The notes under the pieces are model-generated. The model made no database searches. It was not told the DNA's origin and saw nothing but the letters and a program-made list of their open reading frames with translations. The translations under genes were made by a program, and so were the position numbers. From Bacteroidota bacterium (lineage in GTDB: Bacteria > Bacteroidota > Bacteroidia > Bacteroidales > UBA932), in the NCBI GenBank assembly GCA_029567375.1, contig JAKQLB010000318.1, positions 1-60,026 of the forward strand: a stretch of 60,026 nucleotides of DNA. The letters run 5' to 3'. Below are positions 1 to 60,026 of the stretch, piece by piece. Numbering within the stretch: the stretch's first letter is position 1; each line of letters begins with the position of its first letter.

Positions 1-2
1 TG

Positions 3-41
3 GGCATACCCGTAGCCAAACAAAGAGTGGAATTATTATAA
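3..41 (+). CDS. Possible 3' end of a gene entering from the left edge
   Basis: One frame is open from the window edge and ends in TAA at 39-41, giving a 12-residue tail ending in VELL. The OsmC-like gene starts 14 bases later, so an upstream co-oriented gene is plausible. Only a dozen codons are visible and another frame is also open, so this is a weak call. Confidence 0.22.
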   Translation, partial: GIPVAKQRVELL

Positions 42-55
42 TTATTCAGGAAATC

Positions 56-463
56 ATGACATTAATCAAGACTATCTATCTGGGTAACCTGCGTACAGAG
101 GCGGAGCATCTTGACTCCGGCAGCAAACTCATCACCAGCGCCCCAAAAGACAACAACGGAGACGGACTTCTATTCTCCCCCACCGACCTTTTCGCCACCT
201 CTCTCGGCAGCTGTATGCTGACCATAATCGGAATGACCGCCCGTACCTACGGATTCTCGATTGACGGTACCACCATCACCACTGAAAAGATAATGGGCAC
301 AAATCCACGCCGTGTTGTGGAACTACGTCTTGACATAAAATTCCCTGAAGGCATGGAATACTCTCAAAAGGAGAAGACCCTCATCATAAATTCTGCGAAA
401 ACCTGCCCGGTGGCGAACAGTATTGATCCGGCTATTAAAAAAGTGGTAAATTTTATTTGGTAA
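56..463 (+). CDS. OsmC/Ohr family protein
   Basis: This 135-residue protein matches the size and fold pattern of the OsmC family, thiol-dependent peroxidases that reduce organic hydroperoxides in the cytoplasm. The two family cysteines are present: Cys53 in the SLGSCML stretch and Cys117 in the KTCPVAN stretch. The N-terminal part has the usual small beta strands followed by a PTDL helix start. It is closest in feel to the YhfA-like branch, whose substrate is not settled, so peroxidase activity is inferred from the family. The 3' end overlaps the convergent cysS gene by 11 bases. Confidence 0.85.
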
Positions 464-1937
464 GCTCCCACTCGGTACCTTCTTTGGTATCCTTGATTTG
501 AATCCCGATCGCTTTGAGTTCATCCCGGATCCGGTCGCTTTCATCCCAGTTCTTTGCAGTTTTTGCTGCATTGCGGTGCTCAATTATCATATCCATAAGA
601 CCACCTATGACCGACTCTGCAACTGAGTCCTGACGGTCATCAGTCAAACCCAGCACATCCGATACAATCTCCGTAAAAAGTTTGGTAAGTATATCGTAAT
701 CGGCATCATTGAGCACCTCTCCTCTATCTTTGGCACCATTTACAATCTTCACTGCCTCAAAAAGAGAAGAGAGAGCCACAGGTGTATTCATATCGTCAAG
801 TAGCGCCTCGTAGATCTCCTCTTCAATGGAAGTAACTTGATTCAATCGGGGAGCGTCGGCCGAATGCTTGAGTGAAACGACATCCTTAGCCACCTGCATA
901 AGGCGTTTAAGTCCCTTTTCGGCAGCCTGTAAAGCCTCGTTACTGAAATCCAAAGTGCTCCTGTAATGTGCCTGAAGTATGAAAAACCTGATAGTCATAG
1001 GCGAGTAGGGCTGGTCCAGGGCTTCGTGTTTACCCGCAAACAACTCTTCCAGTGTGATAAAATTGCCTTTGGACTTACCCATCTTCTGACCATTGATGGT
1101 AATCAAATTGTTATGCACCCAGTAATTGACACCGCCTTTACCTCGCGAGGCAACATTCTGGGCCAGTTCACATTCGTGATGCGGAAATATCAGGTCCATA
1201 CCGCCGCCGTGAATATCAAACTCCTCTCCGAGATACTTTTCGCTCATTGCCGAGCACTCGAGATGCCAACCGGGAAAGCCTACACTCCATGGAGAAGGCC
1301 AGCGCATGATATGCTCGGGCGGGGCCTTTTTCCAGAGGGCAAAATCGTTAGGGGAACGTTTGTCATCCTGACCGTCCAGTTCGCGGGAACCGGCCATCAT
1401 ATCATCGATGATACGGCCTGAAAGTACTCCATACGTGTGTACACGATCATATTTTTCAACATCAAAATATACCGAACCATTGCTGATATAGGCATATCCG
1501 GCATCGAGGATTGTTTTGACAAGCTCGATCTGTTCGATGATGTGGCCTGAAGCCCTGGGCTCAATTGAAGGACGCAGCACATTGAGTTGCTTCATCGCCT
1601 CATGGTATCTCAATGTATAGGTTTGTACCACCTCCATAGGCTCCAAAGCCTCAAGTCGGGCTTTTTTTGCAATCTTGTCCTCACCTGTGTCGGCATCATT
1701 TTCCAGGTGGCCAACATCGGTTATATTGCTCACATATCTCACTTTGTAGCCCAGGTGTCTGAATAGCCGGAAAAGCAAATCGAAAGTAATGGCGGGTCTA
1801 GCATGGCCGAGATGTGGGTCACCATATACGGTGGGGCCGCAGACATACATTCCGACATAACCGGGATTTACAGGTTTAAAGATGCGTTTTTCCCTTTTGA
1901 GGGTATCGTAGAGAAATAAATCACGAGCCATAATCAT
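453..1937 (-). CDS. cysS: Cysteinyl-tRNA synthetase
   Basis: Class I aminoacyl-tRNA synthetase that charges tRNA-Cys in the cytoplasm. The signature HLGH (HIGH motif) is at residues 42-45 and KMGKS (KMSKS motif) is near residue 286. Cys33 and the later WHLECS and HHECE segments supply the zinc ligands that select cysteine. At 494 residues it is full length. Two ATG codons are available (1937 and 1931), giving MIMARD or MARD; either fits. It is transcribed alone, downstream of ssb, from its own promoter region containing a direct repeat. Its 3' end overlaps the convergent OsmC-like gene. Confidence 0.97.
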
Positions 1938-1946
1938 CTGTTTTTT

Positions 1947-1987
1947 GCACTAAACTACAATGTTGGTTGCAGTAAACTACAAATTTA
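1947..1987 (-). promoter_or_regulatory. cysS promoter with a 22-bp-spaced direct repeat
   Basis: On the minus strand, TAAATTTG (1987 to 1980) fits the Bacteroidota -7 box TAnnTTTG, about 43 bases before the cysS start. Two copies of a 14-mer, gcaNtaaactacaa, lie at 1947-1960 and 1969-1982 and differ at one base. The 22-bp period is about two helical turns, as expected for a dimeric DNA-binding protein. The distal copy overlaps the -7 box. The operator role is inferred. Confidence 0.45.
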
Positions 1988-1988
1988 A

Positions 1989-2028
1989 CAACTTTCGGCA
2001 ATATTCGGCTCGCTATTGCCGAAAGTTG
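1989..2028 (-). terminator. Hairpin downstream of ssb
   Basis: A perfect 14-bp inverted repeat (CAACTTTCGGCAAT and its complement) with a 12-base loop lies 20 bases after the ssb stop. On the minus strand it is followed by a T-rich but interrupted run, so it most likely ends the ssb transcript before the cysS promoter. Confidence 0.6.
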
Positions 2029-2048
2029 AGCCAAAATGTAAGACCGCA

Positions 2049-2387
2049 CTAATCCGCCGGAGGCACTACGGTCACTTTGCTGGCCAAAATCTCCATAAAC
2101 TGCCGTTCGTCACCACTGCTGGATGTGTACCTGACATTGCGAATGCGCCCTATGACCGAGACCAGAAGGCCTTTGCGTATGAGCGAAAAATCAGCAATAT
2201 TACGTCCGCTCCAGGCTGTAATGTTGTGCCAGGTGGTCTCCTCCTTAATTTCGCCTTTTTTGTCCTTGAATGTCTCATTGGTCGCAAGAGAGAATCTGGC
2301 AACCTGTGAGTCACCCACGTCATTGATTTTCGGGTCGTAGCCTACATGTCCTTTCAACTCTACCCGATTGATAAATGTACTTTTCAT
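2049..2387 (-). CDS. ssb: Single-stranded DNA-binding protein, short form
   Basis: The 112 residues form one OB-fold like the N-terminal domain of bacterial SSB: an N-terminal NRVELKGHVG strand, an ARFSLATNE strand and a WHNITAW strand. It binds single-stranded DNA, probably as a tetramer. The protein ends directly after the OB-fold (VVPPAD) and lacks both the Gly/Pro/Gln-rich linker and the acidic C-terminal tip that recruits repair and replication partners in housekeeping SSB. It is therefore probably a paralogue with a specialised role rather than the main SSB. It stands alone, ahead of a hairpin terminator. Confidence 0.88.
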   Translation of the reverse strand: MKSTFINRVELKGHVGYDPKINDVGDSQVARFSLATNETFKDKKGEIKEETTWHNITAWSGRNIADFSLIRKGLLVSVIGRIRNVRYTSSSGDERQFMEILASKVTVVPPAD

Positions 2388-2525
2388 AATAATTGGTTTT
2401 TATTTCAAAGACAAAGAAAAAGAGATCAGGAGCCACTATCAATACTCTAAACATTTATATCCGTTTCGATATGTTTTAATACGTTAAAATTGCTTTTTCA
2501 ACAGCCACTTGTAAATATTTTCGAG

Positions 2526-2533
2526 TATTTTTG
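2526..2533 (+). promoter_or_regulatory. -7 box for the zinc-ribbon gene
   Basis: TATTTTTG matches TAnnTTTG and lies 43 bases before the ATG at 2577. The -33 element is not convincing; the nearest TTG is only 14 bases upstream. Confidence 0.4.
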
Positions 2534-2576
2534 TCATTAAAAATAAACTATATATCAATTTAAACAGAAGATCTTT

Positions 2577-2930
2577 ATGGGTACAAAAGGAAACTGTAAG
2601 AGATGTGGCGAAATATTCACGGGTAGGAGCGACAAGGTCTTCTGCTGCGACGGTTGCAGGAACGATTATCACAATTATCTCCGCAGGGAGCGCAACAAAG
2701 GGATGAATCGGGTAAACCGCATACTTTCGCGCAACCGCGAAATCATACGTTCTCTGCTTGCCGAAGGCATTGAGAGTATCGGCACCAGAGAGTTGAGCAT
2801 GCTCGCTTTCGATTTCACTCATTTTACTTCGATGGATAAACGAATTCTCGGACGCACGTGCTACCACATCTACGAATATTGTTATTATTATTCCGCCAAC
2901 GGCGAAGTGCATTTCTCATCCAAGGAATGA
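2577..2930 (+). CDS. Zinc-ribbon protein of unknown function
   Basis: A 117-residue protein with an N-terminal zinc-ribbon pattern: Cys7 and Cys10 (CKRC), then the pair Cys23-Cys24 followed by Cys27 (CCDGC). A basic helix (NDYHNYLRRERNKGMNRVNRI) follows, consistent with nucleic-acid contact. The C-terminal half is mixed alpha/beta with several Tyr residues and no motif I recognise. Similar short proteins occur in other Bacteroidota as hypothetical proteins. It is monocistronic between ssb and dcp. Nucleic-acid binding is inferred only from the ribbon and basic helix. Confidence 0.8.
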   Translation: MGTKGNCKRCGEIFTGRSDKVFCCDGCRNDYHNYLRRERNKGMNRVNRILSRNREIIRSLLAEGIESIGTRELSMLAFDFTHFTSMDKRILGRTCYHIYEYCYYYSANGEVHFSSKE

Positions 2931-2951
2931 GTTTTTTTGACTTAAATTCGC

Positions 2952-2959
2952 TAACTTTG
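2952..2959 (+). promoter_or_regulatory. -7 box for dcp
   Basis: TAACTTTG fits TAnnTTTG 30 bases before the dcp start. A TTTG lies 12 bases upstream at 2936-2939, closer than the usual 19-21, so only the -7 element is persuasive. Confidence 0.4.
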
Positions 2960-2988
2960 AAATTCTGAAACAAATTATTACGCAAAAT

Positions 2989-5082
2989 ATGAAACTAACC
3001 AAAACACTGACTGCGGCATCACTTGCCGCTCTGATGCTTATTTCCTGCACAATGAAAGAAAATCCTTTGCTACAAACATCCAGACACCCCTATCAGGCTC
3101 CGGCCTTCGACAAAATCAAAATAGAGCACTACAAACATGCATTCATTGCAGCCATCGAAGAGGCCAAAGCCGAGATTCAGCTCATTGCAGACAATACCGA
3201 AGAACCTACTTTTGCCAATACCATAGAGCCGCTCAACACTTCCGGACGCACACTCAATACCGTTGCGGGCATATTCTTCAACCTTAATCAAGCCTGCACC
3301 AATGCGGAGATGCAGAAAATTGCCGAAGAGGTCGCCCCTATGATGACCGAATACAGCATGTCCATCATCCTCAACCCCGTGCTTTTCCAAAAGGTAAAGG
3401 CAGTCTATGAGATGAAAGATAGCCTTCAACTCAACCAGGAGCAGGCAAAACTGCTGGAAGAGAGCTACAAATCCTTCACCCGTAACGGAGCCAACCTTCC
3501 GGACGACAAAAAGGCAGAATACGCACGACTGCAGGAGGAACTTTCAGTTACCACCCTCACATTCGGACGCAATGTACTCAATGCCACTAATGCATATATA
3601 CTTAATATCACTGACGAGGCCGACCTTGCCGGCCTTCCCGACTATGTCAGGGAAATGGCTGCAGCAGATGCGCAGGCCAAAGGCAAAGAGGGATGGGTCT
3701 TTACCCTCGATCAGCCGAGCTACAGTCCCTTCCTGAAGTACAGCACCCGCCGCGAGCTGCGTGAACAAATCTGGAAAGCATACAACAGCAAATGCATAGG
3801 CGGAGAGTTTGACAATACTGCAAATATCCGGAAGATAGTGGATCTCCGCATCCGCATAGCTCAGCTGCTGGGGTATGAGACCTATGCCGATTATGCACTT
3901 GAGGATAGAATGGCTAAAAACCCCGCCACAGTTAATAATTTCCTTGCCGATCTGATGCAGAAATCCCTTCCTTTTGCAAGACGTGACGTAGCCGAAATCC
4001 AGGCCTATGCCAAAGCCAACGGCTTCGAAGAACAACTAATGCCCTGGGATTTCTCATACTGGTCGGAAAAATTCCAGGAAGAGAGATATTCGCTGAATGA
4101 AGAGCTGCTCAAGCCCTATTTCGAGCTCTCAAGTGTCCAGGCAGCCATTTTTGACCTGGCCGAACGTCTCTACGGACTGAAATTCGAGGAGAATCCTAAA
4201 TTGCCCGTATATTATCCCGACGTAAAGGTATTCGAAGTAAAGGATGAGAACGACAGATTTATGTCTCTGCTCTACATTGACTATTTCCCACGCGAGAGCA
4301 AGAGAGGCGGCGCATGGATGACCTCCTTCAGGGAGCAGGGCTTCTACAACGGCGTCGAAGAGAGACCTCATGTGTCATTGGTAACTAATTTCACCAAACC
4401 TACTTCCGATACTCCATCTCTGATTACCTTCTATGAGTTCACCACTATCCTCCACGAATTCGGGCACGCACTCCACGGCATACTGGCAGAGGGTACTTAT
4501 AGTACTTTAACAGGCACCAACGTCGCCCGCGACTTTGTGGAACTTCCCTCTCAGATTATGGAAAACTGGGCATACGAGCCGGAGTATCTGAACTCTTTTG
4601 CGAAGCATTACCAGACAGGCGAGGTAATTCCTCAGGATCTGATCGATAAAATTATTGCAGCAAAGAATTTCCTCGCAGGATATATGAACGTACGTCAGCT
4701 CAACTACGGGCTTACCGATATGTCCTGGCATAATGTCACATCTGTGCCTGAGGCCTCTGTAGTGGAGTATGAGCAGGGAGTTCTTGCGAATTCGGCCGTA
4801 CTGCCTGCAATCGAAGGTATCGTCTTTTCGCCCTCTTTCAGCCATATTTTCTCAGGAGGATATGCCGCCGGCTACTACTCCTATAAATGGGCTGAGGTGC
4901 TCGAAGCTGATGCTTTCTCGCTCTTCAAGGAGAGAGGCATTTTCAACAGAGAGGTGGCTGCGGAATTCCGCGACAAGATTCTCTCCAGGGGAGGCATCGA
5001 AGATGCTGATGTATTATTCCGTAATTTCCGCGGAAGGGATCCCAAGCCGGAGGCCCTTCTCGAGAAGCTCGGTATGAAATAG
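2989..5082 (+). CDS. dcp: M3 family peptidyl-dipeptidase (Dcp-like), lipoprotein
   Basis: A 697-residue zinc metallopeptidase of family M3. The HEFGH zinc motif is at residues 489-493, followed about 25 residues later by FVELPSQ, which supplies the third ligand Glu. The family removes dipeptides from peptide C termini. The N terminus is a lipoprotein signal with Cys20 in LMLISC, so the enzyme should be anchored in the envelope and act in the periplasm, unlike the cytoplasmic E. coli Dcp. A nitroreductase gene with a similar lipobox follows after 30 bases, so the two may be cotranscribed. Confidence 0.93.
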   Translation: MKLTKTLTAASLAALMLISCTMKENPLLQTSRHPYQAPAFDKIKIEHYKHAFIAAIEEAKAEIQLIADNTEEPTFANTIEPLNTSGRTLNTVAGIFFNLNQACTNAEMQKIAEEVAPMMTEYSMSIILNPVLFQKVKAVYEMKDSLQLNQEQAKLLEESYKSFTRNGANLPDDKKAEYARLQEELSVTTLTFGRNVLNATNAYILNITDEADLAGLPDYVREMAAADAQAKGKEGWVFTLDQPSYSPFLKYSTRRELREQIWKAYNSKCIGGEFDNTANIRKIVDLRIRIAQLLGYETYADYALEDRMAKNPATVNNFLADLMQKSLPFARRDVAEIQAYAKANGFEEQLMPWDFSYWSEKFQEERYSLNEELLKPYFELSSVQAAIFDLAERLYGLKFEENPKLPVYYPDVKVFEVKDENDRFMSLLYIDYFPRESKRGGAWMTSFREQGFYNGVEERPHVSLVTNFTKPTSDTPSLITFYEFTTILHEFGHALHGILAEGTYSTLTGTNVARDFVELPSQIMENWAYEPEYLNSFAKHYQTGEVIPQDLIDKIIAAKNFLAGYMNVRQLNYGLTDMSWHNVTSVPEASVVEYEQGVLANSAVLPAIEGIVFSPSFSHIFSGGYAAGYYSYKWAEVLEADAFSLFKERGIFNREVAAEFRDKILSRGGIEDADVLFRNFRGRDPKPEALLEKLGMK

Positions 5083-5112
5083 CAAAAACCAACCCTTTAA
5101 TCTATACTAGTT

Positions 5113-5754
5113 ATGAAGAAAATTTTTTTGTATATTATGGCTGCAACGTTACTTCTAGGTAACGGTTGCGGTAATCAAGAGAAGCAAACTCAGAATGATA
5201 TGAATAATGAAGTAATTGAAACTATTATGGCACGTCGCAGCATCAGGGCATACCAGCCTCAGGCTGTTGAACGCGAAATTATGGACCAGATCGTAAAATG
5301 CGGCATCAACGCTCCAAATGGGATGAATGCACAACCCTGGGAGGTCCGCATTGTTGACAACCCGGAGTTTATTGATGGTGTCACCAAGATCTATGTAGAA
5401 AAGATGAAACAGGATCCGCGCAGAGCAAAAATGGTGGAAGACCCCTCTTTCAAAAACATGTTCAGAAATGCTCCTACGGTGGTCTTTATAGCTCTCGGTG
5501 ACAGCAGGTTCGCTTATATCGACTGCGGTCTGATGGCCCAGAACATGATGCTTGCAGCCAAATCACTTGGAATCGGCTCCATTGCACTCGGAAGTCCGGT
5601 TGACTTTTTTAAGAGTGAAGAGGCCGCAGAGTATTATAAAAGGCTGGAGTTTCCCGATAATTACACACTTGCGCTCGTCTTGGGATTCGGTTATCCGGAT
5701 GAAAGTCCCGATGCCAAGCCCAGGGATGAGAGTAAGATCCGCTGGATTGAGTAA
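5113..5754 (+). CDS. Nitroreductase family protein, putative lipoprotein
   Basis: A 213-residue FMN-dependent nitroreductase-fold protein. After residue 35 it shows the family start MARRSIRAYQ (FMN phosphate-binding Arg and Ser) and NAPNGMNAQPWE. The C-terminal LVLGFGYPDE is the family's final strand. Unusually, the first 19 residues form a lipoprotein signal (LLLGNGC), implying export. Flavin loading of an exported protein would need Tat or periplasmic loading, so the signal may alternatively be an N-terminal membrane anchor. umuD starts 2 bases after its stop, so it is in one operon with umuDC. Confidence 0.85.
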   Translation: MKKIFLYIMAATLLLGNGCGNQEKQTQNDMNNEVIETIMARRSIRAYQPQAVEREIMDQIVKCGINAPNGMNAQPWEVRIVDNPEFIDGVTKIYVEKMKQDPRRAKMVEDPSFKNMFRNAPTVVFIALGDSRFAYIDCGLMAQNMMLAAKSLGIGSIALGSPVDFFKSEEAAEYYKRLEFPDNYTLALVLGFGYPDESPDAKPRDESKIRWIE

Positions 5755-5756
5755 GG

Positions 5757-6176
5757 ATGATACCTTATGAAATAGAAGAGACTCTTCCTACTGAAAATTG
5801 GATAGTGGGTGATGTAAAGGCGGGGTTTCCCTCGCCTGCGGAGGATATTCACGAAAAACTGGATCTGATCAAGCTGCTGGTGCGCAATCCTGCCTCAACT
5901 TTCTTTTTCCGGATAGATGGTGTTTCAATGGTGGACGCCGCAATGGATGAAGGCGACATCATCATAGTTGACAAGAGCATAGAGCCTTTCAACGGCTGTA
6001 TGGCAGTCTGCTATATCGACGGCGGCTATACGGTTAAAAGAGTGGAAATCCACGGTAAAGAACTGCACCTGCTGCCTGCCAACGAGAACAACATCTCCTA
6101 TAAGCCTATTATCGTTACTCCCGACAACCAGTTCATGGTCTGGGGGCTGGTAACCTATGTTATCAAAAAGGTCTGA
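5757..6176 (+). CDS. umuD: UmuD-like LexA/S24 family autoprotease
   Basis: A 139-residue S24 peptidase that, in E. coli, cleaves itself with the help of RecA filaments and then activates UmuC for translesion synthesis. The family residues are visible: the cleavage site Ala22-Gly23 in KAGFPSP, the nucleophile Ser57 in IDGVSMVDA, and the catalytic Lys94 in YTVKRVE. It starts 2 bases after the nitroreductase gene and is followed by umuC after 8 bases, so the three form an operon. I could not find a convincing LexA box upstream; SOS control is expected from the family only. Confidence 0.95.
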   Translation: MIPYEIEETLPTENWIVGDVKAGFPSPAEDIHEKLDLIKLLVRNPASTFFFRIDGVSMVDAAMDEGDIIIVDKSIEPFNGCMAVCYIDGGYTVKRVEIHGKELHLLPANENNISYKPIIVTPDNQFMVWGLVTYVIKKV

Positions 6177-6184
6177 CCGCTATT

Positions 6185-7447
6185 ATGTATGCGCTGGCCG
6201 ACTGCAACAACTTTTTTGTCTCGTGCGAACGGGTCTTCAGGCCCGATCTCAACGGGAAGCCGGTCATTGTGCTCTCCAACAACGACGGTTGCGCCGTAGC
6301 GCGCAGCAATGAAGCCAAGGCTCTCGGCATAAAAATGGGAGTTCCTTTCTTCAAAATACGTCATCTGATTGAGAAACACGGGATTATAGTTTTCTCAGGA
6401 AATATGGCACTCTACGGCGATATGTCGCGTAGAGTGCGTCTGACCCTGCAGGAATTTGCCCCCTCATTGGAGGTCTATTCTATAGATGAGGTATTTCTCG
6501 ACCTGCACGGGATGCAGATTGAAGATTTCAGCAGTTATGCAAGGGAGATATCACGCATCTGCCTGCGCGATACCGGTATTCCGGTTTCAATCGGCATCTC
6601 CCCCACCAAGACTCTGGCAAAAATAGCCTCCAAACTCTGCAAACAATATCCGAAGTTGCGAGGAGGGTGCTATATGCATCGTCCGGAGGATATTGAGAAG
6701 GTGCTACGGAAGTTTCCGGTAGAGGATGTATGGGGCATCGGACGCAAAACCACTCCCAAACTCTATCAGAGAGGCATTCGAACCGCTTTCGATTTTGTCA
6801 AAATGGATGAGGAGAGAGTACGTGCGCTTATGGGCATTACCGGAGTACGTACGCATAGGGAATTGCGAGGCATCCCCAGTATCAAGTTTGAGGATAGCGT
6901 CGTTACTAAACAATCGATATGTGTTTCCAGCAGTTTTTCGAAAGAAATCACCGATTGCAGGGATTTATGCAGCCAAGTGGCCAATTTCGCCGCCAAAGCG
7001 GCGGAAAAGCTTCGCGGACAAGAGTCTGTTGCCTTTGAAATGGTGGTCTTTGCGATGACCAATCGCTTCCGCGAAAATGCCCCTCAAGCCTATAAAAGCC
7101 TACTCGTACCCTTTGTCGAACCTACCTGCGAGCAACGCACCATAGTCGGAGCAGCCGTTGCCGTCACAAGAGAACTCTATAATGCCCGTATGTCTTACAA
7201 AAAAGCCGGTGTGGTCATTACTCGTCTGGAGCAACGCAACCAAATCACAGGCTCACTCTTCGAAGATAGCGAAGCAGCTGAACGAGAATCTCGTATTTCT
7301 TACCTTATCGACTCAATAAATCAACAGTACGGCCACGGCTCAATCCGTATCGGTGCTCAAGGAGATGGAAGCATACATAAGTTAAGTGAACACCGTTCCC
7401 CGCACTATACAACCCTCTGGAGTGACATTCCCACAGCGAGTATCTGA
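6185..7447 (+). CDS. umuC: DNA polymerase V catalytic subunit
   Basis: A 420-residue Y-family polymerase that copies damaged DNA. Catalytic acidic residues are present: Asp6 in MYALADCNNFF and Asp101-Glu102 in SIDEVFLD. The NNDGCAVARSNEAK finger motif, the helix-hairpin-helix region around VEDVWGIGRKT and the C-terminal little-finger domain follow in order. It lies 8 bases after umuD, giving a complete UmuDC cassette. The usual length for the family is 420-425 residues. No terminator hairpin with a T-run is evident in the 170 bases after it. Confidence 0.96.
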   Translation: MYALADCNNFFVSCERVFRPDLNGKPVIVLSNNDGCAVARSNEAKALGIKMGVPFFKIRHLIEKHGIIVFSGNMALYGDMSRRVRLTLQEFAPSLEVYSIDEVFLDLHGMQIEDFSSYAREISRICLRDTGIPVSIGISPTKTLAKIASKLCKQYPKLRGGCYMHRPEDIEKVLRKFPVEDVWGIGRKTTPKLYQRGIRTAFDFVKMDEERVRALMGITGVRTHRELRGIPSIKFEDSVVTKQSICVSSSFSKEITDCRDLCSQVANFAAKAAEKLRGQESVAFEMVVFAMTNRFRENAPQAYKSLLVPFVEPTCEQRTIVGAAVAVTRELYNARMSYKKAGVVITRLEQRNQITGSLFEDSEAAERESRISYLIDSINQQYGHGSIRIGAQGDGSIHKLSEHRSPHYTTLWSDIPTASI

Positions 7448-7617
7448 GAATCCCGCGATCAACAGCAATATTCTCATTGCGAATTTGTGAGTCATTCTAC
7501 AATTTGTAACGACATCCATAGTGCGAGAATGTTAGTCTACCTCACCTACCGGCCCAAACATTCAGATAATTGTCTTATTTTCGCGGTTGCAACTTAAAAC
7601 TATAAAGGATAAAGATA

Positions 7618-7995
7618 ATGAGCTCAAAACTTAAAGTTGGAATGAAGTATGTTCTGGAGCATACCGTAAGGGAAGATGAGACTGCTTTCAATTATGATTC
7701 GGGAGCAATGCACGTCTATTCTACTCCGGCAATGATCGCGCGAATGGAGTGTGCTGCACATACGATGTTGATGGAAGCGGGTCTGGATAGTGTGGGTACC
7801 ATTGTAAATATTGAACACAAAAAAGCCTGTAAACCCGGTACAGTCGTTGTCGCTGAGGCTCTTTTGACGGAGATTGACGGTAAACGCATTACTTTTGATG
7901 TAAAAGTAACCGACCGGGAGGGCAATATCCTCGGTGAGGGCACTCACGGTCGGTACATTATAGATCCGGAACGTTTTATGCAGAAAATCGGGTAA
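7618..7995 (+). CDS. Hot-dog fold thioesterase
   Basis: A 125-residue single hot-dog domain resembling the FlK-type thioesterases that hydrolyse acyl-CoA esters. The expected catalytic elements are visible: Ser/Thr in YSTPAMIARMECAA with the Glu in that helix, and His near the end in GEGTHGRYII. Family members in anaerobes are broadly annotated as acyl-CoA thioesterases; the substrate here cannot be told. It is a single gene ending 3 bases before the convergent TolC gene, with no terminator between them. Confidence 0.82.
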   Translation: MSSKLKVGMKYVLEHTVREDETAFNYDSGAMHVYSTPAMIARMECAAHTMLMEAGLDSVGTIVNIEHKKACKPGTVVVAEALLTEIDGKRITFDVKVTDREGNILGEGTHGRYIIDPERFMQKIG

Positions 7996-7998
7996 AAA

Positions 7999-9297
7999 TT
8001 ACTCCTTTAACATTTCCAATATTTTCAAACGGAAAGCATATTCGTATTTTGCTTGTGCCTGTTCGCTCAAGACCTGTGTAAGGTTGCTTTTAGCTTGAAA
8101 GAGTTCGTAGGCATTCGCACGACCGGTGTCGAACTTCTCCTGTGCAAATCTAAAGGCTTCTCTACTCGCTTTTTCTGACTTTTGTGTTGCTTTCCATTTG
8201 CTTTGAGCACCTACTGCATTGTGAAATGCCTGCTCGATGCGCTTTCTAAGTTCTATCTTAACCTTATCCATTTCAATGCGACTGTTTTCCACAGCAAGTT
8301 CTGCCGTGCGGATATTATTGCGTGTTTGAAACCTGTTGAAAATTGGAATACGCAAACTAAAACCGAGGGCATTACTCATATTATTGCGAAATTGTGAACT
8401 GAAAGGATCATTTGGCCGCTCACTCATTTTATAATATCCGGTACCCATATTGGCACCGAACGATAATGTGGGATAGAGTTGCGATTTTGCCATAAGCACA
8501 CCCTTCTCACTGCTTTTCAGGCGATATTCAGAGGCTCGGATTTCGGGACGAACCATCAATGCTTGCCGGTAAACATCCGTTGGAGACAACAACATTTCGT
8601 TCTTTATTATTTCCTCTACAGGTGGCACTATAACATCGAAACTTGAGAAATCATCAAGCTCCATAATTTGTGCTAAATCGAGCAACGCCAATTTCAAATT
8701 GCTTTCTGCCTGTACCCTGTTTTGCTCTTCGCGTGCACGTTGCGCCTCCAATTCGTAAATTTCACCTTCTGCCATTTTCCCGCTTTGGATAAGTTCATTA
8801 CGACGAAAAATGTTTTCCTCGGTTAGGGCGAGTTGTTCATTGGCGATTTGCAAAAGTTCTTTTTGAAGTAAAACTTGCAGAAAAGCGGTAGCCACGCTCA
8901 TTTCTATATCGTCTTTAAATCTCTCTACATCTGCTTCCGCTGCACTCAGGTCAGCACGCTTAGCATCTATGTTGTGTTTCATACGCAATCCGTCAAAAAG
9001 CGTAATATCTGCTCCCAATCCAAAGGATGTCTGAGCCGAGTTGGTGTTTTGATAGATATTATCAAGTCCGATAGAGCGCCCGAAAATGAAGTTTTGGCCC
9101 GCTTGTGCGTTGAGGCTGGGTAATAAATCATTTCGTGCCTGCGTATAAGCAATTTTGCGCTGCACTCTGTTAAGTTCCTGTTGCTTTATTGTACGATTAT
9201 TTTGTAAGGCAATCTCTATACACTCTTTTAGGGTGTATTGCTGCGCCATTCCCGTCAAGGAAATGGTTAAGAATAGTGCTATTATTATTTGTCTCAT
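7999..9297 (-). CDS. TolC family outer-membrane efflux protein
   Basis: A 432-residue protein with a signal peptide (hydrophobic residues 3-17, then AQQYTLKECIEIALQNN, the usual TolC-family mature start) and two repeats of long alpha-helical hairpins separated by short beta strands. It forms the trimeric outer-membrane channel of a tripartite pump. It is the last gene of a five-gene operon (ATPase, permease, permease, adaptor, TolC) read from 13887 to 7999, so it should export whatever the MacB-type permeases handle. It is separated from the adaptor gene only by a heptamer array. Confidence 0.92.
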   Translation of the reverse strand: MRQIIIALFLTISLTGMAQQYTLKECIEIALQNNRTIKQQELNRVQRKIAYTQARNDLLPSLNAQAGQNFIFGRSIGLDNIYQNTNSAQTSFGLGADITLFDGLRMKHNIDAKRADLSAAEADVERFKDDIEMSVATAFLQVLLQKELLQIANEQLALTEENIFRRNELIQSGKMAEGEIYELEAQRAREEQNRVQAESNLKLALLDLAQIMELDDFSSFDVIVPPVEEIIKNEMLLSPTDVYRQALMVRPEIRASEYRLKSSEKGVLMAKSQLYPTLSFGANMGTGYYKMSERPNDPFSSQFRNNMSNALGFSLRIPIFNRFQTRNNIRTAELAVENSRIEMDKVKIELRKRIEQAFHNAVGAQSKWKATQKSEKASREAFRFAQEKFDTGRANAYELFQAKSNLTQVLSEQAQAKYEYAFRLKILEMLKE

Positions 9298-9303
9298 TTT
9301 TTT

Positions 9304-9345
9304 ACTCTCGATTACTAATTATTCATTACTCGATACTCAGAACTA
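9304..9345. repeat. Heptamer array A, between adaptor and TolC genes
   Basis: Six consecutive 7-base units fill the space between the adaptor stop codon (9346-9348, minus strand) and the TolC start. Read on the minus strand, units are of the form GAGTNNN (for example GAGTATC, GAGTAAT) with degenerate members. The array begins on the base next to the stop codon. Confidence 0.7.
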
Positions 9346-10449
9346 CTATTTCTTCTTCTCAATAATCTCATTACCACGTACTTTGTCGTCCAATTTCAAT
9401 CCATCGATGATTTCGATATTGATACCATCTGACAGGCCCACAGTGACATATTTGCGGTCAAACTCTTGCGGGCTTTCAGTTTTTACTACATAAACAAATG
9501 AAGAATCGTTACTGAATTCAATGCATGTTTCGGGAATCATCAGCACATCGGCTTTTCTCTCCAAAACGATATCGGCATTTGCACTATACCCTGCACGGAT
9601 GAAGACATCTGCCGGCATCTCCATTTTAGCCTTCATCTCAAATAAAATGGCTCCGCTCTCTTCGGTGGCTTTTGGCGAAACATACTCCAATATCGCCGAA
9701 ATGTTCTTATCCTGAATGGCACCAATCGTTATCTCCATAGGCATTCCTGTTGAGAGTTTGCCAACTTCCGTTTCATCAATTTTTCCAACAAAGAGCATAT
9801 CGTTCAGATTTGCGATGGAGGCAATGGTGGTGCCGTCATTGAAATTATTGGTTTGTATGACCGAGTTGCCCACTTTTACGGGAATGTCCAGAATTGTTCC
9901 GCTCACAGTGGCACGCACCAATGTATTGCTCGATTTTTGGGTGCTTTTTGTCATTCCGGTTTTAACCAAATTAAGGTTGTCAGTGGCCGCCTGTAGCTCT
10001 TCCTGGTCGTTTTTATATTGAAGTTGCACCCTTTCAAACTCTTCCCTCGAGATCACCAGATTTTCGTACAGTTTACGGTCACGTTCGTAATTAATCCTAC
10101 TTTGCTCCGCAGCAAGTTGTGCTCGTGCAACGCGCGATTCTGCTCCGCTCAGATTGACCATATCGGGAACAACTTGAATCTTAGCTATAATATCACCTGC
10201 TACAACCTTATCACCTGCCTCTTTATATACTTCGGAAATGATACCCGACATTTGAGGCTTGATTAGAATCTCATTGCGGGGCTCTACTTTACCCGTTGCT
10301 ACTGTTTTCTTCTCGATAGTGCCTTGAGTGACGGTTTCAATTTGATATGTTTTTTCTACAGGACGCGACTTCTTATAGAGAAATACGAATGTCCCGATAA
10401 CCAATAGTCCTAAAAGGGCCAATCCTACGATTTTAAATACTTTTTTCAT
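9346..10449 (-). CDS. Efflux adaptor (HlyD/MacA-like membrane fusion protein)
   Basis: A 367-residue periplasmic adaptor linking MacB-type permeases to TolC. Residues 4-27 form an N-terminal membrane anchor. A lipoyl-like half (KPQMSGIISEV and GDKVVAGDIIAKI) comes next, then a coiled-coil hairpin around residues 85-155, the second lipoyl half (VRATVSGTILDIPVKVGN) and beta-barrel domains. It is flanked by permease and TolC genes in the same operon, with 28 bases between it and the upstream permease gene. Confidence 0.92.
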   Translation of the reverse strand: MKKVFKIVGLALLGLLVIGTFVFLYKKSRPVEKTYQIETVTQGTIEKKTVATGKVEPRNEILIKPQMSGIISEVYKEAGDKVVAGDIIAKIQVVPDMVNLSGAESRVARAQLAAEQSRINYERDRKLYENLVISREEFERVQLQYKNDQEELQAATDNLNLVKTGMTKSTQKSSNTLVRATVSGTILDIPVKVGNSVIQTNNFNDGTTIASIANLNDMLFVGKIDETEVGKLSTGMPMEITIGAIQDKNISAILEYVSPKATEESGAILFEMKAKMEMPADVFIRAGYSANADIVLERKADVLMIPETCIEFSNDSSFVYVVKTESPQEFDRKYVTVGLSDGINIEIIDGLKLDDKVRGNEIIEKKK

Positions 10450-10477
10450 TGTATGTTGTTGTTTTTATTGTTTGTTT

Positions 10478-11791
10478 CTATTCTTCCGCAATTGCCTCGA
10501 CAGGCTTAATCATCATGGCGCGTTGGGCGGGAATAAGCCCTGCCAACATTCCGATAACGATTAGAATAATGAGTGATCCCACCGCCATTGTGAAGCTGAT
10601 TTGCGGATCTTTAAAAAATTGATCACCTTGACTTAGGACTACTCCTACTGCCGAAAGCAACCCCACCCCCAGCACAATTCCGCCAATTCCTGCCAGAACG
10701 GTCAATACAACACTTTCACTCAAAATTTGTCCTATAATATTATTCGGTGTCGCCCCCAAAGCACGACGGATACCTATCTCTTTGGTGCGTTCGCGCACGG
10801 TTACGAGCATGATGTTGCTGACGCCGACGGCTCCCGCGAGCAATGTGCCAATACCGACGATCCAGATTAGGAGGGAGATACCAATCTCCAGGTTATTAAA
10901 CATTTTAAATTGCTCTTCGATGTTCATGCTAAAAACCGCCTCTTTGTCGTCAGGTGATATTTGGTGTTGTTGTTTTAAAACTTCCGTGATTTTATCCTGA
11001 ATACTTCTAACAGCTACACCAGGCTTAGCGGTAGCTGCCAAAAAGTGAATTATATTTCCTTGGTTAAAGGCTTGCTGCATAGTCGTAAAGGGCAACACTA
11101 CGGTTTCCGCAGTTTGTCCGCCAATGCTCACACCGGATGTGCTTCGTGCCACACCAATAACTTGAAAATAGATCCCATTTACTCGAATCTGCTTTCCTAC
11201 CGGATTCTCACCATGAAAAAGCACCTCATATACCCTTTCACCGATAACGCACACCTTGCGTTTTTCAGCAATATCTATATCATTGACATATCGGCCGTAG
11301 ATCATTTTGCTTTTTTCGATCAAATCATATTCGGGATAACAACCTTTTACCAGATAGGACCCTCCCTTATCACCTCGCACTACATTTTTATCACCATTAC
11401 CACCTCCAAAAAGCACTGGTGACATATATTGCAAATCATCCACTCTATTTCGAATAATAGGTAAATCACTATTTGTCATATTCCAAACACGCCCTTTTCT
11501 GAAACCTTTATAGGGCTCCGTCGTACGCTCTGCCATAAAAAAGACCGAATTGGTTGCAAACCCTTCTATTTGCGAGAAAATGCCGGTTTTTAATGCATTT
11601 CCCGCGCCCACCATAAGCACAAGCATAAATATGCCCCAAAACACTCCGAATGCCGTGAGGAAACTGCGTGATTTATTGCTCTTAATGGTAATCCATATCT
11701 CTTGCCATCGGTCGATATCGAAAAGCAGCATGAACCTTCTCCAAAGGGAGGTTTTCTCAAATTGCGGCTGACTATTTATCTCTTGTTTCAT
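10478..11791 (-). CDS. MacB-type ABC transporter permease
   Basis: A 437-residue protein with the MacB architecture: one N-terminal membrane helix (around SFLTAFGVFWGIFMLVLMVG), a large periplasmic domain, then three C-terminal helices of the FtsX family beginning at the RERTKEIGIRRALGA motif. It ends in the typical PAQRAMMIKPVEAIAEE. MacB-like permeases move substrate from the periplasm into the TolC channel by mechanotransmission. It has its own paralogue directly upstream and no fused ATPase; the ATPase is the first gene of the operon. Confidence 0.92.
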   Translation of the reverse strand: MKQEINSQPQFEKTSLWRRFMLLFDIDRWQEIWITIKSNKSRSFLTAFGVFWGIFMLVLMVGAGNALKTGIFSQIEGFATNSVFFMAERTTEPYKGFRKGRVWNMTNSDLPIIRNRVDDLQYMSPVLFGGGNGDKNVVRGDKGGSYLVKGCYPEYDLIEKSKMIYGRYVNDIDIAEKRKVCVIGERVYEVLFHGENPVGKQIRVNGIYFQVIGVARSTSGVSIGGQTAETVVLPFTTMQQAFNQGNIIHFLAATAKPGVAVRSIQDKITEVLKQQHQISPDDKEAVFSMNIEEQFKMFNNLEIGISLLIWIVGIGTLLAGAVGVSNIMLVTVRERTKEIGIRRALGATPNNIIGQILSESVVLTVLAGIGGIVLGVGLLSAVGVVLSQGDQFFKDPQISFTMAVGSLIILIVIGMLAGLIPAQRAMMIKPVEAIAEE

Positions 11792-11813
11792 ATTATTCTA
11801 CATCATAATTTTA

Positions 11814-11904
11814 AACTCCCAACTCAACACTCAGAACTCACCTGTACCTCGTACCCCGCAACCCCTAACCACCGCGCACCCCGTAATTCGCACCCCGCAC
11901 CACT
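11814..11904. repeat. Heptamer array B, exactly 13 units
   Basis: Ninety-one bases, 13 units of 7, between the two permease genes. On the minus strand the array starts on the base after the TGA stop (11905-11907) with CG-rich units such as CGGGGTG and grades into GAGTT-type units (GTGAGTT, TTGAGTT) toward the next gene. The transition from GC-rich to AT-rich units within one phase is notable. Confidence 0.75.
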
Positions 11905-13167
11905 TCACTCCTGTCTCATTGCCTCTATCGGCTTTATCTTAACAGCTTTCCTGGCAGGCAGATAACCGGCAATCACTCCCGATATAACTAGCAAAACGGT
12001 AGCAAAAATGGCGTACCCGATATTTACGGTAGGATTTTTAAATACTGACATTTGCGGACCTCCGTCAGCGCTTTGTGCCACATTTGCAGCCTGCTCCGTA
12101 ATAAAGTTCATTATCTCTGTAACTCCTATCCCCAAAAACATACCGATGTATCCGAAAATGGCGGTAATGATAATGGATTCCAAAATTATGGAAGTCAATA
12201 TGGAGGCCGGCGGTGCTCCTATAGCTTTACGAATACCTATTTCACGCGTACGTTCTTTTACCGACACTAACATGATATTACTTACACCCACAATTCCGGC
12301 AATAAGCGTGAGAATTCCAACAATGGTTACAAATAGGTTGACTCCACTAAATATTTTCATCGTTTCGATGTAATCGGATTGCGAGTTGTTTACCCAAAGT
12401 GCTTGACTGTCTTCCGGATCAAACTTAAGTTGGCGCCCCATAAGATTACGCAATGATTTATTGAATCTTTCATTTTCAGCTGTTGTTTCGAGCCCTTCCA
12501 CAGTAAAGGAAAGTTGATAGAATTTTTTATCGGTATTAAATACGACTTGCATGGTAGAGAATGGTATATAGGCAACCGGACCGCCCCACTGCTCTTTTTT
12601 AGAATTTACACCAATAACTTTAAACATCAGTTGTCCAACCTTTACATATTCTCCTAATGGTGATTTCTCTTTGAAAAGCACCTCTGCCATTTGTTTGTCA
12701 ATAACGATTACCTTACTCCTCTGAGTATAGTCAAGATGATTGAAAAACCTACCGTTACCCGGCTCAAAAACCAGTTTCTCCATTTCGGCATAACTCGGCA
12801 TGACACCATTAATCTGATACGAGCCATATTCAGTGCCATAGGAGATATTTTGTGTCCTATTGGAACGGGCGGTAACCAAACGACTCTCCTTTATTTTATC
12901 TTCTACAACCGATATTTCCTGTTCGGAAAACTTAAGATTTCGTCCCGATTTCAATCCTTGATAGGGCATTGATGTGATTCCGGTCCACATGTTAATACGG
13001 TTTACCGCACGGTGTTCGAAATTTGCCGTCACCCCATTTTTCAATCCGTTGCTTGCACCAAGCAAGACTATAAGGATGAAAATCCCCCAAGAAACCGAAA
13101 GTCCGGTCAGGGTGGTGCGCAACTTGTTTTTGCGCAGGGTGGCGAATATTTCTTGTAAATAATCCAT
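11905..13167 (-). CDS. MacB-type ABC transporter permease
   Basis: A 420-residue paralogue of the next permease in the operon, with the same layout: an N-terminal helix (LRTTLTGLSVSWGIFILIVLLG), a periplasmic core domain, and three helices starting at KERTREIGIRKAIGA, ending PARKAVKIKPIEAMRQE. Two separate permease genes probably form a heterodimer served by the ATPase encoded just upstream. The start lies 6 bases after the ATPase stop. Confidence 0.92.
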   Translation of the reverse strand: MDYLQEIFATLRKNKLRTTLTGLSVSWGIFILIVLLGASNGLKNGVTANFEHRAVNRINMWTGITSMPYQGLKSGRNLKFSEQEISVVEDKIKESRLVTARSNRTQNISYGTEYGSYQINGVMPSYAEMEKLVFEPGNGRFFNHLDYTQRSKVIVIDKQMAEVLFKEKSPLGEYVKVGQLMFKVIGVNSKKEQWGGPVAYIPFSTMQVVFNTDKKFYQLSFTVEGLETTAENERFNKSLRNLMGRQLKFDPEDSQALWVNNSQSDYIETMKIFSGVNLFVTIVGILTLIAGIVGVSNIMLVSVKERTREIGIRKAIGAPPASILTSIILESIIITAIFGYIGMFLGIGVTEIMNFITEQAANVAQSADGGPQMSVFKNPTVNIGYAIFATVLLVISGVIAGYLPARKAVKIKPIEAMRQE

Positions 13168-13170
13168 TGC

Positions 13171-13226
13171 GCGTTACGAGTTACGGGGTTCGGGGTGCGA
13201 GGTACGGGATTCTGGGTGCGAGGTGT
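13171..13226. repeat. Heptamer array C, inside the 3' end of the ATPase gene
   Basis: Eight 7-base units on the plus strand (for example GAGTTAC, GGGGTTC, GGGGTGC, GAGGTAC). The array spans the ATPase stop codon (13174-13176) and codes for the Ser/Pro-rich last 17 or so residues of that protein. It is the only array whose G-rich strand is opposite to the coding strand of its neighbour. The plus strand also carries several GGG/GGGG runs. Confidence 0.75.
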
Positions 13227-13887
13227 CGCTTTCGATCATACCGTCTTTCAGGCGGATTATGCGGTTGGTGGCATCGGCTACCGATTGTTCGTGAGTAACG
13301 ATGATAGTGGTGATGCCTTGTTTATTTAAGTCGGTGAGAAGACCTATTACCTCTACGGTAGTTTGACTGTCTAATGCTCCTGTAGGTTCGTCGGCAAGAA
13401 TAATTTTTGGATTTGAAATCATTGCGCGAGCAATAGCAACACGTTGTTTCTGCCCACCCGAAAGCTCATTAGGCATGTGATGTGCCCAATCTTTCAATCC
13501 CATTTTATCCAGATGCTCCATTGCAACGATATTACGTTGTCTTCTGCCCACATTTTTATAATAGAGCGGAAGTGCAACATTTTCTAAAGCATTCTTAAAA
13601 TTTATAAGATTGAATGATTGAAATACGAATCCGATCATTTCATTGCGATATTTCGCGGCCTGTTTTTCACTCAAATCTCTGATGAGTGTACCGTTTAGCC
13701 GATATTCTCCCGCATCATAGGTATCTAAAATTCCTATTATATTAAGTAACGTGGATTTTCCCGAACCGGATGCTCCCATAATGGAGACATATTCGCCCGC
13801 TTCAATGTTGAGACTGATACCTTTAAGCACGTGCAGCGAAATGGCTTCGGTGTAGTAGGATTTGTGTAAATTTGTAAGAGAAATCAT
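13174..13887 (-). CDS. ABC transporter ATP-binding protein (MacB/LolD type)
   Basis: A 237-residue ATPase with Walker [10 protein letters not shown], the Q-loop in FVFQSFNLI, signature [14 protein letters not shown] and Walker [13 protein letters not shown], followed by the H-loop VTHEQ. It energises the two permeases encoded immediately downstream. The conserved domain ends near KDGMIES; the remaining ~18 residues repeat a SHPE pattern and are encoded by heptamer array C, so this tail is probably not part of the ancestral protein. It is the first gene of the efflux operon. Confidence 0.95.
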
Positions 13888-13972
13888 TATGTATTAGCTA
13901 TTTGCTTTTGGCTTAAAACCATTTTTGTCTTTTAACTAAGAAAGATATTCTGTTGTTTGCTTTGTAAGAATC

Positions 13973-14003
13973 CATTTTTGATAAAAATTTCATGCCAAAA
14001 ATG
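13973..14003 (-). promoter_or_regulatory. Dyad upstream of the efflux operon
   Basis: CATTTTTG and CAAAAATG form a perfect 8-bp inverted repeat with a 15-base spacer, between the GntR gene stop and the efflux ATPase start. There is no T-run after it, so an operator is more likely than a terminator. The 3' half overlaps a 12-mer (TTTTTGGCATGA on the minus strand) that recurs at 21401-21412. Confidence 0.35.
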
Positions 14004-14009
14004 ACCATT

Positions 14010-14384
14010 CTACTTTTGTTGTTCTTCCAAAACATCTTTTAAGCTCTCTACAAAATCATCTAAACTAATCTCGAGCAGGTTTATCTTCTTAGCAATGGAG
14101 AGCATTTCCAACCCCATAAATTCCTTTTTATACATCTTCTTCACGCTCTTTTTTGCATCGGGCGATGCGAAAAAACCCATGCCGCGTTTGTCGTAAATTA
14201 TATCGAGCGATTTCAAATGGTCGTAGCTTCGCATAACGGTATTGGGATTTACCCCCAATTGTGCCCCCATCTCCCTTATGGAAGGTATTCGTTCATCTTC
14301 TGCGTACTCATCGTTGAGAATTTTCTCGCAAATTGAGTCCGATATTTGAAGATAAATGGGCTTATGTTCATCAAAATTCATCAT
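14010..14384 (-). CDS. GntR family regulator (YtrA-like)
   Basis: A 124-residue repressor with the GntR winged helix-turn-helix (residues 8-70; IPSIREMGAQLGVNPNTVMRSY is the helix-turn-helix) and only a short helical tail, without an effector domain. This is the YtrA layout, in which the regulator controls an adjacent ABC transporter operon. The ATG pair at 14384/14381 is preferred over a TTG at 14390. It starts 2 bases after the ABC-2 membrane gene stop, so it is the third gene of an ATPase - membrane - regulator operon, and likely binds the AGTGT repeats at 16116-16139. Confidence 0.92.
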   Translation of the reverse strand: MMNFDEHKPIYLQISDSICEKILNDEYAEDERIPSIREMGAQLGVNPNTVMRSYDHLKSLDIIYDKRGMGFFASPDAKKSVKKMYKKEFMGLEMLSIAKKINLLEISLDDFVESLKDVLEEQQK

Positions 14385-14386
14385 AA

Positions 14387-15178
14387 TCAATACCTGTTAG
14401 TTTTCATTAAGCGATATGAGCCAATCATGAAGAGTATCGGCAAAATTATATCCATGAGTATTCTTACTATCATAACAAATATCATAAAAGGATGGTCTCC
14501 TCTGTAAAAGTCAAATAGTCCTCGTTCGCTAAAACTTAAATTCACATTGCCATTATATCCTTCCAAATAACCTAGGGATTCCATCCATTTTACTACTGCT
14601 AAAATGACAATAGCAATCAGAAGGTTTATAACAATAAAACTTGCGATACTTTTAAGAATTTTCCTTCTTACAAAAAAGAGATTTGCGAAGAAAACGGCTT
14701 GCATGGAAAGAAATACTACCAGCACCCCGTCGGTAGTCAACCTATTATTGAAAAAATGGACGATTGCATAACCGCCCTGATACAAGGGAAATAGGGCTGA
14801 CAATATCACATCGCTTCCGCCATAAAAAACAAGTACCATAAGCGGTGCCAAGATCATACAGAATATCTGCATTACTACGAATTTTTCCAACACCGATGCC
14901 GGAAGCATTACCTCAGACAACCCTTTTTTGGAATGGTTGTAAAAATAGTAATAAAAGAAAGGAGAGAAGATGAAAATCGTTACTACCAAAAAAGTCAAAA
15001 AATTACTTCTGAAAAGAAGCTCAGGTCCTTCATTGGATGTCAATCTGGCTATAAGTAAAAACAAGATGGGAAGTCCGGCTAAAACCAAAGCATTATTTAG
15101 AAAAGTTTTGGAGTTTTGTTGAAACGTTCTACGGAAAAGCTTCCCTAATCTGTTGAATTGAAATATATTGTTGTTCAT
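14387..15178 (-). CDS. ABC-2 type transporter membrane protein
   Basis: A 263-residue hydrophobic protein with about six predicted membrane helices (for example around residues 33-50, 62-80, 97-118, 147-165, 173-195 and 230-250). It has no sequence motif beyond that pattern. It lies between an ABC ATPase gene and a GntR regulator gene, the standard arrangement for small regulated ABC-2 exporters, often tied to envelope stress or antimicrobial peptides. The ATG at 15178 is chosen over a TTG at 15214. Substrate unknown. Confidence 0.8.
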   Translation of the reverse strand: MNNNIFQFNRLGKLFRRTFQQNSKTFLNNALVLAGLPILFLLIARLTSNEGPELLFRSNFLTFLVVTIFIFSPFFYYYFYNHSKKGLSEVMLPASVLEKFVVMQIFCMILAPLMVLVFYGGSDVILSALFPLYQGGYAIVHFFNNRLTTDGVLVVFLSMQAVFFANLFFVRRKILKSIASFIVINLLIAIVILAVVKWMESLGYLEGYNGNVNLSFSERGLFDFYRGDHPFMIFVMIVRILMDIILPILFMIGSYRLMKTNRY

Positions 15179-15227
15179 TGTTGTCAGAATTTTAAAATGG
15201 TTATTCCGGATCAATTATTTGTCGTTA

Positions 15228-16058
15228 TTATACCAAAAGTTCTTTAATTCGGCTTTTGTGGTGCATGGTAGCATTGAAGAGCGCCTCTATGTTTACCTTG
15301 CTTTCGCCTCGATCCTCATTCTCCATTACGCAAAGGTAACCGCCCGGTGTGGGTTCAGAAAAAAGAGCGTTAGCGGGAACGGAAGAGTATAGTCCGAAAT
15401 AGAGTTTTTCGGAAATTTTCTCCAATGATGCGTTCATCAGTACCGCCTTGTTGTCGAGAATGATAATCGGATCGATAAGGTTTTCCAAGTCGCGTACCTG
15501 ATGAGTGGAAATCAAGGTGCAGGTATTGTCCGACACATACTGCACAATAATTCTGCGGAAGAGAGTTTTAGAGGGAATGTCGAGTCCGTTACTTGGTTCA
15601 TCCAGTAACAACAATTCGGCATTTGTAGCGATAGCGAATGATAGGACTGCCTTTTTCATCTGTCCGTAGGAAAGTTTGTTTAATTTTTTATCGCCTTCCA
15701 CCTCAAATTCCTTTAAAATAGTCTCGAATTTTTCATTGTCGAACTTGGGATAAAAAGGTGCGTTTATTTTCGCGAAATAGCGAATAGAGTAATCATTTTG
15801 GATAAACTCCAACTCTTCAGGCAGATAAAAAATACGACTTAAAAAGGATGGAGTTCTTTTGAACGGGTCTTCGCCGAAAACCGAACAGGATCCCTTCCAG
15901 GGTTTTTGCAGTCCGGAAATAATTTTCAGTAGAGTGGTCTTTCCCACTCCGTTTTCTCCTAACAGTCCGTAAATTTTTCCTGCTTCCAGCTTCATTGAAA
16001 TATCATTCAGAACTTCTTTCTTGCCGTACTTAAACGAGAGATCGTTAATTGTAATCAT
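15228..16058 (-). CDS. ABC-2 transporter ATP-binding protein
   Basis: A 276-residue ATPase of the ABC-2 exporter type. Walker A is GENGVGKTT, the signature is LSYGQ rather than LSGGQ, Walker B is LLLLDEPSNGLD, and the H-loop is STHQVRD. The ~60-residue extension after the ATPase core is usual in this group. It is the first gene of a three-gene operon with the membrane protein and GntR regulator, 49 bases before the ATG of the membrane gene. Confidence 0.93.
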   Translation of the reverse strand: MITINDLSFKYGKKEVLNDISMKLEAGKIYGLLGENGVGKTTLLKIISGLQKPWKGSCSVFGEDPFKRTPSFLSRIFYLPEELEFIQNDYSIRYFAKINAPFYPKFDNEKFETILKEFEVEGDKKLNKLSYGQMKKAVLSFAIATNAELLLLDEPSNGLDIPSKTLFRRIIVQYVSDNTCTLISTHQVRDLENLIDPIIILDNKAVLMNASLEKISEKLYFGLYSSVPANALFSEPTPGGYLCVMENEDRGESKVNIEALFNATMHHKSRIKELLV

Positions 16059-16115
16059 ATCTGTTTATTTTTTTAATTCATTCGATTTTTAAATAATATT
16101 CTCACTTAACTGTTT

Positions 16116-16139
16116 AGTGTATTAGTGTGGTAGGACACT
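16116..16139 (-). promoter_or_regulatory. Probable GntR operator
   Basis: AGTGT occurs at 16116-16120 and 16124-16128, and its complement ACACT at 16135-16139, so the site holds a direct repeat plus an inverted repeat (AGTGT-N6-ACACT). It lies about 60-80 bases before the ATPase start. YtrA-type GntR regulators are known to bind AGTGT/ACACT-like dyads in front of their own ABC operon; the match here is by inspection. Confidence 0.5.
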
Positions 16140-16204
16140 GCAAGGGTAATGCTTATTTTCATATCTCCAAATATTTTTTGAAAATTTAATGGTTTTGTAA
16201 CATG

Positions 16205-16246
16205 AAAAAGATGCCTGCAACTTAGAATATAGCTGCAAACATCTTT
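16205..16246 (-). terminator. Rho-independent terminator after the TonB receptor gene
   Basis: On the minus strand AAAGATG-TT-TGCA pairs with TGCA-GG-CATCTTT (13 positions with one 2x2 mismatch), ending in a run of five T. It lies 36 bases past the receptor stop. Confidence 0.65.
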
Positions 16247-16281
16247 ATGTCAGACAATTAGCAATCTTCCTAAATTTTTAA

Positions 16282-18414
16282 TTATTTAAATAAATAACTC
16301 ACCCCACCGGTCAACCAGAATCCGGGTTGTGGAATATTACCGAAATCCACGTGTGTGGTATTGAGAATATTGTTGAGATTGACGAAAATATTGAGTTTCC
16401 CTATCGCATAATTTGCTTTCAAATCCAACAACACGAAGGGCTCGTAAGGTGTTATTACTTCCTTTGCTCTTTCGGTGGCTGTGGCGGGAATATATTTCAG
16501 ATAATTGCCTGCGCGCTCCTGATAACGCATATTCCAAGAAAAAGTGAGGTTTTTAATTATACGGTGCTCTACGCCGAGGGTAAATTTATGCCTAAGATAG
16601 TTGGAAACATAGGCTGATATCGGGTTATCCTGGCTCTCGTTGTCACTTATTTGCGAGATATATTGATAACCAAACCGCAACTGTTCAAATGGCTGCCTCT
16701 CCCCCATCCAATGTGAAAGATTGATGCTTGCATCCACGCTTGCACCGAAAGTATTCAAAGCTGAACGGTTCTCAGCGTGATAGAGAGAGTCTTTTGTGCT
16801 AAAAATCCAATCGATCATATTGTCACCTTTAGTATAAAAAGCATTCAGGTTGGCAGCTACCACAGATCTGCTAAAACGCACTCCCAACTCTACAGATTGA
16901 GTATATTCGGGTGTAAGTCCGGCAAAACCGCGATGTTTCCCCGCCTTATAATATAAATCGGTAAAGGTGGGCATTCTCGTAGCCTTACTCCATGAAGTGT
17001 AAATAGTGACGGAAGTGGTTGGACGATAGGAAAGATTTATTGCGGGATAGAAACCGCCTGCTTTCAAGGTGTCGGCGAGAGCAGTATTGTAGTTGTAAAG
17101 TGCGCCGAGCGAAAGAGTCAGCTTGTCTATTACAAAATTATGTTCTGCAAAAAAACTTAGATCGGAGCGATTATCCCACAAAGTGTAGTTATCCCTCGGT
17201 TGGCGCATCGGTTTACCCAAATTGCTGCTCAAAACACCTTCATTGCGGAATTCTCCCCCGAAACGGGTTATTCCAAGCCTCGAGATATATTGGATATTGA
17301 GGTTAACGCCATAAACATCGGTTTGGTGATAGTTCGGGGTCTTGTACCAAGAGGGAATATTGGGCGTTCCCGGTCTGAAGAGATGAAACTCATCATAGTG
17401 TCTGCTCCAGTAGATCTGCGGGATAAATTTGATTTTTCCGTTTGTTTCTCCTTTTATAGAAAAAAACAATCCCTGAGTATCGTCATACTGATTGGGAAAA
17501 GCTGCAGCATAAAAGGTATTGGCACCATATTTTTTATCATTTACCCCTGCCTGAATGTCGATATGGGAGCCATCAACATTAAAACTGCTTTGCCAAAGGA
17601 AATTAAGAATCTTATAATCGCTGTTGGCAATATAACCGTCAGAACGCTTATATCCGGCCGAGAGAGAGTGTATCGACGACTTTGTTCTTAACGCACCGCG
17701 CACCTCACCACTGAAAAGGGCATGCATTCCCCCTTCCAACTTTGCAAACGCATTGGTTTGAGTATCCTTTTTTGTGATAATATTGATACCTCCGGAAAAT
17801 GCACTCGCGCCAAAAATAAGAGACGAGGGTCCCCGGACTATCTCGATACGCTCGATATCGGATAGATTAAGAGGGATATCAAGGCTATAGTGTCCGGTTT
17901 GAGGATTCGTAAGGTTGACACCATTTAGGAGAATTGCGGTTTGGTCGAATGAGCCGCCGCGAAGCGTTATATCTGCCTGCACCCCGTGCGGCCCGCGCTG
18001 AATCACATCAACCCCTGAAAAATAAGAGAGTAAATCCTGGAGGCTTTTGACAGGAGCCTGTTCAATCTGATTAGCCAAAATGATATTCACCATTTTCGCC
18101 GAAAGTTTCAACGGCAATGCATCTTTAAAAGCAGTAATTACAATTTCATCCAACTTTTCAGGAATTGTGTCTGTTTGGAGTTCTATTTCTACCTTCTGCG
18201 TTTGTTGTTCGATATCAACTATTTCTGCTTGCGTATCGATAGCAACTTTTTCCATGGGGTTTACCGGCGCCGCATAGGAACTTAGCAAGATGCAACACGA
18301 AATTACACCCAACACAATGGCTTTGTAAAGGCAATTGACAAGTTTATACGATTTCACACGCAATCGCTCGGATCGAAACAATCTTAGACTACAAGTTTGT
18401 CTTTTCGCGTTCAC
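16282..18414 (-). CDS. TonB-dependent outer-membrane receptor
   Basis: A receptor of about 690-710 residues with a plug domain (VKSLQDLLSYFSGVDVIQRG, ITLRGG, IEIVRGPSSLIFGASAFSGGINIITKK) and a 22-strand-type barrel ending in WLTGGVSYLFK with a terminal aromatic residue. The general resemblance is to the BtuB/siderophore receptor group; the ligand cannot be assigned. The longest frame starts with GTG at 18414; a GTG at 18357 would give a more normal 30-residue signal peptide (AIVLGVISCCILL). A stretch rich in Glu, Gln and Thr precedes the plug. It lies 119 bases after the histidine kinase gene and has its own terminator. Confidence 0.88.
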   Translation of the reverse strand: MNAKRQTCSLRLFRSERLRVKSYKLVNCLYKAIVLGVISCCILLSSYAAPVNPMEKVAIDTQAEIVDIEQQTQKVEIELQTDTIPEKLDEIVITAFKDALPLKLSAKMVNIILANQIEQAPVKSLQDLLSYFSGVDVIQRGPHGVQADITLRGGSFDQTAILLNGVNLTNPQTGHYSLDIPLNLSDIERIEIVRGPSSLIFGASAFSGGINIITKKDTQTNAFAKLEGGMHALFSGEVRGALRTKSSIHSLSAGYKRSDGYIANSDYKILNFLWQSSFNVDGSHIDIQAGVNDKKYGANTFYAAAFPNQYDDTQGLFFSIKGETNGKIKFIPQIYWSRHYDEFHLFRPGTPNIPSWYKTPNYHQTDVYGVNLNIQYISRLGITRFGGEFRNEGVLSSNLGKPMRQPRDNYTLWDNRSDLSFFAEHNFVIDKLTLSLGALYNYNTALADTLKAGGFYPAINLSYRPTTSVTIYTSWSKATRMPTFTDLYYKAGKHRGFAGLTPEYTQSVELGVRFSRSVVAANLNAFYTKGDNMIDWIFSTKDSLYHAENRSALNTFGASVDASINLSHWMGERQPFEQLRFGYQYISQISDNESQDNPISAYVSNYLRHKFTLGVEHRIIKNLTFSWNMRYQERAGNYLKYIPATATERAKEVITPYEPFVLLDLKANYAIGKLNIFVNLNNILNTTHVDFGNIPQPGFWLTGGVSYLFK

Positions 18415-18489
18415 TTGACTCTTTGCTTTTTAAAATGAAAAAGGCGAAAATAGCACTTTAAAACCGAAAAGCGAAAAGAAGTGGTCACG

Positions 18490-18499
18490 TTACCGGTAA
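18490..18499. promoter_or_regulatory. Palindrome upstream of the TonB receptor gene
   Basis: TTACCGGTAA is a perfect 10-bp palindrome in the 119-base gap between the kinase stop and the receptor start. It could be a binding site for a regulator of the receptor; there is no other support. Confidence 0.25.
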
Positions 18500-18533
18500 T
18501 AAGGATTTGTACAAAAAGATAGGGGTGTTTTGG

Positions 18534-19877
18534 TTACAGATTCAACACAAAGAGTGTTTTGCCCGATACGGAGTGTGCGTCAATAGTGCCGCCATGGTTT
18601 TTCATAATTTGGCGGGAGAGACTGAGTCCGATACCGGAACCGTTTTCCTTAGTCGTAAAGAAAGGAATGAATATTTGTTCAATAACATCGTCAGGAATGC
18701 CGGCGCCATTGTCCTGAACGGAGATTTGTGTTCGCCCGTCCTCTTTTGCCCGGGCTGAAATCTCTATATGTGGCTCAGGCACCTTTTCCACCGCCTGCAT
18801 TGCATTCTTAATCAAATTGATAAAGACTTGCGACAATTGCGCTTCATCGGCCTCAACGCTCAGATCTTCGGGAGTAATTTTCACCGAGAAATTGATATTG
18901 CTGAAGTTTTCTTCGTGCGATAGCAACATCAGTAGATGGTCTATGAAGGTTTTTAGCGGAATGGTCTGAAGTATAGGTTTTGAAAGTTTGGTCAGTTTTC
19001 GATAGGATTCGACGAATCTTATCAGACCATTGCCCCTTTCGTTGATCAATTCCAGCCCTTTGATGGTATTTGGTATGGTATTTTCGTTAATGTTCGCCGG
19101 AGAGTCGTCCGAAAAGGCATAATAGCGCAATAATGTCTCACTCAGGGAGGTTATGGGGGTGATGGAGTTCATTATTTCGTGCGTCAGCACTCGAATGAGT
19201 TTCATCCAGGAGTCGAGTTCTTTTGCGTCCAACTCATGACTGATGTCGTGTACTGAGATTATGCGCAAGTTTTCCCCATGACCGGGAAATGAGGTGGCCC
19301 TCAAAGAGAGTTGGGTGATATTGTTTTTGTAGGTAAGTTTAAGGAATTGATGCGTTTCGCCGTTGATCAAACGATGAAATGTATTGAACAAATCGGCATC
19401 AATCCGTTTTAACTGTTCAATATGATAAAAGGTTGGGTAATTCAGGAGATTTTTTGCTGCGGAATTGGCTTGTAACACATTTCCACTTTCATTTATAACA
19501 ACAATTCCGGTAGCGACCTGTTCCAGCATCAAACTATAGTACTGCTCCTGTTCTCTGTTTCTGAATTTTGCTTCCTGGATTAATTTGTTAATACGGTTTA
19601 GACTCTTATGCATTTCGGCGTTAGCCTTATGAAGTGTGTTTTCAGGAAAATGGAGCGTTGAATCTTCATTTTCTACTGCATTGAAAAAATAGGCGATTTT
19701 TTCAGGCGCGGCATTATATAATTTGATGATCCGGTAAACAACTACAGCTATGGCAAACAGCGATAATATGAGATACATGTCTGATGTAGAGCTCAATAAT
19801 ATCCACATTGAGAGTGCCGAAAAGAGAATCAGCAATAGGATATTTGCTATAAAACGGATAAATGTATTCCTAAACAT
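18534..19877 (-). CDS. Sensor histidine kinase, NtrB/NtrY-like
   Basis: A 447-residue kinase with two N-terminal membrane helices (residues 8-30 and 33-52) and almost no periplasmic loop, a PAS-like domain (about 115-215), the phospho-accepting His233 in LTHEIMNSITP, and an ATPase domain with N-box NLIKNAMQAV, DNGAGIP and a GSGIGLSLS lid. The lack of a periplasmic sensor suggests it senses within the membrane or through a partner such as a transporter. It follows its response regulator gene by 1 base, so they form one operon. Confidence 0.94.
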   Translation of the reverse strand: MFRNTFIRFIANILLLILFSALSMWILLSSTSDMYLILSLFAIAVVVYRIIKLYNAAPEKIAYFFNAVENEDSTLHFPENTLHKANAEMHKSLNRINKLIQEAKFRNREQEQYYSLMLEQVATGIVVINESGNVLQANSAAKNLLNYPTFYHIEQLKRIDADLFNTFHRLINGETHQFLKLTYKNNITQLSLRATSFPGHGENLRIISVHDISHELDAKELDSWMKLIRVLTHEIMNSITPITSLSETLLRYYAFSDDSPANINENTIPNTIKGLELINERGNGLIRFVESYRKLTKLSKPILQTIPLKTFIDHLLMLLSHEENFSNINFSVKITPEDLSVEADEAQLSQVFINLIKNAMQAVEKVPEPHIEISARAKEDGRTQISVQDNGAGIPDDVIEQIFIPFFTTKENGSGIGLSLSRQIMKNHGGTIDAHSVSGKTLFVLNL

Positions 19878-19878
19878 C

Positions 19879-21234
19879 TTACAAGTTGTATTTTTTCAGT
19901 TTATTGTAGAGTGTTTGACGGGTAATGCCCAATTGAGCAGCTACCGCACTTAGGTTGCCTTCTTGAAGTTTCAGGCTCTTTTCAATCATGGCCTTTTCCA
20001 TCTCCTCCAAAGTGCCGAACATCTTTTCGGACTCCTCATATTTTTTGTCAAAAAAGAAATCATCGGCATCCAGCAGATTGCTGTCACTTAAAATAACCGC
20101 TTTTTCTATAGTGTGCTGCAATTCGCGCACATTGCCCGGCCAGGTATACCTGCTCATTTTTTCCTTAGCATCTGCACTGATGATCAAATTCTCTTTTTTG
20201 TATTTATTACGATAAAGATTCAGAAAAAAATCTGCCAGGAGAGGAATATCCGAAACTCGCTCCCGCAAAGGGGGGATTTCAATTTGAATGGTATTGATAC
20301 GATAGAATAAATCTTCGCGGAATTGCCCGTTTTTAACCAATTCCGGTAAATTGGCATTTGTAGCGCAAATCAGACGGATATCAATTGGGATTTTTTTATT
20401 GGAACCTACCCTTACTATCTCTCTGTTTTGTAAGGCTGCCAGCAATTTTGCCTGTAACGGCAACGAAAGATTTGCTATTTCATCCAGGAACAGAGAACTC
20501 CCTTTTGCTATTTCAAATTTTCCCGCACGGTCCTCTTTTGCATCGGTAAATGAGCCTTTCACATGTCCGAAAAGCTCACTTTCGAAGAGGGTTTCGGAAA
20601 GCGAACCCATATCCACACTGATCATCAGCTCATTACTGCGAAGTGATTGCTGGTGCAGCTCTTTGGCTATTACCTCTTTCCCAGTACCATTTTCTCCGGT
20701 AATCAGCACGTTGGCGTCGGTTTTAGCCACTTTCCTTACAATTTCCAACACTTCCTTAAATTTGGGCGATTCGCCTATGATAGAAGATTGCTTATTTACT
20801 GCTGATTTGATGTTTTGCTCTTTTTCTTTCAGGGATATGATCTCCTTTTTCGAGTTTCGAAGTTGAATTGCCGCACTGATAGTGGCAAGTAACTTACTGT
20901 TTTCCCAGGGTTTCAGTACAAAATCCACCGCTCCCTCTTTTACTGCCTTTACTGCCAATTCTACATCACCGTAAGCCGTAATCATTATTACGGAAATATT
21001 GGGATCAAATTCCAGGATGCGTTTAAGCCAATACAACCCTTCATTTCCGGTATTTATACCGGCAGAAAAGTTCATATCCAGCAGCACCACATCAAAATGG
21101 GATCTTAGCAGGGTGGGAATCCTATTGGGGGTATTTGAGGTAACCAGCTCTCTACAAAGAGGTTGTAGCAAAAGTTCAAGTGCACTCAAAACACTTTCAT
21201 TATCGTCAACAACGAGAATTCGGCTATTTTTCAT
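19879..21234 (-). CDS. Sigma-54-dependent response regulator, NtrC family
   Basis: A 451-residue regulator with a receiver domain (phosphorylation site Asp53), an AAA+ domain (Walker A GENGTGKE at 180-187) and a C-terminal Fis-type helix-turn-helix (GITRQTLYNKLKKY). The sigma-54 contact loop reads GSFTDA (227-232) instead of GAFTGA; the key Thr is kept, and a D at the fifth position is a variant I believe occurs in this phylum. It is divergent from the ABC operon at 21482, whose control region carries a sigma-54 promoter, making that operon its most likely target. Confidence 0.95.
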   Translation of the reverse strand: MKNSRILVVDDNESVLSALELLLQPLCRELVTSNTPNRIPTLLRSHFDVVLLDMNFSAGINTGNEGLYWLKRILEFDPNISVIMITAYGDVELAVKAVKEGAVDFVLKPWENSKLLATISAAIQLRNSKKEIISLKEKEQNIKSAVNKQSSIIGESPKFKEVLEIVRKVAKTDANVLITGENGTGKEVIAKELHQQSLRSNELMISVDMGSLSETLFESELFGHVKGSFTDAKEDRAGKFEIAKGSSLFLDEIANLSLPLQAKLLAALQNREIVRVGSNKKIPIDIRLICATNANLPELVKNGQFREDLFYRINTIQIEIPPLRERVSDIPLLADFFLNLYRNKYKKENLIISADAKEKMSRYTWPGNVRELQHTIEKAVILSDSNLLDADDFFFDKKYEESEKMFGTLEEMEKAMIEKSLKLQEGNLSAVAAQLGITRQTLYNKLKKYNL

Positions 21235-21301
21235 TTTCGTAAGAATTTACACAATAGAGTTGTTGCGAAAGTAGCACATCCTTTCTAATTGTCAAAAAAT
21301 A

Positions 21302-21339
21302 AGACACTCTACTGTCTAATAATTTTACACTCTAAAATT
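21302..21339 (+). promoter_or_regulatory. Two dyads upstream of the sigma-54 promoter (candidate enhancer)
   Basis: AGACA-N6-TGTCT (21302-21317) and AATTTTA-N5-TAAAATT (21321-21339) are inverted repeats that both contain ACACTCTA. Their centres are about 20.5 bases apart, close to two helical turns, and they lie about 45-80 bases upstream of the -24 element. That is the place expected for the activator's enhancer sites. Confidence 0.5.
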
Positions 21340-21382
21340 GCCCTCAAAACACAAACCGCTGAATTTCAATCAATTATAACTA

Positions 21383-21398
21383 CGGCATTGTAGTTGCT
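21383..21398 (+). promoter_or_regulatory. Sigma-54 (-24/-12) promoter
   Basis: CGGCATTG then TAG then TTGCT matches the consensus TGGCACG-N4-TTGCW, with exactly 12 bases from the GG (21384-21385) to the GC (21396-21397). Departures are C for T before GG and TT for CG after GGCA. Transcription would start near 21409, about 70 bases before the ABC ATPase gene. Confidence 0.6.
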
Positions 21399-21481
21399 TT
21401 TTTTTGGCATGAGGTTTATTGCCCCGCATCGATTTAAAACTTTTAATACGACAAAAACAAAATAAACATTTATAAACGATT

Positions 21482-22159
21482 ATGATACGCACAGAAAAAT
21501 TGACAAAGATATTTCGCACCGAAGAAGTTGAAACAACAGCACTGCTGGATGTCGATATTCATGTAAAAGAGGGTGAATTTGTGGCGGTTACGGGCCCCTC
21601 AGGATGCGGAAAATCAACCCTATTAAATATTCTCGGCTTGCTTGACAATCCTACCGGCGGCAATTATTTCTTCAACGGCGAAAAGGTGGGACACTATAAA
21701 GAGAGGCAACGCACACATTTGCGACGAGAAAATATCGGATTCGTATTCCAAAGTTTCAACTTGATTGACGAGTTGAATGTTTTTGAAAATGTAGAACTGC
21801 CCCTTACCTACCTTAAAATTCCCTCTGCGAAACGTAAAGAGATGGTAAAAGAGGTGCTCAGACGTATGAATATCGGACATCGCGAGAAACACTTTCCTCA
21901 GCAGCTTTCAGGCGGACAGCAACAGCGCGTGGCCATCGCCAGGGCCGTGGTAGCAAACCCCAAACTTATTCTTGCAGACGAGCCTACCGGTAACCTCGAC
22001 TCCAAAAACGGACGGGAAGTGATGGATCTTCTCAGCGAACTCAACCGCGAAGGCACCACCATCATCATGGTGACGCACTCTCAGCATGACGCGGGCTTTG
22101 CCCACAGGATAATTCATCTATTTGACGGTAAAGTAGTGGAAGAGAGTATGGAGTTCTGA
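21482..22159 (+). CDS. ABC transporter ATP-binding protein (LolD/MacB type)
   Basis: A 225-residue ATPase with Walker [11 protein letters not shown]-loop FVFQSFNLI, signature [14 protein letters not shown] and Walker [13 protein letters not shown]. It should energise the two large FtsX-type permeases encoded next on the same strand. The operon is divergent from an NtrC-like two-component system and preceded by a sigma-54 promoter. The last codons (SMEF and the stop) lie within heptamer array D. Confidence 0.95.
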
Positions 22160-22197
22160 GTTCCGAGTAAATTAATTAGTATTGAGTTAGGAGTATG
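22144..22197. repeat. Heptamer array D, across the ATPase stop codon
   Basis: Units GAGTATG, GAGTTCT, GAGTTCC and GAGTAAA run in phase from 22144, include the TGA stop at 22157-22159, degrade for about 12 bases, and resume with GAGTTAG and GAGTATG at 22184-22197. The G-rich strand is the coding strand. Confidence 0.65.
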
Positions 22198-22212
22198 TTT
22201 AAATAATTAAAA

Positions 22213-24591
22213 ATGAATACGTTAAAAGTCATATACAAAAATCTGAAGGCATCGAAGGTCTCTACGATTTTCAATTTCATAGGGTTGATTACAGCATTTA
22301 GTGCTTTTATACTGATTATGCTGTATGTGTGGACGGAGTACAACTTCGACAGCTATCACGAGGATGCTGATAATATCTATAGACTCGAAATAAAGTCCCC
22401 GGATAAAGAGAAAACTTCCGTTTACATGTCGGGGCCGACCAAAGATGTTATTGCTGAGCAGCTACCGGAAGTTGTAGCGACAACCACATATATGCCGTGG
22501 GGAAAATGGAATGAAATTATTTTCGAGTGGGAAGTCAACGGAACAAAGCAAAGGAGCTATGAAGATTACGCTATAGCAGATAAGGATTTGACAGAGGTAT
22601 TTACCTTTGACTTCATTCATTCAAATAGCAACAAACCGCTTTCAGAGCCCAATACGGCAATTGTTTCAGAGGCATTTGCAACGAAGCTATGGGGAACTCT
22701 TGATGTATTAGGCAAGACATTCACAACCAATGACGAAGTATATTCGGTGACGGCAGTTTTCCGTACTCCGCCCAAAAACTCCCTCTTCAATGAGCCCGTG
22801 ATCCTCTCCTTCCCCACAACCGGATGGATTGCAGAGTCGTACAAAACATGGGGAATAGTCAATTACCCCGAATTCATAAAAGTGAAGTCCGGCACATCAG
22901 CATCGGAGTTTCAAACGCGCATCAACGAAATAGATATTTTAAAAGAAAAGTATCATTTCTACAATAAAGGCAACGAAAGATTCACAATCATAGCTCGTCC
23001 GCTGACCGATCTTCGTTTCGCCAAAGATGTGGCTGAAAATCCCTTATTTAATACAAACAACAAATCTTCCGTAAATACACTTTTCGCAGTAGGCATATTT
23101 ATTCTGATCATAGCTCTTCTGAACTATGTCAATTTTGCCACCGCGACGCTACCCAAACGCATGAAAAATATTGCAGTGACGCGTATTCTGGGAAATAGCC
23201 GTCGCATGGTTGTCATAACAACCATTTTGGAAAGCGTATTTGTTTCAGCTCTATCCTTTATTATTGCGTTATTTATTGCCAGCGCTATAAACAATCAATA
23301 TGGAATAAAACTCTTCGAGTATTTATTGGATTTTAAAGCAGCGATTTATGTGATACTCGGGATGTTGGGCATTGCGATTATTATAGGTATTGTCGGAGCG
23401 TTGTTCCCCGCATACAGCAGCATCAAAGTTGCACCCATGGATGCCGTTAAAAAACGCCACTCAATAGCCCGTCAGACTTCCCGCGGCTGGCTTACGGTAG
23501 TACAATTTACGGCAACTATTCTGCTTATCGCAATGTCGGTGCTGACCGTCAAGCAGGTGGAGTATATGAAAAAGACATCGTTGGGATTCGATAAAGAGGA
23601 TGTAATGGTTATCTATCCTACAGTTGATTTATTGAGTAATTTAGAAACGTTTAAATCCGAATTGATGCAAAATCCGATGGTGGAAAGTGCTTCTTTGTCG
23701 AGCGGTGTCCCGGGAATCCCGTCAAATATGGAGGGTTTTGGTTTTAATGATGAAACCATCCAAACCTGGCTCTGGTATGTGGATAGCGAATATATGGATA
23801 TGATGAATTTCAACTTGTTGGAAGGACGGGGTTTTCTGAAAGATAGTGAAGCTGAGATTGCCAGCATAATCATAAATGAGGCTGCCAAAAAGGAATTCGG
23901 GTTGGAACTCGGCTCAACTCTTATGAAATACGACGACGAAGGCAACCCAATGCCCTTTCATGTGGTAGGAGTAGTTGAAGATTTCAATTTCTCTTCGCTC
24001 CGCGAAAATGTTGACCCTTTCGTATTCAGATATCACCCAGGCACCTTTGTCCTAATGTCATGGGTCAATGTGAAACTTACCGGAGAGAATACAAGGGCTG
24101 CTGTCGATTACATCGCTAAGGTGTATGATAAAGTAAGTCCTGATGAGCCAATGAGACACTACTTTCTCGATGATAAACTCAATCTGCTATACGCTAAAGA
24201 AGATCGTCAGGTGGGTATGATCTCGCTTTTCAGTATGCTCTCGCTCATAATATCCGTATTGGGAATTCTGGGACTCTCCATTTTCACATCCCAATATAGA
24301 ACTAAAGAAATAGGCATCCGCAAAATAAATGGCGCCACCGTTGGCGAAATATTGGCATTGCTTAACAAGAGCTTTGTAAAATGGATTGTGATCGCTTTCG
24401 TCATCGCAACTCCGTTGGCCTACCTCGCCATGAATAAATGGCTCGAAAACTTCGCCTACAAAACCGCCCTAAGCTGGTGGATCTTCGCTCTGGCCGGACT
24501 GATCGCCCTTATTGTCGCCCTTCTGACCGTCAGCTGGCAAAGCTGGCGCGCAGCGAGCCGGAATCCGGTGGAGGCATTGCGCTATGAATAA
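22213..24591 (+). CDS. FtsX-family ABC permease, 792 residues
   Basis: A long permease with a MacB-like N-terminal helix (TIFNFIGLITAFSAFILIMLYV) and periplasmic domain, three helices around residues 290-400, a second helix/periplasmic unit after residue 430, and three C-terminal helices starting at YRTKEIGIRKINGA. This duplicated MacB_PCD-FtsX layout is common in Bacteroidota permeases encoded with a LolD-type ATPase, whose substrates are mostly unknown. The last ~85 residues are nearly the same as in the next gene. It starts 53 bases after the ATPase gene, across array D. Confidence 0.9.
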   Translation: MNTLKVIYKNLKASKVSTIFNFIGLITAFSAFILIMLYVWTEYNFDSYHEDADNIYRLEIKSPDKEKTSVYMSGPTKDVIAEQLPEVVATTTYMPWGKWNEIIFEWEVNGTKQRSYEDYAIADKDLTEVFTFDFIHSNSNKPLSEPNTAIVSEAFATKLWGTLDVLGKTFTTNDEVYSVTAVFRTPPKNSLFNEPVILSFPTTGWIAESYKTWGIVNYPEFIKVKSGTSASEFQTRINEIDILKEKYHFYNKGNERFTIIARPLTDLRFAKDVAENPLFNTNNKSSVNTLFAVGIFILIIALLNYVNFATATLPKRMKNIAVTRILGNSRRMVVITTILESVFVSALSFIIALFIASAINNQYGIKLFEYLLDFKAAIYVILGMLGIAIIIGIVGALFPAYSSIKVAPMDAVKKRHSIARQTSRGWLTVVQFTATILLIAMSVLTVKQVEYMKKTSLGFDKEDVMVIYPTVDLLSNLETFKSELMQNPMVESASLSSGVPGIPSNMEGFGFNDETIQTWLWYVDSEYMDMMNFNLLEGRGFLKDSEAEIASIIINEAAKKEFGLELGSTLMKYDDEGNPMPFHVVGVVEDFNFSSLRENVDPFVFRYHPGTFVLMSWVNVKLTGENTRAAVDYIAKVYDKVSPDEPMRHYFLDDKLNLLYAKEDRQVGMISLFSMLSLIISVLGILGLSIFTSQYRTKEIGIRKINGATVGEILALLNKSFVKWIVIAFVIATPLAYLAMNKWLENFAYKTALSWWIFALAGLIALIVALLTVSWQSWRAASRNPVEALRYE

Positions 24592-24605
24592 AAAACACAA
24601 AAATC

Positions 24606-26957
24606 ATGTATAAATTAAAACTTGCTGTCAGGAGTTTATTGGGTCAGCGTACGGGGACGCTTATCAATGCTATTGGTTTGTCGTTGAGCTTGGCTGTCTG
24701 TTTGATTATTGCCCTCTATGTGCAGTATGAATACTCTTTCGAAAAGCATAATCCCGATGCAAAAAATGTATATCGCCTACTGAATGTTCATAAGGGAGAA
24801 CGCGACCCTATTCATCCGATTGTCTTTTTCGACAAATTGACCGCTGCCATTCCCGAACTTGATGAGGGTCTGATGCTGCAACTTCATTCCACGGGCTATT
24901 TCACTATTGATAATAAGCAGATATTTTTGGATAGAGTGATGCACTCTACCAACGCATTTTTTCCGATGTTCAACATCCGTATGCTCGAAGGAGGCGATGC
25001 CCCATTGACCGATGCTTTTTCTGCTGTAATTTCAAAAAGCGAAGCTGAAAAATTGTTCCCCGGAACCTCTGCGATTGGTAAAACCATCCGCTACCGCAAT
25101 AATCACGATTTCACAATAACCGGTGTATATGAAGATGTTCCTATTACGGCTAACTATCGTCCTAACATTGTTCTGAACATTCATGCTCAAAAAACAACCG
25201 ATTATTACCAATACACATCGATGAACAACCAATCTACCTCGTTCTTTTTCCGCTTGCCGGAAAATGCCGACAAGGTAGAGATCGCTCAAAAAATAGAGGC
25301 AGAGGCTTTAAAGGCTTATGGTAAAGATTTTTCCGGAACTTATGCATTTCAACCATTGACCGACATACATTTGCGCTCTTCAGATACCACTTGGGACACC
25401 CTTGAACGTTCTGACGAAAAAGTAGTGCAACTTTTTATCATTGTTGCCGCTTTGGTATTGCTTATCGCCCTGTTTAATTTTATAAATCTTTCAGTGGCAC
25501 TCCGCAACAAACGCAATTTCAACACCGGAATGCAGAAAATAATGGGAGCCGGAGCCAGGGATATTTTCGGCTACCTATTCACCGAAACCACTATTCTTGT
25601 AACTATCTGTGTACTGATAGCTCTCATTTTGACCTCGACGCTTCTCCCCTATTTCAGCAACCTGATGGGGGTCAATACGGAGTTCAGCCTTGCCAACCCT
25701 CTGCTTTGGGGGGCAATCCTATCCATAGCTGTAACCACTATTTTACTGCCTGTACTGGTACAATGGAGACATCAAATGCGAATAACTCCCTCTGCAACCA
25801 TCAAAGGCAGGGGAAGAATATTGCCCAAGCGAGGTAAAATTTCCCTGGCGCAAACGCTTACCATTATGCAAATTGCTATTAGCATCTGCCTGATTATCGG
25901 CGTTATAGGCATCAATAAGCAGTTTGATTTGATGTTGAATAAAAAACTGGGGTTCGACAAAGAAAATCTGGTGACAATACTGAATCCCCCGACTAAAAAA
26001 ACAACAGCTGACCGTTACGCACTTTATAAGCAGGAGTTGGAGAGGTTACCCTTTGTTTCGGGAGTGACAGGCACCATGAATACGCCCGGACATACATTGA
26101 ATAATGGTACAACTATCGCTTATGAAGATGCCGGCGAAAAGCAGCAACTTAATTTGAGGATAGCTCCGACAGACGGCGATTTTTTCGATGTAATGAAGAC
26201 AAAATTCATTTTGGGCGAAGCCTATTCACCAACTGACAGTTCAAAAATCGTCATAAATGAGCAGTGTTGGAAAAAGATGAATGTCGAAAATCCCATTGGA
26301 ATGAAGGTAACAAGCTACTTTACCGGACTTGATTGCGAAATATGCGGTGTAATTGAGGATATTCAAAACATCTCATTACAAAACGAAAGTTTTCCTGCGT
26401 TCTATTTCCTCTACCTTGAATTGTGGTACTTTATAGTGCGTCTGCATCCCGGAGATTTACAGAAAAACATAGCAGAAATGGAAGCTGTTTGGAAACGAAT
26501 CGAACCCGACCTGCCATTCAGTTACAGTTTCGTGGATAAAGATCTTCAGGCAAATTACACTCGCGAAATCCGTACGCGTAAACTTCTGACCATCATGTCG
26601 CTCCTCGCCATCTTCATCTCAATGCTCGGACTATACGGCCTGTCAATGCAAATCATTCAGCATAAAACAAAAGAAATCGGTATCCGCAAAATCAATGGAG
26701 CCACCATTTCGGAAATCCTCGCTTTACTCAACCGCCGCTTTATAATTTGGGTAATTATAGCATTCATTATCGCAGTGCCAATCACCTACTACGCCATCTC
26801 AAAATGGCTCGAAAACTTCGCCTACAAAACCTCTCTCAACTGGTGGATCTTCGCCCTGGCCGGCCTAATTGCACTTCTAGTGGCACTTTTGACTGTCAGC
26901 TGGCAAAGCTGGCGCGCCGCAAGTCGCAATCCGGTAGAGGCGCTGCGCTATGAGTAG
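24606..26957 (+). CDS. FtsX-family ABC permease, 783 residues
   Basis: A tandem paralogue of the preceding permease with the same two-unit layout. N-terminal helix TLINAIGLSLSLAVCLIIALYV is followed by a periplasmic domain, helices around residues 280-390, a second unit, and C-terminal helices from HKTKEIGIRKINGA. The final ~40 residues are almost identical to those of its neighbour, whereas the periplasmic domains have diverged, consistent with a heterodimer in which only the substrate-facing parts differ. It starts 14 bases after the first permease. No terminator hairpin is evident in the 125 bases after it. Confidence 0.9.
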   Translation: MYKLKLAVRSLLGQRTGTLINAIGLSLSLAVCLIIALYVQYEYSFEKHNPDAKNVYRLLNVHKGERDPIHPIVFFDKLTAAIPELDEGLMLQLHSTGYFTIDNKQIFLDRVMHSTNAFFPMFNIRMLEGGDAPLTDAFSAVISKSEAEKLFPGTSAIGKTIRYRNNHDFTITGVYEDVPITANYRPNIVLNIHAQKTTDYYQYTSMNNQSTSFFFRLPENADKVEIAQKIEAEALKAYGKDFSGTYAFQPLTDIHLRSSDTTWDTLERSDEKVVQLFIIVAALVLLIALFNFINLSVALRNKRNFNTGMQKIMGAGARDIFGYLFTETTILVTICVLIALILTSTLLPYFSNLMGVNTEFSLANPLLWGAILSIAVTTILLPVLVQWRHQMRITPSATIKGRGRILPKRGKISLAQTLTIMQIAISICLIIGVIGINKQFDLMLNKKLGFDKENLVTILNPPTKKTTADRYALYKQELERLPFVSGVTGTMNTPGHTLNNGTTIAYEDAGEKQQLNLRIAPTDGDFFDVMKTKFILGEAYSPTDSSKIVINEQCWKKMNVENPIGMKVTSYFTGLDCEICGVIEDIQNISLQNESFPAFYFLYLELWYFIVRLHPGDLQKNIAEMEAVWKRIEPDLPFSYSFVDKDLQANYTREIRTRKLLTIMSLLAIFISMLGLYGLSMQIIQHKTKEIGIRKINGATISEILALLNRRFIIWVIIAFIIAVPITYYAISKWLENFAYKTSLNWWIFALAGLIALLVALLTVSWQSWRAASRNPVEALRYE

Positions 26958-27026
26958 CTTGAATAGCTATTGGCCATTAGCAGACGGAATGATACAGTAA
27001 AACTGCCGGATAATTAAAGCATATTG

Positions 27027-27079
27027 TCAAGTAAACTGAGCAAAATACTTGATATTTTGAAAAGAATTCCTACCTTTGT
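27027..27079 (+). promoter_or_regulatory. AbiE promoter with overlapping dyads
   Basis: A -7 box TACCTTTG ends a few bases before the abiEi ATG (position good to about 1 base), with a TTG about 20 bases upstream. Two overlapping inverted repeats cover the -33 region: TCAAGTA-N12-TACTTGA (27027-27052) and CAAAATA-N5-TATTTTG (27041-27059). AbiEi antitoxins are known to repress their own promoter through inverted repeats, so these are candidate operators. The message would be almost leaderless. Confidence 0.5.
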
Positions 27080-27082
27080 GCC

Positions 27083-27811
27083 ATGAACTTATACAAACAA
27101 ATAGATCAGCAAATAAGGAAGTTGTCCGAAGGTAGAGTTTTTGGCTACTCCGATTTGGATATTGACAGAAAAGATTATCTATCAGCTGCGAAGGCGTTGG
27201 AACGCATGAAAAACAAAGGGCTTATTAATAAAATATCCAATGGCGAGTTTTACAAACCCATTAAAACTGCTTTCGGAGAACTGAAGCCGGATTACAAGGA
27301 GCAATTACGTCCTTTTCTGTTTGAAAACGGAAAGCGTATCGCTTATGTTACCGGCACATATCTATATAATCAACTGGGATTGACGACACAATTGGCAGTT
27401 CGTATAAAAATAGCATCCAGAAGTAAACGAATAAGCATTAATAGAGGTGCTTTGAAAGCTGATGCCGTAAAAAGTTACGCCGAAGTAACAGACTCCAATT
27501 ATACCTTTTTAGGCTTTTTAGATGCATTTAAAGATATTCGACAAATACCTGATACAACCGTTCAAAATACTATAAAAATCCTTTCTGCAAGAATTGCAAA
27601 AATGAATGACAAAGAGGTTGCTCAATTGATCAAATATGCTCTCTTATATCCACCGAGGGTACGTGCTTTACTAGGTGCAATCCTTGAATCTCTAGGAAAA
27701 CCACAAGATATCACTACGCCACTTCTAAAAAGTATTAATCCATTAACAAAAATAAATTTAGGACTCACCAAATCAGATTTACCGACTATTGATAACTGGA
27801 ATATTGTATGA
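27083..27811 (+). CDS. AbiEi-type antitoxin (type IV toxin-antitoxin, DUF6088 group)
   Basis: A 242-residue protein with an N-terminal winged helix (residues 5-60; YLSAAKALERMKNKGLINKISNGEFYKP) and the alpha/beta middle region with YVTGTYLYNQLGLTTQ typical of AbiEi antitoxins. In studied systems it neutralises the AbiEii nucleotidyltransferase without stable binding and represses its own operon. The gene looks intact. It overlaps the start of the toxin gene by 4 bases (ATGA), the usual translational coupling. The locus is visibly more AT-rich than its neighbours, suggesting transfer. Confidence 0.85.
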   Translation: MNLYKQIDQQIRKLSEGRVFGYSDLDIDRKDYLSAAKALERMKNKGLINKISNGEFYKPIKTAFGELKPDYKEQLRPFLFENGKRIAYVTGTYLYNQLGLTTQLAVRIKIASRSKRISINRGALKADAVKSYAEVTDSNYTFLGFLDAFKDIRQIPDTTVQNTIKILSARIAKMNDKEVAQLIKYALLYPPRVRALLGAILESLGKPQDITTPLLKSINPLTKINLGLTKSDLPTIDNWNIV

Positions 27812-28786
27812 AACTCCACACAGATAAGAAAATGTTTCGTGATGCAGTCGGTATCACTGCGCAGCAAATGAATTATACCAACAATTTATGTAGAAAAAGA
27901 CTACTGGGTTACATTTGCATTGAAGTCAATTTTTGACAATGAAATTGGCAAAGATACCATTTTCAAGGGTGGAACTTCGTTGGCTAAATGTTATAAATTG
28001 ATTGACCGATTCTCGGAAGACATTGATTTAGTCGTAATTCGACGTGAAGGAGAAACAGACAACAGGATGAAACGTAAACTCAAAGATGTTGAGAGTGCAA
28101 TAAACGAAACACTTCCAGAAATTGAGATTCCGGGGCTGACTCACAAGATTGGAATGAGCCGAAAAACCGCCCGCAGCTACAGTAAGATATTTGAAGGAAT
28201 TTTTAGGCAAATTCGAGATGTGATCGTAATAGAATCTACTTGGTTGGGATATTACGAGCCATACACAAAGCATAAGATTAACTCTTTTGTCGGCAATATG
28301 ATGCTGAATAGCGGACAATCTGAACTTATAGAGAAATATGAAATGCAATCATTTAAAGTTTAGGTGTTGGAGCCGATAAGGACAATATGCGAGAAAATAA
28401 TGAGTTTAGTTCGATTTTCTTATAGTAAACGACCTATTGACGATTTACGAAATAAAATTCGTGACACATACGATTTACACCAACTATTGCAACAAAAAGA
28501 TTTTTTAGACTATCTATATTCACCTGACTTTGAGGCAATGTTGCTTAAAGTCGCAAAAGATGATGTGAAAAGTTTTAAACAGAACAACAAGTGGTTGGCC
28601 TATCACCCTAATGAGTCTTTGATATTTAAAGATTTGTCATCCGTTTGGATGCAGTTAGATGCCACATACAATGGAAACTTTAGGGATTTGGTCTATGGTG
28701 ATTTTCCCAAAAGTGAAGCTATTCTACACACATTAGAGGTAATCCGCGATAGAATGAATACCATTGAATGGAATATAAAGCCCTAA
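27808..28786 (+). pseudogene. AbiEii-type nucleotidyltransferase toxin, broken
   Basis: Reading from the ATG at 27808, the frame is correct to residue 22 (QQMN) and then shifts by one extra T at 27873-27874; removing it restores IPTIYVEKDYWVTFALKSIF, the usual AbiEii start. A second lesion is an in-frame TAG at 28361-28363, where related proteins would continue (FKV-x-VLEPIRTICEKIMSL); CAG to TAG is the simplest change. The catalytic motifs GGTSLAK and FSEDIDL survive in the middle piece. The family transfers nucleotides to tRNA or other acceptors. With two lesions a working toxin is unlikely. Sequencing error cannot be excluded for either one. Confidence 0.85.
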
Positions 28787-28840
28787 AGCAAATCTAGTTT
28801 GATTATTTTAACTAGCGACAGTACGGACATCATTACACCC

Positions 28841-28879
28841 ACTGACAAAACGGTCGCACTATACGACCAAACTGTCAGT
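28841..28879. other. Imperfect inverted repeat downstream of the AbiE locus
   Basis: ACTGACA and GGTCG on the left pair with CGACC and TGTCAGT on the right, with a 4x4 internal mismatch and a 7-base loop. No T-run follows. It may be a terminator-like structure, an operator, or the remnant end of a mobile unit. The rest of the 195-base gap (28787-28981) holds the tRNA promoter and nothing else I can name. Confidence 0.35.
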
Positions 28880-28940
28880 AGAAATAGGTTGTTTGTTAAT
28901 TTTCGGCAACTTGGCATTCATGATGCAAAGCATACTTTTT

Positions 28941-28971
28941 TTTGGCTATTTCGTTTTTTTGCGTACTTTTG
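28941..28971 (+). promoter_or_regulatory. tRNA-Met promoter
   Basis: TTTG at 28941-28944, a 19-base spacer and TACTTTTG at 28964-28971 match the Bacteroidota -33/-7 consensus. Transcription should start a few bases before the tRNA 5' end at 28982. The bases after the -7 box (GCACTCCCAA) are the same as at the tRNA-Gln promoter. Confidence 0.75.
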
Positions 28972-28981
28972 CACTCCCAAT

Positions 28982-29058
28982 GGCGAGATAGCTCAGATGG
29001 TTAGAGCGCATGATTCATAATCATGAGGTCCCGAGTTCAATTCTCGGTCTCGCTACCA
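28982..29058 (+). tRNA. tRNA-Met (CAT), elongator type
   Basis: A complete cloverleaf of 77 bases with CCA encoded. The acceptor stem is GGCGAGA/TCTCGCT with a G-U first pair, the D-arm has AGCTCAGATGGTTAGAGC, the anticodon loop is TTCATAA in a CATGA/TCATG stem, and the T-arm is CCGAG-TTCAATT-CTCGG. The anticodon stem lacks the three G-C pairs of initiator tRNA and the first pair is not C-A, so it is the elongator tRNA-Met. A CAT anticodon modified to read Ile is possible but the body is close to elongator Met. Confidence 0.95.
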
Positions 29059-29063
29059 AAAAA

Positions 29064-29093
29064 GGCCGGCTAAAAAAATTAGTCGGCCTTTTA
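29064..29093 (+). terminator. Terminator of tRNA-Met
   Basis: GGCCGGCTAA pairs with TTAGTCGGCC (one G-T pair) around a short A-rich loop, followed by TTTT. It begins 5 bases after the CCA end. Confidence 0.85.
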
Positions 29094-29121
29094 TATCTAT
29101 GCTTTTTTGATCAGCACTATG

Positions 29122-30252
29122 CTACTTAAGCTCCAGCTTAAACACCGGATGAGTATTCTCGTAGTGGTACATATTGAGCACAGTAACATCAACGGAAGTG
29201 ATGTCTGAGGTGCGTGTCAAAGTACAGGATGTGAAAGGAAGCAAAATATAATCCGTGCTTCCGATTCTAAAGCGGAATATCAAAGAAGAGTTATTGCGCA
29301 ACTGCCAGTTGGCGTTTTTTCCTACAACGGAAAGCTTTTCAGTCGAAACACAAGCATCAAAAAGCCCTTCGAGCAGATCAAACATACCAATCAGATAACC
29401 ATGGTAAGAGCCTATAGTGCGTCTGGCATCAAGTGCTTCGCGTACTGCCTCAAGAGTCTTATCCTTCGCAAGCACTAGTGTCATAGGCCTGTAGCGTACA
29501 TCCTCCGCTCACCTGCGATCGTATTTAAAATAAACGGGAACCGGATCATGAGCATCGGAAGTAGCAAAAAGTGTCAAGTTCAGATCCTTGCACCAGGAGA
29601 TTGCGCGCGGATAGAACTCGAATCCGTTAACCGCCTCAACACCATCTATCAGCCCCTCTTCCAATAATTCTTTCTGAAAGGGTGAAAACACAAGAGTGTC
29701 CATTTTCCAGCCGGGGTGGTTGAAGAAAATGAATGCTCCCTGTCTGCGTGCTTCACGCAGGGCCTCCTTGGGATCCTCAAGATTCATCAGCTCTGCATCT
29801 TTAATGAAAATCGCATTGAAATGACCTATAACACCCTGTTCGCGTGTCACCTCAGTTGCCGGAACGAGTAAGATACCCAGTTTTTCAGCCTCAGGAGCGG
29901 CAATTTTCATGGAAGTGTTGCGATCGGCATTAATATATTGGCTATGGGGCCTGTATTCTATGTGATCGGAAATGGCAAGGATGTCAAGTCCGTCACGCCA
30001 GGCCTCCTGAATCCTGTAAGTGGGCCATACGACACCGTCCGAAAAGACAGTGTGTATGTGAAAGTCACCTTTAAGCACCTTGTACCCTGCAAAATCGGGG
30101 ATAACAACCTCGTTGCGTACATGGTTGGACTTGTCGGGAATAAACTGTTTGTTGGGATTGGTGTTCTCTATGCGTTGCGCGTCTGCGACAATAGAGAAGA
30201 AGGCTGCATAGGTAAAGCATAGCAGCATTACTGCAAATAAACGTTTCATCAT
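29122..30252 (-). pseudogene. PHP-domain phosphoesterase (Sb-PDE type), interrupted by TGA
   Basis: The N-terminal part (30252 to 29512) has a signal peptide (MKRLFAVMLLCFTYAAFFS...) and PHP metal-binding motifs: DFHIHTVFSDG, AISDHIEY, FNHPGW and ATSDAHDP. A TGA at 29511-29509 interrupts the frame, but the same frame continues without a shift into AEDVRYRPMTLVLAKDKT and a 120-residue C-terminal domain, as in full-length exported phosphodiesterases of this group. CGA to TGA would explain it. The first piece keeps the metal site and might fold, but it lacks the C-terminal beta domain. The start at 30252/30249 is chosen because the longer frame runs into tRNA-Gln. Confidence 0.8.
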
Positions 30253-30281
30253 TAGTAAAAAAAGGAATTTGGTTAAAGAAG

Positions 30282-30352
30282 TTGACCTACTAGGATTCGA
30301 ACCTAGACTAGCAGGACCAGAATCTGCTGTGCTACCATTACACAATAGGTCA
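30282..30352 (-). tRNA. tRNA-Gln (CTG)
   Basis: A 71-base cloverleaf without encoded CCA. Acceptor stem TGACCTA/TAGGTCA is perfect, the D-arm is short (TGTAATGGTAGCA), the anticodon loop is TTCTGGT with anticodon CTG, and the T-arm is CTAGG-TTCGAAT-CCTAG. The last pair of the anticodon stem (31:39) is an A-C mismatch. It lies between ispF and the PHP gene on the same strand. Confidence 0.93.
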
Positions 30353-30365
30353 ATGTTTGGGAGTG

Positions 30366-30395
30366 CAAATATAGAGATTATTCTCAATTGAACAA
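30366..30395 (-). promoter_or_regulatory. tRNA-Gln promoter, partly inside ispF
   Basis: On the minus strand TTG (30395-30393), a 19-base spacer and TATATTTG (30373-30366) fit the -33/-7 consensus. The -33 part lies within the last codons of ispF. The following GCACTCCCAA is shared with tRNA-Met. Confidence 0.65.
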
Positions 30396-30860
30396 TAAAA
30401 TTGATGCAAAAGTGGCAATTCCCTCCTCGCGGCCAATAAATCCGATTTTTTCGGAAGTGGTCGCCTTAATCGATACGCGCTCCATATCCAACTCCAGCAC
30501 GGAGGCCAACATTTTCCTCATTTCGGGAATATGAGGAGCTAATTTTGGTTTCTGGAGAATCAGGGTAATATCGACATTTCCTATACGCCAACCGCGTTCC
30601 GTAACCATTTCACAAACACGTCGAAGTAGTATGCGGCTGTCGATGCCTTTGTATTCGTCTGAAGTGTCGGGGAAATGTTTTCCTATATCGCCGAGGGCAA
30701 GAGCACCCAAAAGTGCATCACAAAGGGCATGGATCGCTACATCTCCATCCGAATGGGCGACACATCCCTTTTCCGAAGGAATGGTCACGCCGCAGAGTGT
30801 AAGGGGCAACCCCGGAGCCAGCTTGTGTATGTCAAATCCATTACCTATGCGAATATCCAT
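30384..30860 (-). CDS. ispF: 2-C-methyl-D-erythritol 2,4-cyclodiphosphate synthase
   Basis: A 158-residue enzyme of the MEP isoprenoid pathway that closes the cyclic diphosphate of methylerythritol, releasing CMP. The metal ligands are in GNGFDIHKL (Asp and His), with a second His in the IHALCDALLGA helix. AHSDGD, DIGKHFPD and the C-terminal KATTSEKIGFIGREEGI are all typical. Length is normal. It is preceded by a strong AGGAGG ribosome-binding site, unusual in this phylum. The gene is divergent from the small membrane protein at 30941 and is followed by tRNA-Gln. Confidence 0.97.
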   Translation of the reverse strand: MDIRIGNGFDIHKLAPGLPLTLCGVTIPSEKGCVAHSDGDVAIHALCDALLGALALGDIGKHFPDTSDEYKGIDSRILLRRVCEMVTERGWRIGNVDITLILQKPKLAPHIPEMRKMLASVLELDMERVSIKATTSEKIGFIGREEGIATFASILLFN

Positions 30861-30865
30861 AGAAA

Positions 30866-30871
30866 CCTCCT
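30866..30871 (-). promoter_or_regulatory. Shine-Dalgarno sequence of ispF
   Basis: AGGAGG on the minus strand, 5 bases before the ATG at 30860. Most genes here show no such site, so this one is notable and confirms the start codon. Confidence 0.6.
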
Positions 30872-30940
30872 ATTTTTCCACAAAAATAAAAAATATGTTA
30901 ACTTTGTCCTAAATATTCAATTGACAATTTTGTGACAATT

Positions 30941-31300
30941 ATGGGATTTTTCAACCTCAGCTTTTTTAAGACACCCTCTCACCGGGTTTTCAACTACACT
31001 CCACGCTATTACGATGAGCGCAAGGAGCGTATTGCAGAGATTTATAAAAAGTATGGCAAGAACCCCGACGGCACTCCCATCGATCCTTCGCAAGAGGCAA
31101 CAGAGAGACAAGGTGCCATATCAACCAAAAAATATGTGCCCGGGGAGAGCATCCGCGGCGCATTCCGCAAAGGCATGGAGCAACATCGCCGCCAAGCCGA
31201 AAACAAGAAGGTTAAAAAAATAATTACTCTGATAACCTTCGTAGCTCTTCTGGTGGCTGTGTACTATATAGCCATCGGTGTTGGCCAACTTTTTAAATAA
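30941..31300 (+). CDS. Small membrane protein of unknown function
   Basis: A 119-residue protein with a basic soluble N-terminal region (YYDERKERIAEIYKKYG, then a KKYVPGESIRGAF stretch) and one membrane helix near the C terminus (residues 97-115, IITLITFVALLVAVYYIAIG). It looks tail-anchored with its bulk in the cytoplasm. I do not recognise the family; similar proteins are found next to mutL in related genomes as far as I recall. The ATG at 30941 is preferred over a GTG at 30932. A -7 box TAACTTTG lies at 30899-30906. mutL starts 1 base after its stop. Confidence 0.8.
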   Translation: MGFFNLSFFKTPSHRVFNYTPRYYDERKERIAEIYKKYGKNPDGTPIDPSQEATERQGAISTKKYVPGESIRGAFRKGMEQHRRQAENKKVKKIITLITFVALLVAVYYIAIGVGQLFK

Positions 31301-31301
31301 T

Positions 31302-33089
31302 ATGCTGAAGCTACTACCCGCCAACATATCCAATCTTATAGCAGCAGGAGAGGTTGTCGGTCGCCCTGCTTCTGTGGTCAAGGAGCTAATGGAAAATGCT
31401 ATCGATGCGGGAGCGGATACGATTCAATTGATAGTAACCGATGCGGGCAGGACCTTAATCCAGGTGATCGACAATGGCAGCGGCATGACCCCCGCAGATG
31501 CTGAGCTCTGCTTTGAGCGCCACGCAACTTCCAAGATAGATCGTGCAGAGGACCTCGAATCCATCTCTACTTATGGATTCAGGGGTGAGGCATTGGCTTC
31601 TATCGCTGCGGTAGCCCATGTAACCTTGAAGACACGTCAGGCGGGTAGTGAGGTGGGATGGCAAGTGGAAGTTAGTGAGTCACGTATCATCTCGAGCCAC
31701 GAAACTTCCTCTCCTATCGGATCCGGCTTTGAGGTTCGCAATCTCTTTTACAATGTACCTGCCAGGCGCAAATTTCTCAAATCCGACAATACCGAACTGC
31801 GGCATATTATACAGGAGTTCATAAGAGTGGCAGTTATAAGGCCGGAACTCAGATTCAAAATGCTTTCCAACGGCAAGGTACTTTACGATCTGCGAGCTGC
31901 AGCCAATACCAAACAGCGCATCTATGATCTATTCGGCCGCGAGTTGATCAACTCCCTGGTGGAAATTGACACCAAGACATCGGTGGTCAACATCAGTGGT
32001 CACATCGGCAAACCCGAATGCGCCCGGAAGACTCCGGGAAACCAATATTTTTTTATTAACGGACGTTATTTCCGCTCACCCTACCTACATAAGGCGGTAA
32101 TGAAGGCTTACGAGCAGCTCATTCCCGACGACATATTGCCTACATACTTCATATTTCTCGAAACTCCATTAGATAGAGTGGATGTCAATATCCACCCGAC
32201 AAAGAGCGAAGTAAAGTTTGAGGATGAACAGATGATATTCGAGATAGTGATGGCTTCGGTCAGAGAATCTCTCGGCAAGAACTCCTTTGTTCCGAGTATA
32301 GATTTTGACACTGAAGGGGCGCCTGAAATTCCCAATATGCCCGGACGTGGTTCACCGGAGTACGACAGGGAGCATATCAGAGTGCCAAGGATAGACTATG
32401 ACCCGTTATTCAATCCCTTTGACATAGGAAAGGGCAGGGATTTCTCCATCGTACCTTCTCGAATTCGTCCCGTTGGAGAAGAACAGGAGGAGCGAATGTT
32501 GTTTGAGGAGAGGGAGATCTCACGCACCGCAATCTTGAGAGCCGGAAGCAATTACATTCTTTCGCAGTATGGCGAAGTAATCCTGCTGGTACACATCTCA
32601 AGAGCCAGGGAGAGGATCTGGTACGAACGTTACATGAGTGTATTCTCAGAGGAAAAGCCGCTGACCCAGCAAACACTCTTTCCCAGGAACATAGAGTTAC
32701 AAAGCGAAGATTATCTCACCCTTACCGAGCATCTGGAGAAGCTCTCGAAGATAGGATTTGATATCCGAGATTTCGGAGGCAATTCGGTTGCCGTTTATGG
32801 AGTACCTCATGGCTATTCGGTGGCAGAGGAAGATACTCCTGCGTTGATAGATTCACTGGTTGCTTCGCTAAAAGAGCAGACCTTTTCTGCCGATTTTACA
32901 GAATATAGTGAGGCTCTCGCCCGAAAATTAGCCATTTCGGCAGCCAAAAGTCATACCGGCCCCTTATCAGATGCTCAGGCACAAATATTGGTAGATGAGT
33001 TGTTCGACTGCAAGGAGCCCGGACTGACACCGGACGGGCGGAAATGCATGTCTGTTATTACAGTTAAAGATCTGGAGAAATATTTATGA
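31302..33089 (+). CDS. mutL: DNA mismatch repair protein MutL
   Basis: A 595-residue MutL with the GHKL ATPase motifs ENAIDAGAD, DNGSGM and GFRGEALASIAAV in the N-terminal third and a C-terminal dimerisation domain. MutL links mismatch recognition by MutS to strand removal. Where many MutL proteins have DQHAxxE-type residues for endonuclease activity, this one reads VHISRARE, so the nicking site is absent. The start at 31302 replaces a GTG at 31278 that would overlap the upstream gene. The next gene (rhomboid) overlaps its stop by 4 bases. Confidence 0.96.
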   Translation: MLKLLPANISNLIAAGEVVGRPASVVKELMENAIDAGADTIQLIVTDAGRTLIQVIDNGSGMTPADAELCFERHATSKIDRAEDLESISTYGFRGEALASIAAVAHVTLKTRQAGSEVGWQVEVSESRIISSHETSSPIGSGFEVRNLFYNVPARRKFLKSDNTELRHIIQEFIRVAVIRPELRFKMLSNGKVLYDLRAAANTKQRIYDLFGRELINSLVEIDTKTSVVNISGHIGKPECARKTPGNQYFFINGRYFRSPYLHKAVMKAYEQLIPDDILPTYFIFLETPLDRVDVNIHPTKSEVKFEDEQMIFEIVMASVRESLGKNSFVPSIDFDTEGAPEIPNMPGRGSPEYDREHIRVPRIDYDPLFNPFDIGKGRDFSIVPSRIRPVGEEQEERMLFEEREISRTAILRAGSNYILSQYGEVILLVHISRARERIWYERYMSVFSEEKPLTQQTLFPRNIELQSEDYLTLTEHLEKLSKIGFDIRDFGGNSVAVYGVPHGYSVAEEDTPALIDSLVASLKEQTFSADFTEYSEALARKLAISAAKSHTGPLSDAQAQILVDELFDCKEPGLTPDGRKCMSVITVKDLEKYL

Positions 33090-33751
33090 ATCAAGGATAC
33101 AGCCGCCCCGGCTTTTGGGGAATGATGTCACCGGTTATCAAAAACCTGATCATCATCAATACCGTAATGCTTATAGCAACCTGGATTATCGGTGAGTCAA
33201 TGTACGAAAAGCTTGCGCTTTTTCCATTTGAGTCCCCATTTTTCAAGCCCTACCAATTAATCACACACATGTTCATGCATGGTGATTTCTGGCATCTGTT
33301 TTTCAATATGTACACCCTGATGATCTTTGGTACGGTACTGGAGAGGATTTGGGGTAGCAAAAAATTTCTGCTATTCTACTTTGTGACCGGAATCGGAGCT
33401 GCATTGTGCCACAGTCTCGTGCTGCATCTGCAGTACGACGCCCTTATGACGGCAGGTAAAATTGCTTCGGCCACCGCAGTGCTAGGAACCCCAACTGTAG
33501 GTGCTTCCGGAGCCATTTACGGAGTGCTGTTGGGCTATGGAATGCTCTTCCCCGACAATCGTCTGCAATTGATATTTCCACCTGTGGCAATGAAAGCCAA
33601 GTGGTTTGTGATTATATTCGGAGCAATTGAACTCATCACCGGTCTTACAGGTATGGGCGGCAACATCGCTCATTTCGCCCATCTGGGCGGAATGCTTTTC
33701 GGCCTGATAATGATTCTCATCTGGAAGAAACAAAACCGGCTGTACCATTAG
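33086..33751 (+). CDS. Rhomboid family intramembrane serine protease
   Basis: A 221-residue protein with six membrane helices. The catalytic Ser is in GASGAIYG and the catalytic His in HFAHLGGM, with HGDFWHLFFNMYTL as the conserved second helix. Rhomboids cleave membrane helices of substrate proteins; no substrate is known here. It overlaps mutL by 4 bases (ATGA) and is 21 bases upstream of the EEP-family gene, so it is part of a mutL - rhomboid - EEP - tsaC operon. Confidence 0.94.
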   Translation: MNQGYSRPGFWGMMSPVIKNLIIINTVMLIATWIIGESMYEKLALFPFESPFFKPYQLITHMFMHGDFWHLFFNMYTLMIFGTVLERIWGSKKFLLFYFVTGIGAALCHSLVLHLQYDALMTAGKIASATAVLGTPTVGASGAIYGVLLGYGMLFPDNRLQLIFPPVAMKAKWFVIIFGAIELITGLTGMGGNIAHFAHLGGMLFGLIMILIWKKQNRLYH

Positions 33752-33772
33752 ACCTCCCTAAATCCGGAAACT

Positions 33773-34846
33773 ATGAAAAAGAAGAAACAACGCAGATTTG
33801 GCCTGGGGAGTTTTATCTCGGTCACCGTGCTGCTTATCTCAGCAGCCGTGTTGTTAATATCCTATGTTTCCATATTTATCAGTCCTTCGAGGTTTTGGCC
33901 TCCCCTTTTTTTCGGCCTCTACTATATTCCAATAGCGTTTTGGAATCTTTTTCTGATGATCATAGCCATTATCCGTAGGAGAAGACGCTTGCTGATACCT
34001 TTGGACGCCCTGCTGCCGTCACTCTTCTTTTTCGATATGTTTGTCAAAGTAGGCAATAATGCCCCCGATGAAGAAAAAGAGGGCATCCGCATAGTGACAT
34101 ATAATGTCGGCAGATACTCCCTAAGTAAAGATGGAAAGCCTAAAAGGGAGACTACGGCAGAGATACGCGAATATCTCAAGCGCTGCGAGGCGGACATTAT
34201 TTGTCTACAAGAAGTAAGTGTAAAGTACAAAGACTCCATAACGGAACTTCCCAACTATCCCTATCTCCACTCCCATTTCTTCAATGATACCGGTTCAAGT
34301 TTCGGCAATGTTATTCTCAGCAAATTCCCCATAAGAGGAGATGGAAAAATCACCTTCAAAAACAGCACAAACCTCGCCATATGGGCAGATCTACGGATAG
34401 GAAGAGGCACCGTACGGCTATACAACTGCCACCTTGAGTCCTATAGCATCTCATTTACCTCCATCATCAAGCGACTCTTCAACAAAGATACATTTAGTGA
34501 CGAATTCATTTCCCTCCACGGACACCTTAAGGAATCCAATATAAAACGCGCCGAACAAGTTGACTGCGTGGTCAGCAGTATCAACGAATGTAAAATGGAA
34601 ACCATAGTCTGCGGCGATTTCAACGATACACCTATGTCATATACCTACCACCAGTTGCAGAAGCAACACAAAGACTGCTTTGTCGAAGCAGGCAATGGGT
34701 TTGGGGGCACCTATTCCAGACTTTGGCCGGCCCTGCGGCTGGATTACATACTCATTCCGGAAGAATACCGGACCATATACCACAAAATAGAGAGAGTACC
34801 ATACTCTGACCACTATCCTGTACTTACGGAAATAATCTTAGACTGA
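33773..34846 (+). CDS. Endonuclease/exonuclease/phosphatase family protein, membrane-anchored
   Basis: A 357-residue protein with an N-terminal membrane region of about three helices (residues 14-80) and a C-terminal EEP hydrolase domain. Catalytic elements are IVTYNVGRY, ICLQEVS (metal-binding Glu), CGDFNDTP and the final His in YSDHYPV. EEP enzymes hydrolyse phosphodiesters of nucleic acids, lipids or nucleotides; the membrane anchor places this domain on one face of the inner membrane. Substrate unknown. It sits between the rhomboid gene and tsaC, 2 bases before the latter. Confidence 0.88.
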   Translation: MKKKKQRRFGLGSFISVTVLLISAAVLLISYVSIFISPSRFWPPLFFGLYYIPIAFWNLFLMIIAIIRRRRRLLIPLDALLPSLFFFDMFVKVGNNAPDEEKEGIRIVTYNVGRYSLSKDGKPKRETTAEIREYLKRCEADIICLQEVSVKYKDSITELPNYPYLHSHFFNDTGSSFGNVILSKFPIRGDGKITFKNSTNLAIWADLRIGRGTVRLYNCHLESYSISFTSIIKRLFNKDTFSDEFISLHGHLKESNIKRAEQVDCVVSSINECKMETIVCGDFNDTPMSYTYHQLQKQHKDCFVEAGNGFGGTYSRLWPALRLDYILIPEEYRTIYHKIERVPYSDHYPVLTEIILD

Positions 34847-34848
34847 AA

Positions 34849-35469
34849 ATGAACAGAGATACTGAAAAAAGCATTGATCGCGAAGCTATAAAAGCTGCCA
34901 TAAAGGTGCTTAAAGCAGGTGGAGTGATACTCTATCCCACAGATACCATCTGGGGCATCGGATGTGATGCCACCAATAGCGAAGCAGTAGCCAAAGTATT
35001 AGCCATCAAGCATCGCGCTGATAGCAAAAGCCTCATCACGCTGGTCTCTGACACCGATATGCTTGCCAGGTATGTAAAAGAAATCCCCGACATCGCACTC
35101 GATCTGATAGAGGAGAATGACCGACCGATGACCATAATCTATCCGGAAGCCGTCGTCGCTACGGACTCCTCTCCTGCAGGTAGTGCACTTGCTCAAAATG
35201 TCGTATCTGAAGATGGCAGCGTAGGAATACGCATTCCTAACAATACCTTTTGCAAAGCATTGATATCCCGTTTCGGAAGAGCGATTGTCTCCACATCGGC
35301 CAATCTATCCGGCAGCAAAGCGCCGGCTCAATACAGCGCAATATCGGAAGAGATCATTAAAAGTGTGGATTGGGTGGCAGACCCCTCTCTCGAATCGGGT
35401 TCTACCGGAGAGGCATCACAAATTATAAAAGTGGGATTAAGAGGCGAAATTGCAATAATCCGCGGTTGA
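34849..35469 (+). CDS. tsaC: Threonylcarbamoyl-AMP synthase (TsaC/YrdC domain)
   Basis: A 206-residue YrdC-fold protein without the C-terminal Sua5 domain. The start KAGGVILYPTDTIWGIGCDA, the AIKHRADSKSLITLV segment carrying the KxR-type binding residues, and STSANLSGSKAP are typical. The enzyme makes threonylcarbamoyl-AMP from threonine, bicarbonate and ATP for the t6A modification of tRNAs. tsaE of the same pathway is at 47900. A YciO-type paralogue of the same length cannot be excluded. It is the last gene of the mutL operon. Confidence 0.85.
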   Translation: MNRDTEKSIDREAIKAAIKVLKAGGVILYPTDTIWGIGCDATNSEAVAKVLAIKHRADSKSLITLVSDTDMLARYVKEIPDIALDLIEENDRPMTIIYPEAVVATDSSPAGSALAQNVVSEDGSVGIRIPNNTFCKALISRFGRAIVSTSANLSGSKAPAQYSAISEEIIKSVDWVADPSLESGSTGEASQIIKVGLRGEIAIIRG

Positions 35470-35546
35470 AAAGCCAAATACGGAGATAAGAACGCCGCTA
35501 TAAAAACGATCTAAACGCTGATACTCACTTAAAACCGATACGTCAA

Positions 35547-36353
35547 TCAAGAATTCGCCAGATAAACAGCTGCCACAGCAGTCAGTGCCGCTGTCTCTAT
35601 ACGCAAACGCGAATTGCCCAGCGAAACGGGCTGCCATCCCAATGTGACTGCCTGAGCAATCTCTTCACGCGAAAAATCTCCTTCGGGACCGATCATCACA
35701 ATCACATCCGACGATCCTTTTCTCAACGCTTCAGTAATGGAAATCTTCATTGCACCCAAAGATTCCACCTCATCACAATAGCATATCAGCCGTAGCGGGG
35801 TACTTTCAGATAGCTGTTTTTCAGTATGCAGGCGGGGAATAACTTTTTCAGTATCCGAGCAGGAAAAAACTTTTCCTGACTCTGCACACGACATGTGCTC
35901 CAAAAATTCCCTCACTGTCACAGGATCGTGAAGCACGGGAATAGCTCCCTTGTGGGATTGCTTTGCAGCGGCAATTATAATGCGCTCCGAACGTTCGCGT
36001 TTAAAAATACGCCTCTCCGAATAATCGCCGAAAATGGGGGAAATCTCATCTATACCCATTTCAGTGGCCTTTTCCACAAACCAATCAAACCGTTCTGTAT
36101 TCTTTGGAGGTGCCACCGCAATATGGAGCCGATAGGGGTGGCTGCCATAGCCCTCCTGACGCTCCAGAACAGTAAAAACCACACAGCGGGGATTATCATC
36201 GGTGATTTCACACTTAAAAAGCGTGCCTGCTCCATCCACGATATTGATGGTGTCGCCTTTACGGTGTCTAAGCACCTTGATGCAGTGGCCGGACTCGGTT
36301 GCATCGAGCCGTGTGCCGCCCTGAGCTATGTCCGGTGAATAAAAAATTTCCAT
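35547..36353 (-). CDS. rsmE: 16S rRNA (uracil-1498-N3)-methyltransferase
   Basis: A 268-residue SPOUT-class methyltransferase that modifies U1498 of 16S rRNA. An N-terminal PUA-like domain (ESGHCIKVLRHRKGD) is followed by the knotted SAM-binding domain with VMIGPEGDFSREE and SLGNSRLRIETAALTA. The enzyme is full length. The central region carries a Cys-rich stretch (MSCAESGKVFSCSD). It is divergent from the NagX-like gene and convergent with tsaC. Confidence 0.95.
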   Translation of the reverse strand: MEIFYSPDIAQGGTRLDATESGHCIKVLRHRKGDTINIVDGAGTLFKCEITDDNPRCVVFTVLERQEGYGSHPYRLHIAVAPPKNTERFDWFVEKATEMGIDEISPIFGDYSERRIFKRERSERIIIAAAKQSHKGAIPVLHDPVTVREFLEHMSCAESGKVFSCSDTEKVIPRLHTEKQLSESTPLRLICYCDEVESLGAMKISITEALRKGSSDVIVMIGPEGDFSREEIAQAVTLGWQPVSLGNSRLRIETAALTAVAAVYLANS

Positions 36354-36373
36354 TTCGATCTCTTTCGCCTAAA

Positions 36374-36400
36374 CAAAGATAGGGATTTTATCTATATTTG
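36374..36400. promoter_or_regulatory. Divergent -7 boxes for rsmE and the NagX-like gene
   Basis: The minus strand has TATCTTTG (36381-36374), 21 bases before rsmE. The plus strand has TATATTTG (36393-36400), 38 bases before the ATG at 36438. Both fit TAnnTTTG; the two promoters would face away from each other within 30 bases. Confidence 0.5.
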
Positions 36401-36437
36401 TAGATTGAATACGTGTACCAATCCAAATATCTCTCTT

Positions 36438-37607
36438 ATGATTAAAGCCACAAACCAGCGCTATGTAGCCCTTGACGTTCTCAGGGGAATGACCGTAGCG
36501 GGAATGATTCTTGTCAACAACCCGGGCTCCTGGGGACATATTTTTCCACCTTTAAAACATGCCCCTTGGTCGGGATGTACACCGACAGACCTGGTGTTTC
36601 CCTTCTTTCTTTTCTGTGTGGGAGTTGCGATGGCCTTTTCTTTTGCAAAATATGGCGATTCGATAAACAAAGAGAGTTCGCGCAAACTCGTAGTGAGAGG
36701 TCTGTTGATATTTGCGGTGGGTCTGGCCTTAAATATGTTCCCCTTCTACCCTACCTCGCGCAATCCGGAACTTTCTTTTGGAGAAAATTATCTCATCTGG
36801 CTGCAGAATATTCGCATCTTCGGAGTGCTGCAGCGCATCGGACTATGCTATATCCTGGGGGGATTTCTTGCCTTGTGGCTTAAGCGACCTAAGCGCATTT
36901 TGCTGGGTATAGCTGCAGTTACCATTCTCCATTGGCTTATCCTGTGGATTTTCGGCGGGGAGCCGGGGTGGAGCACCCTGGAGGGAAATATTGCAAGTAA
37001 GATCGATATCGCGTTGGTTGGAGAGAGCCATGTGTACCGCGGTTTCGGCATCCCGTTCGATCCGGAAGGGCTCCTCGGAGTTCTCTCCGGCGCCGGTACG
37101 GTATTGCTGGGATACTTCATCGGGCAATTGATCCGCTCCAGTGAAAGTAAAATCAATGCTGTGGCAAAGCTCTACACCATAGCACTAATATGCCTTGGTC
37201 TGGGACGCATCTGGAACGTCTGGCTCCCCATCAACAAGCCTTTGTGGACCGGCTCATATGTGATATACACCGGAGGATGGGCCATCATGCTATTTGCATT
37301 TTTCATCTATTGCATAGATATCAAAGGAAAAGAGAGGTATTTCACTCCATTCAAGGCAATGGGTATGAACCCGCTCTTTGCCTTCGTGATGGCCGGAGTG
37401 CTGGTCAAGTTGCTCGGCAGGGTGATTACCTGGACCAATGCTGAGGGGGTTAAAATAAGTGCTCTCTCATGGCTTTACAAAAATTGCTGCGTCTCAATCT
37501 TTGGTAACAACGAATATGCTTCGCTTATGCACGCACTGATTATGGTTGCCATTTTCCTCGTGATGTGTATGATATTGTACCGCAAGAAAATTTTCATCAA
37601 GATTTGA
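36438..37607 (+). CDS. Heparan-alpha-glucosaminide N-acetyltransferase-like membrane protein (NagX type)
   Basis: A 389-residue protein with about ten membrane helices. The N-terminal RYVALDVLRGMTVAGMILVNNPGSW and the DLVFPFFLFCVGVAM helix are the family hallmarks. Human HGSNAT uses this fold to acetylate glucosamine across the lysosomal membrane; bacterial NagX-like proteins are thought to act on amino sugars, sometimes in cell-wall recycling. The ATG at 36438 is preferred to a TTG at 36405. A YfcE-like phosphoesterase and an S9 peptidase follow closely. Confidence 0.85.
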   Translation: MIKATNQRYVALDVLRGMTVAGMILVNNPGSWGHIFPPLKHAPWSGCTPTDLVFPFFLFCVGVAMAFSFAKYGDSINKESSRKLVVRGLLIFAVGLALNMFPFYPTSRNPELSFGENYLIWLQNIRIFGVLQRIGLCYILGGFLALWLKRPKRILLGIAAVTILHWLILWIFGGEPGWSTLEGNIASKIDIALVGESHVYRGFGIPFDPEGLLGVLSGAGTVLLGYFIGQLIRSSESKINAVAKLYTIALICLGLGRIWNVWLPINKPLWTGSYVIYTGGWAIMLFAFFIYCIDIKGKERYFTPFKAMGMNPLFAFVMAGVLVKLLGRVITWTNAEGVKISALSWLYKNCCVSIFGNNEYASLMHALIMVAIFLVMCMILYRKKIFIKI

Positions 37608-37613
37608 CGACGG

Positions 37614-38120
37614 ATGGCATATATCGGACTCATATCTGACACACACGGTTGTTTTGACGACCGGCTGAGGAATTTTCTCGAGCCGGTAGATACCATATGG
37701 CACGCCGGAGACTTCGCCACTCTGGAATCCGCGCTGGAGATAGCCGCTTTCAAACCCCTTATAGGGGTACACGGCAATTGCGACGGGTACGATATACGCA
37801 CCTATCACCCTTATATCCAGCTGATGGAGGTAGAAGGGCTTAAAGTGCTGATGATGCATATCGGAGGGTATCCGGGCAGGTATGACCTTCGAGCACTGCG
37901 GCTGATAGTGGAGCACCGCCCCAATCTGTTCGTCTGCGGCCACTCGCACATTCTTAGAGTTATTAACGACAAGCATTACAATATGCTCACCCTCAATCCG
38001 GGTGCCGCCGGCATACAGGGATTTCATCTGGTACGCACCGCATTGAGGTTCCACATCTCCGATGGTAAAATTCACGATATGGAGGTGGGTGAATGGGAAA
38101 GAAATTTTACTAAACAATAA
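37614..38120 (+). CDS. YfcE/MJ0936-type metallophosphoesterase
   Basis: A 168-residue calcineurin-like phosphoesterase with the complete two-metal motif set: ISDTHGCFDDR, HAGDF, GVHGNCD, MMHIGG and CGHSHI. Enzymes of this size hydrolyse simple phosphodiesters or phosphorylated small molecules; the physiological substrate is generally unknown. It starts 6 bases after the NagX-like gene and is 11 bases ahead of the S9 peptidase, so the three are likely cotranscribed. Confidence 0.92.
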   Translation: MAYIGLISDTHGCFDDRLRNFLEPVDTIWHAGDFATLESALEIAAFKPLIGVHGNCDGYDIRTYHPYIQLMEVEGLKVLMMHIGGYPGRYDLRALRLIVEHRPNLFVCGHSHILRVINDKHYNMLTLNPGAAGIQGFHLVRTALRFHISDGKIHDMEVGEWERNFTKQ

Positions 38121-38131
38121 TAATTGCTACA

Positions 38132-40660
38132 ATGAAAAGAACTTTGATTTTTGCTCTGGGCATTTTCTTCGCAAGTGTGCTATTCGCACAGCAGGTGCCC
38201 GTAACAGAGCCCAATTACGAACTGGCCGACCGTTTTTCGGCAAAAAAGGTCAACAATATGGTCTTTTCGACCTATATGAGACCCAACTGGTTTAAGAATT
38301 CCGACAAATTCTGGTATGAGTGGAAGACTCCGGCCGGCAGTTGTTACTACATGGTTGACCCTGTTACTAAGGTTCAGAAACCGGTTTTCGACCTCGAGAA
38401 GCTTGCAATGGAGTTGACCGAAATTGTAAAGGACCCCTTTGATGCACAAAACATCCCTTTCCGAAAGCTCAAACTCAAGGATGACAGCAAATTTACCTTT
38501 GAAATCCAGAGCACAATGATGGTGGAAAAGAAAGAAAAAAAGAAAAAAGAGGAGATAAAAGAAGAAAAGAAGGAAGAGGAGAATAATGGTGAGAAAAAAG
38601 AGGAGAAGAAAGATGTAAAGAAAGAAGAAAAAAAGGCTCCTCCCAAAAAGGAGAAAAAGGTATTCAGGTTTGAATATGATCTTGCTTCGGGTAAACTCAC
38701 AGATGTGACCGAAAATGAAGAGGAGAAGGATTATCCCTACTGGGCAAACATCTCTCCAGACGGCAAGACTGCTGTCTATAGCAAAAACTACAACCTCTAT
38801 TGGATGAGCATCGAAGATGTGAAAAAACTGATGGAGGATGACAAAGACACTACTGTTGTAGACCACCCTCTGACCACCGACGGCACAAAGGATTTCTATT
38901 ATGGCGGTGGCAGCTATAGGGGTACTGACCAGAGCGATACCACAAAACGTTTCTCTGCCGGTGTGAGATGGTCGCCCGACTCCAAACATTTTGCCATCGG
39001 CAAATATGATATGAGTAAGATCAAAGAGCTTTGGGTTATAAACGCCGTATCCCAACCGCGTCCCACTCTCGAAAGCTATAAATATCAGATGCCCGGCGAG
39101 CCCGGTCCCAAAGAGCATCTTCTTATCTTCAATATGGAGGACAAAACCTCAAGGGAAATCCGAGTTGACGCATTTAAAGACCAGAATATCAGCATCATGA
39201 CGACTCCCTTCAAAAACAGGAACGCATATGACGATTATCGCGTTTATACCTGGCTGGGTGACAACAGCAAATTCTATCTGTACCGCACCAGTCGTGACTT
39301 GAAACGGGTGGATATCTGCACCGTAAATCTTGCGGAAGATAGCTGCAGAGTGATCATAGAGGAGCGCCTCAACACTTATGTGGAGACACGTAGCCTTGAG
39401 GTAATTAACAACGGCACAGAACTCATCCAGTGGTCAGAGCGCAATGGCTGGGCCCATCTCTACCTCTATTCTTCCGACGGCACTCTCAAAAACCCCATCA
39501 CTTCCGGTGCTTTCCATGTGGAAAGTGTGCTGAGCGTGGACGAGGCTGCCAGAGTTGTATATTTCCTGGCAATGGGAGTAAACAAGGCTGAAAATCCCTA
39601 CAATGGGCATGTTTACCGCATCAACCTCGACGGTACGGGCATGAAGCGTCTTGACGCCGATGGTTTCAACTCCTCGATAGTTAGTTTCTCCGACAATAGC
39701 AAATACTTTGTAGCCAACTACTCCAGGGTGGATGTCGTACCGAAAGTAGCTCTCTTTAACGCAGCCGGTGTAAAACTGCTGGATGTGGCCGAGACAGACA
39801 TTTCTCTACTCCTGGAAGCCGGCTACAAATTTCCCGAACCCTTCAAAGTTAAAGCTGCCGATGGTATTACCGATCTATACGGAGTGATGTACAAGCCGTT
39901 TGACTTCGATCCCAACAAAAAATACCCCATAATAGACTATGTATATCCCGGTCCCCAGACTGAGGGCAACAATCTGGTATGGAGCAAAGGTCTGACACGT
40001 TTAGACCGTCTTTCGCAACTCGGATTCATAGTCATTACGGTAGGTAATAGAGGCGGACATCCCAACAGATCCAAGTGGTATCACAACTATGGTTACGGCA
40101 ATCTCCGCGACTATGGACTGGAAGATCAAAAATATGCCATCCAGCAACTTGCAGCGCGCCACGACTTTATTGATATCAGCAGAGTCGGCATTCACGGACA
40201 CTCCGGCGGAGGATTTATGTCAACCGCCGCCATCCTTCAGTATCCCGATTTCTTCAAAGCAGCCGTTTCCTGTGCTGGTAACCATGACAACAGTATGTAC
40301 AACAGGTGGTGGAGTGAGCAGCACCACGGTATTCTCGAAGAGATTACCGCAGCAGGCGACACCACATTCAAGTACAGCATTGACAAAAACCAGGATATTG
40401 CAAAGAATCTCAAGGGTCATCTGCTCCTCGTCCATGGCGATATAGACGACAATGTTCACCCCGGTAACACCATGCGTGTTGTGAATGCTCTTATCCGCGC
40501 CAATAAGCGTTTCGAGATGCTGATTCTCCCCGGTCAGCGCCACGGATTCGGAGATATGAACGAATATTTCTTCTGGAAAATGGCGGACTGGTACAGCGAG
40601 TGGCTCCTCGGTACTTCAAAACGACATGAGGTAGACATCCGAGAGATGAATAATGACTAA
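38132..40660 (+). CDS. S9 family serine peptidase (prolyl oligopeptidase/DPP type), exported
   Basis: An 842-residue peptidase with a signal peptide (residues 1-20, ending FAQ), an N-terminal beta-propeller and a C-terminal alpha/beta hydrolase domain. The nucleophile is about Ser691 in GIHGHSGGGF; the Asp follows in HGDIDDNVHP and the His in QRHGFGDM. It should process peptides in the periplasm or outside the cell. Residues 131-176 are a charged block made almost only of Lys and Glu, inserted in the propeller region. A strong terminator follows, so this is the last gene of its operon. Confidence 0.93.
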   Translation: MKRTLIFALGIFFASVLFAQQVPVTEPNYELADRFSAKKVNNMVFSTYMRPNWFKNSDKFWYEWKTPAGSCYYMVDPVTKVQKPVFDLEKLAMELTEIVKDPFDAQNIPFRKLKLKDDSKFTFEIQSTMMVEKKEKKKKEEIKEEKKEEENNGEKKEEKKDVKKEEKKAPPKKEKKVFRFEYDLASGKLTDVTENEEEKDYPYWANISPDGKTAVYSKNYNLYWMSIEDVKKLMEDDKDTTVVDHPLTTDGTKDFYYGGGSYRGTDQSDTTKRFSAGVRWSPDSKHFAIGKYDMSKIKELWVINAVSQPRPTLESYKYQMPGEPGPKEHLLIFNMEDKTSREIRVDAFKDQNISIMTTPFKNRNAYDDYRVYTWLGDNSKFYLYRTSRDLKRVDICTVNLAEDSCRVIIEERLNTYVETRSLEVINNGTELIQWSERNGWAHLYLYSSDGTLKNPITSGAFHVESVLSVDEAARVVYFLAMGVNKAENPYNGHVYRINLDGTGMKRLDADGFNSSIVSFSDNSKYFVANYSRVDVVPKVALFNAAGVKLLDVAETDISLLLEAGYKFPEPFKVKAADGITDLYGVMYKPFDFDPNKKYPIIDYVYPGPQTEGNNLVWSKGLTRLDRLSQLGFIVITVGNRGGHPNRSKWYHNYGYGNLRDYGLEDQKYAIQQLAARHDFIDISRVGIHGHSGGGFMSTAAILQYPDFFKAAVSCAGNHDNSMYNRWWSEQHHGILEEITAAGDTTFKYSIDKNQDIAKNLKGHLLLVHGDIDDNVHPGNTMRVVNALIRANKRFEMLILPGQRHGFGDMNEYFFWKMADWYSEWLLGTSKRHEVDIREMNND

Positions 40661-40692
40661 CTAAAAAACTCCCTTAGGGGAGTTTTTTAGTT
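40659..40692. terminator. Strong terminator after the S9 peptidase gene
   Basis: AACTAAAAAACTCCC pairs perfectly with its complement over 15 bp around a 4-base loop, with A-runs on the left and T-runs on the right. It works on the plus strand directly after the stop codon and could work in both directions. Confidence 0.9.
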
Positions 40693-40694
40693 AA

Positions 40695-40755
40695 GAGTAT
40701 TGAGTTCCGAGTTTTGAGTTATGAGTAAGTTATTGAGTCCTGAGTTGAGAGTAAT
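40695..40755. repeat. Heptamer array E, after the S9 terminator
   Basis: Eight GAGTNNN units on the plus strand: GAGTATT, GAGTTCC, GAGTTTT, GAGTTAT, GAGTAAG, then a 5-base phase break, then GAGTCCT, GAGTTGA, GAGTAAT. It starts two bases after the terminator hairpin and has the least degenerate units in the window. The remaining ~110 bases before the GH92 gene show no other structure. Confidence 0.8.
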
Positions 40756-40865
40756 TAACTCGGGATTCTTTACATACTCATCTTTCAATATATTCGTGAT
40801 ACACATCGTTTTATTGACTATCTTTATGGTTTGGAGTCTGATTTTACTTACCAATTAGAAAAAAC

Positions 40866-43196
40866 ATGAACAAATTTCTTCGTTTATTAGTTATACTGTT
40901 ATTGATGTCTGCAAATCATTTATCCGCTCAAAATTCACCGTTAGGTTACGTGAATCCCATGGTTGGCACAAAAAGCATGGGACACACTTTTCCGGGGGCA
41001 TGCGCTCCTTTCGGTTTGGTTCAGTTAAGCCCCGATACGGAAATGATTCCTCACAATATCGACGGTATTTATCAACCCGATGCATATAAATATTGTGCCG
41101 GTTACCAATATGATGATAAAACCATTGTGGGGTTCAGTCATACCCATTTTAACGGGACGGGGCATTCCGATTTGGGTGATATTCTGATAATGCCTATGAC
41201 CGGCGAGGTAAAGTTGGATATGGGAACCGAAGAAAATCCCGAGAGCGGATATCGTTCACGATTCAGTCACGATGATGAGAAAGCGGAAGCCGGCTACTAC
41301 TCTATCCTTTTGCAGGATTATGGGATTCTTGCAGAAATGACCGCAACAGAACGGGTAGGGGTACATCGCTACACCTTCCCGCAAGAGACGAAAACCGGAC
41401 ATATCATTCTCGATTTGGATTATGGGATTTACAATTATGACGGCAAAGTGCTAATGGCGAATCTACGCGTGGAAGATGAATATACTCTTACAGGTTACCG
41501 TATTACCCGCGGATGGTCGAGAATGAATTACACCCATTTTGCCGTGAAGTTTTCCAAACCCATCCAAAACTATGGTTGTCGTAACAAAGAAAAAGTACTC
41601 TATACCGGCTTTTGGCGGAAATTTGATATGACCGAAAACTTCCCTGAAATGTTTGGAAAACACCTGACAGCCTATTTTGATTTCGATTTTTCCGACGGCG
41701 AGCCTCTCGTGATTAAGGTTGCACTCTCTCCTGTGGATTGCCGTGGTGCAATGAAAAACCTGGAAGCTGAAACCGGCGGAAAATCCTTTGAGGATATTCG
41801 CAATGAAACTCAGCGGAAATGGGAAAAAGAACTTAGCTGCATCCAATTTGAAGCCGATGAAGAGACAAAATATGTTTTTTATACAGCACTCTATCATACC
41901 ATGATAAACCCTTCCGTTTATCAAGATGTGGACGGGCGATATCGTGGCATCGACCACAATATTCATCAAGCTGAACAAGGAGAAACCAACTACACGGTTT
42001 TCTCGGTTTGGGACACATTTCGCGCACAACATCCGCTTATGAATCTTATAAAGCCCGTACGAAGCGCCCAATTCGTCAACTCCATGTTAAATCACTATAA
42101 ACAAAGTGTACACAAAGCTTTGCCGGTATGGTCACATATGGGAAACGAAAACTGGTGTATGATTGGTTTTCACTCCGTCTCAGCACTTTCAGACGCAATT
42201 GCCAAGGGATTGGATATCGATAAAGAGCTAGCATTGGAAGCTTGTGTGAATAGCTCCAATGTTGACTATTTTGACGGCACGGGCGAATATAAAAAATATG
42301 GATATGTGCCTTTGGAAAGAAGCTCATCGGCTGCTTCTATTACATTGGAATACAGTTATGACGATTGGACCATTCACGAGCTGGCAAATCGTTTAAACAA
42401 AATTGAAATTAGTCAGGAGTACGCACGTCGGGCCCTGAATTACCGCAATATCTTCGACCCTTCCCTGCATTTTGCCCGTCCAAGACTTAAAGATGGAACA
42501 TTTAAAGAGGATTTTGACCTGTTGGATACACATGGGCAGGGTTTTATTGAAGGAAATTCGTGGAATTACTCCTTTTTTGTGCCTCACGATGTTAACGGAT
42601 TGATAAATGAAATGGGTGGCGAGAAACAATTTGTTCGCCGTCTTGATTCGCTTTTCACTATGCATCTTCCTGCCAAATATTTCGAAAAAACCGAAGATAT
42701 CAACGAAGAGGGCCTGATGGGTAACTATGTACATGGAAATGAACCAAGTCATCATGTAGCCTATTTGTACAAATGGACGAACGAACCGTGGAAGTCTGAA
42801 TACCGCCTTCACGAAATTATGCGGCAGATGTACAAAAACAAAATAGACGGACTGTCGGGCAACGACGATTGCGGACAAATGTCGGCCTGGTATATATTTT
42901 CGGCACTCGGTTTTTACCCCGTTTGTCCCGGTTCCGACCAATACGTAATCGGCTCGCCCAAGACAAAAGAAACGACCATTCATTTGGAAAATGGAAAAAC
43001 ATTCACCGTTAAAACCGAAAATTTATCCGATAAAAACGTTTATGTAAAATCCATAAAGCTTAACGGCAAAAAATATGAAAGGCATTTCATAACACATTCG
43101 GATATCCTCAAAGGTGGTGAAATGCTTTTTGAAATGAGCAATAGGCCAAACAGAAAGTCCGCCTATTACGCTAGACCCTATTCTTTTACAGAATAA
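40866..43196 (+). CDS. GH92 family alpha-mannosidase, exported
   Basis: A 776-residue glycoside hydrolase of family 92 with a signal peptide (residues 1-22). The family features are VNPMVGTKSMGHTFPGACAPFGLVQLSPD at the N terminus, VWDTFRAQHPLMNL in the middle and GNDDCGQMSAWYIFSALGFYPVCPG near the C terminus, which contains catalytic-site residues. GH92 enzymes are calcium-dependent exo-alpha-mannosidases that trim host or yeast glycans in gut Bacteroidota; linkage specificity cannot be told from this. There is no SusC/SusD pair nearby. It is a single gene with its own terminator. Confidence 0.94.
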   Translation: MNKFLRLLVILLLMSANHLSAQNSPLGYVNPMVGTKSMGHTFPGACAPFGLVQLSPDTEMIPHNIDGIYQPDAYKYCAGYQYDDKTIVGFSHTHFNGTGHSDLGDILIMPMTGEVKLDMGTEENPESGYRSRFSHDDEKAEAGYYSILLQDYGILAEMTATERVGVHRYTFPQETKTGHIILDLDYGIYNYDGKVLMANLRVEDEYTLTGYRITRGWSRMNYTHFAVKFSKPIQNYGCRNKEKVLYTGFWRKFDMTENFPEMFGKHLTAYFDFDFSDGEPLVIKVALSPVDCRGAMKNLEAETGGKSFEDIRNETQRKWEKELSCIQFEADEETKYVFYTALYHTMINPSVYQDVDGRYRGIDHNIHQAEQGETNYTVFSVWDTFRAQHPLMNLIKPVRSAQFVNSMLNHYKQSVHKALPVWSHMGNENWCMIGFHSVSALSDAIAKGLDIDKELALEACVNSSNVDYFDGTGEYKKYGYVPLERSSSAASITLEYSYDDWTIHELANRLNKIEISQEYARRALNYRNIFDPSLHFARPRLKDGTFKEDFDLLDTHGQGFIEGNSWNYSFFVPHDVNGLINEMGGEKQFVRRLDSLFTMHLPAKYFEKTEDINEEGLMGNYVHGNEPSHHVAYLYKWTNEPWKSEYRLHEIMRQMYKNKIDGLSGNDDCGQMSAWYIFSALGFYPVCPGSDQYVIGSPKTKETTIHLENGKTFTVKTENLSDKNVYVKSIKLNGKKYERHFITHSDILKGGEMLFEMSNRPNRKSAYYARPYSFTE

Positions 43197-43212
43197 CAGC
43201 TTCGAAACAGAA

Positions 43213-43252
43213 AGATAGTATTGAATATGACACACTAAATTCAATACTATTT
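43213..43252. terminator. Bidirectional terminator between GH92 and ilvA
   Basis: ATAGTATTGAAT pairs perfectly with its complement across 12 bases of loop, extended by weaker pairs to A-rich and T-rich flanks. It lies between two convergent genes. Confidence 0.65.
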
Positions 43253-43274
43253 ACTTTAAACCAGGAACTTAACT

Positions 43275-44510
43275 TTATTTCAATATTTTATACTGCCAGC
43301 CCTTAGCTTTTAGCTCATTACCTACTATTTCAAGCTGCGAGGTGTCTTGCAAGTTAAAGGTTATTGTGACCTGTACATATCCTACCGGAACGTTGGTAAT
43401 GGAACGTTCGTGTTCAATATCGTGAATAGAAGCGCGTAATTTTTCCAAAATACTAATAATTTGGCTTAACATACCGGCTTGATCGGGAATGAGAACTGCT
43501 ATTCTGGCTCTTAATCCCTGGCCTATAACATCTTTTTCGATAATTTGCTCCAAAATACTGGTATTTATATTACCACCGCTAATAACTGCAACTACATTTT
43601 TATTTTCAACATCTACTTTTTTGTTCAAAATTGCCGCTAAAGAGGCAGCACCGGAGGGTTCCGACAAGTTTTTGGCACGTTGTAGCAAATTAAAACAAAC
43701 TTGCGCTATTTCATTGTCATTTACCACAACAACATCATCAACATATTTTTTAACTATTTCGAAGTTGAGATTTCCGGGAGCTTTAACTGCAATTCCGTCT
43801 GCTATCGTATTTCCTGACACAAAAGGTGTAAGCACGCCATTGTCAAGTGAAACTCGCATGCTATGTGCACCTTCAGCTTCTACACCAATAACTTTAATGT
43901 TTGGATTCATGCTCTTTAAAGCAATGGCAATTCCCGAAATAAGTCCGCCACCGCCAATAGGCACAAAAACCATATCTATGTCATCCAACTGTTCAAATAT
44001 TTCCAAACCTATCGTGCCGGCTCCTGCTATAATATCGGGATGATTGTATGGATGAACAAAAACAGCTCCGGACTCTTCAAGATAATCCATGGCGGCTTCA
44101 TAGGCATCGTTAAAACTGTCGCCTCTTAAAATCACATTGGCTCCGTAACCTCTGGTTGCTATAACCTTTATCGGGGGAGCAAATTCGGGCATAAAAATGG
44201 TACTCTTGACACCTAACTTCGTAGCAGCATAAGCTACACCTTGCGCATGATTTCCTGCCGAAGCACAAAGCACACCGCGTTCTTTATCTTCAGGGCCTAA
44301 CCGGCTGATATGGTTGTAAGCTCCGCGTATTTTGAATGAACCTGTAGATTGTAAGTTTTCAAGTTTCAAATAGACTTGTGCTCCAACCATGTTAGAAAAG
44401 GATTTGCTACGTTCCAAATCCGTGCGTTTTACTATTTTCTCTAAATTCTTTTTCGCCTTTATTATGTCTGATAATGCAGGCATAGGCATATCACATATAC
44501 TTTTACTCAT
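43275..44510 (-). CDS. ilvA: Threonine ammonia-lyase
   Basis: A 411-residue PLP enzyme that converts threonine to 2-oxobutanoate, the first step toward isoleucine. The PLP lysine is in TGSFKIRGAYN, the phosphate-binding loop is GGGGLISGIA, and a single ACT-like domain occupies the last ~80 residues (RIAVLIPDQAGMLSQIISILEKL). This is the shorter one-ACT form rather than the ~510-residue two-domain IlvA, so its feedback properties may differ. It stands alone with no other branched-chain genes nearby. Confidence 0.93.
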   Translation of the reverse strand: MSKSICDMPMPALSDIIKAKKNLEKIVKRTDLERSKSFSNMVGAQVYLKLENLQSTGSFKIRGAYNHISRLGPEDKERGVLCASAGNHAQGVAYAATKLGVKSTIFMPEFAPPIKVIATRGYGANVILRGDSFNDAYEAAMDYLEESGAVFVHPYNHPDIIAGAGTIGLEIFEQLDDIDMVFVPIGGGGLISGIAIALKSMNPNIKVIGVEAEGAHSMRVSLDNGVLTPFVSGNTIADGIAVKAPGNLNFEIVKKYVDDVVVVNDNEIAQVCFNLLQRAKNLSEPSGAASLAAILNKKVDVENKNVVAVISGGNINTSILEQIIEKDVIGQGLRARIAVLIPDQAGMLSQIISILEKLRASIHDIEHERSITNVPVGYVQVTITFNLQDTSQLEIVGNELKAKGWQYKILK

Positions 44511-44599
44511 TGCTATTATTTTTATTACAAATTTACATCAATTTAGTTCAATTTGAAAAGCCTTTAATAATGATAATCATCCGGTTGTAGAGACCGACA

Positions 44600-44782
44600 T
44601 TATTTTCTCAATTTTTCCTCTATTATAGCACCTATTACGCACGCCAATGCAAAGCCGGCTGAAAAGACAATAGCCCACCAAATTTCCGCATCCGGCTTAA
44701 ACACCAGATAGAGTGTAATGGCTATACTATAACAGCAAAAGAAATGGGCAAGCCTCTTCTTGACTGACTCCGGAATTTTCAT
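44600..44782 (-). CDS. Small two-helix membrane protein
   Basis: A 60-residue protein starting MKIPESVKKRLAHFF, with two membrane helices (about residues 12-25 and 34-53) joined by a short loop with Asp and Glu, and a basic tail EEKLRK. I do not recognise it; it resembles small Bacteroidales inner-membrane proteins of unknown role. The ATG at 44782 is preferred to an upstream start overlapping the aldo/keto reductase gene. The 89 bases to ilvA show no clear structure. Confidence 0.6.
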   Translation of the reverse strand: MKIPESVKKRLAHFFCCYSIAITLYLVFKPDAEIWWAIVFSAGFALACVIGAIIEEKLRK

Positions 44783-44834
44783 TCTAAAGGTTATTTCTTG
44801 GTACGAAAAAAATGACCAAGTCGCACTAAATGTT

Positions 44835-46148
44835 CTATTGTAGTGATTGAACCAACTTTGTAATACGCTCCATTTCGTCAGCAATCTTCAGGCGCTGAGG
44901 ACAACTGCGCTCGCACCTACCACAGAGTCTGCATTTGTCGGCCCGCGCTTCCTCGGGGATAGAATAATAGCCCTCAAGGAAAATCTTTTTCCTGCGCTCA
45001 AACTCCTCAGGACTCTGGCTGTCACGCTCGGGGATATTGCTCTCGTTCACGCACTTGTTGTAGTGCATGAAATTGGCGGGAATATCCACTCCGAATTTAC
45101 AAGGCATACAGTACTTACAGGCCGTACACCTGATAGGACGTGTCTTGAGGAAAATGTTCAGAGCCTTGTCCAGAGCCACACGCTCCTCATCGTTAAGTGG
45201 TTGGAATTCGGTGGAGAGAGTATGGACATTGTCCACCACATGCTCCATTGCACTCATACCGCTCAGTATGGTAAGCACTCCGGGCAGCGAAGCTACATAT
45301 CTCAATGCCCAGGATGCAATACTCTTGTCGGGGTGCACCCCTTTCAGCACCGCTTCGGCATCAGGATTGAGCTTGGCAAGCATACCGCCGCGAATGGGCT
45401 CCATTACTATACAGGGAATATCTTTTTCCTCGAGCCTTTTGTAGAGATATTTGGCATCAATCTGATCCCAATCGTGGTAGTTTAACTGAATCTGTACGAA
45501 GTCCCAATCATATTTTTCGAGCATCTTGTCAAATAACTCATTTGACCCATGAAAGGAGAATCCGAGATTGCGAATGCGACCGGCTTTCTTCTCTTCAATG
45601 AGATAGTCGAGGGTACCGATTTCTTCATATACACGTACATAGTCCGCTTCGCGGCTTATGGAGTGGAGCAAATAATAATCGAAATAATCCACCTGGCAAC
45701 GTTCCAGCTGGGTTGCAAAAATTTCCTTAGCCTTATCGAGAGAAGTGACCATCCAGCCTGGCATCTTGGTCGCCAGATAAAAACTCGCGCGCGGATAGCG
45801 TTTGAGTGCCTTACCGGCAAATATCTCCGATGTGCCGCCATGATAATTGAAGGCGGTATCAAAATAATTGACTCCGTGCTTATAGGCATAGTCAATCATT
45901 TTGAGTGACAATTCTTCATCGATGGACTTGTCGGAAAGGGTCGGGAAGCGCATCATCCCGAATCCCAAAAGAGGAGCCATATTGGAAGTCCCTTTTTGTT
46001 TGCGTCTGGCCACCATTGGCTCTTTAGGCTCTACTTCGCGGGCTGAAATGGAACTGATGCCGGTTGTAGCCATAGCCACACCAATAATACCGGTACCGAA
46101 AAGTTTCAAGGCTTCGCGCCGGGAAAGCTGGTTCTTCTTTTTTTCCAT
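44835..46148 (-). CDS. Aldo/keto reductase with C-terminal 4Fe-4S domain, Tat signal
   Basis: A 437-residue protein combining an N-terminal twin-arginine signal (SRREALKLFGTGIIGVAM), an aldo/keto reductase barrel (LGFGMMRFP, FDTAFNYHG with the catalytic Tyr, YYLLHS, NLGFSFHG) and a ferredoxin-like tail with CTACKYCMPC and CRLCGRCERSCPQ. The tail should bind iron-sulfur clusters, so electrons may come from clusters instead of or besides NADPH. Substrate unknown. The start at 46148 (MEKKKNQ) puts the signal at the N terminus. The gene is divergent from yifB. Confidence 0.9.
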   Translation of the reverse strand: MEKKKNQLSRREALKLFGTGIIGVAMATTGISSISAREVEPKEPMVARRKQKGTSNMAPLLGFGMMRFPTLSDKSIDEELSLKMIDYAYKHGVNYFDTAFNYHGGTSEIFAGKALKRYPRASFYLATKMPGWMVTSLDKAKEIFATQLERCQVDYFDYYLLHSISREADYVRVYEEIGTLDYLIEEKKAGRIRNLGFSFHGSNELFDKMLEKYDWDFVQIQLNYHDWDQIDAKYLYKRLEEKDIPCIVMEPIRGGMLAKLNPDAEAVLKGVHPDKSIASWALRYVASLPGVLTILSGMSAMEHVVDNVHTLSTEFQPLNDEERVALDKALNIFLKTRPIRCTACKYCMPCKFGVDIPANFMHYNKCVNESNIPERDSQSPEEFERRKKIFLEGYYSIPEEARADKCRLCGRCERSCPQRLKIADEMERITKLVQSLQ

Positions 46149-46211
46149 ATGTATAAATGTTTGAAAATGGTTTGAAACAATTGTATCCATTTACAAGTGG
46201 ATTACATCATA

Positions 46212-46219
46212 CAAAAATA
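46212..46219 (-). promoter_or_regulatory. -7 box for the aldo/keto reductase gene
   Basis: TATTTTTG on the minus strand, 64 bases before the ATG, matches TAnnTTTG. No clear -33 element. Confidence 0.4.
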
Positions 46220-46326
46220 GATTTTTCATCTGACAAGTGCAATAGTGTGCAAAACTTTTGATTTCAGATAGAGATTTGTGTCACTTTTTCGGAATTCTAC
46301 AAATAATAGCGTTTAAACGTGTATAA

Positions 46327-46368
46327 ACGGCTCTGGGTTGCAGAGAGCCGTATCGCAACCTATTTTTG
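46327..46368 (+). promoter_or_regulatory. yifB promoter with an operator-like dyad
   Basis: TTG at 46338-46340, a 20-base spacer and TATTTTTG at 46361-46368 form a good -33/-7 pair; the ATG is at 46378, so the message is nearly leaderless. A perfect dyad ACGGCTCT-N9-AGAGCCGT (46327-46351) covers the -33 element, and a second one, GGTTGC-N13-GCAACC (46336-46360), fills the spacer. A repressor site is the natural reading. Confidence 0.5.
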
Positions 46369-46377
46369 CTATAAAAA

Positions 46378-47907
46378 ATGTTGTGCAAGACTTATTGTGC
46401 CACCTGCATAGGAATAACGGCAGTGACGGTGACGGTGGAGGTGGATCTTTCCAATGGTATCGGCATACATCTGGTTGGGCTACCGGACAATGCAGTCAAA
46501 GAGAGTCTGCTGCGCGTAACTACGGCCCTATCCACTTACGGATACAGGATTCCCGGACGCAAATTGGTCTTCAATCTCGCGCCCGCCGATATACGTAAAG
46601 AGGGCTCATCCTACGATCTGGCCATAGCCATAGGGCTGTTGGCGGTATCGGAGCAGGCATATTTGCCCGGATGCAGCCAATATATTATGCTCGGAGAACT
46701 TTCACTGGACGGTAGCATCCGCACTGTAACCGGCGCACTTCCAATCGCCGAACACGCCAAAGAAATGGGATTCAAAGGGTGCATTTTTCCGAAGGAATCG
46801 GCTTTAGAGGCTGCCGATGTAGAGGGAATCGACATCTATGGAGTCAGTACGCTAAATGAGGTGCTGGATATACTGCGCAATGATAATTGCTTCCATTTGC
46901 TGGTAGTACGCGACCCACAAGAGCCCGACCGACCACACTATTCGGAGGATTTTAAGGATGTAAAGGGTCAAAGATTAGCTAAGCGGGGGCTTGAAATTGC
47001 TGCAGCCGGCGGTCACAATCTCCTTTTAGTGGGCACACCGGGCAGCGGAAAGACCTTTATGGCCTCCTGTTTACCCTCGATACTGCCGCAAATGAGCAGA
47101 GATGAATCCATAGAGACCAGCAAAATATACTCTATTACGGGCAACCGCACCGGCAAACGGGGATTAATGTTGGAGCGTCCTTTCAGGAGTCCTCACCATA
47201 GCGCAAGTCTTGTCTCGCTTATAGGAGGCGGACAGAACGCTTCTCCGGGCGAGGTTTCACTCGCCCACAACGGCATTTTGTACCTCGACGAAATGGCCCA
47301 ATTCAGCAAAGTCATACTGGATGCACTGCGCCAACCTCTGGAGGATGGTAAAGTCACCATTTCCAGAGCACGCTACAAAGTAGAATATCCCGCATCCTTT
47401 ATGCTGATTGCCTCGACTAATCCATGCTCCTGCGGTTACTACGGTGATGATTCGCACAAATGCACCTGTACGCAATCAGCCGTGATGCGCTATATGTCCC
47501 GCATTTCGGGACCTATGTTGGACCGTCTGGATATGCATATTTTTGTAAAAGCAGTGAGTGGTGACGATCTCATAGCCGAGGGCGAAGAAGAACACAGCGA
47601 AGCCATTGCTAAAAGAGTATTGGCTGCCCGACAGATTCAATACGAACGTTTCAGGGGAGAAGGTATATTTACCAATTCTCAGATGAACGTGCGACAACTC
47701 AACACCTATTGCAAGGTCAGCAAAGAGCAGAAACGCTTCCTCAGGGATGTCATTCACCGGCTCAATCTATCAGCCCGTTCCTATAGCCGTATCCTCAAAT
47801 TGTCCCGTACCATTGCAGATATTGATGGCGATATTTTTATATCTTTGCAGCATATCAGCGAAGCCATACAATTTCGCAATCTGGACAGAGGCAATTTTTA
47901 TGATTGA
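46378..47907 (+). CDS. yifB: YifB/ComM family magnesium-chelatase-like AAA ATPase
   Basis: A 509-residue protein with an N-terminal Lon-protease-like fold (residues 1-170, GIGIHLVGLPDNAVKES), an AAA+ magnesium-chelatase domain with Walker A GTPGSGKT, RPFRSPHHSAS and LYLDEMAQF, and a C-terminal helical domain. In naturally competent bacteria ComM is a helicase that promotes branch migration of incoming DNA; most bacteria carry it without known competence. tsaE overlaps its 3' end by 8 bases. Confidence 0.93.
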   Translation: MLCKTYCATCIGITAVTVTVEVDLSNGIGIHLVGLPDNAVKESLLRVTTALSTYGYRIPGRKLVFNLAPADIRKEGSSYDLAIAIGLLAVSEQAYLPGCSQYIMLGELSLDGSIRTVTGALPIAEHAKEMGFKGCIFPKESALEAADVEGIDIYGVSTLNEVLDILRNDNCFHLLVVRDPQEPDRPHYSEDFKDVKGQRLAKRGLEIAAAGGHNLLLVGTPGSGKTFMASCLPSILPQMSRDESIETSKIYSITGNRTGKRGLMLERPFRSPHHSASLVSLIGGGQNASPGEVSLAHNGILYLDEMAQFSKVILDALRQPLEDGKVTISRARYKVEYPASFMLIASTNPCSCGYYGDDSHKCTCTQSAVMRYMSRISGPMLDRLDMHIFVKAVSGDDLIAEGEEEHSEAIAKRVLAARQIQYERFRGEGIFTNSQMNVRQLNTYCKVSKEQKRFLRDVIHRLNLSARSYSRILKLSRTIADIDGDIFISLQHISEAIQFRNLDRGNFYD

Positions 47908-48313
47908 AATTATCATCAACGGTACCGGTGACCTTCAAAGAGCTGCACGCGTTTTTCTCGAAAAGGCGGGCGATAGCAGGATAATCGCATTCTATGGCTC
48001 AATGGGGGCCGGTAAGACTACATTTATCACCGCATTGTGCCGCCAATTGGGAGTGAGGGATGTGGTCAACAGTCCCACTTTCACCATTGTCAATGAATAT
48101 GCCGATTCGAAAGGAAAGCGATTCTATCATTTCGACTTTTACCGCATCAATCGCCTCTCCGAAGCGATGGACATAGGCCTTTATGAATATTTTGATTCGG
48201 GTGAATACTGCTTTATAGAGTGGCCGGAGATGATAGAGGAACTGCTGCCGGAGGAAACTCTGAAGATCAACATTCTTGTGGATGACGCCGATACCAGAAG
48301 ACTATTATTCTAA
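47900..48313 (+). CDS. tsaE: tRNA threonylcarbamoyladenosine biosynthesis ATPase TsaE
   Basis: A 137-residue P-loop ATPase with Walker A GSMGAGKTT, SPTFTIVNEY and HFDFYRI, the TsaE signature set. It drives the TsaB-TsaD complex that transfers threonylcarbamoyl to A37 of ANN-decoding tRNAs. The start at 47900 gives the conserved MIEIIINGTGDL beginning and overlaps the end of yifB; a longer frame upstream is a by-product of the overlap. Its pathway partner tsaC is at 34849. Confidence 0.95.
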   Translation: MIEIIINGTGDLQRAARVFLEKAGDSRIIAFYGSMGAGKTTFITALCRQLGVRDVVNSPTFTIVNEYADSKGKRFYHFDFYRINRLSEAMDIGLYEYFDSGEYCFIEWPEMIEELLPEETLKINILVDDADTRRLLF

Positions 48314-48332
48314 AATTCTAATACCATTAATT

Positions 48333-49547
48333 ATGAGAAAATTCATATTCTCCATTGCAGCAATCATGCTTGCAGTTTCATTTTGCCAATGCTCTCCAAA
48401 AAGTCAGAATGATGAAACTGCCACGGATGTACCTCAGGAGCAAATCCTGGTAGGTGCCGAATCGCTTGACGAATATTTGCCTTTGCTTGAGGGGAAGAAG
48501 GTAGGCCTGCTCTCCAACCGGACCGGCATCCTTTCCAACGGCACTCACCTGCTCGACACCCTCCTTTCAAGTGAAATAAACGTAGTCTTCATTCTCTCGC
48601 CCGAACACGGTTTCAGAGGCGATGCCGATGCCGGCGAATTGGTAAGCAGTTCCGTTGACGAAAAGACCGGAATACCCATCCGTTCGCTCTATGACGGCAA
48701 AGGGGGCTATCCCACACAAGAAACAATGGATGAGATTGACATAATGGTCTTTGACCTTCAGGATGTAGGCTGTCGCTTCTATACCTATATCACTACCATG
48801 ACAAAAACAATGGAGGTCTGCGCCAAAAATGGCAAGAAAATGATCATAATGGACCGCCCCAATCCGATTGGATTCTATGTTGACGGTCCCATTCTAGACA
48901 TGAAATATAAATCTACGGTAGGCTATCTGCCCATACCTGTAGCACACGGTATGACTTTTGGCGAACTGGGCATGATGATAAACGGTGAAAAATGGCTGCC
49001 TGACGGCATTCAGTGCGATATTACCGTCATAAAATGCAAAAATTATACACACCAATCACGCTATACTCTTCCGGTTAAGCCTTCGCCCAATCTTCCCGAC
49101 ATGCGTTCGATATATCTCTATCCTTCGATGTGTTATTTTGAAGCTACTCCCGTCAGTCTCGGACGCGGTACTGACAAGGCATTCCAGATGTATGGCCACC
49201 CCAATATGAAGGGATACAAATATTCATTTACACCGCGCAGCGTGGATGGAGCAAAAAATCCCCCCCAGCTTGACAGAGAATGCTTCGGAGTGGACCTTCG
49301 TACTGAGCCACCTATAGAGCAGATCAATGCCGCAGGCATCAATCTCGAATATGTTATCGATGCATACCGCAACCTCAACCTCGACTCCCACTTCTTTCGT
49401 TCATTCTTTGAACTGCTCATAGGCCAAGACTACGTCAGAAAAATGATAATGTCCGGAGCTTCTGCCGAAGAAATTAAAGCAATGTGGGCCGAAGATGTCG
49501 CCTCATTTAAAGAACAAAGACGACCTTATCTACTATATGAGGAATAA
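48333..49547 (+). CDS. DUF1343 lipoprotein, exo-beta-N-acetylmuramidase NamZ-like
   Basis: A 404-residue protein with a lipoprotein-like signal (AVSFCQCS, Cys near residue 18-20) and the DUF1343 domain: GKKVGLLSNRTGIL, LSPEHGFRGDADAG, VFDLQDVGCRFYTYITTM and DRPNPIGF. Members studied in Bacillus and Tannerella remove terminal N-acetylmuramic acid from peptidoglycan fragments. It would act in the periplasm, possibly in wall recycling. It starts 19 bases after tsaE, so it is probably the third gene of the yifB operon. Confidence 0.9.
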   Translation: MRKFIFSIAAIMLAVSFCQCSPKSQNDETATDVPQEQILVGAESLDEYLPLLEGKKVGLLSNRTGILSNGTHLLDTLLSSEINVVFILSPEHGFRGDADAGELVSSSVDEKTGIPIRSLYDGKGGYPTQETMDEIDIMVFDLQDVGCRFYTYITTMTKTMEVCAKNGKKMIIMDRPNPIGFYVDGPILDMKYKSTVGYLPIPVAHGMTFGELGMMINGEKWLPDGIQCDITVIKCKNYTHQSRYTLPVKPSPNLPDMRSIYLYPSMCYFEATPVSLGRGTDKAFQMYGHPNMKGYKYSFTPRSVDGAKNPPQLDRECFGVDLRTEPPIEQINAAGINLEYVIDAYRNLNLDSHFFRSFFELLIGQDYVRKMIMSGASAEEIKAMWAEDVASFKEQRRPYLLYEE

Positions 49548-49548
49548 T

Positions 49549-49611
49549 GTATGTAGTGGGTAGTATGTAGTGGGTAGTATGTAGTTTGTAGTAGGGAGTG
49601 TGTAGTGTTGA
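49549..49611. repeat. Heptamer array F1, after namZ
   Basis: Nine in-phase units of the form GTNNGTA on the plus strand (GTATGTA and GTGGGTA alternate, then GTTTGTA, GTAGGGA, GTGTGTA, GTGTTGA), starting one base after the namZ stop. It is the most regular array, with identical units alternating every 14 bases. Confidence 0.8.
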
Positions 49612-49632
49612 GGAGTTCAGAAGGATTCGAAA

Positions 49633-49681
49633 CTAGAAACTAATAACTTACTCCTTACTCGGAACTTAGAACTCAGAACTC
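49633..49681. repeat. Heptamer array F2, opposite orientation
   Basis: Seven units whose minus strand reads GAGTTCT, GAGTTCT, AAGTTCC, GAGTAAG, GAGTAAG and two degenerate members. The G-rich strand is the coding strand of the convergent gene at 49747-50961, so F1 and F2 point toward each other, as their genes do. A terminator hairpin follows directly. Confidence 0.75.
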
Positions 49682-49729
49682 ATAAATAATAGAGAAGCGA
49701 TCCTAAGGGGTCGCTTCTCTATTATTTAT
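49682..49729. terminator. Bidirectional terminator between namZ and the barrel gene
   Basis: A perfect 19-bp inverted repeat (left arm 49682-49700, right arm 49711-49729) with a 10-base loop. The GC-rich inner part AGAAGCGA and AT-rich outer part give U-runs on both strands. Confidence 0.9.
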
Positions 49730-49746
49730 ATATATAGGTTATGTCG

Positions 49747-50961
49747 CTACATCCTGAATCTCAAGCCCAATTCGAGATTGAACTGTATCGGCTGGTTGGT
49801 ACGAATGCTGAGCGGCTGGTCGTTGTCAAAATAATAGGCCACCGAAGGTTTGAAGGCAATACCTACATGTTGTACAAACCAGTACTCCACACCCAGACCC
49901 AAATTTACCGACCACTGCACACCGTCAACTTTTTCACGTCTGTCCGTACTGCCATAGACATAACGCCTCATAATACATTTATCCACCATACCGCCCGCTG
50001 ATACAAATGCGTCAAACCTTGGACGGTCAACAAAATTGTAAGAGAGATGAAGTGGAATGCCGAGGTAATGAAGCTGACTTGAGACATTGGGGTGTCTCTC
50101 CAAATCTATCATAGCGCTGTACTGCGTATGAAGATAGGTATAAACAAGGCCTGTACCTACATATAATCTAGGCACTATGGCTTGTTTGAACTGGAGACTG
50201 AACGACAGCGGTATGTCAAACTGCGGCTCATCATCAAAGGGGATAATGCTACGGGACTCAAAAGCGGTGCCTAATTCCGACGGAGCATATTTCGGCCCAA
50301 GATCAGCTATTAAGCCATCCTTTGATGCAACTTGTGATATATTGGAAGATATAGCGAGTAATGATGTGTTCTTTTTGAAGTTACGGCGTGTGGGCTTTTC
50401 TGTACCGAGAATCCCTTCAAGATCCTTTTCGTCCCATTCTTGGATTACAGGATCCGTAGCAGGCTTATCCTCTTGTACAACTACCTGCTCTTCTGCTACA
50501 TCATCGTCTGATACAACCATATCGGCGACGACTTTCTCCTCAACAACCTTGTCGGCTGTGGTTAAAGGACTCTCTGTAAGTTTATCTAAAGTATGTGTTA
50601 CGGGACTAGAAACGGACTTTGCCTGGTGAGCCGTTACACCTGAAGAGGTAAGACCGGCAATTTGTTCTGCCATGGGCATGACATCCTGATCAGCCGGAGT
50701 TTCCGTTTCGGGGAGAATACTCTCCGCCATGACTGAAGGAGCAGAGGGTAATGTGGAAATCTCATCTCCCCTAAATATAAACAATCCGGCTGCAAATACT
50801 GCTGCAGCTGCAACCGAAATGAACGAAACGCGACGCACCACGATCATTCTGTGACGGCGTGCCATCTTGCTGCGGATACCATCCCAAACAGACGCATCGG
50901 GCATCTCAACGCTGGAATCAAGCTTTTCCTGCAAGAGTTTGTATAGATCTTTTTCGTTCAT
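49747..50961 (-). CDS. Anti-sigma-like membrane protein fused to an outer-membrane beta-barrel domain
   Basis: A 404-residue protein with three parts. Residues 1-41 are a short cytoplasmic-type segment (MNEKDLYKLLQEKLDSS). Residues 42-64 are a membrane helix (VSFISVAAAAVFAAGLFIF). Residues 65-190 are an acidic, Val/Thr/Pro/Glu-rich linker, and the last ~190 residues have alternating aromatic strands ending ...FNLELGLRFRM, typical of PorT-like 8-stranded barrels. The start directly follows the ECF sigma gene stop (TGA then ATG), so this is its likely anti-sigma partner. If both ends insert, it would span the envelope. The function is inferred from context and topology. Confidence 0.75.
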   Translation of the reverse strand: MNEKDLYKLLQEKLDSSVEMPDASVWDGIRSKMARRHRMIVVRRVSFISVAAAAVFAAGLFIFRGDEISTLPSAPSVMAESILPETETPADQDVMPMAEQIAGLTSSGVTAHQAKSVSSPVTHTLDKLTESPLTTADKVVEEKVVADMVVSDDDVAEEQVVVQEDKPATDPVIQEWDEKDLEGILGTEKPTRRNFKKNTSLLAISSNISQVASKDGLIADLGPKYAPSELGTAFESRSIIPFDDEPQFDIPLSFSLQFKQAIVPRLYVGTGLVYTYLHTQYSAMIDLERHPNVSSQLHYLGIPLHLSYNFVDRPRFDAFVSAGGMVDKCIMRRYVYGSTDRREKVDGVQWSVNLGLGVEYWFVQHVGIAFKPSVAYYFDNDQPLSIRTNQPIQFNLELGLRFRM

Positions 50962-51531
50962 TCAATATAATTCTTCAATTCTTTTCTGCAGCCATTCCCT
51001 GGCTCTTGAGAGTTGCGACCTGGATGATGCTGAAGATATGCCCAACATCCGGGCGATCTCGTCGTGTTGAAACCCGTCAATGGTGAGGTTGAAGACCGCA
51101 CGGTAGCCCGGAGGCATACTTTCAATGAGTGCGGTAAGCTCTTTTACTCCCATCCTGGAAACGGCATCATCGTTGCTTTGCATCATAGATGCCGCAGGAA
51201 CATTGTCAATCTTGTCTGCATAACGAAGTGCGTCGTTTTTACGAAGTACCATCAATGCTTCATTGACAAAAATCTTCCTCATCCAACCTTCAAAAGAACC
51301 TTCACCTTTGTAGGAACGGAGTTTCATGAAAACTGTCACAAATCCGTCCTGCAAAACATCCATCCCCGCATCACGGTCGCCCATATATCTGATACATAAA
51401 GCCAGCATCTTTGGCGCGTAGGCATCGTACAAGCGCTTCTGAGCTACGACATCTTTCTTCAAACACCTCTGGATGAGATCATTTAAATCAGTATCAGTTA
51501 AAGCCGACTGCTTTTTCATTGACTGTTTCAT
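50962..51531 (-). CDS. ECF RNA polymerase sigma factor
   Basis: A 189-residue extracytoplasmic-function sigma factor. Region 2 is RLYDAYAPKMLALCIRYMGDRDAGMDVLQDGFVTVFMKLRSY with GEGSFEGWMRKIFVNEAL, and region 4 is MPPGYRAVFNLTIDGFQHDEIARMLGISSASSRSQLSRAREWL. The ATG at 51531 is chosen; an upstream extension would overlap the divergent TPR gene and its promoter. The partner encoded next probably holds it at the membrane. A -7 box TATTTTTG lies 10 bases before the start, so its message is almost leaderless. Confidence 0.95.
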   Translation of the reverse strand: MKQSMKKQSALTDTDLNDLIQRCLKKDVVAQKRLYDAYAPKMLALCIRYMGDRDAGMDVLQDGFVTVFMKLRSYKGEGSFEGWMRKIFVNEALMVLRKNDALRYADKIDNVPAASMMQSNDDAVSRMGVKELTALIESMPPGYRAVFNLTIDGFQHDEIARMLGISSASSRSQLSRAREWLQKRIEELY

Positions 51532-51541
51532 TATATAGATG

Positions 51542-51620
51542 CAAAAATAGCACAAAATGTTGCATCGGGTGCAAAATATTTTTGGAGTGATTTTTGTTTG
51601 AACATTTATACTTAATTTTG
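51542..51620. promoter_or_regulatory. Divergent promoters of the ECF sigma gene and the TPR gene
   Basis: Minus strand: TATTTTTG (51549-51542) with a TTTG about 22 bases upstream (51575-51572). Plus strand: TAATTTTG (51613-51620) with a TTTG 17 bases upstream (51592-51595). In both cases the box is followed by CA. Spacers are a little off the usual 19-21. Confidence 0.45.
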
Positions 51621-51655
51621 CATATTGCGTACAATATAAAGAATTGTAGAGAAAG

Positions 51656-53329
51656 ATGAGAAAATTTTTGCTAATATTTGCGATAATCATCGCTCCGTTA
51701 CTGTGCACAGCACAGTCACATACCTATCTTGATGCATTACAAGCCTATCAGGTGGGGGAAATAGCCGAGGCTCATTCCCTATTCATCAAAGAGATAAAGG
51801 CAAACCCTGATAATGATGCCGCCCACTTCTATCTGGCGATAATCTATTCGGCTAACGAGAACAGTCACACCAAAGCTGAAGATGAATTCAAGAAGGCTCT
51901 CGCCATTGACCCGAATAACTATTGGTACAAATATTCCCTGGCTCTCTTCTACGCTGAGACGGATAGAATTGAACTGACCACCCTATTACTTGAAGAACTT
52001 ATTGAGGCTTTTCCCAGAAAGAGCGAGCTCTATTTTACGGCAATCAATGCATATCTCAACCAGAACGATATCACAAAAGCTCTGGCCACACTCGATAAAA
52101 TAGAGGGAAAACTTGGCAAAAATGAAATGATAGGTCTGACGAGAATGGACCTTATGAGCAAGCAGGGCACTTACACTGACAAACAACTCTACGACTATCT
52201 TGAGAGTTATTACCAGGATTGCCAGAGTCCGAGAATGGCCACAATGCTCGGTGACCGTTATGCTTCGCTTTACAACGACTCTCTTTCGCTATTCTATTAC
52301 AACCAGGCCATTGATATGGACCAGGACTATTCCCCTGCATATTATGGTCGCGCACATGTTTATCAGGCACTCAGGCAGTATGAACGGTATTTTGCGGATA
52401 TGAGCATATTCATGAAAGATCCGGCCATTTCTCCCCTCCTCAAATCTGAATACCTTAACAAGCTGACCGAGTCGTCACAATTTGTCATGGCATTTCCGGA
52501 GGAGACGGAGCAAATGGTGCTCGATGCATATACCACACATCCGAAAGATGAGGGCATCACCACAATGGCAGGAGTGTTTTTCTACAGAATGGATAAACCC
52601 CACTATGCAATAGAGCTGATGAGACAGAATTACGAAAATCATTCCGATAATCCGGAGGCTGCCATACAATACCTGATGATGCTCTACTACCAGAAAATGT
52701 GGGACGAACTGATACCTGCCTGTGATGGAGTCATTGAACGTTTCGGCTATAATTTTGACATAGTCCAGCTTAGAGGGTTTGCCTACAGCTTGAAGGAGGA
52801 TTACGACTCGGCCATTAGGGATTTCAAACTCATCGCAGCATCTGCACCGAAAGACAGTGCTATAATTGTCTTCTCCAACTCCATGTTGGGCGATCTTTAT
52901 CACCAAAAGGGAGATAGCAAAAATGCCTACAAACATTACAAAAAGGTGCTCAAGACCAATCCGAATTATGCGCCAACCCTCAACAATTACGCATACTATC
53001 TCGCTCTGGAGGGCAAAAACCTCAAAAAGGCGAAAGCGATGAGCGAAATTACCATCAAACAGGAGCCGGACAACCCCACCTATCTAGACACCTACGCCTG
53101 GATTCTTCATCTGCTCGGACAGAACATCGAAGCCAAGGCAATATTCAAACATGCAATGCTCTATGGTGGTAAAGAGAATGCGGTGATTATGGACCATTAT
53201 GGTGATGTACTCTTTGCACTCAAAGAGTATGATCTCGCCTTTGTTTATTGGAATCAGGCCAAAGCACTTGATGACACTCTCGGCATCGAGGAGAAAATTA
53301 AGGCCAAAAAGGCCGAAATCGGCAGATAA
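51656..53329 (+). CDS. Exported tetratricopeptide repeat protein
   Basis: A 557-residue protein with a signal peptide (residues 1-20, LLCTAQ) and TPR-type helical repeats through most of its length; clear units include DNDAAHFYLAIIYSANENSHTKAEDEFKKAL, YSPAYYGRAHVYQALRQYERYF and NYAPTLNNYAYYLALEGKNLKKAKAM. TPR solenoids mediate protein-protein contact; in the periplasm of Bacteroidota they often attach to envelope assembly machines. The EnvC-like gene follows after 2 bases, suggesting a shared role in cell-wall or division processes. Confidence 0.9.
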   Translation: MRKFLLIFAIIIAPLLCTAQSHTYLDALQAYQVGEIAEAHSLFIKEIKANPDNDAAHFYLAIIYSANENSHTKAEDEFKKALAIDPNNYWYKYSLALFYAETDRIELTTLLLEELIEAFPRKSELYFTAINAYLNQNDITKALATLDKIEGKLGKNEMIGLTRMDLMSKQGTYTDKQLYDYLESYYQDCQSPRMATMLGDRYASLYNDSLSLFYYNQAIDMDQDYSPAYYGRAHVYQALRQYERYFADMSIFMKDPAISPLLKSEYLNKLTESSQFVMAFPEETEQMVLDAYTTHPKDEGITTMAGVFFYRMDKPHYAIELMRQNYENHSDNPEAAIQYLMMLYYQKMWDELIPACDGVIERFGYNFDIVQLRGFAYSLKEDYDSAIRDFKLIAASAPKDSAIIVFSNSMLGDLYHQKGDSKNAYKHYKKVLKTNPNYAPTLNNYAYYLALEGKNLKKAKAMSEITIKQEPDNPTYLDTYAWILHLLGQNIEAKAIFKHAMLYGGKENAVIMDHYGDVLFALKEYDLAFVYWNQAKALDDTLGIEEKIKAKKAEIGR

Positions 53330-53331
53330 CC

Positions 53332-54501
53332 ATGAAAAGGCTCCTGCTAATACTCGTAATTCTACTCCATTTTTTGAGCCTATCCGCACAGGATACTTCG
53401 CGCCAGTCGGAGCAGAAAAAGCGGCTTGAGGAGGAGATCGAGTTTATAAACAAGCAGCTCAAGGAGATTCTCTCTAAGGAGAAAGCCAGCACTCTGCAAC
53501 TGACTCTCATCAGCAGAAAAATATCCAACCGCAAAGCCATAATCGAAGGCATTGACAAGGAAATAGCAGAAATCAGTCGCAATATAAACGCAAAAAACCA
53601 CTCAATCCGAACCCTTCAGCGTGAAATCGACACTCTTGAAAGTTATTATGCGCGCCTGGTTCGCAACACCTATAAAAATCGCGATACGAAGGTGTGGTTT
53701 ATGTACCTCTTTGCCAGCGAAAGCCTCGGACAGGGCTACCGCAGGTTTTCTTACCTGAAAAATCTTGCAGATGTTGTCAATGCTCAGGGAGTTAAAATTA
53801 AAGAAAAGCAGGCACAACTCGAACGCGAGAAGAAGGAACTCGAGAATATGAAAAAGAAAGCTGAGGCTACCCGCGCCGAACGTGAGCAGGAGTACAAAGA
53901 ATTACTGCGTGAAGAGACCATTAGCCGTCAAGTGGCGGACAACCTTGCCAAAAGCCGTAAACAACAAATGCGCGAACTGGAGAGGAAACGCCGGCAGGTG
54001 GAAAAACTCAATCGCGAGATAGAAAGCATTCTCAGCAAAGCCGTCAAGACTCAACAAAAAGAGAAAACTCCAATTGATTACACTCTTTCAGGAATGTTTG
54101 AGCAAAATAAGGGAAAACTTCCCTGGCCGGTGGCCAAAGGGGTTGTAATTGGAAAATATGGTGTCCATTACCACCCTGTCTACAAAAATCTCAAACTGCC
54201 GGAAAATAACGGTATAGACATATCCACTTCAAGGAATGCAGAAGTTCTCTGCGTGTTTGATGGAGTTGTCAAGCAGATTATAATGATGCCCGGTTACAAC
54301 CAATGCGTCCTTATCCAGCACGGCACCTATTTTACTTTCTACTGCAAACTGAAAAAGGTGAATGTCAAAACAGGAGACAAGGTGGCTACAGGGGAGCCTA
54401 TCGGTATCCTCAACGAAGAGGGCAATACCTCCGAACTCCATTTCCAGATATGGAAGGGAACTACGAAGCAGAATCCGGCAGTTTGGCTAAGACCACGCTG
54501 A
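53332..54501 (+). CDS. EnvC-like murein hydrolase activator (coiled coil plus LytM domain)
   Basis: A 389-residue exported protein: signal peptide (residues 1-20), a long coiled coil (about 22-235, very rich in Lys and Glu) and a C-terminal M23/LytM domain. The zinc-site residues are partly missing: the first motif is NNGIDIS, with Asn where active enzymes have His, and the last is SELHFQIW, with only one His. EnvC of E. coli is similarly inactive and works by switching on amidases at the septum, so the same is inferred here. The gene is cotranscribed with the TPR gene and convergent with uvrA. Confidence 0.9.
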   Translation: MKRLLLILVILLHFLSLSAQDTSRQSEQKKRLEEEIEFINKQLKEILSKEKASTLQLTLISRKISNRKAIIEGIDKEIAEISRNINAKNHSIRTLQREIDTLESYYARLVRNTYKNRDTKVWFMYLFASESLGQGYRRFSYLKNLADVVNAQGVKIKEKQAQLEREKKELENMKKKAEATRAEREQEYKELLREETISRQVADNLAKSRKQQMRELERKRRQVEKLNREIESILSKAVKTQQKEKTPIDYTLSGMFEQNKGKLPWPVAKGVVIGKYGVHYHPVYKNLKLPENNGIDISTSRNAEVLCVFDGVVKQIIMMPGYNQCVLIQHGTYFTFYCKLKKVNVKTGDKVATGEPIGILNEEGNTSELHFQIWKGTTKQNPAVWLRPR

Positions 54502-54508
54502 TAAAGGA

Positions 54509-57328
54509 TCATTTCACTTCGAGTATATTACGAAGAAAACCACCCGTATAGGAAGCATCACAAGCAGCCACCTGCTCGGGAGTACCTTCTGCAATGATCT
54601 GACCGCCTCCTTTTCCCCCTTCCGGACCTAGATCTATCAGATAATCGACTGATTTGAGCACATCCAGATTATGCTCGATAATTACTACGGTATTACCCTG
54701 ATCTACCAGACGGCGAAGTACTCTAAGGAGCACTTTTATGTCCTCGAAATGAAGTCCTGTGGTGGGTTCATCAAGAATATAGAGTGTATTGCCTGTGTCT
54801 CTGCGTGCAAGTTCTGCCGAAAGTTTGAGACGCTGGCTTTCGCCGCCGCTGAGAGTGGTACTCTGCTGTCCGAGCTTAAGGTATCCGAGCCCTACATCTT
54901 TTAGTGTGCGAAGCCTTTGTGATATGGCAGGTATCGCTTCAAAAAAATCACAAGCCTGGGAAATGGTCATATTGAGTACATCGTTGATGCTCTTCCCCTT
55001 GTATTTGACCGCAAGGGTATCCGGCTTATAACGAAGGCCGTTGCATTCTTTACAGGTGACGTAGGCAGGGGGCAGGAAATTCATCTCTATTACCTGTACT
55101 CCGGCTCCTTTGCAAACTTCACAGCGACCCCCCTTGACATTGAAAGAGAATCTGTTGGCCTTGAATCCCCTGATTTTTGCATCGGGAGTCTCCCCGAAAA
55201 GCCTTCTTATGTCAGTAAAGACATTTGTATAGGTGGCAGGATTGCTGCGTGGTGAGCGTCCTATCGGAGCCTGGTCGATCTCTATAATCTTGTCGATATT
55301 GTAGATACCGTTAATCGATTTATAAGGCAACACTTTGTATTTGGATCTGTAAAAATGGCGGCTGAGTATCGGCATCAGAGTTTCGTTGATTAGTGAAGAT
55401 TTGCCGCTGCCGCTGACTCCGCTAATGCCCACAAAAAGACCCAGAGGGAGATTAAGGGTGACATTTTTGAGATTATTACCGGTGGCTCCCTCCAGAATTA
55501 TATATTTTCCATTGCCTTTATGGCGAACAGATGGGATCTCTATGGTTTTCCGCCCGAGGAGATAATCAATTGTAAGACTTTGGCAACTGCCGGAGGCAAT
55601 ATCTCCGGGAGGCCCATTGTATAACAGCTCACCGCCTTTCTCTCCCGCACCCGGACCAAGGTCTATCAGCCAATCTGCATTTTCCATCATCTGTTGATCG
55701 TGTTCCACCACCATCACGGAGTTGCCTTCATCGCGGAGTGCCTTCAGGGAGTTGATGAGCTTGAGATTATCTCTCTGATGGAGACCGATGCTGGGCTCAT
55801 CGAGGATATAGAGCACATTGACCAGTTTGGAACCTATCTGAGTAGCCAACCGGATACGCTGACTTTCGCCGCCGCTAAGTGAACGTGTGGTGCGATCGAG
55901 GGAAAGATAATCAAGTCCTACTTCCTTAAGAAAACCTATCCTGTCTTTCAGCTCCTTGAGAATGTCCTCAGCTATTATCAGTTGCCTGGGAGAGAGTCTC
56001 CGGTGAAGTCCGCAAACCCATTCATAGAGGGCATCAATTTCCATTCCGGCCACCTCGGCTATGTTTTTGTCATCTATGCGGAAGCAGAGTGACTCGCTCT
56101 TGAGCCGCGTTCCGTTACACACGGGACAGACCATTTCATCCACGAAGAGCTCTTTCTTATCCCAAACCTGATCGCTCTCATCATTATTGTGATAAATCAA
56201 CGCAATAACTCCCTGAAACGAGGCCATTTCCATATTGGAGCCTTTGCCTATCCTCAGGAGCTCGTCCGAGCCGTAAAGAATGAGATTCAGCACATCTTCC
56301 GGGATAGTGCTGATGGGGTCGTGCAGCGAGAAACCATATTTTGAAGCAATTGCCTCCAGAAATCTGAAAGTAGTATTGTCCCTTAGCGCTCCAACGCTCT
56401 CAATACCCCCACCGGCGATGGATTTGGAGAAATTCGGGATTATCTTGCCGATATCCACGGTAGCTATTGTACCCAATCCCTTGCAGTGAGGGCAAGCTCC
56501 CCGCGGGGAATTGAACGAGAAGGTATGAGGAGCCGGTGTTGCAAAAGAGAGGCCGCTCTCAGGGCATATCAGATGGCGGCTCAGGTGCTCAATGGAGTCA
56601 TCCTCCATTCTTAAAATTGCCAGAGATCCCTTGCCCTGATGAAGCGCAGTAAGTACCGATTCCCTAATGCGCTTGCGCTCCTCTTCACGAGGGAGGAGTT
56701 TATCCACCACCAATTCCACAAAATGCACCTTGTAGCGATCGAGCGGCTTAACATCGGAGAGCCATTTAATCTCTCCATCGATGCGCACCTGGTTGTATCC
56801 TTTGCGGATGAGTTGCTCAAAGAGCTCCTTGTAGTGACCTTTGCGTCCCTTTACAAGGGGAGCCAATAGCAGGATTCTCTCTTCCTTGTGGTTTTCTATG
56901 ATCAGATCGGTAATCTGCTCATCCGTATAGCGGATCATCTTTTTTCCGCTCTCCGGCGAAAATGCATCCGCTGCGCGGGCATAAAGGAGGCGGAAGAAAT
57001 CATATATTTCGGTTATGGTACCGACTGTCGAACGCGGATTGCGGCCGGTGGTCTTCTGCTCTATGGCAATTATGGGACTAAGCCCTTTGATATCCTCCAC
57101 ATCCGGTCTCTCGAGAATGCCGATAAATTGCCTGGCATAGGCGGAAAGGGTCTCCATATAGCGGCGCTGCCCCTCCGCATAGATGGTATCAAATGCGAGG
57201 GAGGATTTACCACTGCCGGAGAGTCCTGTCACCACGACGAGACGATCGCGAGGAATTGACAGATCAATGTTCTTGAGATTGTGGACCCTCGCACCGGTAA
57301 TTTCGATATGGTCGGTGCCTCCGCCCAT
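54509..57328 (-). CDS. uvrA: Excinuclease ABC subunit A
   Basis: A 939-residue nucleotide-excision repair damage sensor with two ABC ATPase halves. Walker A motifs are [12 protein letters not shown] and [10 protein letters not shown]; the signatures [14 protein letters not shown] and [15 protein letters not shown] precede two Walker B sites (LYILDEPS and [12 protein letters not shown]). Zinc fingers include CPESG...CPHCKG, CPVCNG and CEVCKG...CKECNG. UvrA binds distorted DNA and loads UvrB. It starts 4 bases after the MBL-fold gene, so the two share a transcript. Confidence 0.98.
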
Positions 57329-57332
57329 AATG

Positions 57333-57971
57333 TCAGCCGAGGAAAGGATTTGTGGAATATTCGTATCCTATGGTAGTCTCGGGGCCATGGCCGGGCATCA
57401 CCCTTGTTGCGCTGTCCAGTGAGAGGAGCTTCTGCGTAATGCTCTCTATCAACTGGTCAAAATTGCCTCCGGGAAGGTCTGTGCGCCCTATACTTCCCGC
57501 AAAAAGGGTATCACCGCAGAAGAGTAGTTTCTGTTTTCTATAATGAAAGCAGACAGAACCTTGGGTATGACCCGGCGTATGGATCACTTTGAGTTTGGTT
57601 GTACCGAATTCTATAGTGGAATTATCGGATATATTGAGTACCTCACAAGTTATGGGTTCCATATAAAATCCGAAATAGCTGCAAGACTCGTGGGCCGAAA
57701 GGGCAAAATTGCGATCATTGGGATGAATATAAGCTTTGAGATCCCATTTGTCGGCAACGCCCTGTACCCCCATTACATGATCAAAATGGCCATGAGTGAG
57801 AAGAATTTTGACGGGAATGAGCGAGTTTTCCCCTATAAACTTCACCAAACGTCCCAATTCATTGTCATCCTTGCATCCCGGATCCACAATCACACACTCG
57901 CGGGTGTCATCCCAAATCAGATAGCATCCCACCCTCAATTCATTAAAATAGAAACATTTATAATTGACCAT
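57333..57971 (-). CDS. MBL-fold metallo-hydrolase (glyoxalase II-like)
   Basis: A 212-residue metallo-beta-lactamase-fold enzyme with the metal ligands in [21 protein letters not shown] and FCGDTLF, and a late His in MPGHGPET. The compact size matches the glyoxalase II/YcbL group, which hydrolyses thioesters such as lactoylglutathione; the substrate is not certain here. It is the first gene of the MBL - uvrA operon and divergent from the deoxynucleoside kinase gene. Confidence 0.9.
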
Positions 57972-57996
57972 AATAAGAGATTTGTACGAATAATTG

Positions 57997-58026
57997 CAAA
58001 AATACGAAAAAGAGTTTGTATTTTTG
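57997..58026. promoter_or_regulatory. Divergent promoters with identical -7 boxes
   Basis: TATTTTTG occurs on the minus strand (58004-57997, 26 bases before the MBL gene) and on the plus strand (58019-58026, 27 bases before the kinase gene). Each has a TTG about 22-23 bases upstream. The -33 region of one overlaps the -7 box of the other, so the two promoters probably compete. Confidence 0.5.
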
Positions 58027-58052
58027 TCAATAACGCAATTTTATCAGGAGCT

Positions 58053-58667
58053 ATGCACATCGCTATCGCAGGAAATATCGGAAGTGGTAAAACCACACTC
58101 ACCAAGATGCTTGCCGAACACTACGGCTGGACTCCCAGATACGAGTCCGTAGACTACAATCCCTACCTTGTGGATTTCTATAACGATATGGAACGCTGGT
58201 CGTTCAACATACAGATTTATTTTCTCAACAAAAGATTTCTCGATGTTGTGGAGATCAGCAAGTCTGACGATGTGATCGTTCAGGACCGCAGCATATACGA
58301 AGATGCCCGTATATTTGCTCCTAATCTTCATGCGATGGGACTGATGGCCACCCGCGACTATGAAAACTACGCCTCTCTGTTTTCGCTAATGGTGTCGCTT
58401 GTAAAAGCTCCCGATCTGTTGATTTATCTCCGTTCAAGCATTCCCAATCTTGTAAACAATATCCAGAAACGCGGGCGCGAATACGAAAGCAGTATTCGTC
58501 TTGACTATCTCAAAGGCCTCAACGAACGTTATGAGAAGTGGATTGAGGAATACAAAGACGGAAATCTCCTGATAATTGACGTAGATAACCTCAATTTTCA
58601 GGAGAATCCTCTTCATTTCCGCACCATTACCGATAAGATTGATGCGCAGTTACACGGTTTATTCTAA
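58053..58667 (+). CDS. Deoxynucleoside kinase
   Basis: A 204-residue nucleotide-salvage kinase of the dAK/dGK type. The P-loop is GNIGSGKTT near the N terminus. The DRS-type motif is QDRSIYEDARIF, and the lid region with RGREYESSIRLDYL contains the Arg residues. It phosphorylates deoxyadenosine or deoxyguanosine in related Firmicutes and Bacteroidota. The ATG at 58053 is used, after AGGAG two bases upstream; an open frame reaching back to 57543 crosses the divergent MBL gene and is not real. It ends overlapping the convergent symporter gene by 4 bases. Confidence 0.93.
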   Translation: MHIAIAGNIGSGKTTLTKMLAEHYGWTPRYESVDYNPYLVDFYNDMERWSFNIQIYFLNKRFLDVVEISKSDDVIVQDRSIYEDARIFAPNLHAMGLMATRDYENYASLFSLMVSLVKAPDLLIYLRSSIPNLVNNIQKRGREYESSIRLDYLKGLNERYEKWIEEYKDGNLLIIDVDNLNFQENPLHFRTITDKIDAQLHGLF

Positions 58668-59935
58668 ATCGTAAGTTCTTCGCCCTCACTTCTGGCAACG
58701 ATTACGGCACCACAAGTGTCGCCGTAGGTGTTTATCATTGTGCGGGGCATATCGCAGAGTTGCTCTACAGCCAATACAAGTCCGATGCCCTCAAGAGGCA
58801 GACCTACCACATTGAGCACGATGGTGAGCATCACCATTCCAGCCATAGGGATACCGGCAGCACCGATAGCAGCCATCAGAGAGGTAAAGACCAGTATGAC
58901 CTGCTGCATTATGGTCAATTCAATACCGTAAGCCTGTGCAATGAATATCGCTGCAACGCACTCGTAAAGAGCAGTTCCATTCATGTTAATGGTAGCACCC
59001 AGAGGAAGGGCGAAACTGGCAATCTTGCTCGAAACACCACACTCCTGCGTTTGTCGAATATTGAAAGGCAGGGCCGCACCTGAAGAACAGGTAGAAAATG
59101 CCGTCAAAAGAGCTGTTGAGACTTTGGAAATATGTTTCCAGGGATTTGCCTTGCCTAGTATCCTTACAAGTGCGGGCAGTACGATTCCACCATGAAGAAG
59201 CAGACCTCCCCAAACTATGAGAACGAATATCCCAAGACTGCCCGCAATGTCGAGCAGGGCTTTTGTGTCCCCCGCCTGTTTGCCCACCACATTGGCTACT
59301 ATAGCAAACACTCCGTAGGGAGCAAGCTTGATGATAAAGAGCGTTATCTTCATTATTACATCGTAGATGGCTTGCAGAATATCCTTTAGCGTAGTCTGCT
59401 GTTTCTGGTCAACCATAGTGATAAAAAAACCAAAAACTATGGCAAAAAAGATGATGGCAAGCAGATTTCCCGTGCTCAATGCCTCAAATATATTTGCCGG
59501 CACTATGTGCACAATCTGATCTATGAACGATACCTGAGTGCCGGCCAGTTCAGTAACATTTTCGGTCAGTTTGAGGTCTGCCCCAACTCCGGGTTTGACT
59601 ATATTAACCAGTGTCAGTCCTATAGTAGCGGCAATTAGCGTAGTGACTATATAAAAGGCAAAAGTTTTGCCTGCAATACGTCCAAGAGCCTTGGAATCGC
59701 CCATTCCGGCCACGCCAAGTGCAATGGATGAGAAAATAAGAGGGATTACAATCATCCTCAGTCCTCTGAGGAACATATCCCCTGCCCATTTTATGTAGGG
59801 GGACCATGCTTCGTAAGGGATGAATTTTGTCATTACGATGCCGAAAACGACACCGAGGCCGATACCTATAAGGATCTGCCAGTGAATGGCAAGTTTCTTA
59901 CGGGTTTTCTTTTCAGTAGAAGTGATTTTTGTCAT
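58664..59935 (-). CDS. Dicarboxylate/amino acid:cation symporter (DAACS family)
   Basis: A 423-residue transporter related to GltP/GltT. Hallmarks are the Ser-rich hairpin STCSSGAALPFN, the NMNGTALYE cation/substrate site, AAIGAAGIPMAG in the second hairpin, and DMPRTMINTYGD with the substrate-binding Asp and Arg. It has eight membrane helices and two re-entrant hairpins. The family takes up glutamate, aspartate or C4-dicarboxylates with H+ or Na+; which applies here is not clear. Its start is near the end of an upstream gene at the window edge. Confidence 0.94.
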   Translation of the reverse strand: MTKITSTEKKTRKKLAIHWQILIGIGLGVVFGIVMTKFIPYEAWSPYIKWAGDMFLRGLRMIVIPLIFSSIALGVAGMGDSKALGRIAGKTFAFYIVTTLIAATIGLTLVNIVKPGVGADLKLTENVTELAGTQVSFIDQIVHIVPANIFEALSTGNLLAIIFFAIVFGFFITMVDQKQQTTLKDILQAIYDVIMKITLFIIKLAPYGVFAIVANVVGKQAGDTKALLDIAGSLGIFVLIVWGGLLLHGGIVLPALVRILGKANPWKHISKVSTALLTAFSTCSSGAALPFNIRQTQECGVSSKIASFALPLGATINMNGTALYECVAAIFIAQAYGIELTIMQQVILVFTSLMAAIGAAGIPMAGMVMLTIVLNVVGLPLEGIGLVLAVEQLCDMPRTMINTYGDTCGAVIVARSEGEELTI

Positions 59936-59950
59936 AGTTGTGTGTGATGA

Positions 59951-60026
59951 TTATCTTTCCGAGCGACCGCTGAGGATCACTTTATGTGCTATGTGTGAAT
60001 TAAATTGCGATTTGGAGAAAAGCTCC
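59951..60026 (-). CDS. Possible 3' end of a gene entering from the right edge
   Basis: On the minus strand a frame open from the window edge ends in TAA at 59953-59951, giving a 24-residue tail ending SGRSER. The symporter gene follows 15 bases later. The tail is too short to identify. Confidence 0.35.
   Translation of the reverse strand, partial: ELFSKSQFNSHIAHKVILSGRSER

Follow-up and report, generated by a model that had tools for sequence, protein, structure and literature searches.

The gene pair analyzed in this study encodes an ECF sigma factor and a partner protein with predicted parts in both membranes, and is very probably a sigma/anti-sigma couple of the Dma kind, in which the head of the partner binds the sigma factor and one chain extends to the outer membrane. 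The pair occupies positions 49747-51531, minus strand, of the window, which is the whole analyzed stretch of 60,026 nucleotides. The gene pairing, homology, domain order and conservation are directly observed, and the barrel is seen by prediction. By analogy with published Dma proteins, the window partner would bind and repress its sigma factor. The head would take up the co-translated ECF sigma factor and hold it at the inner membrane; a single helix, with the head inside, would lead into a disordered tether crossing the periplasm; and a C-terminal OmpA/OmpX-type barrel would be inserted in the outer membrane, its loops facing outward. With the head inside and the barrel in the outer membrane, one chain would span the periplasm unless it is cut, and would thus tether the two membranes. 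A change at the outer membrane would then free the sigma factor, probably through a loosened head, or through cutting of the tether or the helix. One point against this reading is the head, which comprises about 37 residues and has a low-confidence model.

Pardue et al. (PNAS 2024, 10.1073/pnas.2321910121) is reportedly the founding Dma paper and is said to be the one cited for Dma1/Das1 and Dma2/Das2 of B. thetaiotaomicron. According to excerpts of PMC13088901, the Dma class is found solely among Bacteroidota and has the same four-part order, beside ECF21 sigma factors; the order described for Dma2 is identical to that of the window partner. The same excerpts state that deletion of dma2 raises vesicle production and that das2 is required, that dma1 of B. 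thetaiotaomicron acts through nigD1, that Dma3 carries a sigma domain at its own N-terminus, and that sensing of an unknown glycan is the hypothesis of the authors for Dma2 (PMC13088901). Das1/Dma1 is also mentioned in an excerpt of PMC12596196. The layout of head, helix, linker and barrel with a coupled ECF sigma factor had been proposed in a preliminary description made from the sequence alone; it is indicated by prediction and by relatives, and matches the published Dma layout. That this design is already described as Dma was beyond what the sequence alone could tell the earlier reader. As a possible signal, that reader suggested assembly of the barrel or damage to the outer membrane.

Homology of the window partner to the partner L080 of B. 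faecis is clear from alignments, and the experimentally studied members of B. thetaiotaomicron were compared by description. The barrel of the window partner shares 36% identity over 154 aa with L080 (E 3e-29), and the two sigma factors share 40% identity over 173 aa. Whole-length alignment of the window partner with 13 Bacteroides proteins gives 25-28% identity. L080 was taken as the Dma1 orthologue because a NigD-like gene adjoins it (PF17415 3.7e-34, PF12667 5.8e-19); dma1 of B. thetaiotaomicron presumably adjoins nigD1 in the same way. Close to the B. faecis pair lies another anti-sigma-like protein (L080 6155-7177), FecR-like by eye, which matches the Dma head-plus-helix profile weakly (18 bits, E 5e-4), and perhaps a distant relation of two anti-sigma heads is reflected in these sequences.

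Domain order, an adjacent ECF sigma factor and origin in Bacteroidota are common to the window pair and, in the excerpted descriptions, to Dma1/Das1 and Dma2/Das2. A single Dma-type partner was found in the window genome, which is 89% complete, compared with three Dma proteins named for B. thetaiotaomicron in the excerpted literature; this copy is new here. In contrast to Dma1, the window pair has no NigD-like gene among the six neighbours scanned, and divergent TPR and M23 genes are found instead. Membrane helix, tether and barrel are shared with Dma3, whereas the sigma factor and the partner of the window are separate genes with adjacent stop and start codons in frame. FecR/FecA-type signalling likewise reports an outer-membrane event to an ECF sigma factor, as proposed for the window pair. 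In that system the receptor and the anti-sigma factor are separate proteins which meet in the periplasm, whereas the window design is one chain, and no TonB-dependent receptor was found among the six neighbours scanned. The window pair looks like a new member of the Dma family and not a new kind of system.

The sigma factor gene (50962..51531, minus strand) encodes a Das-like protein of 189 aa, assigned by Pfam and homology, with Sigma70_r2 (4.5e-11) and Sigma70_r4_2 (1.1e-14) above the Pfam cut-offs. The gene of the predicted Dma-type dual-membrane anti-sigma factor (49747..50961, minus strand; 404 aa) was assigned from homology, a Pfam scan and structure models; its barrel matches in the Pfam scan are all sub-threshold (OMP_b-brl_2 21.7 bits, cut-off 27). 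The TGA of the sigma gene and the ATG of the partner gene abut directly at 50959..50964 on the minus strand and are in the same frame, as read from the sequence; coordinates, strand and junction are thus as the preliminary description gave them. This TGA|ATG junction is present in six of the seven nearest loci, the window copy counted, and the seventh (L008) has a TAA and a short gap. Read-through of the TGA into a Dma3-like chain was considered and found unsupported, as seven natural fusions are without a separate head.

The pair stands alone. Upstream of it lie two genes, one for a TPR protein in divergent orientation (51656) and one for an M23 peptidase (53332), and downstream is a convergent NamZ-like gene (48330-49547). 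A hairpin with 20-bp arms (49681..49730, strand unassigned; -28.9 kcal/mol, z -6.4) lies between the operon and the NamZ-like gene and is probably a two-way terminator; the terminator scan gave three sites (1.7 in shuffles), and the hairpin was not among them. Short imperfect repeats of the type GTAGTGGGTAGTAT were noticed at 49549-49610, between the NamZ-like gene and the hairpin. The block before the sigma start codon (51532..51590, minus strand) is almost identical in seven close loci, the window copy counted, and from this conservation it is probably a promoter. The sigma-70 promoter scan showed no excess (5 sites versus 5.0 in shuffles), and in 48200-54000 no Rfam match exceeded its gathering score. 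The divergent TPR and M23 genes (51656-54501) are kept in all 11 same-genus loci that reach them, a twelfth locus (L084) ending before these genes. The short flanks of L032-L082 contain no TPR match and one weak M23 match (L067, 21% identity). These genes may share a promoter region or a regulon with the pair, and that the two form the regulon of the sigma factor is a guess.

The Dma-type partner is widely distributed in its family. With the window protein as query, a match was found in 262 of 299 genomes, the window genome counted, some of these matches covering only part of the partner length; in the good-quality genomes of the family, the number was 136 of 144. A 26-row profile matched 98 of 295 genomes across the order, and a Bacteroides partner as query matched 63 of 101 genomes of its family and 117 of 119 of its genus. 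Confirmed relatives were not found in viral contigs scanned with the family alignment (A1, 26 rows from 30 family loci, with the window copy entered once and L005, L006, L016 and L031 left out). The literature search on Dma family anti-sigma factors, with Muribaculaceae as a guessed family, gave no account beyond the Bacteroides paper among the papers listed.

The loci were collected by partner sequence, so that the presence of a sigma gene beside the partner was observed independently. The ORF immediately upstream of the partner encodes a sigma factor in 30 of 30 loci of the family (window copy included), in 20 of 20 loci of other families, and in all 13 named Bacteroides loci. Among 18 further picks from the Bacteroides family, 11 have the adjacent sigma gene (three are already in the 13) and seven are single-chain fusions. 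For weaker matches, the sigma gene is adjacent in 19 of 20 loci, the exception being L114, and two of the 19 (L100 and L105) are type IX variants. The other-family set (20 loci, 20 genomes) and the weaker set (20 loci, 19 genomes) were both drawn from the 98 matching genomes. The preliminary description had asked for the same architecture beside other ECF genes, and in all examined loci except L114 the sigma factor is adjacent or fused.

The pairing was also recovered from the sigma side. A reverse search with the window sigma factor in four Bacteroides genomes gave 11 best matches, all of them sigma factors beside or fused to barrel partners, and the score drops from 74 to 53 bits after the eleventh. 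These 11 partners correspond exactly to those found by profile A3, counted without one weak 335-aa match (E 0.0097). The best matches of the window sigma in these four genomes are thus barrel-linked sigma factors, and ECF21 is a label taken from papers. The fusions (L054, L060, L063, L064, L067, L068 and L069) are single chains of about 500-600 aa with the order sigma, helix, tether and barrel. The membrane helix follows sigma region 4 almost immediately in these chains, and a distinct head is missing. The sigma domain precedes the helix in them, which places that side of the helix in the cytoplasm.

Four parts can be distinguished in the partner. The head (residues 1-37; 50851..50961, minus strand), presumed to bind the sigma factor, consists of two short predicted helices at 3-13 and 23-35, according to the model and conservation. 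Its L14 and W26 predominate at their positions, in 85% and 93%, respectively, of 41 representatives below 70% identity. The predicted inner-membrane helix (residues 38-64; 50770..50850, minus strand) was assigned from hydropathy and charge, with the positive side N-terminal; its hydropathy is 2.39 with the peak at residues 45-63, and several arginines precede it. In all 64 proteins compared, the window included, the flank before the helix has a more positive charge than the flank after it. This set consists of alignment A1 and 38 others; it omits L052, L053 and L057 as close to included proteins, L055, L056 and L062 as the same loci as L071, L079 and L080, all seven fusions, and L095-L126, which were collected later. 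In L097, L104, L110 and L111 of the weaker set, where the start codon was chosen by script, the helix was not detected at the usual place. The acidic disordered tether (residues 65-199; 50365..50769, minus strand) was recognized by charge, pLDDT and dN/dS, and has a net charge of -19 over residues 65-195.

A full-length AlphaFold2 model with 13 Bacteroides relatives has a mean pLDDT of 46.5, with a helical N-terminus below 50 and strands after residue 200. The head helices, like the membrane helix and the tether as a whole, have pLDDT below 50, and the tether has 24-30 from residue 71 to 200. Structure prediction of the parts thus supported the barrel, and the fold of the head is only indicated, because the full-length model is below 50 there; the model is poor outside the barrel, and our reading of the head is not based on its coordinates. 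In the comparison of the window partner with L080, BLASTP alone found the head at no better than E 0.086. As a control, the head profile was run against 4,328 distinct ORFs of the window and the loci and gave 100 matches at E up to 1, all of which are also matched by the whole-length profile, with none outside the Dma-profile set.

Selection on the partner was estimated from six close relatives, with values that are noisy for short segments. The dN/dS is 0-0.20 for the head, 0.06-0.34 for the helix, 0.28-0.43 for the tether, 0-0.51 for residues 196-250 and 0.02-0.09 for residues 251-404, and each of the six relatives gives a higher value for the tether than for head, helix or residues 251-404. 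The sigma factor shows 0.08-0.11 in five relatives. The low dN/dS against close relatives argues that the partner is not a chance ORF.

The C-terminal part (residues 200-404; 49750..50364, minus strand) is a predicted eight-stranded barrel with the long loops L1 (211-251) and L4 (378-391), on the basis of AlphaFold2, fold searches and conservation. The AlphaFold2 model of residues 196-404, built with a 14-row alignment, has a mean pLDDT of 69.8 and long strands at 200-210, 252-263, 266-285, 288-312, 316-336, 348-361, 366-377 and 392-403, together with an extra short strand in a loop (339-343). The first long strand is of low confidence (pLDDT about 41-54), and the model stays below 50 over residues 210-245. 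Foldseek retrieved OmpA, Ail, OprF and other outer-membrane barrels (best E 2.7e-7), and VIA-align gave Z 18.4 to OprF and 16.4 to OmpA; NspA, OmpW and OmpX are also among the neighbours, and larger outer-membrane barrels rank lower. The barrel is therefore predicted by modelling to be of the OmpA/OmpX type with eight strands, the first of low confidence, in agreement with the outer-membrane barrel proposed earlier. The acidic linker and the barrel are both upheld, whereas the lengths given for them, about 125 and 190 residues, become 135 and about 205 in the model, the latter counting the weak first strand and the 41-residue first loop. The predicted fold is that of OmpA and OmpX; the window partner differs in its predicted N-terminal tethering to an inner-membrane helix and, from OmpA, in lacking an OmpA-like peptidoglycan-binding domain in the Pfam scan.

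In the barrel model, the termini share their side with the short turns, and the two long loops, the first and the fourth, are at the opposite end. As a rule, the side of a barrel that bears the termini is periplasmic. Conservation of L4 among the 41 representatives is 2.75 bits and equals that of the strands, which have 1.58-2.81 (the first strand being lowest), compared with a mean of 1.30 for the tether; F378, D379, R387 and P391 of L4 predominate at their positions, in 88-93% of the representatives. L4, a conserved predicted surface loop new in this study, would be the most promising place for a sensing or lid function, depending on the loop borders of the model.

The membrane-spanning chain may not persist as such. 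It could be assembled across both membranes and then routinely cut in the periplasm, leaving an inner-membrane stub to govern the sigma factor; with regulated proteolysis, the barrel would control the first cut only, which is compatible with the Dma reading. We regard this as the most serious alternative, though on the whole an unlikely one. Regulated proteolysis is a common way in which anti-sigma factors, RseA among them, give up their sigma factor, and the tether is disordered and fast evolving. However, no protease of the site-1/site-2 type was found among the six neighbours scanned, where the neighbourhood is a weak argument, and the M23 peptidase encoded two genes from the pair belongs to a type whose usual substrate is peptidoglycan. 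As sequences, a full-length chain and one routinely cut between head and barrel would both fit.

It is improbable that the hydrophobic segment acts as a signal peptide that has a long n-region and is cleaved off, which would release a mature free barrel unlinked to the sigma factor. Barrel proteins do normally carry signal peptides, and 39 of 64 proteins, the window included, show a loose signal-peptidase pattern in the 21-residue stretch that surrounds and follows the helix end, but a pattern that loose is expected often in a stretch rich in alanine, serine and valine. The A.A motif is present in 20 of the 64 proteins, in 15 of these confined to the hydrophobic core. Within a 12-residue stretch across the helix end, a signal-peptidase-like site is found in only 4 of 64; since this becomes 39 with 21 residues, missing sites are a weak argument. 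Against cleavage also stand the conserved and constrained head before the helix, and the seven fusions, which put a sigma domain there. That the partner is merely a co-transcribed target of the sigma factor is very improbable, as the steady pairing across Bacteroidales, the natural fusions and the genetics for Dma1 and Dma2 in the excerpts of PMC13088901 speak against it, although outer-membrane target genes are common in ECF operons.

Variants with another outer end support the dual-membrane reading of the window pair. The head and helix of L100, L105 and L114 are of the Dma kind (33-38 bits with the head-only profile) and are followed by PKD and CHU_C ends, in which the CHU_C domain, a type IX secretion signal, takes the place of the barrel. 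Among the 31 genomes of the L100/L105 family, at least 22 have a best match spanning from residue 3 or earlier to residue 525 or later, among the matches listed, and one of these best matches contains an internal stop. A sigma factor of the window type lies directly upstream in 12 of 12 loci (L115-L126), two of which are those of L100 and L105 themselves. In four of these genomes, the two best window-sigma matches adjoin CHU_C-part matches by coordinates, among the matches listed; L130, a second-rank case, is an adjacent ORF pair with a weak head match (15 bits). L114 is a type IX variant without a sigma neighbour, and the window-sigma matches in its genome (G436) are on other contigs. No PorP-like protein was noticed by eye in the ORFs of five type IX regions. 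The literature search on anti-sigma factors with type IX or CHU_C domains gave no such protein among the papers listed; nearest in subject is PMC7712824, on a type IX C-terminal-domain protein affecting SigP signalling. The Bacteroidales family pairing the Dma head and sigma type with a type IX domain is new here, and suggests that the outer-membrane end of Dma-like proteins is exchangeable. A still more tentative proposal, which we consider unlikely, is a wider class in which head, helix and tether hold the sigma factor, the far end is delivered either as a BAM-type barrel or by a type IX C-terminal domain, and a state of assembly or export is sensed and not a ligand.

The Dma design is thus wide in a Bacteroidales family outside Bacteroides, a spread that may already be known from the founding survey. 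The divergent relatives point to the parts that matter, namely the head, the helix and one predicted surface loop. If the type IX variant is real, it would make the choice between ligand and assembly state testable, with two tether ends on the same head; and if the wider class is true, the sensed state would be outer-membrane assembly or export, rather than a ligand.
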